A stretch of 64,000 nt of DNA. It comes from Paragonimus westermani (Eukaryota; Platyhelminthes; Trematoda; Plagiorchiida; Troglotrematidae). A model generated the notes under the pieces. The model was not told the origin of the DNA, did no database searches, and was given only the letters and a program-made list of their open reading frames with translations. Shown here piece after piece: positions 1 to 64,000 of the stretch. The stretch is from assembly GCA_008508345.1 (NCBI GenBank), contig QNGE01002361.1:1-64000 (forward strand), given 5' to 3'. How positions within the stretch are numbered: the first letter of the stretch is position 1; the number at the start of each line of letters is the position of its first letter. The position numbers and the translations under genes are program-made.

Positions 1-2785
1 GGCCCATACGCTCTCAGTTAGCTATTATCAAACATTCTCACCCACATGGTCCTGATGGCACTCAGCCCTTTACTCTAAAACCTCCCTCTACTTCTGCCTA
101 ATATTTATACACCTTCTCTAACATCAGGTTTTCTCCCTCTTCAATGAATAAACTCTACAGTTAAGCCCTGCTATAAAAGTGGCTCGCGACATGAAGTCAG
201 CAATTATCGTCCATTAACCATACTTCAATTTGTTCTATGGTGTTGGAAAGGATAGTAAAATGTCGCATTGTCGAATTCCCGTTATCACGAAGCCTTACAA
301 ACCACTCCCAGCATGGGTTTCTCAACGAGCGTTCTTGCGTGACATACCAGCTAGAATTTCTTACCCAAGTGACAGAATCTGCTGACGCCGGCGATGCGAT
401 TATCATTACACTGTTAGGCATGGCGAAGGCTTTTGATCGTGTGCCTCATAAGTGTCTTTCGCTCAACATAGCGTCGTTTGGTATACGTGAGCCATTGCAT
501 AGCTGGTGTTCTTCATACCTTACAGGCCGCACACAAACAGTGAAAATAGAAGACAACGGCTCAACGCCCAGAGCAGTTACTAGTGGGGTGATACAAGGAA
601 GTGTCCTGGGACCGTTACTCTTTCTCATATATATAAACAATGTATATCAAGTTATCAAGCATGACAAACTATTCCTATTCGCTGTTGATATCAAACTTGT
701 TGACAGCTTTCCTCCCGACAATCTAAATCTACGTTTAGAAAATATATAGAAGGACCTCATGTCATTAGAGAATTGGTGTCAAACCTGGCTGATGAAATTT
801 TTATCCAATAAATCCACTACCGTTGTGAACGGTTGTCACGTACCAGATGGCTCTATAAAGCTGGACGGTCATAGCATACCAACCAACAACTCAATTCGTG
901 ACCTGGGCTTACGCTACTCAAACTCATTCAATTTCGCAGAACATATGTCGTTCCTTGTCGCTAAAACCAGAAGGACGATAGGTTGCATTAAACACTCATT
1001 TTTTCTACCTGTTGCACGATTACACCTATATAAACTGTGTACGACCCCAGTTTGAGTACTGCGCGTTCATATATGGCCACCTGCGCAAGTCTGATAGGCT
1101 AACCCTTGGAAACCACCAACGTACATTCACGAAAAGCTTATTGAGTTATCCATCATCTATGAGCTACAGAGAACGCTGCTAGACGCTTGCAATCGATCCT
1201 CTTTGTTTACGGCGACTCGAGCTTAGAATTGCACACACGTATGATCTGGTATATGGCAATTAGTTCACCGTCAGCTTCGCGACTCGCTCACAACATAGGC
1301 CAAAGTATAACCTCAAAAACAAGGAATTCACCTTGGCAGCTCTTATATCTCGGAAAATACTGCGTTCAAATTTTTTCTCAGTAAAATATTCCTACATTTG
1401 GAACAAACTCCTGTATGAAATCAGATCCAGTAAGAATATACACCAATTCAAACGAAACTTAGAAACTTTCCTAACAATGACAAACGTCGTGTCCATTTTT
1501 TGAGCTCTACGTGTCTGAGGACTTTATCTCTGAAAACGGACCTAATAACATTCAGGGAAAACCCTCTCTGTTGCGTGATGTTACGTCACGCACCACTGGA
1601 ACCGTTCAAAACTACTGATTTCATGTTAGATGTACTTTTAGACTTGTCAGGGAACAGGAAATCATGTCTATACTCAACACGTATTGGTGTCAATATACAT
1701 GCCCGTTAGTAACAACCCAATCACCCTGGTATACCCTCACCCCATACTTGTTGATAGCTTGTGTCTGCATTGTAAACCACCATGCAGAAGCACATCATGG
1801 CAAACAATTTGGAAAAAACTTGACCTGTTCGTCTCATGACTGCATAATAACCTTGAGTCCCAACTCTTCCTTTGTCTCTCCTGATAGACCACCAGGCAAC
1901 CTCTCGGTATTGTCAAACATCCTTCTCATTCTACATTTCGGCCGTAGAGCGATAATTGACATTGAAATCCGGCAGTAATGCTATACTAGGGAAAACTCAA
2001 AGTCGATCACTTCTCGTGTTATGTCATAACAGCTGCTCGCTTATGGTATATATTTCATCAATCAACACAATGCAACTAACGTCACATTAAAGGTTATGCC
2101 AGAATATCATATGTTCCATTGTTCATCAAAGCTCATATAGTCACTTTTTCGTTCTCCCGTTTATCGCTTGACTTTGCTCTCCATTCTTGGTTTCACTGAT
2201 ATATCCCGCGTGAGAAAACACCCCACCCCGCTTTAACACTTAAAGTTTCACAATGGTTGAGCATATCGCGAGCTCCTCAAAATTCTTTGAAATTTGAGCG
2301 AAGAATCACGTCCGGTCGAGAGGTCCAAGCGTTCCCCGCGAAAATGTATGCGTCCCCATCTCGCCCACCTCATGAAAATACTTTCTGCACATTTTTCATG
2401 GACCATCTACATCGAATAATGATAGAATTCTTCGACAGTACATCCCCTCCATCCTTCAAGCACCTCTTTTTCGGGACAACCTTGAGCATTAGGCCCGCGA
2501 TCAACTTGTGGAGCTCCAACTGATGTAACAAATCATTTGTTTTTCGAAACATGCAGATTCCAAGTACTATCGTCTCAAACTATGTAGCTCGAAGATTTCT
2601 GCCTGAACCCAAACTTTCCCTTCATATAATGTCTGTTTTATTGCTCTAATCACAAAGCTGACTCATTGTACAATTTTTAAATTTGGTGTTCAAATGTGTA
2701 TATGCTTAGAAATCTGCACGTTGATCACGCACTCTTGAGCGTGTTTCTCACAAATGCGTCGAGAAATATACCACTATTGTTATTA
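1..2785 (+). mobile_element. CR1-like non-LTR retrotransposon, degenerate 3' part (copy 1)
   Basis: This is the reverse-transcriptase half and 3' tail of a LINE, truncated by the window edge. Frame-shifted pieces read like the RT of CR1/jockey-type elements: a GPDGT-like start near 50, an NYRPLTIL-like block near 205, AKAFDRVPHK near 425, and SGVIQGSVLGPLLFLIYIN near 585. The catalytic box, normally F/YADD, reads FAVD near 680, so the enzyme is dead. Thumb and C-terminal pieces follow to about 1540 with several stops and shifts, then about 1.2 kb of 3' UTR-like sequence ends at a short ATT-rich tail. The same 3' half recurs immediately downstream as copy 2. Confidence is high for the class and low for the clade. 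Confidence 0.85.
237..749 (+). pseudogene. Reverse transcriptase fragment (palm domain), inactivated
   Basis: This 170-codon open stretch holds the RT fingers/palm of the LINE. Visible motifs are SHSQHGFLNERSC-like finger residues near 310-340, AKAFDRVPHK with the first catalytic aspartate, and GVIQGSVLGPLLFLIYIN. The second catalytic motif has lost an aspartate (FAVD instead of FADD). The frame stops at 749 and resumes at 759 with thumb-like sequence (ENWCQTWLMKF and LGLRYSNSFNFAEHM). RT would copy element RNA into DNA at a nicked target, but the mutated active site and broken frame argue against function. Confidence 0.85.
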
Positions 2786-4563
2786 TAAAACTAGACGAGC
2801 GATAGTATACGTTAAACATTCATTCTTTCTTCCTATTGCTCGATTACACCTTTTTGAACGATGCACACGACCCCTGTCTGAGTATTTCGCGTTCACATGT
2901 AGCCACTTGCGCAAGTCTGATAGGCTAGTTCTGGAAAGCTCCGGCTTGCATGTAAAAATGTCTACTGGGATACCCATCACCTCGGAGCCGGAGAGAACGC
3001 TGCCGTAAGCTTACGTTCGTTCCCTTTTGTTTGCGGCGACTAAAGGTGAAACTTGCAATCATGTACAATCTGGTTTTGGCAATATATTCACCGTCAGCTT
3101 CGCGATTTGCGTACAACACTTATCTGAGTATACCCTCGGGACCAAGAAATTCCCGGAAAAGGCCGCGTTCAAATTTTTCCCTGGTAAAATATTCCTATAT
3201 TTGGAAAAAACTCCCGCAAGCAATTAGAGCCAGTAAGAATATACGCCAGTTCAAACGAAGCTTAGAAATTTTCCTCACAATAATCAACGTCACGTCCACT
3301 TTCAAGTTCCAACTGTCCGAGGACGACATCTTTGAAAGTGGACCTATTAACATCTGGGGGTAAACCCCCTGTGCTGCGTGATAGGTCACGTATCCTTCAA
3401 ACTCTTCAAAACTATAAGGTTCAGGATGGAACTGTTACACAGTGACACTTTTCGACTTGCCCGTGAACAAGAAAACGTGTCTATAGTCAACACGTCCGTT
3501 AGTAATAATTCCATCACCGCGGCACGCACTTACTCCACACTTCATGATAACTATGTTTGGGGTTGTAGGTCACTAGGAAAAAGCTAAGCATGCTAAAACT
3601 GTTTCAAAAAACACCTGGCTCGTTCAAATCATATGACTACGTAAAAATCTCTTGTTGCAATTTGTGCTTCTTCACCTTCCTGATAGACCACGTGGCAATC
3701 TTCCTGTGTTGTCCACTATTCGTCTCATTCTATATACTGGCTGTAAAGAGAAAATCGATATCTAAATTCGGCAGTAATCACATACTGAGAAAACCTAATA
3801 ACCGATCTCCTTGCGCGTCACATGATAACAATTGTTTGTAAGTGTTATATATTTTATTAGCTAACGCAATATTACTAATGTCACGCAGAATGTTCTGCCA
3901 CAAAATCATACATCCTATTGCTCGTCATAGCTGGCGTAGTCAGTTCATAGTCCCTCGTTTAGCGCGTAATTTGCCGTTCATTCTCGACTCTACAAATACA
4001 TCAAGTCTGGGCAATCGAAATCCCGTAATGGTTGAGCAATTCGGGAGGTCCGCAAAATTCCTCTGATTCTGAAAAAATGACGAAGTCCATCTGGAAGGTG
4101 CGTATATTTAATAGTAAAATTGTTTGAGTCCCCACCTTTCTTATCCGGACAAAATTGTCTACACACTTTTCCGTGTCTATCTACATGGGATAATGGCTGA
4201 ATTCCTCGCTAGCTCAAGTTCCCCATAATCAGTACACCTCTCTTTGGCATGACTTTGGGCATAAGACCAGTGTTCATCTTTTGGAGTGCAACTTGATGAG
4301 ACTGCTTAGCAATTTTACCGAACTTTGGAAATTTTAAGAACTGTCTTCTCAGAAGCACGTATTGCAAATTTTTCTTCTTGAACAGGGGTTTTTCTCCGTT
4401 ACTGTGTTTGTTTTGTTACTATCATCACAAGGTTGGCGTGCGGTACAATTTTCACTTAAGGTGTGTTCAACGTAAGCGGCTCTACAATGTGTACACTGAT
4501 CGCACTCTTCTGAGAGTTCTTCTCAAACGGGTATGTTGATAAATGTACCATTATTATTATTAT
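2785..4563 (+). mobile_element. CR1-like LINE, 5'-truncated copy 2, head-to-tail with copy 1
   Basis: The segment aligns by eye with 962-2785: both begin with a TAAAAC-(A/T)AGA block and share the HSFFLP(V/I)ARLHL coding block and the CGCAAGTCTGATAGGCTA string. The ORF at 3031-3363 encodes the LINE C-terminus, including KYSYIWKKLPQAIRASKNIRQFKRSLEIFL and a SEDDIFESGPINIWG-like end. The remaining 1.2 kb is 3' UTR and ends in ATT repeats at 4549-4563. It starts exactly where copy 1 ends, with no spacer. Several frame breaks show that it is not functional. Confidence 0.8.
4549..4563 (+). repeat. ATT microsatellite at LINE 3' end
   Basis: A short run of ATT repeats closes the second LINE copy. 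Simple trinucleotide tails are typical of CR1/RTE-type LINEs. Copy 1 has a shorter version (TATTGTTATTATA) at about 2774-2786. Confidence 0.7.
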
Positions 4564-5500
4564 GCACAGTGAATTATCGGCCTTGTGCGCGTTCGGACGA
4601 AAACAAAGCACTCAGTAGCCGCGATGGTTGGTATCGCTTTGCTGCTGACCAGCAAGTTACGTGAACTGGGTGATCCCACCGGTGGGTTGGTGAGGGCTTC
4701 AATGGTAAAGTGAACGTAAGTGTACGTGGCGACATTGCGTCTAACGTTGGTGCATCCGAGAAACTCCCCGTCTCACGAAAGAAGTGTTTTCTGCGTGTGT
4801 GGGGAAAATTCTAGAGCAGTCTATGTATTCAGGTCGGAAACGCCGCAGGGGAAACCACAAGTAGGGTAAATGGTAAAAGAAGTTGGATAGCACATCAACA
4901 GCACATATTTCTTAGTCGCTAGCTGGGCGCTGGACGCGTGTCTATCAGCTGATACGATGCACGTCACAATAAGTAGACGATCGTTTTTAACTCTACGGTG
5001 GTCTAATCAAAGAGTAGCTGAAGCTGTCAAAGCCAAATAAGCGGTAAACAGCAAGGACAGCTCTAAATTCTCTAGTATACAGCTTTCCATTTACAATGAA
5101 ACTCACGTTGCACAGGTAGTCGAACTCACTGAACTCTTCGGCAGATCTTGGCCCAAATGCAACGGTTGAGTGCATGGAAATTTAGGTCGTTTTTCCCATA
5201 AATTGATTTACTAGATGCGAAACGCAAAATGGCTGTTGAGAATAGAAACCGAATATCTAATCGATAGAATATACAGGAGGTCTCTCATGGCTGTATAAAT
5301 GGCACCGGCATACAAGTTAACTAGGAAGATTAGAAACCGGCCGTCGACACCAGAAATATGTGTTACGGGTTTGCGCCACACAGTCATAGCGTGCGGATAA
5401 AAAACCTGACAGTATAGAGCATGAGAACTTTTCAATGGTTTATGTACAACGTGTTATTTGAAATTACGCATTATTAATCGTAAATATACGTAGTCCAAAC
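4564..5500. other. Unassigned spacer
   Basis: I recognise no gene here. Small open stretches on the minus strand (4993-5175 and 5211-5435) lack motifs I can name. They lie just beyond the Gypsy-like protease remnant on the same strand, so they could be decayed pol sequence, but no reverse-transcriptase motif is visible. Confidence 0.4.
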
Positions 5501-5509
5501 TTGAACTAG

Positions 5510-6830
5510 TTTCTAGGTAGTGGTACTAACGTACCACGCTAGCCAACGAACCTGTAAAGGAGTCTGTACTATGCATGAAGTACTTATTCGAACACCAAAA
5601 CAACAGCAGTTTACCAAGTTCGATTGTGAATTACAACCATTGTGCCCGCCGCAGTTCAAACTGAAGTCCGGGTTGTTTTGATGATGCTGTTTCTTCTTCG
5701 CATACTCAAACATTCTTTTCTGCGTCGGCTCGATTGGAGATCCTTCCGTCACCAAATTCAAATCCGAAACGGCCTCGGAAACGGAATTCGCAACCTCAGA
5801 AGATTCAACAGACTTTTCAAAATAGAGCCTCAGAGTCTTGAGGCATTCAAGTCCGAAAATAAATGGACTGGAATTAATAACAGAAGTGAACGTGTATGAG
5901 CGACGAACTTTCTATCAGAGATAGAAAGTTCACCTTCACCAAGAATAGGTAAAGTATGGCTAGCAACGTATCTAACAGAAATATCGGTAGGCCTCTGGAC
6001 AGCGGACTATTCCAGCTGCTTCATGCAAACAGCAGATGTGAAAGGCTCAACACTACCCATGTCGACAATGAAGAGATGTTCAGGGCCACGGTTAACGGCA
6101 AGTGACTGTGCTATGCCACTGGTAGTCTTAACAGAATTAGTAGAAATTACCGTGGGAGAAATGGATTGAAAGTTAGATGGAAGGCTTTGCTCTCATGAAT
6201 AAGCTGGATCAAACAGTTCTTCAAGCTACTACAGACGGCTCGAATTATACCTATCTTGCCACATTGATAGCAATTGGAATTGCGAAGCGGACATCCAGAA
6301 TTACCGTGACCGTGTGATTTAGAGTCATCCCGTTGTTGGACAAAATTCAAATTAAAATGAGGTGGTTCACCCGCCGTATTTCTCTGACGGGTTGTCCTGT
6401 CGAACTGCTATTGTTGCTCATATGCTGCTTCCCGGCACTGTTGACGTTACATAAAACAACTGGTTCTCCATTCACCACGGCCTTTACACTCTAAAATTGT
6501 TCACAGATAGCTCTGACCGACTGAAAAGATGCATTTTTCAGCAGTAACAACTTCTGCTTAAGACTTTGAGCACTGATTCTTGCAATTACTTGATCTCCCA
6601 GATAAATCTGCGGTTGACCACCGGAATTATGCTTTGCTGCTTAATTTTGGAGCAGAAGGATAAACACACGGATTTCTTGATATTTTTTCGTGGTAGAGTA
6701 TGAAATTTCACTGTTTACCAATCTTCAACTTTGACAGATCGAACGTACTTGGGTAGCAGATGCTCTAAAGTAGCGTACGGAAACAAAACAGACGAATCCG
6801 GAAACGCTTGATTTTCGATCAAAGTATATT
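5510..6830 (-). pseudogene. Ty3/Gypsy-type gag-protease remnant
   Basis: Read from 6830 downward on the minus strand, frame-broken pieces resemble retrotransposon Gag followed by an aspartic protease. Near 6785-6720 is FPDSSVLFPYATLEHLLPKY-like capsid sequence. At 6272-6231 is a nucleocapsid zinc knuckle (CYQCGKIGIIRAVC) in which the expected histidine is isoleucine. Near 6085-6055 is a protease active-site remnant reading IVDMGS where D-T/S-G is expected. A flap-side RPTDISVRYV-like stretch follows near 5970, and an FGLECLKTL-like protease end near 5855. The knuckle and catalytic triplet are both mutated and stops are frequent, so this is a dead element. Confidence 0.7.
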
Positions 6831-6919
6831 TGCCAATGATCGTGAACAAATGGGGTGTTCTCTACTCTTTCGTGTCTTTAGGCAACATACCAAATTTTCA
6901 AGCGCTGTGGGTAACCGTG

Positions 6920-7100
6920 ATGAGCGTGACTGAAATGCCTTGTCTTCTTTTGCTGTGCAGTTGTTTTATTACGTTAACACCCTGTGCAGGTGACAACATA
7001 CAACTCAACAGTATGCGTTCCGTGTTATTGTGCCTGATAACCTTTTGCACTTCTTGTATGTTCGATCTTCATTCTATATAGTTCAGTTCAAATTACAACC
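6920..7100 (+). repeat. LTR-like block shared with 25150-25335
   Basis: About 180 bp here match the minus strand of 25150-25335 at roughly 75-80% by eye. Shared strings include ATGxCTTGTCT, GTGAxAACATACAA and GTGTTATTGTGCCTGATA, and both blocks end near ATTACA. The block sits directly upstream of a plus-strand Gypsy-like gag remnant, with a TGGCGTCGCGCC stretch near 7104 that could be a primer-binding site. This fits the 3' part of a 5' LTR. The LTR start was not located. Confidence 0.5.
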
Positions 7101-7129
7101 CTTGGCGTCGCGCCTCTGCACTATTCACA

Positions 7130-7560
7130 ATGACAGCTGGAACTTGTCAGTTATTTGTCAACTCAGGTGCTTGTGAATCGGAAGAATATTTGAAAAGGTC
7201 TGACATCTGGCGCCTCGCAAAACCTGATTTGGATGAGGAGCTAGTTGCTTTCTTCCTACGAATTACTGGCACGGAAACTTATGCCCTTATAAAAAAAACT
7301 TGGCTGTTCCGGAGTCACTAATCAATAACTTCTATCCGGCGCTAACGAAAACACTTCTCCAACACTTCAAATCGATGAATTTTGCAACGTTTGAGAGATC
7401 CAAGTTCAATGTGCTAATTTGGTCAGAATTTCATTCGGCACATGATTTCTTCCTTTAGCTGCGAACACAAGCAACTAAGTGTGAATACGGCATCGAGTTA
7501 GAGCGATTTCCAGCGATTTCAGCGTTTCGTACATGGTTTCGAGGCTGAGGCCCAATCTAC
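7130..7560 (+). pseudogene. Gypsy-type gag N-terminal remnant
   Basis: An ATG at 7130 opens a reading frame with KPDLDEELVAFFLRITGTETYALIK. After a frameshift near 7310 it continues as PESLINNFYPALTKTLLQHF, then SMNFATFERSKFNVLIW, a stop near 7457, and LRTQATKCEYG. The order and wording (a YxLIK block, a P-x-SL block, an F-x-x-x-ERxKFxxL block and an L-x-TQAxxCxxG block) match the capsid region of trematode Gypsy-type Gag proteins. No knuckle or pol follows. It faces away from the minus-strand gag remnant at 5510-6830. Confidence 0.65.
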
Positions 7561-7822
7561 CCAGATCAGGTCAGTTTGTTCGTTTCGAATTCCGTCGGTT
7601 TTCTGTTGACCTGAAAGGCAGTCATTGAAAACAGGGTGTGGCACCGCTCTTGGGGGTTATAGAGAGTACCAAGAACAGAATGAAGTAATAGTCTAGCGGA
7701 ACAGAATATATTACTAATCTAACGATTTATCAAGTAGGTGAGAATCCAATAACACTTTGTGACGCTCCTTGAAAAAGCAGCTAACAATCTCTAGTGGAAG
7801 GTCGTTCCAGTAGTTGATAACT

Positions 7823-8263
7823 CTATAAGAGAAGAACTGTTGTCTTAGGAAGGTCCGAGGTCGAAGCAAGTCCTGTGCTAAAGAGAAAGTGTGTAAGAAT
7901 TAAGTCGCCGCAGAGTCTACGAAACTCAAGTGGATAAAGATCAAGAATTTCGAGGTGAGATTCGTAGGGGAAATGCCGTAAGCCAGTGAACATTTTTGTG
8001 GCTACTCGCTGGATACGTTCAATGGCGAGTATGTCCTTTTTCAACCCGGTGTGGACGACTTGATTGGCATACTCGAGCAGTGGTCTTATGTAGACTCCGT
8101 GAAGCGTGTGAAGGGTGCGCTTGTCAATCCGGGGGAAGGTTCGTTTGATCATCCCAAGAGTCATAAAACCCATTTTGGCGGCCAGCTGGTGGTGATAAAA
8201 GGACAAACCAGACGACGGCCAGATCCCTAAGTATTTTTTGAGGTCTACTTTCATATCTAACAC
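7823..8263 (-). pseudogene. LINE reverse transcriptase C-terminal (thumb) part
   Basis: This 146-codon stretch continues the RT frame after an in-frame TAA at 8267-8269, so it is separated from the palm by one nonsense codon. It contains DLKKYLGIWPSSGLSFYHH, the KMGFMTLGMIKRTFPRID block, IRPLLEYANQVVHTG, LKKDILAIERIQRVATK and YESHLEILDLYPLEFRRLCGDL. These are the conserved C-terminal blocks of CR1/jockey RT proteins. It is not a separate gene. Confidence 0.85.
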
Positions 8264-8266
8264 ACT

Positions 8267-8931
8267 TTATTCACCGTGTACCACGAATAGGCTCCCGGAG
8301 TCTTCTCCGAGTGACATGTGCGCACACTCACTGTCATTTAGAGGGAGACTCCAATCATCAGACCAACACTTAATACGATCAAGGTCAATCTGCGATACAT
8401 TGGGTTCACAGGCACTCCAGATTTTTAAGTCGTCGGCATAAAGGAGGGCGTTGCTAGAGATCAACTCGGGGAGAGCATTGATGTAGGTCAGAAACAACAA
8501 TGGACCAAGTATCGATCCTTGAGAGACTCCTACAGAGACTGGGGATGGAGAAAAAATGCATGAACCGGTTTTTACTCTGAAAGTCCTGTTACCAAGAATG
8601 GAAGTAATCAAGCGGAGAACTTCTCCTTGGATCCCATAGGCCTCTAGTTTATGTACCAGAAGACCGTGTGGGACACGGTCGAAGGCTTTGACAAAGTCGA
8701 AGAAGATAGCATCCGTGATATGACCATGGTCTTTGGCCTCCGCTAGGCTATCCATGAAGATTAACATATTAGTTATGTCTGACCGATCGGGAAGAAAGCC
8801 AGGCTTGGTCGAAGAGAAAAGGTTATCTGAGAAGAAATGCCTAAAGATAGCGCGTTTTAACAGTCGCTGTATTATCTTGCATAATATGCTGGTAAGACTG
8901 ATCGACCGGTAACTAGCAGGAGAGTGACGAT
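8267..8931 (-). pseudogene. LINE reverse transcriptase palm, YADD intact
   Basis: Visible motifs are SYRSISLTSILCKIIQRLLK, a KPGFLPDRSDITNML finger region, FFDFVKAFDRVPHGLLVHKL with the first catalytic Asp, GVSQGSILGPLLFLTYIN, and LLYADDLKIW with the full YADD catalytic pair. The N-terminal fingers lie beyond the LTR insertion at 9463-9666 in the same frame. The catalytic core is intact, but the ORF is cut by the insertion upstream and by a TAA downstream. Confidence 0.9.
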
Positions 8932-9458
8932 TGTAGTGGACGAGTGGGTATGCGCTCGACCCTCGTCCACTAACAATGTGAAAAAACTTTCCTAAAGAAC
9001 AGTCGAAACGTAGTCCCATCAGACATCAAACTAAAAGAACGCATCAGGGTTTGGAACCAAACCGTATATTTCCAGCAGTGCTGGGAAATATGACAACCAG
9101 TTAGTTCTAGCCTACTCTGGGTCCAGCGGCAACAACCAAGGGAAGAAAGAAGAGGCGCGAAGTAGGCCACAGCCCACTCGGTAGCATTCAAAAGCCCGCC
9201 GAGAGAGAAGTGCCTGGGAACTTCAAGTGCGTTAAACAACGCTCGAAAAGATCCAGGTCAAACGACCTTGAATAATGGAGAAATAGATGAGTCGTTAGAA
9301 GAGGAGCAAACATTCGCTGCGTGCAATTCGTTGCACGGTCAAAGAAAGTGTCACTGAGTTCATATCAGGCCTTCAATAGCAGGCGTACGCAGAATCATGC
9401 GTAAAGAACAGACAAGCAATAAAACATGGTTGCATCCGGGATCCTCAGAGAAGCCACA
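8932..9458. mobile_element. Probable solo LTR inserted in the LINE
   Basis: A 527-bp block starts TGTAGTGG and ends AGCCACA, so it has TGT...ACA ends as LTRs do. It is flanked on both sides by the same 4 bp (CGAT at 8928-8931 and 9459-9462). Removing the block plus one CGAT rejoins the RT reading frame exactly, between a KTGD-type and an SPASYR-type motif. An AATAAA at 9418-9423, about 35 bp before the right end, suggests that the LTR is in plus orientation. A short inverted repeat (GTGGACGAG...CTCGTCCAC) lies at 8936-8972. No internal element genes are present. Confidence 0.75.
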
Positions 9459-9462
9459 CGAT

Positions 9463-9666
9463 CGCCTGTCTTAAATAGAGTCGTGACGGTGGCCTTTTTC
9501 TATGCATCCGGCAGAGTTCCTGTCCGAAGTGTCTGCTTAAACAGATTAAAGAGGGGCACCGCCAAACTGAGGGTTGCTTCTTTGAGGATCCGGGGATGGA
9601 TTGCGTCCGGTCCCATGGCACTACAAGGATTGATCTTGAGCAAGATGTCCTGAACGTCAGACGCAA
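9463..9666 (-). pseudogene. LINE reverse transcriptase N-terminal (fingers) part
   Basis: On the minus strand from about 9665 the frame reads FASDVQDILLKINPCSAMGP and continues through an AIHPRILKEA-type block, LAVPLFNLFKQTLRTGTLPD, and an ATVTTLFKTGD-like strand. This is the standard RT N-terminus of CR1/jockey LINEs. It ends at the CGAT duplication bordering the solo LTR and continues in the same frame beyond it. Confidence 0.85.
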
Positions 9667-10205
9667 ATAAGTCAGCTGTCAGGAGTAGGTATTTGAAGTG
9701 TCTCCGCTGGAGAATTGGATGCCAGTTTGGCAGATCTACATTGTAGACTGTTTAGTAACACCTCGGCAACCACTCGAGGGTTAGAGGAGGTTTCCCCGTC
9801 GTGAAGCCGCAGAGAAAGCGCTGAGGGCTTAGTTTCTCTCTGGCGACGCATATACTTGAGAAGAAAATTCTTATTCTCGTGATCTACCTGTAGGATTTTT
9901 GACTGTACCTGTTGGGCGTGTTGCCGGATTCCTCGCTTGCACCTGTTTCTTGCAGAGCGAAAGGCCTCTAGATCCTCTGGCTTACTCGTTAGCTCCTGTT
10001 TGGAGAATAGACGAGAGCGTACTTCAAGAATACGACGTATGTTCCGCGGAAGCGGTGCACGAGAGGAGGACTTCCATAGCTTTCAAGGAACAAATGCCTC
10101 ATCAGCTTCGTGAATTGCAGCTTTAAAAGAAATGCAGTTCGAGTTCACTGAGTTCACTGGATGTGAGGCTGAGTTTGGTTAAGAAATTCCCCTAGTGCGT
10201 TAAAG

Positions 10206-10922
10206 TCAGCTTTCTGGATGTTTCGGAATGAAGTTTTTGTCACAGCACTTTGGAGCCAGTAAGAGCATGTGGTCACTATGCCCTGGCGGTGGTTTGATGA
10301 CCACTCTATCTACCAGGTGAACCTTGTTCGTAGTGACCAGGTCGAGCAAGGAGGGTATCTGTCCTGGACGGTGCCTTGTAGGTAGATCGACATGTTGTGT
10401 CCAGGCTTCCTCATGAATCAACATTACCAAGGGTTTCGATAACCCGCAGCCACACCCATCATGAGAAGCCGCCAGAGAGTCGAGTTTGGGTGCATTGAAG
10501 TCACCGATAATAAGAAGATGGGAAAAACGCTGGGTAGACGTGAGTCTGTCTAAGGTAGTAAGAATGGCCTCGTCGTCGGATGCACTGCGTGACGGCGAAC
10601 GGTACATAACACCGGCAAGGAGCGTGTCACGTCTACGAAGTTGGAGTTTGATCCAGAGCGTGTCTCATTTCTCTAAGAAAGTGAATACCCCTACGGCTGC
10701 TGGCACTGGGAGCTTCTGGCTTAGGAAAACGGCGCACCTCTCCATGCGTCTACGAGAGGAGTCCGTCCGGTACAAAGAGTAACCAGGGACATGCAGTTCA
10801 TTGTCACTGATATCCGCGGATAGCCAGGTCTCTGTTAAATCAAGAATGTGAGGGCTAGTGTCGTGGACCAGCTGTCTGATTTCTGGCAGTTTGTTCAGAA
10901 GACTCAGACAGTTGGTGTTCAC
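10206..10922 (-). pseudogene. LINE apurinic-like endonuclease domain, one stop
   Basis: This domain nicks target DNA to prime reverse transcription. From 10922 the frame reads LSLLNKLPEIRQLVHDTSPH, then DLTETWLS with the catalytic Glu motif. After an in-frame TGA at 10665-10667 it continues unbroken with VMYRSPSRSAS, LLIIGDFNAP (the GDFN motif) and PPPGHSDHMLL (the catalytic SDH motif). All three signatures of the exonuclease-endonuclease-phosphatase fold are kept. The RT lies about 540 bp downstream on the same strand. Inactive as it stands because of the stop codon, but otherwise well preserved. Confidence 0.88.
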
Positions 10923-11145
10923 GCACTTGACGGCTACTTCCTCGTTTAGCTGAGTGCAAAAGTAGACTGAAGTGCACGAGGAAGAGCTTGATAAAGCAAT
11001 CTCAGTAGCGAGAGGAGTGCTTATCTGGAAGTATAGTTTTGTGGGCCCTCTTGAGGGGTGGCGGCCATTTCATCACAGCCTGGGCATGTGTGAGCGTCCC
11101 TGTGGGACGCTTCGTCCGCTTCTGTTGGCCCAAGGTCAATGACCT

Positions 11146-11712
11146 CTAGACACCTCTTGCTTTTAGAGCTTCTGGAGGGTGATTTGCAGTTTTCCACTCT
11201 CGAAAATTTGGATGGGGTTGAATAATAAAAGAAAATATAGGACGAAATGACCCCGATCCAGCTGAGGAGACAGCCGCTGGAATGAGGAAAATATGAGCCA
11301 TTTTGGATGCACAAGGGGATCCCAGCAGACTCACTGGGCTATAAAGCTTAAGGATAAAATATGTCTTAACGGAAGTTTTTCGGGGTGGGACGGTTGGTGG
11401 TCTAGGAGAAGAGTGATGGTCCTTAACACCTTTAGGATCTACTCTTCCGGCCTCTCGCATCCCCACAGGCGCTTGACCTTCCAAGGGGATAGAAGCAGTA
11501 GCCTCTGATGTGGATGCTTGGGGTGGTCCATCCGAGGACATTGGTCTCCTCTTGAGAGCAGGGATAAGGACTTTCACGCTAGCCTGGAGCTTGGGGTAAG
11601 CCTTGATGGATGACCTTATTCTTGCCAGATGAGAGCGCCTCTGCCGCTCCCGCAGTGAACGATCTAGCGAGACTCCCCTGAGATTAGCATGGTTTCTTCT
11701 TACTTCAGCCAT
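11146..11712 (-). CDS. 5' ORF of the minus-strand LINE (ORF1-like)
   Basis: This 188-codon open frame starts MAEVRRNHANLRG upstream of the endonuclease. Its N-terminus is very basic (RSLRERQRRSHLARIRSS) and a Ser/Pro-rich middle follows, as in many LINE ORF1 proteins that bind RNA. No zinc knuckle or RRM is visible. It could be ORF1 or the N-terminal extension of ORF2. The frame that follows toward the endonuclease is broken. Position and composition support membership of the LINE, but the product is not recognised. Confidence 0.45.
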   Translation of the reverse strand: MAEVRRNHANLRGVSLDRSLRERQRRSHLARIRSSIKAYPKLQASVKVLIPALKRRPMSSDGPPQASTSEATASIPLEGQAPVGMREAGRVDPKGVKDHHSSPRPPTVPPRKTSVKTYFILKLYSPVSLLGSPCASKMAHIFLIPAAVSSAGSGSFRPIFSFIIQPHPNFREWKTANHPPEALKARGV

Positions 11713-13069
11713 TTTTTATGGTACTTCCTCTGTGCTAATGTTTACGGGAAACGTCACAAGAAGCCCCAGTGATTTCTTGGTAGGTTTGGAGCAAAGTCCG
11801 TCCAGATAACCAATTAATTAGTTTGAAAATTGGAAAATTTCACGTTTGTCGTTGCTCAACAGTGCCTCTTTCGTTTAAAATGCCTGTTGGGATAAGGTCA
11901 CGCAAAATTCAGTTTCACTGTTCCGTCTCAGTTGTTAGTCTTGAGGTACACACTTTAGCAAATGTTGACTGGCGTTTACAGGAAGTTCGTGGGTGCTATT
12001 CTCAATCCAGTAATCCTTACCACCCGATGAATAATTCAGACAAATAGGGCACTGGTCACTGTAGTCTGCCATTCTAAAAGTGAGCTTCGTGTAACATCTA
12101 CACAAAGATATTGTATTGCTTTTGTGTTCACAATCAGTGAAAGAATGATCACTTAGTGTGGATTGTGCCCACCTATACCAAAACGGTGCTGCTAATTCAC
12201 ACATCTAAACGCTCTTTCCACCATGTGATTATACACAATGGATAAAACCGGACACAGTCACATACATTGCACCCCATAGCAAAATTGCGTAATGTCGTTT
12301 ATCCACCTAGATCAGAAAAGCATAGGTAACGCCGATTACAGTAGCTTAACCTGGATCCGCCTGATTATGACGTTTTCCCGTTATTAGATGTATATATTAT
12401 ATACATCTCGGTGGGCCTCGATCAACCTTCACCACTATCCCCGGGCATAACCTTCATCTGTTAGCTCTACTTTGAGAGTGCAAAAACCTCCATATCTGTA
12501 ATGAACGGCCTAATCGTAGGCTCTGTTGGTTAGGAACACTAAATGTGTGATGTAAGAAGAGTAGCTCATCTGACGGCATACCTCGTCAGGCAGTCCTGGA
12601 TAAAAAGGACACTTGCACGTTGGTTTCTCGTATTCCTGTGAGTTCAGCCAACTTTGCGCTGAGTACAAAATAGACCAGTAAATATCCTAGCGCTTCTCGG
12701 TAAACTTTTCGGTTGGTTCGATCTTTAGTACGTCAGGCTATCATACAATGGTTTCATGTGTCCGCACTTCGAGAGTCGGAATGTGATCTGACCACCTTCT
12801 CTTCGAATAGACGGTGCTTTTCGAGACTGCGCAATGACGATCAACCAAAATCGGCCGGGGCCTCCAAGTTAAGCCTTATGAAATTAGTCCATTGTATGAT
12901 CTTCCACAAAGGCGTTGAGCAACGCGCAGTGATGAGCCAATGATCTCACAACTTCAAAACAATATTGGATCGTAGTGCCACGGCACTACTGAACAAGGTA
13001 GTACGTTGAAAAGTTAGGCAACCTCAACCGTTTTGATCGACAGATCGTTTCCGAGTAGTTAGTTACAAT
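11713..13069. other. Unassigned spacer
   Basis: I see no convincing gene. Minus-strand sequence just above 11712 may be the LINE 5' UTR. A small perfect inverted repeat with 9-bp arms and a 3-bp loop lies at 12387-12407 (GATGTATAT-ATT-ATATACATC). Short open stretches here have no recognisable motifs. Confidence 0.35.
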
Positions 13070-13554
13070 TTGGTGCCAGTCAGACTAAAAATGAGCTATA
13101 ATTGCGTAACAGGGTATTTGTACCCAAAAGAGCTCCTCCAAGCAGTCAACAGGTTCAAAAGCAATGGGTGCGTGCCAGGCCCCAAAAAGAGGGTGCACGC
13201 GCCACCCAAGCAAAACGCAATGACCGACAACTGTCTATTCGCACAACCATCGAATTGGCTCGACGAAACAAAATCGTCTGGGTCAAGGTCCAATTACCTT
13301 CCGAAACAGGAGAGGCTGAATGTGCGGGGACGAACACGTGGGGGTGTGGGTGGATGTCATTTTCACGTGAGTTCACTCTCAAATCTATACAACTATTTGC
13401 TCTCAATCTATTTTTGTTGGTGTTCCGCCGTCTTGGAGGCGAACTTACACGTTTGTTTACCATCTCCACATCAGCAAGCCACCCATGTAGTCCTGAATTC
13501 AGCATGGCTTGTGACAGTTCACTAATAGACCAACCTGACAAAGTGGAGGTCTAA
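13070..13554 (+). other. Block open in three frames, unrecognised
   Basis: Two plus-strand frames (13070-13525 and 13102-13554) and one minus-strand frame (13155-13541) are each open for 128-151 codons over the same 480 bp. The 13102 frame is basic at its start (RARPQKEGARATQAKRND) and has a hydrophobic stretch LKSIQLFALNLFLLVF near its middle. I recognise none of the products. The block lies about 1.2 kb upstream of the transposon repeats. It could be a decayed element ORF or chance openness from local base composition. Confidence 0.25.
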
Positions 13555-14766
13555 CATGGTATGAATGAGTATCTTGAGTGCTTCTTGTCATAACCAGCTT
13601 ATGAGGAGTGGAATGCTGTTCTCGACAATGTTATTTCCACCTACTCCAGTTCTGTCCTGAAATCCCGCCTTAGTTGAGGTGCTGCACCCAGTTTCCATAT
13701 TCCAGGTGTCGCTACTGCCTTCAGACTCTAGGCTTGAGATTAGGGATTCTTCAAAATGTCTTTACTTTCTACATCCGTCACCAATCCTTTAATGAGATGA
13801 TAGCCCACTTCTTCCAGTTAACCCGACAGGATGTAGTACACGGAACAACATTTTTATCGTGAGAACTCCCAGGTTATCCGGCTATCTGAACTGGAACCAC
13901 CACTTGCCTGTTTGCCTCTCACATTTCAGTAGATCCCCATTTGTCTTGGTGTCTGTCAGCCGAATCACCGTATTCCATTTTATTATGCTGGCCGGAGTAG
14001 AAAATGTGGACCACATATAGAAGACAGTGAAGAGTGTTGATCAGACGACTAACCGACCTTTGTCTCGAGGTACGCCAACGATATTCATCACTACGCCTAA
14101 ATAGCTTTGTTCACCGTGAGTAAATAGCTATTCAGTCGACGATCGTACATAAAGTTGCAACAAGTCTGGCCTTGGTAATGACCGTCGTATAAAGTGTGCT
14201 AGCCAGGTCCTTAGAAAGTGGGTATCCATCTGTTACCCAAGAGTCTATATTCAGGTGCTGACTTCAAACAATGAAGTGAACTGACCCAGAGTTCGAAGTT
14301 CAGAATGAGCACCAAAACCCTTTCAGACGGCTTATGGCAGCGAAGTTGTCGCACCTCAGTGCACCGTACTATGTGATTAACAGCATGTCTGGTTATTACC
14401 AGTTACTGACGAGGTGCACCAGCTTATATGTCTACTATGGCTGTCTTATTTACAGCCTGCTTGGCGCAAGTTCCGAATGATATCGGTGACGACAGACCAC
14501 GATGCTCTGATTGCTAGTCGTAGACCGTGATTTCTTCAGTTTGCGTGGATGAAAAAAGTTATTTCACCGCATATTCTGTTTTTTTGGCTTGGTACATGAT
14601 AAAGAAATTAGAATCACGGAATGTTGTGAAGTGGACTCACGTGTTCTGTGCTGAAGAAAACGGGAGGTGGTATGTGCCATTGTCCACAGACAAATAGAAC
14701 ATTATTACCGAGATCCCCACGTGTGTTCTCGAAGATTTCACCCTCCCACCTATGTGGTTCAGCGTG
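13555..14766. other. Unassigned spacer upstream of transposon
   Basis: No gene, RNA or repeat is recognised here. It may contain the 5' end of the Tnp2-like element, but I could not find a clear terminal inverted repeat. Confidence 0.3.
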
Positions 14767-14968
14767 TTTCAGCATAGAAAACGGTTTACGTTCATTCGTT
14801 AGCTAAGACAAATGGATGAAGCAGCCGTAGATGTTTCAACATAGAATACTGTTTGTGTTCACTCGTAAGCTGAAACAAATGTGCGGAGCTACCGCAAGAG
14901 TTTCAGCGCAGGATATTGTGCAGTAAGTAACACTCCGTGAACGTTTATGTTCACTCGTAAGTGGCACA
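14767..14968 (+). repeat. Three 67-bp tandem units (likely transposon subterminal repeats)
   Basis: Units start at 14767, 14834 and 14901, giving an exact 67-bp spacing. Each begins TTTCA(G/A)C with a CATAGAA-like continuation and carries GTTCA(T/C)TCGT(T/A)AG. The first two end in GACAAATG or AACAAATG. The third is interrupted by extra sequence before its GTTCACTCGTAAG block. CACTA/EnSpm-type elements typically carry subterminal tandem repeats that bind transposase, and the Tnp2-like coding remnant begins about 700 bp downstream. Confidence 0.65.
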
Positions 14969-15659
14969 CTGGAACACAGCCGTCCCCTGAGTGACATTAG
15001 AGTGTTCCTTCAGAACACTCACCGAATTTCTTTGGGTATAATTTGTCTACCAGTTAGCAAACATAAAGGTTAATATAAATAATACACACCTTTTTGCTAC
15101 TCAAAACCGTGTCGGCGGACCTACACCGCCCATGTAAGTTTTGTTTTATCGAACCATTTCGCATTAATGGTGACGGCGCCAACCGAGCAATTTCAGCCAT
15201 CGTGTTTACTTTGTTACGTGGAAAATGAGCACTAGGGGTTCAAAAAGGCCGAGGGGTAGTTAGCATGCAAACGTTTACCGTTTAGCTGAACTAGCGTGTC
15301 AGGAGCGTTTTGAAGGGAACTAAACGACATCCACGGCTATTGTTCCGGAGGGGGTGCAACTGATTCCTGCACTTCTGCAACACTATCAGTGCAAACGATG
15401 GTTGTGATGTTAACTTAAAAATTTAGACCAGCGATCACTCGCAGCCACCTCCTCGGTCGTGGATAATGTCACGAGGGATTCCTTAAGGAAAGCAACGTCC
15501 GCTGGTTACGTTCCTCAGTCTTCCGGCAATGATCACAAAAAATATCTCTATGGCACAGAATACAGCTATGTGACAATGATATTCAACGCTATTGCTATCA
15601 TCGTTTTAGACGACATCGCCAGTACGAACGAAAAGAAGGGGACACCCACCTAAATTGTC

Positions 15660-17207
15660 CGCTCGATTGCTGTGGAGGCCAGATTGTTTTTGAAAGCTGT
15701 CGGTATTATGCTCAGTCACATTAAGGAAGTGTTGCCTCAGTTGCCAATGGATGCACGTGCTGTGTTAGGAACACCACGGGTGAAGAGTACGCACACTTTG
15801 GTCTGAATGATTGTATAAGCCATGCCATACGTGGGTGATGGACGGAAGACGTTATTATTCTCCGACCTCAGCCCATTTCAACAGTTCAGGTTTACAATTG
15901 TGGCACATTCTTAGAAGGCTGATATCCCCTTCCACACCAGTGTTCGTCGTGGGACTATTCTGCGGTCTTTCTAAACCTGTGAATGTCGCAGAATACCTGG
16001 ATAGCGTGATAGAAGACTTGTCGATTGTATTGAGGGATGGTTTGTTGCTTTCAACATACAACCGCCATGTGCGAGTCGTTTTGGATTGCGTAGTTGGTGA
16101 TGCACTAGCCAGAGCTTTTGTTCCTCAGATGAAAAACCACAATGGTTATCACTGTTGCGGATAGTTTACAGCGCCGGGAGTGTACGTTAACCGAAAGGCG
16201 GTGCTCCTACCTAGAAGTTGCCGCTTAAGAACAGGCAACTACTTCAGAACCCGGCGTCAAGAACACCACGTTGGTCGGTCACCTTTTGAAAGGTTGAATG
16301 TGACATGATAACATGTTTTCCACTTGATTACGTGCACATGGTGTGTCTGTGAATGATGAAGCGGTTGATGAACCTATGGAGAGCAGGTCCAACGGCAAGG
16401 AAAATCCGTCTAGGCTCAACGCAGATTACTCAGTTGAACTGTAGGTTGATGATGCTAAGAGGAGTCCTGACTTGTGAGTTCCCCAGGAAATGTCGATCAC
16501 CTGTGGACTTCGACCGTTGGAAAGCAACGAAATTTCGGCAGTTCCTGTTGTACATCGGCCTACTGGCGCTGAAAGGAGTAGTGGATGAAAAAAATTATGG
16601 AAGCTCCTTAAAATTCTCCATTTCCGTATACCTACTTTGCTACCCAACGTGGTGTCTGCACTATGTGGATTTCGTATAGTCGTTGTTGCGAAAAACATTG
16701 GTTCGGTTTGCTGTAATCTACGGTGAATCTGAGCTTGTGTTCAACTTCCACTGTGTCAGCTACTTGTGTGTGGACGTAAGAATTCACGGACCGCTAGAAT
16801 CTTATTCGGAGTTTCTAGTTGAGTCGTAGATGAGAACGTTGCGCGGTTTCGTACGATCTCCAAATATGCCCACTTCGCAGATCTTCCGACGCGTAACGGA
16901 AAGGATGAATGTACACCCTCCAGGTGGCAGTACATTGATGGATGATGTAAGGGCAACATCCATTCCTATAGCAGCAAACAAACAGAGTAGGTTCATTCAC
17001 GAAGGCGTGATGTACCGCGAGGTCAAGTCCGAAAACGACCTGTTGGTGGGCGGATTGCCGGTGGTAATCGCCGGCTTCTCTGGAAGACGCATTCACATAC
17101 AGCGTTTCGCAACCTGTTGTGATTTTCTTGACAAGATGTTGCCTTTCAGCGGACTACATTTTTCTGTGTTCCCATATATACACATCCACGTGCTGGGTGG
17201 ACCGTGA
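15660..17207 (+). pseudogene. Tnp2/CACTA-like transposase, frame-broken
   Basis: Pieces in three frames follow the order of the large animal Tnp2-type transposases. First comes VEARLFLKAVGIMLSHIKEV with LPQLPMDARAVLGTP (about 15677-15780). Next are PVFVVGLFCGLSKPVNVAEY, LDCVVGDALARAFVPQMKNH and NGYHCC (15940-16163). A GVYVNRKA / HHVGRSPFERLN block follows with stops (16180-16300), then RCRSPVDFDRWKATKFRQFL with LLYIGLLALKGV (about 16485-16580). After that come VIYGESELVFNFHC and DVRIHGPLESYSEFLVES (about 16710-16825), and FVRSPNMPTSQIFRRVTERM (about 16848-16907). The enzyme would cut and paste the element. Stops and frameshifts show decay, although introns could account for some breaks. Confidence 0.75.
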
Positions 17208-17372
17208 ACGTATCCAGTGTAAAGGACTGCTTCTACCATTAAAGGACAGTTTTGTATTTTACCCAGTAATGCACACTTGGAAATTTGTCCGTAAAATAAA
17301 TCTTACCTAATTGCATTCTGTTTTCTTGAGCAACAACACAATGCTTGCGCTAATGAACACTTTCATTTTCAG

Positions 17373-18662
17373 ATGTATCATGTTGTTAAGTTCGATTATG
17401 AAAGCGTGGGCATAGTGCACAGGTCGTGGATTACGCTGCCAGGGTTTGCGCTCTGGCCGCGATTGCCATCCACGAAGCATTACAAGTTGTTCCTGGGTGG
17501 AATGACAGCACCCACTGGTTCAAAGCTGCACGAAGTAAAGATGCATCGCGCAACAGATATACGCTTTTGATTTTCTTAACATTTTCTACATGACTTGCAA
17601 CTGGCTTACAGATACCAACAAATACTGGAACAATGGTCAGACATACCATCGTTTGACGCCACGGAAATCATGGATCGTGGTGGCAAACTTAAGAGGTACA
17701 GTGAAATCGAATTAATTCACATTTGCAGACAACCTATCGTTTGTCTGACTTCACGTATGAAGTGGAAGAGAAACGAAAACATCCAGTGTACAGCATCGAT
17801 ATCGACTATTCTCCACCACCACCACCACCACAATTGGAGAATATGTCCCATGCATCTCCATCTCAACCACGATGGACATAGGGGTAACTGGAGAACCCGC
17901 CCTCTTTCTCCAGCCCTATTGCTTCCAGGTATGTCATCAGTAAAATGTCAACCAGTACGCATTTAGCTCCACCATTGTTTGTCCACCAGCAGCACACAGT
18001 GAGGCAGTGTGCAAAACGACACAGCCAAAGAAGTGAGAGAGTTAAAAGGTAAGTTCGTTCGATACAAATAATCACCGTATTCACCAGGTGTAATTGGAAG
18101 CCTAGTTCTCCAAAACATCCGAATCCGCGAGAAGTTGCATGCCATACGGCTTGAAGTGAAGGCACTTCGACTCTAACATGCAGCTTCCGGTAGGTCATTC
18201 ACCGCACAGTTCCCCGTGCGATTTCCGATGTAATCCATAGAAGACATGCAACTGCTGACTAAGGTGCTGGATGAAGCAGAAGAATATACCCAGCTGGTGT
18301 ATTCCATTTTTCCGATTCACAGTACACAGGTGACTTTTCTCAGCAGCATCGACGATACATCCATGGCTGAGTGCACCCGGAATGTTATGAGAACATTACT
18401 GAACGATGATGTGGCGGCAACAATAAACCAGGGAGAAGTAAATAATCGTGTTTCCATTGCCTCCTCACCCTTGGCCACAGCCATCGTTGGCATGTTCGAT
18501 CACAGTCATCACTTGTTAAATGTAGAATTCATCCTGAAGAAGGCTTATCCCGGCGTATCACACGCGGACATTGAGGGAATCATTCAACGGTGGATTCGGA
18601 AGACGAGATTGTGGGCAACGAAAGAAGCCGACGATCTCGTTGCCGACATCTTTGCACTGTGA
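17373..18662 (+). pseudogene. DUF4806-like spliced gene or gene remnant next to the transposase
   Basis: An ATG at 17373 follows a good splice acceptor (TTTTCAG at 17366-17372). It opens MYHVVKFDYESVGIVHRSWI and a LPSTKHYKLFLGGM block, resembling the N-terminal module found in DUF4806 proteins. A second acceptor (GGCTTACAG) precedes 17612, continuing YQQILEQWSDIP. From about 18125 come KLHAIRLEVKAL and then the DUF4806-like core at 18240-18630: NVMRTLLNDDVAATINQG, VEFILKKAYPGV, and SHADIEGIIQRWIRK, ending with a stop at 18660-18662. Some stops interrupt the chain, and a CCA run lies near 17812-17831. The function of DUF4806 is unknown. Position suggests an accessory gene of the same transposon, but an independent gene is possible. 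Confidence 0.55.
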
Positions 18663-18924
18663 TTCTAATTACGTGCTCGTCAAAGTTATACAGATGTTGC
18701 TGTAAAAATGCGCTTGATGTAACGTATGAATATTTATGTGCCTTCTACATCGTTTCTCGTGAATTGGAACATTGTGTCGTCCCTATTGTCCAAAGATAGG
18801 CCTACGTTTAACGTAATTGGGCTACGTGGAGAAACAGGAATTGTGCTGAATGTGATAAGATCGCTTAATGGGGCTGCGAACACATTTCCCCCCCACCGTT
18901 CCCTGACTGTTTCCAAAGTGTCTA

Positions 18925-18985
18925 GTTAGAACACTCATGGATCACTTGGGGAACGCTCAGGGAACACTCGGGAAACGGTCGTGCT
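18925..18985 (+). repeat. GGAACACTC-type short repeats, possible transposon right end
   Basis: Several short variants of GGAACRCTC cluster here (GAACACTC near 18929, GGAACGCTC near 18950, GGAACACTC at 18961-18969). The inverse, GAGTGTTCC, occurs at 15002-15010 near the 67-bp repeats. This may mark the subterminal region of the Tnp2-like element. The true ends were not identified. Confidence 0.35.
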
Positions 18986-20570
18986 ACAGTGTCCCCTACA
19001 GAAACATGGTTTTCTGCCTTTTCCGCGCGTACCGCCCTGTCCCTGACATGGTTTTCTCTCTGACCCATCTTGTCAACCCTGTGCACCCTGTGAGCCAATC
19101 AGGTGTCTCCCCAATTTGCTGGTCTTCATTGGTTTTCACTTGCAATAAATGTGCAGTACACGTCAGGAGAACGCCTTCTCCCGAACTGAAAGCATGAACG
19201 CAGTTGTTGTTGATTTGTAAGTTCTATTTCAGGATCATTTTGGGAATGTCTGGTCTCCACGGCAGTTCCCAAATTTGGATACAGTTGGAGCGGAGGTTGG
19301 GCGATGTTCACACATAATGAACATCGGAAATAGGAACAGAGAAGTGAACCTATTCCATTCACTAGTCGATCACCAATGATTGCACCATTTGCAACCAGAA
19401 ACCGCATAGACCAATATTTGCATGATTCTCACTTTCTTTATTACCCTAATTAATTTTGTCTCACTGGCTTCACACTTCTCTCGCAGGTCGTTGGTTGATT
19501 TCCTTTGTGCATGACAGCCACAACTGTCTACCTCGATGTGTTTTCGGCGTTTCTGATTGGTGTACATGGTGCACTGTGGGACAGAGTTTTCAGTGAGCCG
19601 TTGACAGCATTCGTTAGGGTTTTCCTATAGGGTTTTGTCATCTTGTGCGCCACACAGACTTCAGTTTCCTGGTTGGTGTACATGGTCCATTTGGACGCAT
19701 ATATACCGTCCTATGTTTTCCACTAAGGAAAATTTGGGACCATGTGCAAAAATCCTACGCCGTCGGGCTACTAGGGATACAACTAAAAGAGTACTGCAGA
19801 CTTGCCTAGTTTCTGCGCATTTTTGTACGTTTCAATGCGTTTACTGGTGTGTCTTACGTTTGCAGCTTCAAAAAAATTAAATGTTTAGTGTCCATGATCC
19901 CAGGATGAATCAATCGCCGAACTTATAATCACGTTTCCTCAATAGTTACACTTAAATTTCAAGATAAGCATATCTTGATACGTTGATGACATCGATTTCT
20001 ATTGTATTCCACTATTAATTCTCCGTAATAGCGTCAAATGTAATTCTTTATTTCTCCATTGATCGTTAAGCCACTGAACTACCGCACATTCCTTGCCCAC
20101 TCCTTCAGAAAATTAAAACAAGTGCACTTCCGGCAAACGAAAACACCGATTTCAGAAACTGAAGCACGTCACAAACTATAACAACCTCAGAGACTTAAAC
20201 ACCGTTTTTGCCTTCAAGATTGCGGAGATATTTGCAATCTACCAATTACACGAGGTAGCACGATATTGAGCAAAAATATTGGTTGCACGATAAGATTGTA
20301 TTGCTTGTAACTTTAAATCTGAAAACAAGATCATTGCACCTGTTCAGCGAAATTGAAGCCTGATATACTCGCCATGCAAGTGCGCGTCTATTAGTATGTG
20401 TACCAGAAAAAACAAACGTTGTTTCACAAAAGAAACACCTCATGACATGCTGCTAACTGTCGGTGGACTTAATTACTCCTAAACGTGGGGTTACCAACTT
20501 GAGTTAACAAGACAATTACTGTGTCTCCTATCAAGACCATCCGGCAACCTAGTCATTACTCACAGGCGAA
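18986..20570. other. Unassigned spacer
   Basis: No feature is recognised. Short open stretches on both strands have no known motifs. Confidence 0.3.
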
Positions 20571-20574
20571 AGTG

Positions 20575-20880
20575 GTTGAGCGTTCAGATATTATAATTCT
20601 GTCCGCCTAACGTGAGGTTCATGACGTACCGGCCAACACGGCTCTCATGAAAGTGTGACCGAAGTTCCAATCTCCGTGGTGCTAAAGATATACAATACTG
20701 ACGTGTTTTATCTATAGCGAAACTCCAGTCCAGGGTCGAGCCCATACCCACTTGTCCACCACAAGTGTCTCCTTGTGAAAAAAGCTGGTTGGTAGATCTA
20801 TTTGAACGCGAAGGCTGCGATCGAATGTGATTGATGTTCAACTTGAAACTACCTGAATCTTCGACTGCGCATCAGTAACC
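20575..20880 (+). repeat. Ribozyme repeat copy, old and diverged
   Basis: This matches the tRNA-promoter/hammerhead repeat described at 28609-29040 and 58745-59115, in plus orientation but with many changes. Recognisable parts are GTGGTTGAGCGTTCAGAT, the GTGAGGTTCATG...GGCCAACACGG region, and a decayed ribozyme core near 20698 (ACTGACG...GCGAAACTC). The tail (GCGAAGGCTGCGATCGAATGTGATTGATG) is also present. The ribozyme core has A9 changed to T and a disrupted stem II, so it is probably inactive. Confidence 0.7.
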
Positions 20881-23800
20881 ATCATCATTTTGTTACAGAA
20901 ACGACAGCACCAATGTCAAAGAATGAGCATCCGTGTGTAAACTTTCGAGCAGGATGGTACAAAATCTGATAAACTTATGTCAAAGAGGCACGCTTAACAG
21001 GTGCTATGTTTGGGAGGTTGAAAGGAACTATAAAGTAGTTTGTAGAGAAGTCTGTCATAAACGGGAGAACGCTCAAAAGAGCGGAGAGGGCTACATAACC
21101 CGAGGAGGTACCACTGAATTTGGATGAACTCAACGCCGCATACGTACAAAGTCCGGTGACATGCACAACAAATTTAGCTGAGAGACAACTTGGCCAATGG
21201 GAGAAGACAAAATTGGACGACTCTCCTAGTTGGATATGAGTTATGAAAAAGTTTTAGAAGCCGTATTAAAAAATCATTCGTGTGAACTGACCAAACTGAA
21301 TGAAGTTGCATTACCATTATTTGAAAGGAGAATAAGCACAATCACTCCATCTAATATGTTCATTAAATGTGTGATCAGAACTTCTCAGTTGGGTTTCAGT
21401 TACTTCGCCCACTGAGCCGACTGAGTGTAGTTTATGGGGTTAACAGAAGTTTGGGATTTTGATTAGTTCAAACTGACTATCGAAATGTTTATTTGTGTGT
21501 GAGGGCTGTGCTCACGCGTGTGGAATTTTCAGGTTGAAATAGTCGAAATCCCTGAACTCCCATTAGCTACCTTACTTACAACGCTCTAACTTACCAAACA
21601 CAAGCACTAAAATAAGGCTTCCGGGTTCGATTCGTTTTAGAAACTAGATATCACTTGTCTTTAGATGTCAAAACAGTCACGTTCCATCGGTTGTTGACGA
21701 TATACTTAAAATCCGTGAAGTCCAACACACTTGTGTTGAACTCGATTTATCCCTACACAGTATGTGAGTGCTTGAGCTCTGATTTTATATCTCAGCATGT
21801 CTTCTCTGAGACCACAATACTTCCGTGAGACATCTTGACAGATACCGACGATTGCGGCCCCGTGTGTGCATCTACCATTCTAGGAATGATTTAAACCTCC
21901 TGTTAAACGAGTTTCATAGGACGGCTGTTCTTTCGCACAGTTAGTTTTGCCTCGTTTCGATTGTATTTCACTATGAGAATGATGTCCCTATAACTTACAA
22001 AGATCGTTAAGCAAACTCCCCATAATTCTTATCAATTTAAGTACATCTGTGAAGTTACTTATCATGGCGGAATTGAGAGGAATCCAGTCATCCGAAAGGC
22101 AGGGAAGTAACCTAAATGGCTAGCTAACTACACTTCACAGAAGCCGAAGTAGATCTTCTCCTGTGTCAACGATCGCCCATCACTCGATAAAGTGTCTATA
22201 GGTGTAGTTGCTTCACGCTTCTGTTGCACGATAAGACAACATATCAGTTAAATTTACTCGAAAGCTCAGTCATTATCAGCACGAAAATCCGTCTCTGTAT
22301 TCACAAACGGTTTACAATGATGTCATCTTATGAAGTTATCTTAGATTTCACTTGTAGTGCTAGATTCTGAATTCGTACGCCCCGAGTTTCCCCAACCTTA
22401 TGCTATCGTGAATCGGAAGTCGCAGGGAGAAAACGATGAATCTGCAAACAAACTTTATTTATTGATTTACTCACCGTTCACAACAGACTTCAACGTAACA
22501 ATTAAGGGGTGCTAGAGAGCTGGACGTGAGAGCACCTTGAGCACAACCGCACAGCAGACGCCAGAGTGGAAGAGTGCGTCGACGGAAAATTCCAGTCGAC
22601 CTTCAGAATTCAAACAAGCGTTAGGCTGGTTAAGCGGCGTTCCTAACGGTAATAGCTCAACATTGTTATCCTAGTGAATGTAACCTACAGGAGTAGAGAT
22701 AGTGCGAATTCATTACACAGCTGAGAGCATAACTGCGATACTTATGCCGGCCCACTAACTTTGATGCTGGTGGTTTGTACTAAGTTTACATATACAAGGT
22801 AATGTGAACAGGCGCGGTGGTACTGGCCAGGCAAATCTCACGTCGCGGGGAGTTTAGAATTTTGGGGACGTCGAAGGTGATCTCACTACACACTGATTCT
22901 GGTTACTTCGATTACGTTGGTCATAATTCCAACTTTTTCTTCATTTCACTGTTAGTAGATTATTTTGTTCATCTTGTTACGCGCGATATGTAGTACTTTT
23001 GTGTCTGATGAAAGTGTGTGGAAGTCTACCATCTCACAAGTATCGTCTTCTAATTTTTTTCTTTCAAAAATTAACACAGGAAAGAACTTGTTTCAACAGA
23101 ACCACTTTCGACCAATCTGAGCTGCAAGCGATCCTAGCCCTGAGCGATTCGTGACGAAAATGGACTTTGAGGCTCAGCATACACATGCACATTTCCTACC
23201 ATCATTTTCTATCTCACCTAATCATTCATTTCAAGAGTATGCTGTCCACTACCCTACTTACTGACATGCAGAACACTCAGGGAAGTTTGAGAAATTTTAT
23301 CGATGGTATTGGTTGGTTCGGTATCACTCCGGCTGTCTGAATCTTAGTCTTAACGTAAATCGATTCTTCGTATTCAGATAAATAAAGTTCACCATCTTGT
23401 CAAATTGAAGGCTGCATATAAGCTGGTCCAGTCCCTATCATGATCACGATCTGTCACAGATTAGCTCATTAAAATTCTGAACACATCCACTCCGGATGCT
23501 CAGATATAAGTTCTGAAGCAAATTAGCCTGAAAAAAGCGGGTTCTACAGAATTGCCGACATCAGTGCTATCCTCCGTAGCTACAATTAGGATCGAATTTG
23601 TCAGTCGGTTGTGTTGAATTTGTGTGCTTGTGTTAATTGGCCTGTTATAAAAAAACAGATCGCCGATCGTGTTGCTGTCCGGATCGGATGACACCGGCTG
23701 CAATGTTTGGGCATATTTCTTCACTTTTTTGGTCAACAACAGCCCAACAGATATGAAAACGAAATATAACAGACTGGGAGATTGATAGAGAAGTTTGTTA

Positions 23801-25020
23801 GTTTTCCCTATGATTTGCTCAATGTGGTTACAGAGTCCTACAGATCGATAAGTATATGTCGTAGCTTCACTTTCGGTCGAATCCGGTGCAGACTACAGAA
23901 TTGGTTATTACTCGCCTATAGATTTTTCCGTTCATTTCTTTATACCGATTTTTGTTTACCCACTATAAATACCTATAATTCTATTCAATACACGTAATCC
24001 ATTTGACTGATTATTAGTAATGTGGATAGTAGGGAGGCTGTTGGAGTAGGATTAGCCACCCATGTGATCTATACTGATATTTTCACAATTTTGATAGAGC
24101 TGATCTCTCAGCCTTTCTGCAGAAACTCCACCATTTGGATCACGGTGAGCACTTGTGCAGGTGGCATGAGGAGTATCTATAGGCTCAGTGTCATAGAGGG
24201 TGAACACTAATGAGATCGGCGGCATATGAGGAGTGGATTTCAAGAAGAATCCAAAATGTGACCTCTTTCATACATTCCATCCTTTCCTGTACTACTCAGT
24301 ATAGTTAACTCACAGAAACTGCCGTGTGTAGACGACCGAACAAGCGTGCCTGTAAGATTTGGAATTCCTAAGCAGCAGTTTTATCTGCCTAAATTGGTTG
24401 TTCGTAGTAAATAACTTGTTCAATGTTGGCAAGTGCTTTGTAATAAACATTCGCCATCAAAATTGTGTTGACGTCTACCTTGATGATACTAGCCTACCCG
24501 TTTTGGTACGCGAACGAGATTAGGAGCCCTAGTAACAGATAGTTTAAATCTTTCTGCAAATTTTACAGTCACTGTTAAAAATCATAAATGACGCTACACA
24601 TGCTTAGAGACATTTGTGGGAAATTCCACCCTGAAGCCCTTCTTACTGTGTTCTCCTCCATCCTCCGTTCATGTTTAGAATCGAAAAAGTAGGCTTACTG
24701 TCTTTAGTGTAACAAGACTTGACGTCCACCGAAAGTGTTCAAAAGTGCTATGGGATGAGAAATTCCTCTGTGCACAGAGATTGACGGAATAAGGTCAATT
24801 TTCATCGAATTGCAGACACTCTAAATGAGACCTAATGCAAATCCACAAAGTATTGCACACCCCAGGTGCTGTGTTAGCATATCGCCTTTCAGTAAACGGA
24901 ACCGAAATTCTTTAGAGTCCTTCGTTAAAACTAGGTTACTGAATGAACACGTTGTCATGCAGATAGAACTGCTTCACAGGTGATGTCTGTTCACAGTGGA
25001 ACACATTGCCCAACTTTCTG
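20881..25020. other. Unassigned spacer
   Basis: About 4 kb without a feature I can support. Small open stretches (for example 20933-21127 and 23782-23997) have no recognisable domains. Confidence 0.3.
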
Positions 25021-25149
25021 ATCACCACTGAATCCGCTGACAGTTTTTAAATTTCACTTGATCGGCGCATACATTAAAGGCAATCTGTGCTATAAATCTC
25101 TCAGACACTTTGCGAGCCCACTCTCCCAGATCACAAGATGTTCGTGTGT

Positions 25150-25335
25150 TGTAATTAGAATAGAACCCTATGAGATCGAACGTGTACGAAGTGTAGAACA
25201 CTATCAGGCACAATAACACAGAACCTTTATTTTTGAATTGTATGTTATCACTTGTACAGGATATTAGCATAATCAAACAATTGCATAACAACAGGAGACA
25301 AGACATGTCAGTCGTGTTCATCACAGCCTGTTTGG
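25150..25335 (-). repeat. LTR-like block homologous to 6920-7100
   Basis: The minus strand matches 6920-7100: GACTGACATGTCTTGTCT, GTGATAACATACAATTCAA and GTGTTATTGTGCCTGATA are shared with few changes. An AATAAA lies just upstream in the same orientation near 25390. No gag or pol lies next to it, so it may be a solo LTR or fragment. No clear target duplication was found. Confidence 0.5.
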
Positions 25336-25499
25336 GGAGATGGTGTCATTCAGCGTTTGTTGCTGACATAACTAAACACCGGCAGTTTTATTTAGGCTCC
25401 ATCTTATCCGCTTTCACTGGCTTTTTCTCTGGATCAGTAGGTCGTCCAACACAAGTTTTCCTCGATCAGCATACATATGGGAACATGTAACTAAGTATC

Positions 25500-27660
25500 T
25501 TTCTCCTGTGAACCAACGAACTTATTTTATGGGTCACTTTGGTTCACTATACGTGGACTGTTTCTCACAGTTCTCCTCTTCTGCTCCACCATCATTTCTC
25601 CAGATTGCCCGATGTCAGATCTGTTTACGAGGGAACAGACTAATTTTGTAGAGTAATGTTCGACACCTTGTTATCGAACGTTAACACTATTCTTAGCCTG
25701 TCTTAAAAATTAGTCAATCCTGTGAACGTCAAAATGACCTACTCAGTTGGAAGTGGAATACTGATTTACCAGTGCTAATGCCCACTTCATAATCTGAGCA
25801 CCCTGCGAGTGCAGTGTATAAAAATGCATGGATATGGATGCTAGCACACCACATGGTTAAGAATGTATAAAATAGTACAAAAGTAACTGAGGATGTTAGC
25901 CAGCGAACACTGACTATAGATGCTTCAAGGAGTATTTCAGTTGAATTCATTCAGCTACCTGGAAGTGCCACAAACAGTTTCTGAGAAAAAACGGTGACGG
26001 AGTCAGAAAAATTGCAATAAACGTGTTTTATGAAATTTAGAATCATCAGCTATCTTAGGCTTTTCAGAAGTGGTCCGTGTTGTACAAATCTAGTAGAGTA
26101 AACACCCTAGTCCAAAGCAGGCCACTTCCAAAAGATACCACAATAGAGATGGCCACTAGTTTACCTGGTGTAGGTAATTATGCACCATTCGAGTAAATAT
26201 AAGCTGTCACATTCTAAAGAAGCCTATGCGCAAGTGAAGTACGTTTCTACACTTCGTGTAACCATATACAACTTTGTCTGTGTTTGTTCTATGGTCCAGT
26301 GTATTCACTGTTTTATCACAGCGGCAAACCATTGTCAATATTTGATAGTCAGTAGCTAATAATGGATTTTCGCGGAAATTTTTCACGCATTCCTCTTAAG
26401 AGCGGTTTTACAAAGCAGAGAGCTGTTTTTCAGTTAGAAGGAGAAACAACTAAAACAAAGTATTACAGGTTGATGTTCTAAACTTGACAAAAGCACAATT
26501 TAAAAAGTGTAAAATCACACACGTTTTACGGAGGGTCTGTTGTCATATACTTCAGCAAGGACAGTTGAATATACACACGAACTGCTGAAGTACTCACCTT
26601 ACAAATCAGGTCTAACTTGTCGTTACGAATTGTCCATATTATCACGGACCAATTGCCGATTATGGTGAATACCACCATCAAAATGGGGTTAGATTTAACA
26701 AGAAAAAATCCATTGTTGTAGCTTACATTCAGTATCTCACGTTTTCACGAACTGCCACAAGCAGGACAAGAACACCTCAGGGTCCACATTCAACCAACTG
26801 TGTTTTGCTCCATCCATTACCCAAGTCCCTAGGCCCACTAAACCGGATGACAGTTCAAGTTGATTGGTTCTATGCCCTTGAAGTTACCGTACGTAATCAT
26901 TTGGGTTCACCTGTGGTGAATGTGCCAGAGAGGGGCCCGTATTTTCGCAGTACTTTCAAGGATCTCGATTGTCCTCACTCACTACAGAACATTGCCTCTA
27001 TTTCGTATCGAAAAATTTCCCTTGCAGGGTAAGAGCAACAGTAAATGATCAGTCCGTGATTTTGACTCGGAATCACAAGTTCGATTTTCCCTTATCCACA
27101 CTTCCTTCCACATGTATAACTGTCATCACGTTGAACTACGAGGTAAATAAAATGTATGGCAAACCCACCTCTACCTGTTTGCCAGATTTTGGATGGACTG
27201 CCCACAAATCTCATGTAGACCGCTAATTATGTATCTGACTTACTAACATCTACTGTACATTGTACTGAATACACTGTGTCAGTTCTCCTTACTGGCAATG
27301 CCTAGCGAAGTTCCAGACCTAAGGTGTTTGAATCTGAGGCTGTTATCACTCAACCGTCTTCAAACCGAAAACTGACACAACTTATGCGGGTCGGGTCCGC
27401 ATATGCGAGGACCAAGTACTGTCAATCTAAGAGGCCTGCTTTCCTCTCAGCTGAAGGCTTTTCTATAGAAACCGCTAGTAGAAAAAAGTTCAATAGACTT
27501 CTACTAACATACGATGTAAATCCCCAAACATTTTCCCAATTGGAATTTTTAAGAAGTTCAAGGTTTCGACAATCCATTGTTCCACGTTGCTACAATCCGT
27601 TTCACCAGGTTGTAAGCTGAACTGAAAACAGGTCGTTTGCATGCAGTGACATTAGTTGCT
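25500..27660. other. Unassigned spacer with open stretches
   Basis: No gene is recognised. Plus-strand open frames at 26805-27032, 26969-27226 and 27324-27620 (75-98 codons) have no motif I can name. The last abuts the Penelope-like repeat block on the opposite strand. Confidence 0.25.
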
Positions 27661-27665
27661 GAGTT

Positions 27666-28223
27666 TCACTCGTTTGTGATGTAAACCAACTTACATTTTG
27701 GTATTGATATGTTCGCCGAGCTTGGCATTTCGGTTGCAAACGTTTCATCACCAAGCGAGGTGACATCATCAGTGCGTGAGTGTTTGGGAGTATAATTTTG
27801 AATGTGGCGTTTGGTGAAGTCGGATCGATGCCTGCTCTTATACAGCAGAGTGGGTTGACCTACTGGTCTGAGTTCTGGTTGGTCGCTTTTTGTCGTGTTT
27901 GGCCTGACCACGTCTCCAGTTTTATCTGGCTATCTCCCAAGCCTGTGGATGATTGAGCGCTGGTCTGTAGTTGATACTTGGNGAGAAATAAGCCAGTGAT
28001 TAATATCTGTTCCACAGTTTGTTATTACGATTAGATTGACGATGACCGTCATCATGAACGTGATGCACATTGTTCCACCTCCATCACCCACACTCAGACA
28101 AGATCTGGTGCTGCTAATCAAAGTGCGGTTAATTGTTTCGCGCAGTTTGCTCGTGAACCTAATGCAACTATTTCTGACTTCGGAACCACTAAAAAGGACT
28201 GTGGTCCATCCCGAGCCTGACAT
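27666..28223 (-). repeat. Penelope-type terminal repeat (pLTR-like) block
   Basis: This minus-strand block contains a minimal hammerhead motif (27736-27775). Such motifs are established markers of Penelope-like element terminal repeats. The apparent peptide here (DDVTSLGDETFATEM) is a translation of that motif rather than evidence of a protein. No reverse transcriptase is visible nearby. The limits are approximate, and a single N lies at 27982. Confidence 0.45.
27736..27775 (-). ncRNA. Minimal hammerhead ribozyme motif (Penelope type)
   Basis: On the minus strand the order is GCA (stem I, 27775-27773), CTGATGA core (27772-27766), then a stem II of about 6 bp (GTCACC pairing with GGTGAT). Next come GAAA (27746-27743), a CG loop, U16.1 at 27740, H17 = U at 27739, and TGC (27738-27736) pairing with GCA. 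All invariant core residues are present. The one-pair stem III is the form known from Penelope-like elements, and such minimal ribozymes often work as dimers. Activity is untested. Confidence 0.6.
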
Positions 28224-28608
28224 GAAGACACTTTTAGGTCTGAGATCACAAAGTAACCCTGGACAGAGTTATCTACTGCATGCTGGTCGTTCGGATGCTA
28301 GTGTGATTTGGTTGAATGTCTCATGTGACCGTATTGTAGTGCTTGCTAACTGGTTATCACCTGAGCATTCGGTACGCACACTTTTGCTGGCTGCGCTTTA
28401 ACCTTGCGTTGTAGTTGGGGTCCGTTCGATAATGCACAATTCAAATTACTGAGAGGTTACCTCTCTTGAAGTTTCAAGAATAATCAGGAGAATTATGTAC
28501 TACAATAGCTTTTAACGCAGTAATCTGATGGCCAGAGGTACCATCCGATAAGTTCACAGCTTTCTAACATGATTGAAAAATTGACGTATTCATTGTTACT
28601 ACTATGCT

Positions 28609-29040
28609 TACTAATGAGTAGCCTGGGATTCGGTTTATTTTCAAGTTCAACATCACTCACATTTAATCGCAGCCTTCGCATTCAGATAGAATTTGCAGCC
28701 AGCCTCTTTCGAAAAGAAGCACTAGACTCGAGTTTCGTTCTCATTAAAGATCATCAGTAGTCCATATCCTTGCCATGGTCGGGATTTGAACTCCGGCCAT
28801 TCCAATCATGAGACAACCGTGTTGACCACTGCGCCATTCACCTCACATTAGGCACGACCGAATTATCAAATCTGAACGCTCAACCACTCTCGCTTGTGAG
28901 CAATGATCAGGTTTCCGGATCGTCTCGAGAGGAGACACAGTAAGTGTTCTGTTAACTCCAATCGATAATCCCGCGATTAAGACTTCCGAGACAGGTCGAA
29001 CTCACTGATCTCGTTAAACCTGCAAGGCGATATTTTAGGT
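28609..29040 (-). repeat. Ribozyme repeat monomer, full length, followed by a second start
   Basis: A nearly complete copy in minus orientation. In that orientation, a region TCTCGAGACGATCCGGAAACC is followed by a Pol III-type box A (TGGCGCAGTGG, at 28836-28826), box B (GGAGTTCAAATCCC, at 28794-28781), a hammerhead region near 28760-28715, and the tail ending near 28612. A second copy begins at about 29041 (CTGATGAGTAGTCGGGG), so the same point recurs 432 bp apart. The hammerhead core is kept, but the closing G-C pair of stem II is lost. Confidence 0.8.
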
Positions 29041-29075
29041 TGCTGATGAGTAGTCGGGGATTTGGTTTCTTTGTG
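29041..29075 (-). repeat. Ribozyme repeat fragment (head-to-tail neighbour)
   Basis: About 30 bp (TGATGAGTAGTCGGGGATTTG) restart the repeat directly after the preceding monomer in the same orientation. The match ends abruptly near 29072. Confidence 0.6.
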
Positions 29076-31280
29076 TTTCTTTATGAGTACACACAAATGG
29101 TGCAACAACCATTTCGAGCCTCTGTAAACTTAGCCATTATCAAAGTGCTGTCCCAGTTTGCCTATGTTCATCCACATTAACGGGTTGTCAACACCCTACA
29201 CATCAGTGTACTGTTTTCCTTTACTGTGTTTTGTACATGTGAATAAGTATTGACACTACCATAAACCTGTAAGGAAGACATATTTTTCGCGCTACCATCC
29301 TTATTGTACAGCTTAGAACCACTAATTTATTGTCCCGCTAGACGTATTAATTACGGACCGAAGTACCTAAAGTAGCTTAAAAATACCTAGAAATATTCCG
29401 CTATAGTTTTATTGTAAATGTCCTTGCTGTTGTCTTGTCAAAAGATTGCCACAGTTTTATATATAACTGCAGTCTTGAGGATATTTGTTCTTGGGGACAA
29501 GTATGATCTACTCCCTCTATTTAATTTAAAAACACGGATGTATCCTCAATACAAGTTGCTTACTGGTACTTTAAACCACATGTTATGTCTAGCAAACACT
29601 TTTTCTGGCATAACTCACTTGTTACAAAGGATCTTTCGGAACGCATTTTTGCAAGTTCTCGTAGACTCAAATCCAAATATTCACGTCAAAAATTTTACAT
29701 AAGGTCAAAAAACTGTCCCATTAAAAACGCAAACGTACCACGAGTGAAATGAATGCCACGTGGTCGCTGAATGAACATTGTGCTGAGATATTCACACAAC
29801 CATTTCAAGTAGACTACTCGCGTAGTCACACAGCCGTGGTACTCTCATATTACATGAGTCAACGTTACTTTTCTAGAACTACGCGTGATCACTGAGAGGT
29901 GGTCATATTCTGCATCATCAACGTGATTAGAGTGAATTCACACAAGTGGATAACACAGTCCTTATTATCTCTGACTTGACAACTGATCGGCCGTCATGAC
30001 TAAATTAAAGTTGTTCTGGGGAGTTATTGTGGTGTGAAGACCAGAATCCATAAACTTGCTACTAAATGATTACTTTTCTGTTGACCAGCCTCCAAGTCTG
30101 TCATCAGAGTGACATAAAATATACTTCAGTTCTCCTGTGAATATAGCCTGATCGTTTGTATGGTAGATTCCAAATACAACATTTCATGGTTCAATATAAA
30201 ACTGTTCTTTCATGGATTAAAGTTCACAATGAAATGCTCATTTGAAGCTTGTAATTTACGTCTCCACTGTCCAACCGCTCCCTCAGTTTTTGGAGGGAAG
30301 TCTATGACCGTCGCTGCTTGTGTGACGTTCTTCCGGAGTATTCTTAAGACAACACGCCACCATTTCTACTAGTTGCTTCTTTTAGGTTCCAACTATCGAG
30401 AATCCGTATGTTGCCGGATTTTTCTAAATGGTTTTATGCAAGCATGAACCCATATTCTGTTTCCATTCAACGCCTTTAGGATTCGTTGTATAAATGGTCC
30501 ACAATTTTCACCTCCAAATAGCTTTTTGAGATAAGTGCAACTGAACAACTGGAAGTGGTCATGACATGAACGATGTGAACCGAGATGCTCAACTGTTTTA
30601 CTCAACCCCGATTAAATGAGTGATGTAAAATACACGAGCCTCGTGTGTACGAAAGCTGAGTAGTGCAATCCGTGAATACAGAAGGTAAAGCGATAGTGTA
30701 AATGAGCGTAAGGGCTTCACAAGCAAGATGTCCGCAAATGTTTCAACCATATGTGCCATCTTCCAACACTTACCATTAACGTTTTTGCTGAAGGATTTAC
30801 GGTCCTGGGAGTTTTATGGGGCCACTGTGTTTGTCAACACTGTAGTTTACCATCTCAGCAGCTTCTGGTCAGTTTGGTACCAGGTTAATTTGCGAATTGT
30901 CTAAACCGTAATTTGTCACATTTGAAGTGGTAGTGACTACTGTTGGTAGACCATGCGAGATTTCAGTGATATAGGCTGTACAGCACTCACGAACGATCGT
31001 CTCTTTCGTAATACCACTAACTTCTAGTCAGCTTCATTCGAAAACGAGCAATATACTCAATTTTCGCCCTCGTCAGTACTGTACATTCTCGCCACGGTTG
31101 GCAACCAAAGTATCACTCAACAAGTTTAACGATTTTTGTTATTTCAAGTTGGAAAGATTTATTAATTGTTGGGTCAACAATTGACGTTAACAGGACGGTT
31201 ATTTAGTTTCCTCTCGGCGTGATCAGACAATCTGAACACTAATCAGAAGCAAATGTGACTGAATGTTTGTATCTAATAAT
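29076..31280. other. Unassigned spacer
   Basis: No gene, RNA or repeat is recognised in this 2.2-kb stretch. Confidence 0.3.
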
Positions 31281-31289
31281 ACACTGCTA

Positions 31290-31425
31290 AGTGATGTGAG
31301 GTTGATGGTATAGTGATCAGCGCGGTTACCTCACGAAAGCGTGGCCGGAGTTCAGATTCCGGTCGACGAGCCCTAACAAGCGTAGAACTCCGATCAGGGG
31401 CTGATTGGAACGTTTGTGGAAATGC
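31290..31425 (+). repeat. Ribozyme repeat, degenerate copy
   Basis: A box A-like GATGGTATAGTGATCAGCGCGG and a box B-like GGAGTTCAGATTCCGG are followed by GACGAGCCCTAACAAGCG and AGAACTCCGATC. The latter align with the hammerhead region of the repeat but have lost the core. It is the oldest-looking copy with both promoter-like boxes. Confidence 0.55.
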
Positions 31426-33390
31426 GACAGCTACAATTAGTTGTGTAATGTTCAGTGTACAGTAGCCAGTGTGTTTTGCAAAATATGTATGTTAGTCCAT
31501 CACCGGACACATTCTGTTGATTGCTTAAAATAGTGGGTTCTACCTAGTCAACTGATGGAACTTAGCCAACTTTCTGTGCATACTCACGCTTATTGTGTTA
31601 GTCCACCATGCCGCAGAAGGTGGCCATTGACGTGCTGATGGATTTTATTTGTGCGTTTTCATTGGTACGGTTGTATGAGATCAAGAGAAGTGAGTTCTAC
31701 TCAAATCCCGGTGATAAATTCACCAAAGTGACACGGATTAAACACCATCAACATTCGATTGCAGTTTTCGTATGCACGCAGATTTTCCAGTAATGTGGTG
31801 TAGAAAACGGCGTTAGTTTCTAGATTCGTCTTTGTACTAGTTCCCTGATGGTATTCACTAATCTATTGCTTACCAACTAATTACACCGTGATTGTCAGTA
31901 AGTTGAGTTCGACTGAAACAAACAGTTGTCCCCAATCTTATGATAATTTCCCAATCCTGAAACACACCTTGTGTGAAACAGAATGAAAACTGTCGAAAAT
32001 AAGTAATTGCGTAATGTAAGGTGTTTGCAGTAAAACAATAATTGTTGACAAAAACGAAGATGTGCATCTTGATGTTGCGTCGTAGAACCGATAAGTGAAA
32101 GTTCTGTTTATTGGCACCCATGTGTAACTGTCAATATTATTAGCCTGATAACGAGACATTATTTGTGGGGTAAGCAAGCACAAATCTGCAACTGTGAATT
32201 ATTCTGTGTAAAAATTCCGGTTGGTATCTTGTCCGTTTCATTGTTGAGGATAGGAAACAAGTGGATCCTTATAAGTTTGCCTCTTTGTGTAATGATTCCA
32301 AACTTGGTGATCCCTTCGAGCAGTGAATAGACAGAATTCCACGTTAATTTCTCATTCCTTATTTAGCCAGATACTTATGCAAACTCAAATATTTTTTGAC
32401 TCAACCACTAAACCTGATCTGTGTTTTTAAATTTATACCTATTGTATAATCCACCACACTATCCATGAGTTTTAATATCATTCTTGTTTCGGTTAACATC
32501 ATCAAACCATTTAGGCAGCCACTTCTCTGACTATGCTCAGATCGGTGTGATGCGTTGTTGATTTAACCACTCAGAGAAGACGAAGGCTTCTGTTCACATC
32601 GCGAAGGTTAACAATTCGTACCTGTACACAGTCAGCCTTGCTTGGTAATTCGAAGCAAGAACCAAACACGCTATACATTGTGACGTTAAGAGTGAGTAAC
32701 AGAAAGCAATAATTTTGTTCCCGCTCTTGGGGGAATATCTGGTGTAACAAACTAGACACCACATCCAACCAGTCGAATTGAGAAGGCATGAATAAATAAC
32801 AGTTTTACAAGCTACTAACTATTTCAGTCCAGTCAATTAATTCATTTAAATCGTTGTGAAACGCCACTTCTTGGCTAAATGAAATGCAGTCCAGTAACAC
32901 CACCTCTCCGAAAGCGCCAATTAGTAATTAAAGTGTCATTCTAATGACACTGTCGCGGAACATAGACATGATAGCACATAATCATAATTAAAAGGAGGCG
33001 GATTCAACGGACACTTAGTGTCAGTTGCATCACTCAAATGAGCTCTCCTAAACCATAGGACAATAGATTTTCGCCACACCAATACTGCTTCTGTAAAGCA
33101 GGAATGGGACCAGTAACTGACCTAACATGACAGAGTAGAGTGCGTGAATATGCCGAGTGAGTGTTCACTATTGTGTACTGATTGTCAACCCCAGCAAAAC
33201 GCTGACACTTTTGAAATACCGTCGTAGTAAACAACCACTCGGAAATAAAGAACACTCATTCAGACCACCTATGGTTCAGTACGTTACCCCGTGAGTACCG
33301 CGGTAACACCCGGGGTCAGCTAGGCCATTGATCTGTAAAGTGCATTTGATTGGCTGGGTAGTAACCAATAAATCCATTTCACTGACAGAT
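31426..33390. other. Unassigned spacer
   Basis: No supported feature. Open stretches are short and lack motifs. Confidence 0.3.
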
Positions 33391-33399
33391 AACGTAGTT

Positions 33400-33835
33400 T
33401 ACTGAGTAGTCAGGGATTTGGTTTATTTTCAAGTTCAACATCACTCACATTTAATCGCAGCCTTCGCATTCAGATAGAATTTGCAGCCAGTCTCATTCGA
33501 AAAGAAGCTCTAGACTCGAGTTTTGATCTCATTAAAGATCATCAGTAGTCCATATCCTTGCCATGGTCGGGATTTGAACTCCGGACATTCCAATCATGAG
33601 ACAACCGTGTTGACCACTGCGTCATTCACCTCACATTAGGCACGACCGAATTATCAAATCTGAACGCTCAACCACTCTCGCTTGTGAGCAATGATCAGGT
33701 TTCCCGCTCGTCTCGAGAGGAGACACAGTAAGTGTTCTGTTAACTCCAATCGATAACTCCGCGATTAAGACTTCCGAGACAGGTCGAACTCACTGATCTC
33801 ATTAAACCTGCAAGGCGATATTTTTTAGATTACCT
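33400..33835 (-). repeat. Ribozyme repeat monomer, full length
   Basis: This copy is about 95% identical by eye to 28609-29040, including the region beyond the promoter boxes (GATTAAGACTTCCGAGACAG and CCTGCAAGGCGATATTTT). The next copy starts at 33838, so the period is 434 bp. The hammerhead GAAA is mutated to CAAA, so this ribozyme copy should be inactive. Box A is changed by one base (GTCATT for GCCATT in the plus-strand reading). Confidence 0.8.
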
Positions 33836-34065
33836 ATGAGTAGTCGGGGATTTGGTTAATTTTCAAGTCGAACATCACTCACAGTTGATCGCAGTCTTCG
33901 TATCCAGATAGAATTCCCAGCCGGCCTCTTTCGGAAGGGAGCACTAGACTCGAGTTTCGCTCTCATTAGAGCTCGTAAGTGCTTCTTTTCGAAAGAGGCC
34001 GACTGGAAAGTCTATCTGAATGCAAAGGCTGCAATCAAATGTGAGTGATGGTCAACTTGAAGCTA
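33836..34065. repeat. Ribozyme repeat fold-back copy
   Basis: The left half (33836-33974) is the repeat tail plus hammerhead in minus orientation. The right half (33976-34063) is the same tail in plus orientation, so the unit can fold on itself over about 85 bp. The hinge falls inside the hammerhead, which is truncated (CTTACGA instead of CTGACGA). It directly follows the monomer at 33400-33835. Confidence 0.7.
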
Positions 34066-37010
34066 ACGTAATTGCCCGGTGACGCTCACTCAATCAACAA
34101 TTAATACGTTCATCGCAAAACTGTAAGTAAACGATATTTTCTGAAAAAGTGAAATTTTAGGAAGAAAATGGTAACGTAGAAGGCTATCAGTAACTTTTTT
34201 GAAAATTAGAACAACAAACCGTAGATTTCGTAACGTGATTTTCAATCAACACAACGAAAAAGAGAATGACAGCTCTTCTCGAAGTATGTTATCTTGACAT
34301 TTGCGACTGACGACCACTCTAACTGTTATGTTATTGTTGTCCACATATAAAAGTCCTTGAACATAGTTCTACAACAAATGTTAAAACATTGTACAGCAAA
34401 CATCTGCCTTACCTGTTGTAGTTGATAGTCTGGCTTGTACTTGTAATACATCAATAATATGGGTCGATTGACCACAGAACTGATATATGTTGACTTTTGA
34501 ATAAGTAACTGGTTGTAATTCCAATGAAACCACCTCATTTAAAATTGACGTCTACGTGTGGTCGAGTGGTGATGCTATTCTTATGGTTCTACTGTATTGT
34601 GCGCGTAGTGCCGGATTTCGTCGGCAGCAATCAAACAGTTTCACAATTGTCAGCACCTTTACAACACATTCTAACATACAACCGACAGGTGCGGAAGGTG
34701 ACAGATCATTCGCAAGCCTGGAGGGAATAATCTTATACACCAGATATCTATCCTAATGTTGTATGATATATTGTCTGTGTTCACAAAATGATTATAGCTG
34801 ATGGGTGATAATAACTTGTTTTTTGGTTTTAGTGAACTTAAACCGACTTATAAACTATGGCCAAAATAACTCCAGCTAATCGGAATCTTGAGGCAGACAG
34901 TTCCAACGTACAATGGATCACAGACTGTACTGGATCATGATGCATAACCGAAACGGACCATCATGCGCTTTCAAAACTAGATTTCACATTGTGACTGGAC
35001 GAAATGATAACTGGTCTAAGCTGATTTCAACAACACAACGGATAGCATCTGCAACTGAAATAACGGCAATGAGGTGCAGATTCACCCAGCGGTCACACTC
35101 ACTAGGGGACAGGTCCTTCGTGTGAACGCACCGCAAGAGGTAGTGAATTAAGGAACATAAATTTGGCTGTTTAGCCGCGCGTTACCTAACCGTTTTTGAT
35201 TCATCACTCACTTACAAAACAGTTTGTTGACACACTTCTGTCCTACTGAGCACATGATACAACGTTTAAAACATACAGGTAATATACTACTCGTTCGGCA
35301 CGCACTGGACTCCTCTTAACTGGTTTTGACACTTATTATAAATTGGCTAGACCGCAATCGGATGATTTTTATTCTAAACAGCTTCACACGGGTAGACCAT
35401 CAGACCTCATCTGGTTTAGCTGTCGGGGTTAACAAAATTTGTAACCAATTTTAACCAAACGTGCCACTACAGCATACCAGTTGCTTTTTTCTTAATACAA
35501 AACCACACCCTTTTAATTCGTAGCCACAAAACGCAACACATGACTATTACGATATTTCATTAATATACACTGTTGGCCGATGAGATAAACTAACACTCGT
35601 TACTCTTAACTAGTGCGATTTATAAGCTCGGTGGTCTTAGCTAGGCGTAAAACGTCTGAAATCAACTTGTTTAAAAATAATCTCAAGATACCACCAATTA
35701 CACTGCCTAACCGGTTTCCGTTAGACGAACTACGTTCTCGTCGGCAACTGAACCACCACATTTGCTTTTCTTTTAAAGATAAAAACCTGACATATTTTTG
35801 CAATTGTATGGGTTCAGGATATCTGGCGTTGAACATCCGTTCCGATTCTTTATCCAGTTGAAACTCATTGATTTGTTCTTGGGTTGGAAGTTGTTACTTA
35901 GCCACGTTGTTAATAAGTGCCTTTGTTAGCCCGCAGAACCACAAACGTCAATGGAATAGAAATGGACTAATGGGGCCGGTATTTGGATGATTGTTAGCCA
36001 CTTACCTTAATACGCTAACCTTAAAACTTTCGAGTCAGAAAACTGCAAATAGCAACGATTGGGATCGACAACCACTATTAAAACCCCCTCTAACAACAGC
36101 GTTTTCTCACAGTAAGCATAAACCTGACAGCCCTCTTGAGGGCTAAAGTGTCCTCAAGATAAGCCAAACAAACACTAGACGAAATCAGACGATCAGCAGG
36201 ACAAATGGGCGGAAATAAACGTCGTTACCTGAATCGGTTTCACTTCATCACATGCGCTCAAGGTTAATGTGGTAATTTACATTGGCACGGACTATAAAGT
36301 GTGTACGATCTAAAAGACTGTATTTTCAATGCACTCGTAACATTGTGATAAAATATTTTGGTGGACAATAGCTGTACATAAACACGGTAAGCAAGTTGAA
36401 GAGGAAAAATGTAAACATTCTGATTGTCGCGATACGAAGATCTTGCTTTCTCCAGTGATTTTCGATGCGTACACATCTGAACAACCTGCAACAATTAGAT
36501 GGCAAAGTGGTTAAACATAACGATAAACACGAACAGCACTGCATGAATAGAATTGCCAGAACTTATGCCATTGGTCTGAATGGATATATGGGTGTAGGAA
36601 AGAATGTATGGTTCAGGTCAAGTTGCTGCTTTTTAACCGATTACAATGAAAAAGGATCGAAGAAAAAAGATAGTACTGTTTCTTAATTTGATCGACTTTA
36701 AACAAACAAATTGGCTAGGCAAAGTTTAGCTTTGAAATACGATTGCGGTTACCGTGAGAAAGGGATTACTTGTGCAAGGCATAAGCAAAGTGGTATTTTT
36801 CTACCTATTCTCAAGTCCGCACTAGTCTTGTATTTCAAACAAAGCCTTCTTAGCTGAACCTATTCCGACAATAATTTTTTGCATATGGCTGCCTGGTTCT
36901 TTGAATAATAGCTGAGTATCAAATATACCGAGATATGACACTCAATAGGTTGTGCTTTTTGTAAACTTCAGCCTTTTTTCATTTTCCCAGGTCATCAAGC
37001 AGCTTGTGTT
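34066..37010. other. Unassigned spacer
   Basis: No gene is recognised. Small overlapping open stretches on both strands at 34524-34756, 35606-35861 and 36264-36544 carry no known domain. Confidence 0.3.
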
Positions 37011-37020
37011 CTCCACTAAC

Positions 37021-37287
37021 GATAGAAGACATACATCGTGAGATGTTAACATTTCGTTTACTCTCTTCAGTCGCGAACGTAAAACATTAGAATATATAGA
37101 ACATGCGGTTAGCCCATTGGGCCCTACACTTGCAGATATGTTTTTAGGAGTGATTGAATTAAAACTATCTGATGTTATAGATGGTGCAATTTTTAAATTT
37201 CACCAATAGCGATAGAAGACATACATCGTGAGATGTTAACATTTCGTTTACTCTCTTCAGTCACGAACGTAAAACATTAGAATATAT
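37021..37287 (+). pseudogene. Penelope-like reverse transcriptase fragment with internal 190-bp duplication
   Basis: At 37105-37200 the plus strand encodes a VSPLGPTLADMFLGVIELKL block, matching the G/S-SPLGPxLADxFM signature of Penelope-like RT, followed by SDVIDGAIFKFH. After a stop and frameshift comes an EDI-like remnant of the catalytic YVDDI box, then DVNISFTLFSRERKTLEYI, the usual following strand. A segment of about 77 bp carrying this last part (37021-37097) is repeated at 37211-37287 with one mismatch, giving a 190-bp spacing. The second copy runs into the assembly gap. Stops show that it is not functional. Confidence 0.65.
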
Positions 37288-38272
37288 NNNNNNNNNNNNN
37301 NNNNNNNNNNNNNNNNNNNNNNNNNNNNNNNNNNNNNNNNNNNNNNNNNNNNNNNNNNNNNNNNNNNNNNNNNNNNNNNNNNNNNNNNNNNNNNNNNNNN
37401 NNNNNNNNNNNNNNNNNNNNNNNNNNNNNNNNNNNNNNNNNNNNNNNNNNNNNNNNNNNNNNNNNNNNNNNNNNNNNNNNNNNNNNNNNNNNNNNNNNNN
37501 NNNNNNNNNNNNNNNNNNNNNNNNNNNNNNNNNNNNNNNNNNNNNNNNNNNNNNNNNNNNNNNNNNNNNNNNNNNNNNNNNNNNNNNNNNNNNNNNNNNN
37601 NNNNNNNNNNNNNNNNNNNNNNNNNNNNNNNNNNNNNNNNNNNNNNNNNNNNNNNNNNNNNNNNNNNNNNNNNNNNNNNNNNNNNNNNNNNNNNNNNNNN
37701 NNNNNNNNNNNNNNNNNNNNNNNNNNNNNNNNNNNNNNNNNNNNNNNNNNNNNNNNNNNNNNNNNNNNNNNNNNNNNNNNNNNNNNNNNNNNNNNNNNNN
37801 NNNNNNNNNNNNNNNNNNNNNNNNNNNNNNNNNNNNNNNNNNNNNNNNNNNNNNNNNNNNNNNNNNNNNNNNNNNNNNNNNNNNNNNNNNNNNNNNNNNN
37901 NNNNNNNNNNNNNNNNNNNNNNNNNNNNNNNNNNNNNNNNNNNNNNNNNNNNNNNNNNNNNNNNNNNNNNNNNNNNNNNNNNNNNNNNNNNNNNNNNNNN
38001 NNNNNNNNNNNNNNNNNNNNNNNNNNNNNNNNNNNNNNNNNNNNNNNNNNNNNNNNNNNNNNNNNNNNNNNNNNNNNNNNNNNNNNNNNNNNNNNNNNNN
38101 NNNNNNNNNNNNNNNNNNNNNNNNNNNNNNNNNNNNNNNNNNNNNNNNNNNNNNNNNNNNNNNNNNNNNNNNNNNNNNNNNNNNNNNNNNNNNNNNNNNN
38201 NNNNNNNNNNNNNNNNNNNNNNNNNNNNNNNNNNNNNNNNNNNNNNNNNNNNNNNNNNNNNNNNNNNNNNNN
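37288..38272. other. Assembly gap (985 N)
   Basis: This is a run of unknown bases. Penelope-like sequence on the left and hammerhead-bearing palindrome on the right suggest that the missing part belongs to a Penelope-like element. Confidence 0.98.
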
Positions 38273-38375
38273 CACCAAATGTAGTACGAATGAAGTTGAA
38301 TAGTTTGGGCGTCGTGTTTAACATGTTATTGATATACAGATTGGGAATAACACAACGTTTCGAGCAAGTTGTAAT

Positions 38376-38416
38376 ACTCAACGTTTCAACCACCTCGGGT
38401 GGCCTTCCTCAGGAGT
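38376..38416 (-). ncRNA. Minimal hammerhead-like motif, left palindrome arm
   Basis: This is the exact mirror image of the motif at 38435-38475, because the two lie in a perfect palindrome. The same core and the same weakness (an extra A in stem II) apply. Confidence 0.5.
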
Positions 38417-38434
38417 GTTGTAATCGATTACAAC

Positions 38435-38475
38435 ACTCCTGAGGAAGGCCACCCGAGGTGGTTGAAACGTTGAGT
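38435..38475 (+). ncRNA. Minimal hammerhead-like motif, right palindrome arm
   Basis: The order is ACTC (38435-38438), CTGAGGA core (38439-38445, with the variable position 7 as G), and stem II GGCCAC/GTGGTT with two G-U pairs and one extra A. Then come GAAA (38464-38467), CG, U16.1 at 38470, H17 = U at 38471, and GAGT (38472-38475) pairing with ACTC. It matches the minimal Penelope-type form. The extra A at the base of stem II may reduce activity. Confidence 0.5.
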
Positions 38476-38530
38476 ATTACAACTTGCTCGAAACGTTGTG
38501 TTATTCCCAATCTGTATATCACTAACATCT

Positions 38531-41500
38531 CAGAATTAATCTAATCCCCCTGTTGTAAGCAGTCCTATTGCCTGAAGTGGAATTGCACATACTGGGGTGT
38601 CATCGTGTCTGTAACGAACAAGGTGTGTACTACAGTCATGTCTTGGCCAGCATAAATAAAAATCAAGTCTAACACAACTTATCACACGAAGTGGGACTGC
38701 ATCAAGAGTGTGTGCACTGAGGATCACGGAGATGAGCGCTTATGACGTATCGTATGAAATCAACTGTTGCCGCGTGTTGTATAGCCTCCTAGGAAAATTT
38801 TATAATCCGTAGTACGTAGCCGTGACTAGACTACGGAAAGTCCCATTTGTCCTTCAGCTGGGAGAAGAGGAGGTGTGGTGTGAACGACAAATCAAACCCC
38901 GTGGTAGACCATCGTGACCACATGGCCTCGAATCTCAGACTGTTCGGCGTAGCAGTGACAGCCTAAAGCTTGTCACAATTCTTCCAGGGGGTTTCACGTA
39001 AAATTTGATACAGTGCACCGAGAGGAGCATGGGTTCCTTGTCCATATGTGTAAATGAGAGATGCCAACAGCGTGTGATGCAAGAGTGTGATTGTGGCGAT
39101 TGTTGTACCCCCTTGGCCGATGTACACACAGACACACATGTTTGTTTATTTGCGCCCACACCACACGTATACGGTACACTTGTCAGGACAACAAACCGCC
39201 GCAGGTGTGTGTCTGGTCGAACGAATGTATCAAACCGATTACACCGGACCTGGTCACCTGTTCAAACGTGTTTAAGATTCCCGTGGAATTGATCGCCGTT
39301 ACTGCGCTAATTGAGGAAAAACGTCAAACGGAGGTCAAACATGACATCGGTAGCCTAGGGGTTTCGGTTCCCAGTCGAACAAGGTTTCGACTCTTTGCTG
39401 ATGTAGTTCGGGCTGGGTCGATTAAATTTGATGCGATCCGAGAATGAACGGACTAATGCGCTGGTGTAATTTGAGACCATTGTCACACTAGCTTTGTCGT
39501 CGAGGTCAAACGATCGATGGTTAGGTACTCTGACCATCATTAGCCGTAACATCAACAACACAGAATGCACGCCACGAGGATGACCATCACGCACATGAGA
39601 TTTATTAATCAATTTCACTGGCAGGTGTTGCAAGGAACCAGATAAACAACCTGTGTGGTAAACCTTTGTCTGGTAAGCTAAATTTATTGCTCGACGATGA
39701 TCACTTTTAAGGTGTAACGTCGATCTAACGGTTGAACAGACCAGTAATTTTGTTCAAGTCTTATCCCAACTAGCAGTGACATTGCCAAAGCACTGCTTCA
39801 CTTATTGAAGCGTCCGAATCGCCGCTTTTTATTGGGGGTGGGGGTGGAAAGTACAACCTCCACAGTAGTTGCAATCTCAACATAAGTAACGCAAGTTTGT
39901 AGCAGAAGGGAAGTATTCGCCCTAGTTATATATCATTTGCTAATTGTCTGAAAGATTTCTCTACGGTTTCAGCTGACATTTATATGAAATTAGGATGGAC
40001 GTGACATTTTTGAGCTTGTTTTAATTCAGCAAATGCTACGCGGTATCACATTCTTGTACGAAGTATAAAATTTCTCTACCGATTACCTGAATGTGAGTAT
40101 TTTGTTTACACAGAGCGTGCTGACTGAGCAGAAATTTCTCGGGAGGTTACTTTACGAAAACTTGTACACTCGTTGTGCTATCGCTTGTAGTTCAAAGCTA
40201 ATGTACCGTAACCCTCCAGCTGAGAATGTCCGCACGCACTGTTCAGCTTCGTAGGCAATGGCCGGCATCATTTCTTCCATCACTTAGACTTAGCCCGTAA
40301 ATTACTTAGATGATACTGAATGTCACAAAGTGACATGCGGGTGAAGCTGAGTGTCTCAGATATTTCGGACATTGTGTAATCTGATCCGCATTTTTCAAAG
40401 CTCATGCAACTTCACACATTGTTCCCCAGTCAGCTCCGATTTCCCACTGATCAAAGTTATCAAACCTTTATATATATGGGTAAATATTGCGTAATTTTGT
40501 TTGATGTAAGTTAAGCGCCACCCACAAGTGAGTCCTCCAGCTTACACATTCTCAGACTTGCCATCCCTGTTCTACACAAACCCTAAGCATTTGCCTAGCT
40601 GTGGTGATAGCTCTGTTTTGTCCTGTCAATGTTGGCATAATCTTTTACACAATTTCACTCATCTATTCTACCCAGATCTTCTGACTCCACAGTGATCAGG
40701 TTCAGTTATAAACCTGTATGTATTTTGTTTCCGTACCATTGCCTTATTTAATATAAACTGCTCATCATTCTCTGTAAATAAATGCCAGATCAATATTTTG
40801 TTGTTCGCTATCTTTCGTTTTACTTACTTCGGTTGGGTTGATGAAGGCTGCACAAAATTCCGTTGGAATGCAATTGCACTTTGACCATTAGTGCAAGTAA
40901 CACCTTGTTGTTTGTATAACAGATACATTAGGATTCAGTCACACAGTGTGAATATGCGAAGATCAGTGTAGTTTGTTTTCAAGTGCATAGAACGATATGG
41001 ATCCGAAACGGGATTAAAAAACAGGGAAATAACATACAAAGCGTAAAGTGTGAGTCACAACTTAGAAGTTGTGTGATAAACGTAGAAATAGCCTGATAAA
41101 ATGAACCTGTGGTTAAATCCGGCCGTTCTCCACATAAAGTGACAATCAAGTTAAACCAGTGGATATTTGTACAGTTGATGTGCATATATGTGTGTATTGA
41201 ATAATCATGTCCTGAGTTGACTTTATTATACAGTACTGGCAAAATTTAGTGGGGAATTAACACAATTTTATCAGGCTGAGATCAACCTGTGAATCAAATC
41301 CTTCATAATGTATCTCACTCGCTGAATCTGAACATGCCCCTAATGAACATCAGACTTATCCAATAGATGGTTATCCAATCCGCTTTACTGCCGTACATCA
41401 ACGCCTGCAACCTCTTGCATCGCACGCGCTACTTGCGTTTTCTACGATCAAACCAAAATACCCTTCGAGCTGTTCTCCGTGATTGATTGTGCTTCTCTTA

Positions 41501-42430
41501 TGCCGTAGGCAGATAGCCTCACCCAATGTATTAATTCTATTTTCGAGACCGTCTATCTGATACAGGCGAACATTCATCTTTTTGGCAGAGAGTAATACCT
41601 TGACCTTACTGGTATAAACTAGAGTACAATAGGCTCACTCTGTACACCTGCATTCCATACCACATGATGACGTTAAGAATCTTGAGAGTGTGACCATTCT
41701 GTATGCCTGTACGACAAATCTGGGTGACGCGTTACTGTATCACATGTGTATTACCTACGGAACCGTAAACCCACAATGACTTAATAATTTCAGACAAAGC
41801 TCTGAGGATACTTAGATTCTAAATCACACATCAACAGCTTACAATCTCACGGGCCCAATAAAAAAAGACAGCAATTTTCTACTGTGTTTACATTTTATGC
41901 GGCCAATTCTTCTTGGAACTCAAATACGTGTATAGAAAGTTACGAACCTAAGTGATTGGAGCTCACATAGTTGACACTATGACCCTGCGTTTAGCCTGAT
42001 GTTAGACAGCACCAGTATGACAAACAGTGTCCTGCAGTGTAAAAAAATTGTTTCACTTGTGACTACGAACTGAATGCCAGCTGGGTAGAATAAACATTAT
42101 TAAGTTTTGTTCTCCTATCACTCAGTTTGACTGCTAGTCACAGACTAGTGTATTCCCGATCGAGAGACATCGTCCCCTAGTTTGTGAGTGAATGGGAAGA
42201 GTATGGGAAAGTGAAAAAGACTGGGCGTTTCCAGGTTCTAAAAATAGATATCCGTAATAGTATCAAGTGTCATTCAGCCTGATTTTAACAGGCTAATATA
42301 GCTGCACTACGGTCGGCCATACAGGATTTTTATTGATTCGTATTTATTGATCAAATGATTGACTGTCACTGCTACAGTTTTCGTGTTCACATTATGTCAA
42401 GCAAGAGCGTCGATGAGTTGTGTCTAGGAA
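38531..42430. other. Unassigned spacer
   Basis: No gene is recognised. At 39005-39633 both strands are open in several frames (up to 118 codons on plus, 92 on minus), but no motif can be named. A G-rich run (GGGGGTGGGGGTGG) lies near 39834-39847. Confidence 0.3.
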
Positions 42431-42440
42431 AATGAGGGCC

Positions 42441-42899
42441 TCAGATTTGTGGTTGTAAAGATAAGGAAGGAATAATTTGAAAAGTCTGCGACCTGCTATT
42501 ACAGATGAATACAACCGGCCCTTCATTCGTTGACATGCCATCGGAACCCCATCCAGTAATGGTTACCACCCCAGGCTCTAAATAAGTCATGGAGTTTCCA
42601 GTGCTAGCCCAAAACAGCTTGAATGTGATTAGTTTGTTTGCAATGAGATCTCTAGGCAGGGCCAAACAATTATAGTACATTTTCTCACTCGATTTTTTCA
42701 ACACACTTATAAGAAATGCATAATGCCCACGATTCTCGGTGAAAAGTTGGGAACTCTGTTTGTCATCAAGAGCCCAGAAATGTTCATAGTGAATAAACAG
42801 ATGGTTGGAAGGAAAATATACCTTCAAATCTCCTAAATGTAACAAGTTGTCACAAACTGACACACTTTCTAACCAAATGCTGACACTGTGTGCGCGCAT
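42441..42899 (-). CDS. Unrecognised 152-codon ORF
   Basis: This is one of the longer non-element open frames, starting MRAHSVSIWLESVSVCDN and ending with a stop at 42441. It has no visible signal peptide, repeat or known motif. A TYLEPGVVTITGWGSDG stretch and several aromatic residues suggest a globular piece. It lies downstream of the DM-domain gene on the same strand, beyond that gene's stop codon, so it is not part of the predicted coding chain. It may be an exon of another gene or chance. Confidence 0.2.
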   Translation of the reverse strand: MRAHSVSIWLESVSVCDNLLHLGDLKVYFPSNHLFIHYEHFWALDDKQSSQLFTENRGHYAFLISVLKKSSEKMYYNCLALPRDLIANKLITFKLFWASTGNSMTYLEPGVVTITGWGSDGMSTNEGPVVFICNSRSQTFQIIPSLSLQPQI

Positions 42900-43982
42900 A
42901 AGGCATATGCTACCGTTGAGTCCACAGATCCTACATCAGCCTGGGCTGGATGTGTAGAGTTTCATTTTAAGATGGCTGATAGAGGATGGGTCTGTTGTGT
43001 GCGGTGGATAGAGAGGCAGGTAGGCCAGTAGTAGCAGCAACAACAGCGCAACAGAAGACAACTACAGAATTTTCGAAAAATCCAGCGGTTACGTTTTGCA
43101 AATGAGACACGTGCCGCCCGATTTGTTTCCCCCACATAAGCGGACATGTTTTGCCACGCTGAACAAATGGAATGGAAAGGACACAATTTTGGACCGAAGT
43201 GTTTATGCAACTAGAACTGTATCGGAACCGTAGACAACAGGTAAGCACATGTTTGGAAAGCATGTAAACACGCGCCGAACATAGGAATTTAATAAAATAA
43301 CGCATTCAAAATGTCTTTGGATGATGAATTGAGAGGGGATCTGAGATTAGATTGACGTAAATTTATCACATCATCTGACAGTGAACACAGCTAAGAGGCA
43401 TACTAAGAAGCTGGTTTCTACAGAGCACAAATCACGTGCAACGATAAAGTTAAGTCGGCCAAAATTTTAATTAAACCGAATGCGCTTTCACGTAGTTATG
43501 TTTACTGTCTGGTTATGTGAAATAAATGCGAGTGATGCATTGCTTCATTGGCTGATCAGTACACAGAAGAAGACCAGGATACATTCAGATGATCTCGTTT
43601 GATTGCAGGTCTCATTACCTTCGATGTATACTCACGGCACCGGACACGCATGCAAAATACTCAGGTTCCAGTTTCTTAAACAGTGAACACGCCATCGCCA
43701 GGTTCCATAGTGTGCGCTACTGAAATGAATCGGAGTTGCAGTGACCACGTATGTTGAGTTAGTGAAGATCTAACTAAACAATTGACTTGTTTTGAGGCAG
43801 CTTCTGAGTCATGTGACACGTACTACATAGATGCGTCCGTGTATGGCTAGTATAGGCAGTAAAAATAATCGCTTAAAACATGTAAAAATGCAACGGTTGT
43901 ACTATCATTTTTCAAGGAGCCTAGAAGAATTTTGCATACTCATTTGTCATACAGACAGATCATAACGAGTTTACTCACTGCA
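42900..43982. other. Downstream region of the DM-domain gene
   Basis: No gene is recognised. This is where the 3' UTR of the DM-domain gene would lie. Open stretches on the minus strand at 42962-43305 are cysteine-rich by chance composition and have no motif. Confidence 0.3.
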
Positions 43983-46600
43983 TCATCCTGGTGGTGTACT
44001 GATCCATGATGCATGAGTCCCACCGGTAGTGGATGCCAGTGTGGAAGCGAGTACCTGAGTAGCCGTTGTGTTTTCTGTTGTTCCTTGGAACGTAACGGTA
44101 GGGCTGGAGTCGGCCCATTTCGGTTCAGCAGGATAGGCTGGTTTCACGGACGTGCAGCAGTGTTTAAACTCAGACCGTCTCCTAGTGTTCACAGTGTGCA
44201 CAATGTCGATTGAATCCTCAAGATCCATGGTGTTTGTAATATTCCCCGACCTTGAACATGGTGGGAGGAGTTCTTGATAAGGTGGCTCACTTTGTGTGAA
44301 CTGCAGCTGGCCATTCAACTGTGACCCATCAGGCTCTGATGTCCCTGGCTGTGGACATGTAGACATCGGTGAAGTCTTGTCAACAGCAAATGCGGTACAT
44401 ACGACACTTTGACGTTGTTCTTCAGGTTTGTAAATTGTTGGTTCATTCGTCGACAAGACCAGTGGATTTATAACCGACGACCATCCAGACTGAGTCATTT
44501 GCGTTGTAAACGTAGGATTCGTATCATGCCACTCCTGATCAGTGTTGTTTTCTGGTGTGTTAAATCGTACCCTGGGTCCGAACGGGTTAGGTGTGAAACA
44601 CGATTGTATACTATCCCGTTCGTGTAACTCCAGTGGATCAGTGAGGTGTTGCCTAAATTCTGTTGCGTTAGCGAATGAGGGTCCAGAAGAAGAGGTAGAA
44701 ATTTCATTCAAATCCCGTGAACTACAGTTAGATGACACACGATCTTCAATGAGCCTTCGTTCTGTTTCATCAGTATGCACCACAGTGGCATCTTCCTGTT
44801 TGCAGTGTGAAGGCGCGTTTTTTCTACTATCCACCTGAACCGCCTGAGTTCCTCCCAGATGAGCATAGGGTTGTGTAACAGCCTGCCTGAATGTAGGTTG
44901 AAGGTACCTGTCGTTGATAACCTCCGAGGCGTTCCTCACGCGAACGGTATCCAAACTATGTCTGTTGTCACCTGATCTCGGAAACTGTGATACAAATTCA
45001 GATTGACGGCTAAATTCGTCCAGTGGTCTAACGTCTAGGGGTCGTTGTTCTTGTTGTTGATGTTGCTGATGCTGGGCCACCTCACGATGGAGTGCAACTG
45101 CAGCAGCCGCAGCGGCCGCAAACGCAGCTGCTCTAGTCTGATAATCTGTAGTCTCTAGAACATAACCCGCTGCTTCGTTCGCCAATTCCCGACTAGGGTG
45201 AGTACACAGATGATTCGGTTCGATAGTTTTGTGAGGTCCACCGTCAAAATACTCATCCGACGAGGATCGAGTAACATTTTCCAAAGTCGACTGGGCTGCT
45301 CCTAATCTCACCCAATTTTCGTGCGCCATATTTATATCGTTCAGACCGTTCGTGATGTCGTTGCTTTTACTGGTGTTCGTAACGTGAGCAGAACAACCTG
45401 AAATGTCTTTCCCACTCGGGATAAATTCGAAACCGTTGTAAGCTGAAGGCTCCCCAAATATCTGAGCCGAAATGGAGCAGTATGTAGCTCTGGGTTGTGC
45501 GGCTTGCACAGGGGCTGTTGCATTCTCGATTAGACTTCGAAACATCGTTTCATGTGAGGATGCTTTAGTTACAAGCGCTGGTGTGGAACTCCCATACAAT
45601 TCACTGTAAACCGGTGAAGTGGACCACAAGTTTACAGCTACCTCTGGGGCAAATCGCGATATTGGCCTAGAATGAAAACATGCCGAATTGTCCAACTGTA
45701 AAGAGGATTTCTGTACACCCTCATTATGGTTACTGAATCCATGTGTTGAAATACGGTGATTGCGGGCGTCGTTGCCAACTGTACCGGGTTGTGTATCGCA
45801 AAGTCTCGGCTCACAACCCGCATAGGAATAACAGTTTCCTTGCAGTTTAGTGTCTAGAAAAAGCTGGGTGGGGAAATCCGAGGCATGTGCCAAGTTGAAA
45901 TGTACAGGGTTAACACTGTGCGAAAAGGTATCAAGAGTTGGACGGGTGATCCCATCTTCTATGCAGTCCAGAAAGGCTCCAGCAACGCCCTTAGCCAAGT
46001 TGAAGGCACTTTTCTTATGAATCGGCGGCGACGGAGAAAGTTGCTTTTCGAGTGTACGAACACCAGCTGTCGAGTCATCTGTATGTTCAGGATTTCTCGA
46101 GTTCAAATGATCGAGATAGCATGATGGTTCAGTAGTGGCCGTGTAAACTGCAGAGGTTGTACCGACCATATTCAGGGCCATTGCACTGTCTAAGTAATTG
46201 TGATGAGCATACACATTCGTAAAGTTGGGTGCTCTCGTTGGCAATGGATATGATAGTAGTGGCTGTAAAAACATCGAATCGGTAGACTCCGGTTGAGTAG
46301 TCATGGTATTTAAGCCAAGTGCAAGAGGGAATTTGTTGTTCGTGTATGCCTCTGTGAGTTTTGTCAGATAAGGATACGGGAACAATGACTGTGGTTGCCT
46401 GAGTCCCATTGCAGGAAAAGATGCAGAAGCGTTGAATTTTGGAAGATACGAATTCGAACCGAATCCCAGTGATCTTGAAGCCGGACTCTCTTTCTGATGA
46501 GACAGTCCTTTGAGCAACGGATCCTCGCGGCCGACTGTTTTATTTGATGAACGTTCACGTTTTTCCGTTCGTTGTTCCGTGAACTCTTGGACGACCTCTC
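43983..46600 (-). CDS. DM-domain transcription factor, predicted C-terminal exon
   Basis: This is an open frame of about 871 codons from a splice acceptor (TTTTCGCACTCAG at 46613-46601) to TGA at 43983-43985. The acceptor is phase 1, matching the phase-1 donor of the DM-domain exon upstream at 48356/48355. The joined chain would be about 1185 residues. The exon begins with a charged stretch (EVVQEFTEQRTEKRERSS), then low-complexity Ser/Thr/Asn/Pro sequence typical of activation or linker regions. A poly-Ala run is followed by a His/Gln run at about 45050-45135. No second DNA-binding domain is visible. An upstream TTG at 46517 is not a plausible start. The link to the DM exon is inferred from splice signals, phase and strand. 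Confidence 0.65.
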
Positions 46601-46724
46601 CTGAGTGCGAAAACGAGTGTAGAGTAAGTTGTCAGCATAATAGAGATTATCTTCAAGAAGATACTTCGGAAGGGGCTTGAACAACAGTAAGCACTAAGTT
46701 AACCCGTATTCATATTTCATTACA

Positions 46725-46930
46725 TCTTATACATTCAGATAGACACTTCGACCTATCTCATTTGAAAAGAAAAATTAAGTACGAGTTTCGCTGTTGTCAG
46801 GGCTTGTTAACTGTGCATATCCTCCACATGGCCGGGATTAGGATCGTGGCTGCGTTCTCAAGAGGTAACTGTGTTGACCACTGTGCCAATGGCCTGGCAT
46901 TAGACACAACTACTTAACCACACCTGTCTG
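46725..46930 (-). repeat. Ribozyme repeat, degenerate copy
   Basis: Recognisable parts in minus orientation are the tail (CATTCAGATAGAC in the plus reading), a broken hammerhead near 46775-46815, a box B-like GGCCGGGATTAGGATC region and box A-like TGACCACTGTGCCAATGG. The ribozyme core is lost. Confidence 0.6.
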
Positions 46931-46960
46931 TGAGTAATGCTCAGCAGACAGAAGAAACAT

Positions 46961-47179
46961 TTTCAAGTTGACCATCACTCACATTTAATCGCAGCCTTCG
47001 CATTCAGATAGACTTTCCAGCCAGCCTCTTTCGAAAAGAAGCACTAGACTCGAGTTTCGCTCTCATTAGAGCTCGTCAGTAGTGCATATCATTGCCACGA
47101 CCGGGATTTGAATGCGTAGGCTGTGATCAAACGTGAGTGATGGTTAACTTGAAAATAAACCAAATCCCCGACTACTCAT
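46961..47179 (-). repeat. Ribozyme repeat, fold-back copy with 12-bp target duplication
   Basis: This 219-bp insertion is flanked by the same 12 bp (CAGAAGAAACAT) at 46949-46960 and 47180-47191. In minus orientation it runs from an inverted tail (ATGAGTAGTCGGGGATTTGG...), through a partial box B (CAAATCCCGG), to an intact hammerhead (47085-47041) and the normal tail ending in CAACTTGAAA. The target duplication points to insertion as a unit, probably by retroposition. Confidence 0.85.
47041..47085 (-). ncRNA. Hammerhead ribozyme, complete core
   Basis: On the minus strand the 45 nt read as stem I strand GCACTA (47085-47080), core CTGACGA (47079-47073), stem II GCTCT-AATG-AGAGC (47072-47059), core GAAA (47058-47055), stem III within ACTCGAGT (the 15.1 A is the last A of GAAA), C17 at 47047, and stem I strand TAGTGC (47046-47041). 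All invariant residues are present; stem I pairs 6 of 6 and stem II 5 of 5. The cleavage triplet is GUC, with the predicted cut between 47047 and 47046. The layout resembles the Schistosoma Sm-alpha ribozyme. Self-cleavage is predicted, not shown. Confidence 0.85.
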
Positions 47180-47249
47180 CAGAAGAAACATTGTTAATAA
47201 AACCACAGACAAACTACTTATTAACGCTGTTAGTTGATCGGTGGCTTAG

Positions 47250-47462
47250 CCGGGCAAACTTCATTTCAAATTCTGAGTTCCAGTGATTTTTGTTGGTCCA
47301 TATGAATGGAAACTTCATTGACAATCTGTGTTTCCATTAAAGCTCATTGGCAGTGCATACCATTTTTCATGCCTAGAGTTAAGTCACGGTCCACTCGATT
47401 CAGCGACGTAATCGTACTGACCGTTACACTCTTGCCTTCATCCTGAACCTGACTCAATTATG
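47250..47462 (-). repeat. Ribozyme repeat, very degenerate copy
   Basis: The order of weak matches (CCATTAAAGCTCATTGGCAGTGCATACCATT, then a GTACTGACCGTTACACTC-like box A region and GACTCAATTAT) follows the repeat in minus orientation. No functional core remains. Confidence 0.45.
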
Positions 47463-47814
47463 GCATTTTAAAGTGCTCTGTGGTTCACGTTTAGAGTGTC
47501 TGATTTACTCGAGTGGTGACATGCCGATTGTCATATTACTTGACCTCAGGAGAGTTCAGGCAGGATAAAGTCAGTAGCTTCATAACTGTCTAATTCCATG
47601 ATGTCACAGTTTGCAGCTGAGATCAATTTATCTCCACAACCAACAAGATCATTGAAGGACAGGTCACAATGGATGATGCCCGCCTGGTAATTGTGATTAA
47701 GCATGACAAATCAATTTGATGTTCGGTTTTGTTGCGCTCAAAAAGTTGGAATGCCATTCGAAAGTAAGCAACAACAACCACTGGAACTACTAATTAGCTG
47801 CGGATCTGGTTACC

Positions 47815-48190
47815 GTTTAGGTCGAACATCAGTCATAGTTACTGGCAGCTTTCGCGTTCACTTTGACTGTTCAGCCGGCAACCTTCGAAAAGAGGCACTA
47901 GGCTCGAGTTTAGTTCTCGTTTAGGCTCATCAGTACTGCTTATTCTTGCCACAGTCGGAATCGGATCTACGACTAGGCTTTCACGAGAAAATCGTGTTCA
48001 CCACTGTGTCGTCGACTTCACATTATACGTGAAAGGAGACACGGTTACTGTTCGACTAACTTAGTTGATAACCTCATCACTACACTCGGTTAACCATGTT
48101 TGAATTACTGATGACAGGCTAGCTAGAAAGCCAAGCTGAATGCAAAAACGTCATTCCCTTATGAGTGATATTTAACTCGAAAGCACTTGA
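47815..48190 (-). repeat. Ribozyme repeat, old copy
   Basis: In minus orientation this has tail, hammerhead region (47911-47955), box B and box A remnants, the GAGACACGGTTACTGTTCGACTAAC region (plus reading) and the far end. The hammerhead keeps CTGATGA, but GAAA has become TAAA, so it should not cleave. Confidence 0.65.
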
Positions 48191-48248
48191 TCATATGTCA
48201 GAATTAGTACCTATCGGTGCATTGTAATAGATGTCTAGTGGCGCGGCT

Positions 48249-49295
48249 TTAAACTTGATTCCAAAAGTTAGTCAGTTTATTTTTTAATGTAAGTACACTA
48301 GTGGAACAGACTGTAAGATCACAATCTAGCTGACGCAAAAGCAGGTAGAACTTACTTAAATTCTTCTCATTCGACTTCCTCAAAGAAATTAGAATGCACT
48401 GCTGACAATAGCAATTCCTATAAGGACAAGACTTCTTGTGACCTTTCCAAGGATTATTTTTACCGTGATTGCGGCACCGACGACAATGTGGTCCTTCGTC
48501 TTCGACTGGGTCATCCAGTCTTAGTTTGGAGGTGATCTGGTTGAACGGGTGTATGACTTTTTCCGCTACTCCCAGTGTACGAGTTGCATGGGACTGTTGA
48601 ATCTGATGTTGTTTCAGTGGACTGGGATTTGTATTCGCGTTGTTTTTCTGATCCCGGTACAGTGCGATCTGCTTGGCCACAATGTTACGTCCGTAATTGA
48701 CCAACGAGCAAACAGAGCAGTTGCAACTGCGAAATGGACAATTTCGTTTATGTTGCTTAACCGGAAGTAGCTTTCCGTGGGCACGACATTTGCGACACAT
48801 ATACGATGAACGTGACAAAGAGTTGCCTGTGGTGTCTGCCGACTGCGACTGAACACCTCCACGAACCTCCGGTCTCTTACAGTGACCAGGCTTCGCTGAA
48901 CGAGTCGAGTTACCGTTGATTTTGCTCGATACACCGCGATGAGGTGGATGGACCACACACTGTGACCTAGGCTGACCAGCTGCAACCGTTGGTGTACTGC
49001 TGGTGACTACGTTGGCGGGCGCTGTGTAGCTCTGGTTCCTTCCAATGCCCGTATCGAAGTGTCTGGAAGTTCGTTCTTCCGTTTCGTTCCTTCCGATGGT
49101 GGTTGATAGATGATGTGAAAATGACTGTGTTCTATGTAGAGTTTCCTGGTTTTGTGTGGAATCGATAAGGGCTTCTGATTGGGTTGAATTGGTAGTTGTG
49201 GTTAGATCACTGGATAGAAATTGGGAGAACAGGTGGTTGATTAGTGCCAGTCGTAGGTTTTGTGCAAAGGTATGCACCAGTGTGGGTCTGTCCAT
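48249..49295 (-). CDS. DM-domain (DMRT/doublesex-mab-3 family) transcription factor exon with two DM domains
   Basis: An ATG at 49295 opens 348 codons. Residues 1-160 are Ser/Thr/Asn-rich. DM domain 1 is at about 165-218: MCRKCRAHG, KQHKRNCPFRSCNCSVC and the recognition helix GRNIVAKQIALYRDQ. DM domain 2 is at about 269-320: HCRRCRNHG, KGHKKSCPYRNCYCQQC and a divergent helix. Both keep the interlaced Cys/His zinc ligands. DM proteins bind DNA in the minor groove and commonly control sexual development. A strong donor (TTTAA|GTAAGT, GT at 48355-48354) lies in codon 314 and would splice to 46600; the remaining 35 codons to the stop at 48249 would then be intronic. Two DM domains in one protein is rare; C. 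elegans MAB-3 is the known example. Confidence 0.92.
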   Translation of the reverse strand: MDRPTLVHTFAQNLRLALINHLFSQFLSSDLTTTTNSTQSEALIDSTQNQETLHRTQSFSHHLSTTIGRNETEERTSRHFDTGIGRNQSYTAPANVVTSSTPTVAAGQPRSQCVVHPPHRGVSSKINGNSTRSAKPGHCKRPEVRGGVQSQSADTTGNSLSRSSYMCRKCRAHGKLLPVKQHKRNCPFRSCNCSVCSLVNYGRNIVAKQIALYRDQKNNANTNPSPLKQHQIQQSHATRTLGVAEKVIHPFNQITSKLRLDDPVEDEGPHCRRCRNHGKNNPWKGHKKSCPYRNCYCQQCILISLRKSNEKNLSKFYLLLRQLDCDLTVCSTSVLTLKNKLTNFWNQV

Positions 49296-50470
49296 GAACT
49301 AACACGCAGAAATTTCTGGTACTATCCATATTTAGTTAAACTAGTATCCTTCAGGATGCGTATTGGTGAAGACCTTTCTGTAGCACAAAAAACCTCCCAT
49401 AGTGATATGGTCATGTAATACCGCATAGGGTGGGCTCATTTTCATTTGAAAGAAGATAATGAATCATGGCAACCCTGCTGGAACACCTGGTTAAAGTTAG
49501 CCTAAATACTCCATTCGGAAGTAACTCACTAAAACAGTTACGTTTAAACTTACAGGTTATATTCTTTCAACATCCGGAGCGCCCTGTAAGTGTTTGATAT
49601 GAAATGAATTCAGCAGATGAACACGACCCGCACACTAACGTCACCAAAGTGTAACAAGTTTGTTTGATCAATAGAATCCTTCTGGCATCCACAGGTTACA
49701 ATAGACTTTTTGTTTGCAGCTGCTAAACTGCAGTATGCTGAACTGTGCGAATGAATTGTGTTAGATAAATTGTGAGAGGGCTCTGATTTTGCTAACTAAT
49801 CACCAAATCATTCGTCTTTTCTTGATGGACCTTATCGAAACCGCGGAGCCTACTTGTCAAATTACCTGAAACAGTCCCTCGTGTATGTCAATATTTATAG
49901 CTGCCGAAAGTCCCCAGAATCCTAGATGTTTAAAATAGTCAAAAGTAAGCCTGAACATTTAAAACAGACAAAAGTATCTTTTCACTACACTAGTGTGGTA
50001 CGAATTCTTTCATCTGGTGCTCTCCAATATTGCCAACAGCTATGAACTGTTGTCCTCATACAGTAGTCTGCCCAACAGTGTTCACTTTCCTCACAATGAC
50101 CGGTCTCTTTGGTCTGAAGAGAGCAGATAGGACACTGTCCACAAAAAGTACACCCCGTTGCTCACCTATTTTCACGAATTTTACCAAACTCTATTTTGAA
50201 ACTGAAGATCACTTTTCAACATCGCCTATCGGCATAAAGAAGCTGATGGTTTTCCCTACAGTTTCAACTTAACGGGTAACTAAAGTGCACCAAAACCCTC
50301 AGATCTCTGTCCAACGGACTGTTTCCTCCAGAGTTATATTGGACATAAAAGACCGGTGGCTTCGTAGCAGACAAGTGACCATTATAAAAGATTGCAACTC
50401 AATTAGCGTTTAAAGTGCTTTCATAATAGATGAATGTTTTAACTGTCTTTTGAAACAATTCATCACGCGT
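49296..50470. other. Region upstream of the DM-domain exon
   Basis: No gene is recognised. If the exon at 49295 is the first, this would hold the promoter and 5' UTR, but no core promoter motif can be assigned with confidence. An earlier exon is also possible. Confidence 0.3.
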
Positions 50471-50524
50471 TTTTGCGCACTTCGTTCTTTAAATGAGACC
50501 CAACTGTGAAAAATTAGGGCTTCC

Positions 50525-50600
50525 GGTGGATTGAAACCAGCGACAGAAACGACATACTCAAACGCACCAAACGCTCTACCAGCTGAGCTACAAAGCCAGC
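50525..50600 (-). repeat. tRNA-derived SINE head, second family (minus)
   Basis: The minus strand reads a clear tRNA-like head: box A TAGCTCAGCTGGTAGAGC near 50590-50573 and box B GGTTTCAATCC near 50541-50531. Between them is TATGTCGTTTCTGTCGC. It continues into GAAGCCCTAATTTTTCACAG and TGGGTCTCATTTAAAGAACG down to about 50470. There is no anticodon-arm consistency, so this is a SINE rather than a functional tRNA. Confidence 0.6.
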
Positions 50601-50737
50601 AGTGGTGTTGGTGGATTCCAACGCCAACTGTTGGAGAAATCCTGCCTGGGCAGTCGATCCCCTGAATCATTTGGTGAATTCCATAAGACACAGTTGGACA
50701 GGTATGTTACAGAGTTCAAATGTGAAATTTCCGAGCT

Positions 50738-50858
50738 CCTGGTGTGGTTTCGTCGCTCAACTGATACAGCACTTGCCGTACTGAAGCATGTCGTTTCTGT
50801 CGCCGGTTCCAATCCCCCCGAAGCCTTGGCCTTTTGCAACTGGGTCTCATCTCAATAA
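50738..50858 (+). repeat. tRNA-derived SINE head, second family (plus)
   Basis: The plus strand repeats the same elements: TCGCTCAACTGATACAGC in place of box A, TGTCGTTTCTGTCGCCGGTTCCAATCC including box B, and GAAGCCTTGGCCTTTTGCAACTGGGTCTCAT. It faces away from the copy at 50525-50600, so the two form an inverted pair about 140 bp apart. Confidence 0.6.
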
Positions 50859-50859
50859 T

Positions 50860-53800
50860 CGAATCCGCCAAACTACTCATTAGTAATACCTTGTTCTTAT
50901 CAGTTAACTTCACATGTACAGTTTCCCGACTAACTGATGATAGCGTGGTTTGACACCGATTTCTGTTGAATGGTCTTTTTATTGTGAATTGTGCTCATGC
51001 TGTCGGGTCAGGTCGAATTAATCACAGGTTTTACCACACTTATTTTGTGATATGGATTATTTAAGACAATTGTGAATTCTCTAACGGGAAAAACTTTTAT
51101 TGATCTATTGGGCTCTGCCGTTCCATGAATAACTCGGTTTGAATCGAATGGTTTCTCGCCGAGCCATACCATCAGTCTGTCAGTCGATCCAATCAAACCA
51201 TGAATTCAATATGGAAACCCCCAACACACCTACGACAGATGTTAGGCAGCTTGTAAACCAGTCTGCACAATATTTTACAACTAATTGGTCACAGACCCCG
51301 ACGGTGGTGACTATACATCTCTGTGGCTAATTAGACCTTTTCAATACCATCCATAAGGAGAAAGATCAATAAGGTGTGACGTTACCTTACCGAAAGATCT
51401 TTCGTTCACACATAACCAGTTAAGAACTAGTAGGGTAATTTAGTTCCATCTTGTTTGCCTAAGAAACTAAGCTTGTACTGTGCTTCAGTAGTATTATGTG
51501 CGGCTCATTCTGTACCATAGCCACAAAGTTCGTAGCTAGGAAAGGGAAACGGTAAACCTCATTTAGCTTACTTAAAAAATTGCCAGCGTTTTCCCACATA
51601 CAGTGGAACCACAAGAGAAATGACGTACCTGTATCGTCACTGGCCTTTTTACTCGCCTTTAGACAATACTATACACTGAGTACTGTGTGCCGTACCCACC
51701 GTACTTATAAAAATGCGACTGCGACGTGCTGTTCATTGAACTACTAGATCAATTGCAACACAGCACAAAACCCTCAAATATAACCAGAATGGAAAAGTGG
51801 ACTAACATTAGGGAAACTGAATTGGTCAGAGTAAAATGAGTATGAAACTGTAAATGAGCGCTTGTGCATCGAAGCAAATTATTTTCTGTTTCTAGTTTTT
51901 ATTTAAGTTAGGAACAACATGACTGTTTTTTAACCTTAGAATAGAATCACGTGAATATTTCACCCACTAATGTTCCGTAAAAAGGAGTACTGTCAAACCG
52001 CGTGTACTTTCCGATAACTGTGGCGTGATTCCACGGAACCTCGTTGTTGACTAGACATGAAGTACCGGCGAATAGTCTCATGGACTCAGTTTTGATAACC
52101 GAGAAAATGCTACACTATACTACAGAACCCTCACTAGAAGTTGCACAATCGGAGGACCGAAGAATCGTGCAGTGAAGAGCTGTGAGCATCCCACAGTATC
52201 TCTCTGTTACTGCGTCAGGAAGAAGGGGTTCCACTATTGACGATCATGAAAAGTCGGTATCCCCAAAGATTTAAAGATTAGGAACTCATTTCTTATCGAG
52301 TGCGACGGAAAACAATTGCTAAGGAAACACTATGTGAATTGAAACTCATTTACAACTGGTCGCAGCTGTCACACTCTGGCAGACGTTCAACTTATACCAT
52401 CCACATCTTCCACTACTTGCCAGTACTTTGCATAAACATTCTTCATCTTCTGCCTAACTCTACTTCAAACACGGTCCAGGGAAGCTAGTATCAACCGCGT
52501 CTTCGTTGCTAGGTGCCGGAAGCACTTAACTAGGCAATCATAATGCTCTCTATTATCAAACGTCCTGGCAACAGCATTTTCCAATCTATGTTAAATGCTT
52601 CTCTGTCTGTTGTTTCACGCCTCCAGAATGTTGTAACAGGAAAAGACGCATGGCTTATGAAGACACCCATTACAGGTATGTGAAAACATAGAACAACAAG
52701 GGCAAACATTATAATGCAAGTCTGCCATATATTCATATCGTTGGTAGCAGTGCAGCCACATTCGCTTTAATGACAATTCAAGCATAGAGCATACGCACGT
52801 TTCCAATAGTCACTTCCTGACGTTGAGACGAGTCGTGCTGTTATGCGACAATGTGACCTACTGGTCATATTTTTTGGAATGAACTATCAGCCGGCATCAC
52901 TGTAAATAGATTAGAAGTTCATGGATCTCTATACGGAACATTGTAAGCAAGAAATGGAGCTAACGAAATCTTCTCGACACATACATTCAGCTTTGGTAAA
53001 CTTTGTCAACTTATAAGACACTTGAAGAACATGTAATCACGAGTAAGTGAATACATTGTCTCAGCTCGCAAAATGTTTCACAACGTCTGGCTTGGGCAAT
53101 TGTGAGGACGGATATTTAGACGAAACGTTAGATTGTCATACTTAAAAGATGTAACCTACTCGCAACATCTTTGTTCAAAACAGTAATTAAAAGCATTGAA
53201 CCAGTCCGATAACTTGGACCAGTGCATCACCCAATCAGAAGCTTGGATAAAAATGTACAGCAAATCTATGTACTCACGGAAGCAATAACGAAAATCGTGA
53301 AAGACCTTTTCTAATACCAAATGACAGAATACGTAGATTGCCAAGAAGATCGCAGTCAGTAAAGTTCAATTTTTTCAAGCACACTTTATATGGGAGAAGT
53401 GCCCACCTAGTTTGAGAAGACTATGACTTTGTAATATTACTTATCAAATTGGGAGTAAATTGACAACTCCTCGTGTCGACTAATTCTGTTCAAAATGTCA
53501 TTTTATTGCATATCCCAAAGGGTGTCTTATGTCGGGAATGACTAAGGCTTACGTGATACCATGCCTAGATTATCAGTCACTCAGTGTACGACATAATTTC
53601 TAGTCGGCCTTAATCTGGTGGTTAAAAACTAAACCCACGTGTTCTTGCACATAAGTTTGCTAATCGTTAACTTTGTACGGCAACGTAGTCCTGATAGACG
53701 TCAGCCTAAGGAACAAGCCGCACGTCTCGTTTGCAACACTGTTAGCCAACTGACACCCACACGACTGAGGTACATGCACTGAACCCCCCTCATCCGGAGC

Positions 53801-55860
53801 TCTTCTGCCATCCTCACAAGATCGGCGTATCACTAGTGCTCACTTTTATGAGGAAAGGTCTTAAGTATGCAACTTGAAAAATATGTGACTGGAAGACCAC
53901 CATCAGCAATCACAATCTGATTCACGATCTCCTACACAACGGCTGCAGTTAAAGCCTCCGGCTCGCCGTTGTGCTTCAGCCATTTTAACCATATTTTTGG
54001 CAAAACGGTCGGAGCATACTGACGGTTCACACGAAGAGGACCTTGCAGCAAGTCAACCTTTAACCTGTTTCCAGCCAGTCCCACAGTCTCAATCTGGTCA
54101 GACATTGGTCTCCTGGGAATTTAAGCTGATTACAACCCCATGCCGGGTTTTGCCTAAGGTTTATGGGTCAACGCAGCGGAAGGACGACCTTCAGTCTATA
54201 TAAGACTGGAACATGGCTGTTAGTCTCAAGGCTGTTTCACTACTCGTTAATCGGGGGTTGATCTTAAACATTCTCAAGACAACAGTGTCACAGAAGTGTC
54301 ATAGCTACCTCCAGATAAGCGAACAGTGATGAAAAACGGCATAGTTGTGAAAGCAGTTCAGCAACGTAATCTGGTATTAAAACAATCTAAGGTAGTCATG
54401 TTGTTCCTCGGTCAGGAAGATTCATCGCAACAAGAAATATTCTACGTAAGAAAAGTGGAACCAAAGTAACAAGTTGTTTACATACTTCTCTTGAACAAGT
54501 AGACTTCCTTGAACTATGTACGTACTACTTTTTGGGGGAATGAAATGCATTCAGTTTCGTCCAAAAGAAAAATTATGGGGGTTTTACCAGCTGGTTCATG
54601 AATCAACAACAAGACCACTAAAATATATAAAACTGTCAGCACACAACATTCACTCACTGACTTACCGAACTCGTCTTATTTGTAAAAGGCACATAAATCC
54701 AATCAAAGCATTTTTCATCCGAACTAACCTTAAATCTGTAGGTCAGAACTGTCACTCTTTTGCCCTCGAGTTCTAGGTCTCAGTAGGCTGACACCATCTC
54801 AATCAGTGTGTTGTCACATGGCAACAAATAACCGAGAGTAGTGGGCTAACTAGTTTGTTTAATATCTTTTAACCCGAACCAGTGGTAAATAATATTATTA
54901 GTTTCCTTCATCTGTGATACTTCAACACTGTATGACTGTAGCATAACGCATACGGTAAATGGGAGGTACTTAAAAAAAGCACCCACCCTTTGTGACCCTA
55001 ACAAAAGTCTTGATGGAAATGCACTATCAATCCAGTTTACACGTTCCTCTTGGGCGGTCCTATGCAATGAAGTTGTACTACTCACTATATAGCATCTATA
55101 TCAAATCGGTTTCATGATACTAAAAGACTCCATTTCAATAAGAAATACTTGTCCACCTTATCCCCAAAATTGCTTAATTTTGTCAGGGGATATTACACTA
55201 TACTAGAAGTAGGCTTACACAAATCTAACATGAGTAAAAACTGTGATCCACCCTTGTTAGTGTTGGAATCCATGGCAGTTACTTCATGAGCAGGCAGTAT
55301 TATCAACCATACATGCGCTAGCCTTGACTGTGATCGGTTTAAAGTGATGTGTATGGTTTACACTCTAACTTGTCTTTAGGTCTAGCCCATGAGGGACGTG
55401 ACGTTGTCATGTGGACACACGTTGACCTGAAGCTCCGCCGATTTTCGTTCTTCCGGTCTTTCGGGAAGTGTTAGAACTACATCGTTTAAGCACATCTTTT
55501 CAGAAAGAACAAGTTTCGTTTTCTTTAGAGGTGAAATTTGTGAATATCAACCGTTACGGTCTCACAACTGGAAAATCGGTGGGGGAAATGTTAACAAACG
55601 CTAGTGCCATCTGGCCCCCAATCGAAGTACACAGGTGAGCTATTGTGCAGTCCATATCAAACATTTATGTCTACGATCCGTCCACATGTTTAGGTAAATA
55701 TTTTGACGGCGCACGTTTTGACAACCAAATCGTCTGTCGCGGATACTACACGCACGTGTGTTTTATACGTCTACAAACTGAAACGTGGTTGTTCCAACAA
55801 AAGGTTGCTCAGATCTCTACCAGCTTCCAAGTAATTTTAACAGGGTGAAGTAAAAATTTA
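50860..55860. other. Unassigned spacer
   Basis: Five kilobases without a supported gene. Open frames (51139-51330, 52300-52488, 52530-52806, 53997-54203, 54516-54776, 54846-55085, 55645-55848) are 60-86 codons and carry no motif I know. Confidence 0.3.
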
Positions 55861-56080
55861 TGGATTACTGATGAGTAGTCGGGGATTTGGTTTTATTTTC
55901 AAGTTACCATCACTCACACTTGATCGCAGCCTTCGCATTCAGATAGACTTTCCAGCCGGCCTCTTTCGAAAAGAAACACTAGGCTCGAGTTTCGCTCTCA
56001 TTAGAGCTCGTCATTGCTCACAAGCGCGAGTGGTTGAGCTTTCAGATTGGATAATTCGGTCGTGCCTAATGTGAGGTCAA

Positions 56081-56136
56081 TGGCGCAGTGGTCAACACGG
56101 TTGCCTCATGATTGGAATGGCAGGAGTTCAAATCCC
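56081..56136 (+). promoter_or_regulatory. Pol III-type internal promoter (box A and box B)
   Basis: Box A TGGCGCAGTGG matches the consensus TRGCNNAGYGG, and box B GGAGTTCAAATCCC contains the GWTCRANNC core in recognisable form. The spacing of about 32 bp between them is as in tRNA genes. The boxes lie 20-80 bp upstream of the hammerhead, the arrangement seen in Sm-alpha-type repeats. Confidence 0.65.
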
Positions 56137-56154
56137 GGTCGTGGCAAGGATATC

Positions 56155-56198
56155 CACTAACTGACGAGCTCTAATGAGAGCGAAACTCGAGTCTAGTG
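56155..56198 (+). ncRNA. Hammerhead ribozyme, complete core with one bulged base in stem I
   Basis: CACTA (56155-56159), one extra A, CTGACGA (56161-56167), stem II GCTCT-AATG-AGAGC (56168-56181), GAAA (56182-56185), CTCGAGTC (56186-56193) and TAGTG (56194-56198). Core and stem II are perfect. CACTA pairs with TAGTG only if A56160 bulges. The predicted cut is after 56193. Confidence 0.75.
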
Positions 56199-56283
56199 TT
56201 TCTTTTCGAAAGAGGCCGGCTGGAAAGTCTATCTGAATGCGAAGGCTGCGATCAAATGCGAGTGATGGTCATCTTGGAAATAA

Positions 56284-57570
56284 AAACTTATGGTCATTTT
56301 TTAGGCACGTTAGCTACCGATTGTAAAAAGTTGAACTGAGGCTCACTTGGGGTCTGTGTGGAAATATGAGTCTGTGATTATCTGCAAAGTTGACCACAGC
56401 TAAAAAATTTATGCCCAAGTTTACTGCGACCATTCAACGTTGCCCACTGTATGGATTCAAATATGTTGCCTACTGAAGATACACACCTTACTTGCAGTTT
56501 AGATGAAATCAAAACCCAGCACACCGTCTCCTTTTGACACTGTCAGCTGACAACCTGAGCCTAACTGGGAAAGTTGTGGGACGACAAAAACATGGATAAA
56601 GCTGTGGGTTACTAGACGACAGGTTTACAGTGTCTGACAACTCTCTCTCTCTCTGGAATGATTCCACTGAAGGTGTCTACTAACAGTTCATTTGAATGAA
56701 CTATAACATAATATTGGCTTTCTCAGATATGTAGATGATATCCGTGATGTGCACGGCCAATGAAAGGCCGATCGCTAACCTGTCGACCAACCAATGAAAC
56801 ATGAAATCTGACTTATCGTGATAGATAAACGAACAATTTTGAGACATCTTCAGAGTAGGGCTCAAACTGCGTATTCACCAACAACAACGTTCTAGTAGTC
56901 AAAGTCATCCATGTATACCAACTCAGTCAGAAAATTTAAAAAAACACGGTCAATCCTCATTATTTTTTGTTACTAGACTTGTAAAACAAACGCGCTGTTT
57001 AACCCAACTAAACCGCCAGAAAAAGCCAACTTGTTTCCGAAATATACTAAGTCTTTACTAATCGGTGTTTTCTGTGTGAGTAATGACTAAATTAGTTTGA
57101 TGAGAAACCCAGGCACAGTATGTTGGGTGATCCAGTTTCCTCAACATTATAGCTGACATATAACGGTAATCATATTTAGATACGAAACTTGTTGCCTCCG
57201 CTGATTTGTAAATTGTTAGACACAACGCCGGTATTCTATTGTAGCTTGGTTAATTCTCGACTTGTAAACCAATTGTTTACCGAACTATGTGATAGTGAAG
57301 TAATCCGAATCGATAGCAAAACAGAAAACGCGAAATTGAGCGCGAACTAACTGGAAGGCAAATTTGAAAAGCAGATTTCTGAACCGAACTTTTTCGACGC
57401 TAACGAAGTGTATGTGGTCGATATGTTTTTGACAATGAAGCGGACCTTTCGTGTACTTTGTTCACGGGAATTTCTAGGGTTCCAATAGCATTGTTTTGCT
57501 GTTCATGCAACAGCTTATTTCTATCTCTTGTTCACAGTTTAAATTTCATTCGTTCTGTTATACTTTCTTT
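56284..57570. other. Unassigned spacer
   Basis: No gene is recognised. A short CT microsatellite lies at about 56639-56654. Confidence 0.35.
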
Positions 57571-57573
57571 AGG

Positions 57574-57957
57574 ACCAGGTTAAGACCTCGTTTGGGTCAC
57601 CAGAACTATATAGTGCTTGGTTTAAAAAACATTTAAGATCTGGGGAACTGGGATTTCCAAATGGCGGAGTTATCTTGTTGACGGACAAACTGATTACCCT
57701 GTATTCGTACATCCAGGAAAAAACGAGTGTTCGAAGTGTGTTGCTGTAAGAAACTGATGTCCATCCAGTATTGCCAATTATGTCATCCCGAAGATGTCAG
57801 TAGATCGCCGTATGGTTTTGGGGAAGTGGAATAGTCTTGGTTCTTTTGTAAGTTATGCCAGTAGAGTGCCCAATCACTGGAACCTTCTAAACAGAACTTT
57901 ATTCTCTATCACTGGAGGTGAAATTGCTCCAACTATCACTGAAGGTTAAACGGTATT
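57574..57957 (+). pseudogene. Possible decayed coding exon, unrecognised
   Basis: A splice acceptor-like ATACTTTCTTTAG ends at 57573. The frame then reads DQVKTSFGSPELYSAWFKKH and FPNGGVILLTDKLITLYSYI to a stop near 57750. After a frame change, 57783-57957 reads VIPKMSVDRRMVLGKWNSLG, PNHWNLLNRTLFSITGGEI and a stop. The amino-acid makeup looks protein-like in both halves, which suggests a frame-broken gene or transposon. I do not recognise the family. Confidence 0.3.
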
Positions 57958-58740
57958 CGGTCGCCTTCAACTGATGCGTTTGGGTATACTCATCAGCATT
58001 CGATAGTTTAGATACGGTAGCGCAGTACCAAGTAGTTTCCGCACTTGTTGTGCAGTCGCTTCTTCACTTTTAATTCGTCTTTCAGTTGATAGTCAGTTAA
58101 AGGTGTAGCCGAGTCGGGATGAACAAGATGATTTCCATCCAATTTGTGTGCATCACTCCTCTACTCTATTCGATTAGGCTGTGTGGTTTGAAGTTACATC
58201 CACCAGGGAGGTGTTGTGCACCATTTCAGTTCAGACTTCTTCACAGCTCTATCTTTTCACACCGTTACAGATGAACACTTCCTCGTTCTGGTGCTCTGAG
58301 AGCCGCATTCTGCGTGGCACGGTTGAAGCCTCAAAACCCGTCTGTCGTTCCCTAATCTCCAATAGGTACGTCCTGCTAATACAATCCACAAACAGACGTC
58401 GCTCGTAGCACGGAATGCTTTACTGAATACTTTGAACAATAGTAGCGTAGATAGTTTGCGCTCGTTTTTGCCTTAACTAATTATGGGTGGTTCAGCCTGT
58501 TACAATTACAAAAGGTGTATCACACAATGTGGTTTGTGTCCGCATAAAAACTGAGTGTTCTAACTCAAAAAGTAACCAGATTACCACGAAAAGATTCTGA
58601 TAACTTTACATCTGTTTCCCGCTCTGTAACTGTGTCCAGCACAGTGAAGAACATGCAGTGATAACACGGAATGTTTAGGCATAATACAACAAGCGTACGG
58701 GCCGTTGAATAAAATTTATTTTGATGTGAATGTATTCAGG
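57958..58740. other. Unassigned spacer
   Basis: No supported feature. An open frame at 58181-58408 has no motif. Confidence 0.3.
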
Positions 58741-58744
58741 TGAG

Positions 58745-59115
58745 TCTTCGAAGTCCTAATCGCGGGGTTATCGATTGCAGTTAACACGCAGTAAATGTGT
58801 CTCCTCTCGAGACAGTCGGGAAACCTGATCATTGCTCACAAGCAAAAGTGGTCGAGCGTTCAGATTTGATAATTCAGTCGTGCCTAACGTGGCGCAGTGG
58901 TCAATACGGTTGCCCCTGATTGGAATGGCCGGAGTTCAATTCCCGGCGATGGCAAGGATATGGACTACTCATGAGCTCTAATGACAGCGAAACTCGAGTC
59001 TAGTGCTTCTTTTCGAAAGAGGCTGGCTGCAAATTCTACCTGAATGCGAAGGCTGCGATCAAATGTGTGATGTTCAACTTGAAAACAAAACAAATCCTCG
59101 ACTACACATCAGTAA
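58745..59115 (+). repeat. Ribozyme repeat, plus-orientation copy
   Basis: Nearly complete: CTAATCGCGGGGTTATCGATTG, TGTCTCCTCTCGAGACAG, GCGTTCAGATTTGATAATTC, box A GTGGCGCAGTGG near 58889-58900, box B GGAGTTCAATTCCC near 58931-58944, hammerhead region (58965-59012), and a tail ending CAAATCCTCGACTACACATCAGTAA. The core has G5 changed to C (CTCATGA) and one stem II mismatch, so it should be inactive. Confidence 0.8.
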
Positions 59116-59673
59116 TTATAAAATAAAATTGGACACACTAAAACCGTCAGAGTGGACGTAAAATCAATTGTCCTTTCCAGTGAAAAATAAGCACATGAAA
59201 AAATCGACGATTTGAAGTTACCGGCTGGCTCTGGGTGTCTCATATTTCGAAATCTTCAACAAACAGTCTCAAAATGTAAACATGCATATTGAAGAAATCG
59301 GGTAAACGGAGTTCCTAATGTGTGGTTTAGTGAGAAAAGTCCGCTTAAATTGATAGTGGACAAACAGGGTGTTCATTCCTCTTGAATCTCGACACATTAT
59401 GTCTAGTCACGTTTTGAAGTTCAACTGGCTAATACCCTCCTAGACATCCCCTTCACAAAGACGAACCAGATTTTGGTAATTCAAGTAACCAAGCCGGTTT
59501 CGGGAATAAACTCACTGGCTGCGATTCGAATAACACTATGACGTTTTGTACAAACTTGAATTCGTTTTAACTGCGTTGATAGGTGAGTTGAACTTATTGT
59601 TGTTTTAAACAAAATCAAAGGTGCAATACACTTGAGACCGATTGAGGATTCATCACTTCGAAACACCACGTAA
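59116..59673. other. Unassigned spacer
   Basis: No supported feature. Confidence 0.3.
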
Positions 59674-60305
59674 ATGTTCACTAATGGTGTTTTGTTGGTG
59701 ATAACTAATTTCTAAGACAGTGATATCCCGATGCAAAGATAAAGAGGCGTCAGCACCAGTCTATCATTGTTGCCTGTGCTATACTGTAAAAATTGTAGCA
59801 CACAAGTAGTTATCGATCCCTAGAATTTCATTGATTAACAATTCAAATAAATGTACATATTAACCCGCGAAAATCATGGAGACAGAACAGAACCGCAAAA
59901 ACGTATGCGAAACTTCTTACACAGATCGGTGTTTACACTGGTCCGCAGATGATCCACTAGCGGTTGTTAACAAAACCGAACCAGAACTTTAAACAACTTA
60001 CTATACATTTTGTCAAACAAAAATGAACTTCACCAATGACCAGAGCTTTACTCTATTTGTTGAGCACAACACAACCACCAACCTTAAACAGACGGAGACT
60101 TTCAATTCCGCTGTTTTAGTCTGAGATGGATCTTCTTTTCCGCTGTTAGCCACCGAATCGACTTGCTCAGACGTCAAATCCGGTTCGGTTTTTGTGCATT
60201 GATTGTTGGGAAACAGAATAGTGTCCGGAGCTAGATTGGTTCTGTCATTCTGAAAACGGGTGTAGGCATCGATCATAGGGGTTCTGGGTTGTGACCTCAA
60301 TACAT
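59674..60305. repeat. Left arm of a large inverted repeat
   Basis: This segment is the reverse complement of 63369-64000; I saw no mismatch in the stretches compared. It covers the C-terminal part of the exon at 60013-60873 plus about 340 bp beyond its stop. The repeat continues past the window end on the right, so its true length is unknown. Confidence 0.9.
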
Positions 60306-60873
60306 GAGCTCCATCTACCGTTGAACCATAGGACGGGTGTACTAGCTGCCAGTTGGTAGATCCGAACCACTGGTGTTCTCCACAGTTCACGTTCGTACCA
60401 GTCACTTTAGAACAGCTCTCTGTGGGTAGCCCTATCGGGAATGACCCCAGCTTGGCGACCTCATTTGTGCCGGCTCGATTCACCGGACTAGATGTGCGAA
60501 ACCATGAGGATAACTGTACTGCAGGAATAGTGGGAAGGTCAAACGGGTTCTGGTTTGGATGTTGTCCATTGTTAATACGGTTGATAGCTTGTGGGCTGAA
60601 CCAGTGGATTGGTATTCCACCAACAAAGTCATTGCGGCTGACGGTGCTTTCAGAGTTGCAAAGGGCGCTAGTGTTGAATGCATTAAATTCAGTTGACTCG
60701 GAACTGACGGTTGTGACACTCGTGGATGTAGCGGCAGATATTACTGTTGTAGTTACTACGGTTGGAATGCGTTGTCTGTCCGTCGGGTTCAAAACACTGA
60801 ACGTCTGGATGTCGGGCACAATGTATATATCAGAACTCATTGTCTGTTTGAGGTGCGTGTGCGTTTGAGACAA
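60013..60873 (-). CDS. Ser/Thr/Asn-rich exon of unknown gene
   Basis: This 286-codon frame begins MSQTHTHLKQTMSSDIYIVP. The second Met (codon 12, after ACAGACA) is an equally likely start. The protein is rich in Ser, Thr, Asn and Pro, with VVTTTVISAATSTSVTTVSS near residue 40 and acidic TKTEPDLTSEQVDSV near 230, as in transcription-factor linker or activation regions. No domain is visible. A donor-like TTTAAG|GTTGGT lies near 60089, after which the frame turns hydrophobic (LVVVLC), so the real coding part may end there. It lies 10.7 kb upstream of the DM-domain exon on the same strand; a common gene is possible but unsupported. Its first half is duplicated at 61034-61390. Confidence 0.5.
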   Translation of the reverse strand: MSQTHTHLKQTMSSDIYIVPDIQTFSVLNPTDRQRIPTVVTTTVISAATSTSVTTVSSESTEFNAFNTSALCNSESTVSRNDFVGGIPIHWFSPQAINRINNGQHPNQNPFDLPTIPAVQLSSWFRTSSPVNRAGTNEVAKLGSFPIGLPTESCSKVTGTNVNCGEHQWFGSTNWQLVHPSYGSTVDGAHVLRSQPRTPMIDAYTRFQNDRTNLAPDTILFPNNQCTKTEPDLTSEQVDSVANSGKEDPSQTKTAELKVSVCLRLVVVLCSTNRVKLWSLVKFIFV

Positions 60874-61033
60874 ATTGCTACTCTCCTAGTACCATGTAGC
60901 AACTCTTTAGACTGATAGCGTCCACCGCGAACAAGAACTAGAACATTTTACACGGTAGCTTTTAGCCTTGATTATGCGCACCGGATGGGTGCACCCGCGT
61001 ACGTGCACGTGTGTTATGTGCAGCTCTTTCCTA
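60517..61033. repeat. 517-bp tandem repeat, copy 1
   Basis: This is a direct repeat of 61034-61550, offset by exactly 517 bp, with no difference seen on inspection. It covers the first 119 codons of the exon and the upstream sequence up to GCAGCTCTTTCCTA. Confidence 0.9.
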
Positions 61034-61550
61034 TACTGCAGGAATAGTGGGAAGGTCAAACGGGTTCTGGTTTGGATGTTGTCCATTGTTAATACGGTTG
61101 ATAGCTTGTGGGCTGAACCAGTGGATTGGTATTCCACCAACAAAGTCATTGCGGCTGACGGTGCTTTCAGAGTTGCAAAGGGCGCTAGTGTTGAATGCAT
61201 TAAATTCAGTTGACTCGGAACTGACGGTTGTGACACTCGTGGATGTAGCGGCAGATATTACTGTTGTAGTTACTACGGTTGGAATGCGTTGTCTGTCCGT
61301 CGGGTTCAAAACACTGAACGTCTGGATGTCGGGCACAATGTATATATCAGAACTCATTGTCTGTTTGAGGTGCGTGTGCGTTTGAGACAAATTGCTACTC
61401 TCCTAGTACCATGTAGCAACTCTTTAGACTGATAGCGTCCACCGCGAACAAGAACTAGAACATTTTACACGGTAGCTTTTAGCCTTGATTATGCGCACCG
61501 GATGGGTGCACCCGCGTACGTGCACGTGTGTTATGTGCAGCTCTTTCCTG
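61034..61550. repeat. 517-bp tandem repeat, copy 2
   Basis: This second copy directly abuts copy 1. It carries a truncated duplicate of the exon start (minus-strand frame 61031-61390, 119 codons) without the rest of the exon. Confidence 0.9.
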
Positions 61551-61595
61551 CTGTTTNAGGGCACGTGTGTTATGTGCAGCTCTTTCCTGCTGTTT
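61522..61595. repeat. 35-bp direct repeat around a single N
   Basis: GCACGTGTGTTATGTGCAGC and the following CTCTTTCCTGCTGTTT occur at 61522-61556 and again at 61561-61595, separated by NAGG. A one-base N between identical ends looks like a scaffold join of overlapping contigs. Confidence 0.8.
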
Positions 61596-61599
61596 ATTC

Positions 61600-63280
61600 G
61601 GGTGGTCGACGTAACTTCTAGGGCCGGTTGTTACAACACGTACAGTTTGCAGTGCGTAAACATCCTATGGTCAATACATTCAGTCGTGTGTGTGTGTGTG
61701 CACGCGCGCACGTTTACGTCCGACCGTGCGTGCGTATAGGCATACATACACGTACGATCAAACTTACCATGAATCGAAATAACGTTTTGTTTCCAGTCTG
61801 GTAAGCTCTATACCCTGTCCACTACAATGAGCCGATAGCCGCTGTGAAACCGAGACACACCACACGCGCACGGAGCGGCTTCGCCTATCAGAAATTTCAT
61901 TTGTGGTTGTGGCTGTGTGGTACGTGCGCGATTTGTGTGCAGCGGCCTACTGCTTGAATGCGATTCGGCGCGCATTGACACAAGCGCGTAAACCGATTGG
62001 GTGGAAGGTGTTGAAGGGGTGGAACGGGACTGTGACATCGAACAAGTGCGACGGCCCTCACCAAGATTGCGCATGAAAACACACGTTAGGCCAACCTACC
62101 GCGTGGGCTGGGCTGAATCGGCCAGATGGCAGAGGACAGCACGTGCCACGGGCCGAATTGTTACGGTTACAACATTTTGGACAAGACAGGGTGCGGAAAA
62201 AATCAGGCAGCCATGACAGCCGTAGATGTCGAGTGTAGCAGCCACGCCTGTGATCGAACAGGTGCTTTTGTGTGTGTGTGTCTGTGTGTGTGTGACGAGG
62301 ACAGAAATGTAACAATATGGCTAATAAGGCAAGAGGATGTCTAATTTTCACAAATTGCACGCATGCTCTCACCGACCTCATATAGGCACAGTCTTGAACG
62401 TACTGATTACTCAGATCGTTTTTGTGCCCACCTTATTCACTTCATTATGTGTTCCCTCTTTGTGTTCACTTCGATCTTTCTGAGTAGCAATTGAAGCCTA
62501 GTCTACTTCATGCCGTATCGATCTCGCTTAGAATGAATGGCGTAGCAGGATAGCGTAAAAGGGAATGATGTAGCTCCTACACCTTGACGTCATTCGTTCG
62601 GTACCGATTGATACAAGTTTGTTAGCTTGCAACAACAGTCATTTTAGATACCTAACTCAACTGGTTACATGAAATTAGCATTGCGAAACCTACCATCTGG
62701 ATGCGTGAGTTCAAAATTTGAACGAAAATGGTTGTTGATGCAATTTAAGCAAGCAATCGTTAGTAATATTGTATTCATCTCTTACTACAGATGGAACAAT
62801 AGTTCAGGCTGGTGATCAAACCATCACGGGCTAAACTACCTGGCTGGTCATATCCACTGGAAGACGTTAGGCAAGAACGAACCCGGTTCTCAGGTCTACT
62901 TTGAATAACAAGTTCTCTCAGACTACGCAACGTGAAGAGATTATGAGAAGAACATAATTGACTTGGTATAGGGCAATGAAAACAGTCGTCTGCAGATTAC
63001 CCACTGTAGAGTGGATCTGTTTCACGGGGTTGCGTCAGTCGTTACACATAAAGTTGGTAGTTAGAGTCTGACTAGTGATGGTGGCCGACTGGACCCAGTA
63101 GATATGTCATTGATTCACTGAGTTTTCTATACAGCAGAGGCAACTTATGAAATGGTAAAGTGCAAGTTGCAGAACTGTGCTGTTACTCTCGCTCAAACTT
63201 CGGTCAGCTGAAAAGTAGAGGAAAGAATCTGATGCAAATCTATTTGAAAATGACGACGAGCCGGTGAAGATTGGACATGT
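61600..63280. other. CpG-rich region with GT microsatellites, no gene assigned
   Basis: Between about 61680 and 62300 the sequence is unusually rich in CG and contains GT runs (61686-61700 and 62268-62292). Overlapping open frames on both strands (61808-62074 on minus, 62001-62216 on plus, 62058-62381 on minus) have no motif. It lies upstream of the minus-strand exon and could be its promoter or 5' UTR region. From 62400 to 63280 nothing is recognised. Confidence 0.4.
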
Positions 63281-63286
63281 CATACT

Positions 63287-63661
63287 TTGAACATATTCGA
63301 TTTCCCTCTGCCAACCCGTGTTGCAAGCGGAACGGAAACTAATACTTGTTCAACAGTAGGTGGAACTGATGTATTGAGGTCACAACCCAGAACCCCTATG
63401 ATCGATGCCTACACCCGTTTTCAGAATGACAGAACCAATCTAGCTCCGGACACTATTCTGTTTCCCAACAATCAATGCACAAAAACCGAACCGGATTTGA
63501 CGTCTGAGCAAGTCGATTCGGTGGCTAACAGCGGAAAAGAAGATCCATCTCAGACTAAAACAGCGGAATTGAAAGTCTCCGTCTGTTTAAGGTTGGTGGT
63601 TGTGTTGTGCTCAACAAATAGAGTAAAGCTCTGGTCATTGGTGAAGTTCATTTTTGTTTGA
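63287..63661 (+). pseudogene. Inverted partial copy of the Ser/Thr-rich exon
   Basis: From codon 29 this frame is identical to the C-terminal 96 residues of the exon at 60013-60873 (VLRSQPRTPMIDAYTRFQND onward to the stop). Just upstream the DNA is still related but diverged (TTCAACAGTAGGTGGAACTG against TTCAACGGTAGATGGAGCTC), and the peptide before it (GTETNTCSTVGGTD) differs from the original. It is either a truncated paralogue, an alternative exon copy or an assembly product. Confidence 0.5.
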
Positions 63662-64000
63662 CAAAATGTATAGTAAGTTGTTTAAAGTTCTGGTTCGGTT
63701 TTGTTAACAACCGCTAGTGGATCATCTGCGGACCAGTGTAAACACCGATCTGTGTAAGAAGTTTCGCATACGTTTTTGCGGTTCTGTTCTGTCTCCATGA
63801 TTTTCGCGGGTTAATATGTACATTTATTTGAATTGTTAATCAATGAAATTCTAGGGATCGATAACTACTTGTGTGCTACAATTTTTACAGTATAGCACAG
63901 GCAACAATGATAGACTGGTGCTGACGCCTCTTTATCTTTGCATCGGGATATCACTGTCTTAGAAATTAGTTATCACCAACAAAACACCATTAGTGAACAT
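63369..64000. repeat. Right arm of a large inverted repeat (runs off the window)
   Basis: This is the reverse complement of 59674-60305 without an observed mismatch, including non-coding sequence after the stop codon. The coordinate sum is constant (123674), so there are no indels. The spacer between arms is 3063 bp. Confidence 0.9.

What the first reader, a model, noticed from the sequence alone, without database searches (positions are those of the whole stretch)
47041..47085. Intact hammerhead ribozyme inside a DM-domain gene intron
All conserved hammerhead positions are present with perfect stems I and II and a GUC cleavage triplet. It lies in an interspersed repeat, in the sense orientation of the predicted DMRT-type gene, so the pre-mRNA could cut itself within the intron. 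Hammerheads in Schistosoma Sm-alpha repeats are established; an intact copy in the sense strand of a sex-regulator-type intron is an unusual setting and might influence splicing. The functional effect is inference.
Basis: partly seen in the sequence, partly recalled or inferred. Interest (0 to 1): 0.75.

Follow-up and report, generated by a model that had tools for sequence, protein, structure and literature searches.

The report
Intronic copy of a hammerhead retrotransposon
The self-cutting RNA motif is real and looks intact, but it is one of thousands of identical copies of a young mobile element that happened to land in this lung-fluke gene, so the setting is ordinary and any role in the gene is unproven.

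Summary
The motif is real. RF00163 matches 47041-47085(-) at 34.7 bits against a cut-off of 34. Core and stems are intact, and the cut falls between 47047 and 47046. It lies in sense in a 1,755-nt intron (46601-48355) of a two-DM-domain gene of Paragonimus westermani. Removing the intron reproduces the annotated 1,185-aa protein exactly.

It is not special to this gene. The same 33-nt core occurs 2,591 times in the 823-Mb assembly, reversed-pattern control 0. The element is a 431-nt, tandem-forming, Sm-alpha/retrozyme-like unit with Pol III A and B boxes and a type I hammerhead. This copy is a 5'-inverted insertion with a 13-bp target-site duplication. It lacks both boxes and has no private change in 154 nt. 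The ribozyme is intact because the insertion is young.

Across related copies the hammerhead decays about as fast as its flanks. Predicted folding melts stem I within about 30-50 nt of further transcription. Intronic Sm-alpha-type hammerheads are published for Schistosoma mucin genes (PMC2576457, passages).

New member of a known kind. An effect on splicing is possible but unsupported.

The parts
47041..47085 (-). Type I hammerhead ribozyme, core and stems intact
   Evidence: Rfam RF00163 34.7 bits, gathering 34; core letters checked
47046..47047 (-). Predicted cleavage site (between 47047 and 47046, after GUC)
   Evidence: read from the alignment; inference, no assay
46959..47112 (-). Inverted arm of the insertion: retrozyme/SINE segment from the remains of box B through the hammerhead into the tail
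   Evidence: 91.6% to the 28-kb copy and 94.2% to the 56-kb copy; 3 of 154 positions differ from the family majority
47106..47182 (+). 3' arm of the same insertion: element tail to its 3' end, opposite strand, overlapping the other arm by 51 nt of unit sequence
   Evidence: inverted repeat 46959-47009 / 47106-47156, 45 of 51 identical
46949..46961 (.). Target-site duplication CAGAAGAAACATT, left copy
47180..47192 (.). Target-site duplication CAGAAGAAACATT, right copy
46601..48355 (-). Host intron, 1,755 nt, donor A|GTAAGT, acceptor CAG|GA
   Evidence: spliced product identical to P0020, 1,185 aa
48356..49295 (-). Exon with two DM domains (MDRPTL... to NEKNL)
   Evidence: Pfam DM 97.9 bits, two stretches; P0020
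43983..46600 (-). Downstream exon (REVVQE... to the end of P0020)
   Evidence: P0020 100%, other Paragonimus 75-78%
47802..48025 (-). Older copy of the element in the same intron, same strand; core broken
   Evidence: 72-74% to other copies; core not intact
46732..46910 (-). Older copy of the element in the same intron, same strand; core broken
   Evidence: 65-71% to other copies; core not intact
55865..56285 (.). Second head-to-head insertion in the same gene: truncated minus-strand arm 55865-56013 and plus-strand arm 56011-56285 (exact core but one extra A beside stem I); flanks AAAAATTTATGG / AAAAACTTATGG
28604..28992 (-). Near full-length copy with A and B boxes; hammerhead core letters intact but base of stem II mismatched (25.2 bits)
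33400..34061 (.). Partial tandem dimer (minus) joined head-to-head to a plus-strand arm 33978-34061; cores broken
   Evidence: 33403-33546 repeated at 33837-33980
58744..59115 (+). Copy of the element, core broken (CUCAUGA)

Best explanation
[quoted passage not shown] Shown: the 431-nt unit, tandem copies, A and B boxes in longer copies, the type I hammerhead, target-site duplication, 5' inversion and very high copy number. Inferred: in full elements Pol III transcribes the unit, the hammerhead cuts multimeric RNA, the ends are rejoined, and a non-LTR reverse transcriptase reinserts it. At this site both Pol III boxes are gone and the hammerhead lies in the inverted arm, so it is transcribed only as part of the host intron. 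There it may cut a minority of pre-mRNAs before the downstream arm folds over it, with little or no effect on the spliced mRNA.
For: 2,591 exact copies of the core, reversed control 0. Best other copies 96-98% identical to this one over about 154 nt. No private change in 154 nt: the 3 departures from the majority are shared by 7 of 67, 27 of 72 and 28 of 72 rows. 13-bp target-site duplication. Tandem copies at a 431-nt period. A box TGGCGCAGTGG and B box GTTCAAATC in L036, L045 and the 28-kb copy but not here. Hammerhead no better kept than flanks: mean divergence 3.5% against 3.7% in 69 rows. In thermodynamic folding the ribozyme fold is 7.0 kcal/mol above the minimum in the 261-nt context, and stem I probability falls to 0.31 or less by 31 nt past the motif.
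Against: No RNA evidence of any kind was available. The paired Wilcoxon test gives p 0.04 for slightly lower divergence in the hammerhead than in the flanks. The two arms of this insertion agree at only 45 of 51 positions although one arm carries no private change, so they are not two copies of one RNA or one arm is older. Folding ignores loop-loop contacts and proteins, and one of two full-length copies folded as controls (L036) keeps stem I at 0.89, so burial is not general to the family. Sequence homology to Sm-alpha itself was not tested.
Confidence: 0.86

Rival explanations
1. The intronic hammerhead regulates the DM-domain gene: it cuts the pre-mRNA during transcription and lowers or alters splicing between the DM exon and the next exon, perhaps in a tissue-dependent way.
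For: Intact motif in sense in a confirmed intron. Precedent for ribozyme-dependent splicing: blocking the intronic Cpeb3 ribozyme raises spliced mRNA (PMC10919898, passages). Conserved intronic hammerheads in RECK and C10orf118 cleave in vitro (PMC3088659, passages).
Against: The motif equals the family's common sequence, so there is no sign that it was kept for this gene. The other two sense copies in this intron have broken cores. The cut lies 446 nt before the acceptor; at 3.5-4.1 knt/min (mammalian figure quoted in PMC10919898) that is about 7 s. At the 0.1-0.8 per min reported for mussel and coral retrozyme hammerheads (PMC7229834, passages) about 1-9% would be cut in that time. Predicted refolding buries stem I.
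Confidence: 0.05
2. The ribozyme does cut an appreciable share of pre-mRNAs here, but as tolerated collateral damage: the 51-nt arms hold the two cut ends together and the intron is removed anyway.
For: The 46959-47009 and 47106-47156 arms flank the motif and pair in the predicted fold (-105.9 kcal/mol, z -9.0). Schistosoma hammerheads ligate as well as cleave in vitro (recalled; cited in PMC2576457 passages).
Against: The same fold removes stem I. No RNA data.
Confidence: 0.08
3. A chance or dead motif, no ribozyme.
For: The Rfam score is only 0.7 bits over the cut-off; activity untested.
Against: Every core letter and all 13 pairs of the three stems are present, and the same sequence is the common form of a large family. 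On 21 distinct aligned copies 89.7% of 378 pair cells are standard, with 3 pairs changed on both sides, though shuffles do as well on some measures.
Confidence: 0.01

Closest known systems
Non-LTR retrozymes of metazoans (Cervera and de la Pena 2020, PMC7229834; passages seen)
   Same: Type I hammerhead in short tandem-forming non-coding repeats of a few hundred bp (150-450 bp in the paper, 431 here), interspersed in very many copies, target-site duplications longer than 4 bp, stem III of two pairs with a tetraloop as described for invertebrate motifs.
   Different: Pol III A and B boxes inside the unit; no RNA circles shown here; many insertions are head-to-head inverted (23 of 55 other loci), which the passages I saw do not mention.
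Sm-alpha / Sj-alpha SINE-like elements of Schistosoma (passages of PMC2770079, PMC8490949 and PMC2576457; the original papers were not held or not opened)
   Same: Trematode SINE-like element with Pol III boxes A and B upstream of a type I hammerhead; tens of thousands of candidates in S. mansoni.
   Different: Different genus; sequence homology between the two elements was not tested.
Intron-coded hammerheads of SmPoMuc genes, S. mansoni (Roger et al. 2008, PMC2576457; passages seen)
   Same: An Sm-alpha-type hammerhead in an intron of a trematode protein-coding gene; only some copies keep the core (G12).
   Different: There the boxes are kept and the insertion is shared by a gene family; here the boxes are lost and only this one gene is seen.
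Conserved intronic hammerheads of amniotes, RECK and C10orf118 (PMC3088659, PMC6155905; passages seen)
   Same: Type I hammerhead in an intron of a coding gene.
   Different: Those are kept across species and cleave in vitro; conservation could not be tested here and the sequence shows no sign of it.

Membership tests
Hammerhead ribozyme, type I (RF00163) | Covariance model score over the curated cut-off, open at stem I | tested here: met
   34.7 bits against 34, model 1-45 of 45
Hammerhead ribozyme, type I (RF00163) | Conserved core CUGANGA ... GAAA ... UH and three stems | tested here: met
   core letters intact; stems 6, 5 and 2 pairs read directly
Hammerhead ribozyme, type I (RF00163) | Self-cleavage | not testable with these tools
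   needs in vitro transcription
Metazoan non-LTR retrozyme | Tandem head-to-tail units of 150-450 bp with one hammerhead each | tested here: met
   three hammerheads 431 nt apart in L049; further tandem loci; 4 pairs 431 nt apart among the 100 of 2,591 places listed
Metazoan non-LTR retrozyme | High copy number, dispersed, with target-site duplications | tested here: met
   2,591 exact cores; 13-bp duplication here, 11 of 12 at the 56-kb insertion, weak at the 33.9-kb one
Metazoan non-LTR retrozyme | Expressed as circular RNA | not testable with these tools
   no RNA data held
Sm-alpha-like SINE | Pol III A and B boxes upstream of the hammerhead | tested here: met
   for the family: TGGCGCAGTGG and GTTCAAATC in L036, L045 and the 28-kb copy
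Sm-alpha-like SINE | The same boxes in this very copy | tested here: not met
   no A or B match in 46959-47182: a truncated copy
Sm-alpha-like SINE | Sequence homology to Schistosoma Sm-alpha | not tested
   no Sm-alpha sequence was fetched
Domesticated intronic hammerhead (RECK type) | Better kept than its surroundings | tested here: not met
   this copy equals the family's common form; across 69 rows divergence is 3.5% in the hammerhead and 3.7% outside, Wilcoxon p 0.04: at most a slight difference
Domesticated intronic hammerhead (RECK type) | Conserved at the same intron across species | not testable with these tools
   no DNA of other Paragonimus species is held; their proteins (P0021, P0022) show only that the exon junction is shared

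The most novel reading that the evidence does not exclude
The element copies itself into the genome from circular or multimeric RNA whose hammerhead site has been rejoined, with priming from both ends of the target, which yields overlapping head-to-head palindromes around the ribozyme. If so, genome copies record the RNA intermediate of retrozyme movement: no 5' end lies at the ribozyme cut in 28 readable other copies, copies run through the cut site, 23 of 55 other loci are head-to-head, and in L040 one arm crosses the boundary between two units. In this gene the palindrome also clamps the ribozyme between 51-nt arms, so that its activity would be limited to the short time before the second arm is made.
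Probability: 0.25. Interest if true: 0.5.

Novelty: new member of a known kind. Interest (0 to 1): 0.27.

Why it matters
It settles a tempting reading: an intact ribozyme in a DM-domain intron is here the expected by-product of a young, very numerous mobile element. It adds what appears to be an undescribed Sm-alpha/retrozyme-like family in the lung fluke; in the library searched, searches listed no paper describing one in Paragonimus (one search was not restrictive). With thousands of intact copies in one genome, the family also allows a clean genome-wide test of whether active sense-strand hammerheads are selected against in introns, and whether RNA circles are the template for new insertions.

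Tried and rejected
Sex-regulation link: only the DM domains support it; P. westermani is, from recall, a hermaphrodite. Co-literature search DMRT + hammerhead ribozyme gave 2 papers, neither about this by title and abstract.

Is the motif better kept than its flanks? No clear difference.

Do insertions start at the ribozyme cut, as they would if cut RNA were the template? 0 of 28 readable other copies start within 5 nt of it (30 rows; L061 is the window's own copy, L077 ends at a contig end). The query required the 88 nt after the cut, so copies truncated further downstream could not appear.

Covariation: the first count used a structure string out of register with the alignment and is void. 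The second is in register: pairs are far better than slid versions (89.7% against 30-53%), but shuffles reach the observed values fairly often (46 of 500 for cells paired, 115 of 500 for pairs changed on both sides), so covariation is weak.

The regex listing missed some copies (for example L036-L038, L046); replace it.

No tRNA gene is called in the window (the tool uses the bacterial setting), so 'tRNA-derived' is not claimed; the boxes rest. The exact core has no match in viral contigs.

Not obtained: nearest relatives of the plus-strand arm and an empty-site search in the own genome; the machine stayed busy.

One search scored only 74 of 136,546 candidates and does not list the window's own motif, so its 42 matches (35 over the cut-off) are no count of the family.

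Full report
What was checked. The minus strand of 47041-47085 reads GCACUA CUGACGA GCUCU AAUG AGAGC GAAA C UCGA G UC UAGUGC. cmscan with all of Rfam gives RF00163 at 34.7 bits, gathering 34, E 6.2e-05, the only match in the 64-kb window over any family's cut-off. With a loose threshold two further Hammerhead_1 matches appear at 26.7 and 25.2 bits. Stem III has two pairs and a UCGA loop, the form that PMC7229834 (passages) describes for invertebrate motifs; its loop is palindromic.

Organism and gene. The exon at 43983-46600(-) is 100% identical over 99% of the query to P0020, 'uncharacterized protein DEA37_0006415 [Paragonimus westermani]', on a contig of 117,580 bases; the window's own contig C2361 has that same length. 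Joining the two exons across 46601-48355 gives a protein identical to P0020 (1,185 aa). The junction NEKNL|REVVQE is shared with other Paragonimus proteins and with tapeworm proteins. The upstream exon holds two DM stretches. So the motif sits in sense in a well-supported intron: 1,309 nt lie between donor and cut, 446 nt between cut and acceptor end. No transcript evidence was available to me beyond the annotated protein.

The element. Ten copies or part-copies in the window include the hammerhead region; core letters are intact in 3 of 10 (28 kb, 47 kb, 56 kb). Of these, the 28-kb copy has a mismatched stem II base and the 56-kb copy an extra A beside stem I, so only the finding's copy has core and stems intact. 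Two other copies lie in the same intron on the same strand, both with broken cores. In the own assembly (823 Mb, 9,701 contigs) the 33-nt core occurs 1,273 + 1,318 = 2,591 times exactly, with 0 for the reversed pattern. Of the 100 places listed there, 4 pairs lie 431 nt apart in tandem, 4 pairs are head-to-head within 500 nt and none tail-to-tail. All 29 other loci fetched with the finding's 167-nt segment (40 of 1,823 candidates scored, 30 loci kept, one being the window itself) have intact core letters, 21 of 29 the exact 33-mer. L049 holds three hammerheads spaced 431 and 431 nt. Longer copies carry TGGCGCAGTGG and GTTCAAATC, fitting the Pol III A and B box consensus (consensus recalled; matches); the finding's copy has neither.

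How this copy came about. The hammerhead segment (46959-47112, minus) is joined head-to-head to a plus-strand tail (47106-47182), and the whole is flanked by CAGAAGAAACATT on both sides. That is a single insertion with a 5' inversion, as in twin priming of non-LTR elements (mechanism recalled). The 56-kb unit shows the same build with AAAAATTTATGG / AAAAACTTATGG, and the 33.9-kb unit with a weak repeat. In 25 of 57 loci, that is 23 of 55 after setting aside the window's own copy and the second arm of one insertion, an opposite-strand copy begins within 40 bp of the 5' end. Arms often overlap in unit coordinates (here by 51 nt), although L035 is of the non-overlapping kind. Overlap suggests multimeric, circular or separate RNA templates; this is inference.

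Age. Over 154 nt the copy departs from the family majority at 3 positions, each shared by other copies (7 of 67, 27 of 72 and 28 of 72 rows). It therefore has no private change, and its intact ribozyme needs no selection to explain it. Against a simple single-template history, the two arms agree at only 45 of 51 positions, and the plus arm's best match among fetched copies other than the window's own is 93.5% (those copies were chosen by the other arm).

Would it work in the pre-mRNA? Thermodynamic folding gives stem I a mean probability of 0.5-0.94 while the transcript ends 0-16 nt past the motif, over five upstream starts (one value, start 47400 at 11 nt, is 0.49), then 0.31 or less at 31 nt and, at 51 nt, 0.19 for the shortest transcript and 0.01 for the other four. 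In the 261-nt context the fold with stems I and II is 7.0 kcal/mol above the minimum. Of two other copies folded as a comparison, L045 also loses stem I but L036 keeps it at 0.89. Loop-loop contacts are not modelled. At transcription rates quoted for mammals the acceptor is made about 7 s after the cut site; with retrozyme rates of 0.1-0.8 per min (PMC7229834, passages) about 1-9% of transcripts would be cut in that time. PMC10919898 (passages) reports that fast intronic ribozymes hinder splicing and slow ones do not, citing Fong et al. 2009, which I have not seen. The most likely outcome is little effect.

Known precedents. Sm-alpha elements with hammerheads are abundant in Schistosoma (PMC2770079, passages). 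SmPoMuc genes carry such an element, with boxes A and B, between exons 9 and 10, and only one group of them keeps G12 (PMC2576457, passages). Amniote RECK and C10orf118 introns hold conserved, active hammerheads (PMC3088659, passages). The P. westermani genome paper lists 0.96% SINE and 12.97% unclassified repeats; the passages I saw do not mention ribozymes (PMC6329441). The search Paragonimus + hammerhead gave one paper, on a land-flatworm mitogenome (listing only).

Verdict. A real, apparently intact hammerhead, but an ordinary young copy of a high-copy element: new member of a known kind. Function in the DM gene: possible, unsupported, about 5%.

Noticed in passing
window 38330-38521: A perfect 192-bp palindrome directly beside the 985-base N gap 37288-38272; it produces the spurious miRNA matches. 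Possibly an assembly artefact.
   Followed up: partly
window 59674-60326 and 63348-64000; 60514-61032 and 61031-61549: A 653-bp inverted duplication (99.4%) and a 519-bp tandem duplication (99.8%) at the 5' exon of the DM gene; real or assembly error not decided.
   Followed up: partly
window 60013-60885 (-): ORF MSSDIYI... matches the N-terminus of P. skrjabini and P. heterotremus orthologs (P0021, P0022), but annotated P0020 starts at MDRPTL: the P. westermani gene model probably lacks its first exon.
   Followed up: partly
L001-L030 (own genome): At least two further hammerhead families: GTGGTGCTGATGAGACCCAACTAGGTCGAAACAGCTGTCCACCAC-like (for example L002-L005) and CTCCACCTGATGAGTCC-like (L011, L017, L020), the first scoring higher than the finding's family.
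   Followed up: no
L031-L090: The inverted arm of head-to-head copies often ends at the same place, 83-89 nt after the ribozyme cut (at CTTGAAA), about 30 nt before the element's 3' end: a preferred internal priming site?
   Followed up: partly
window 8267-11069 (-): Fragments of a non-LTR retrotransposon with RVT_1 and endonuclease-reverse transcriptase domains, the kind of enzyme that could move the element (link is inference).
   Followed up: no
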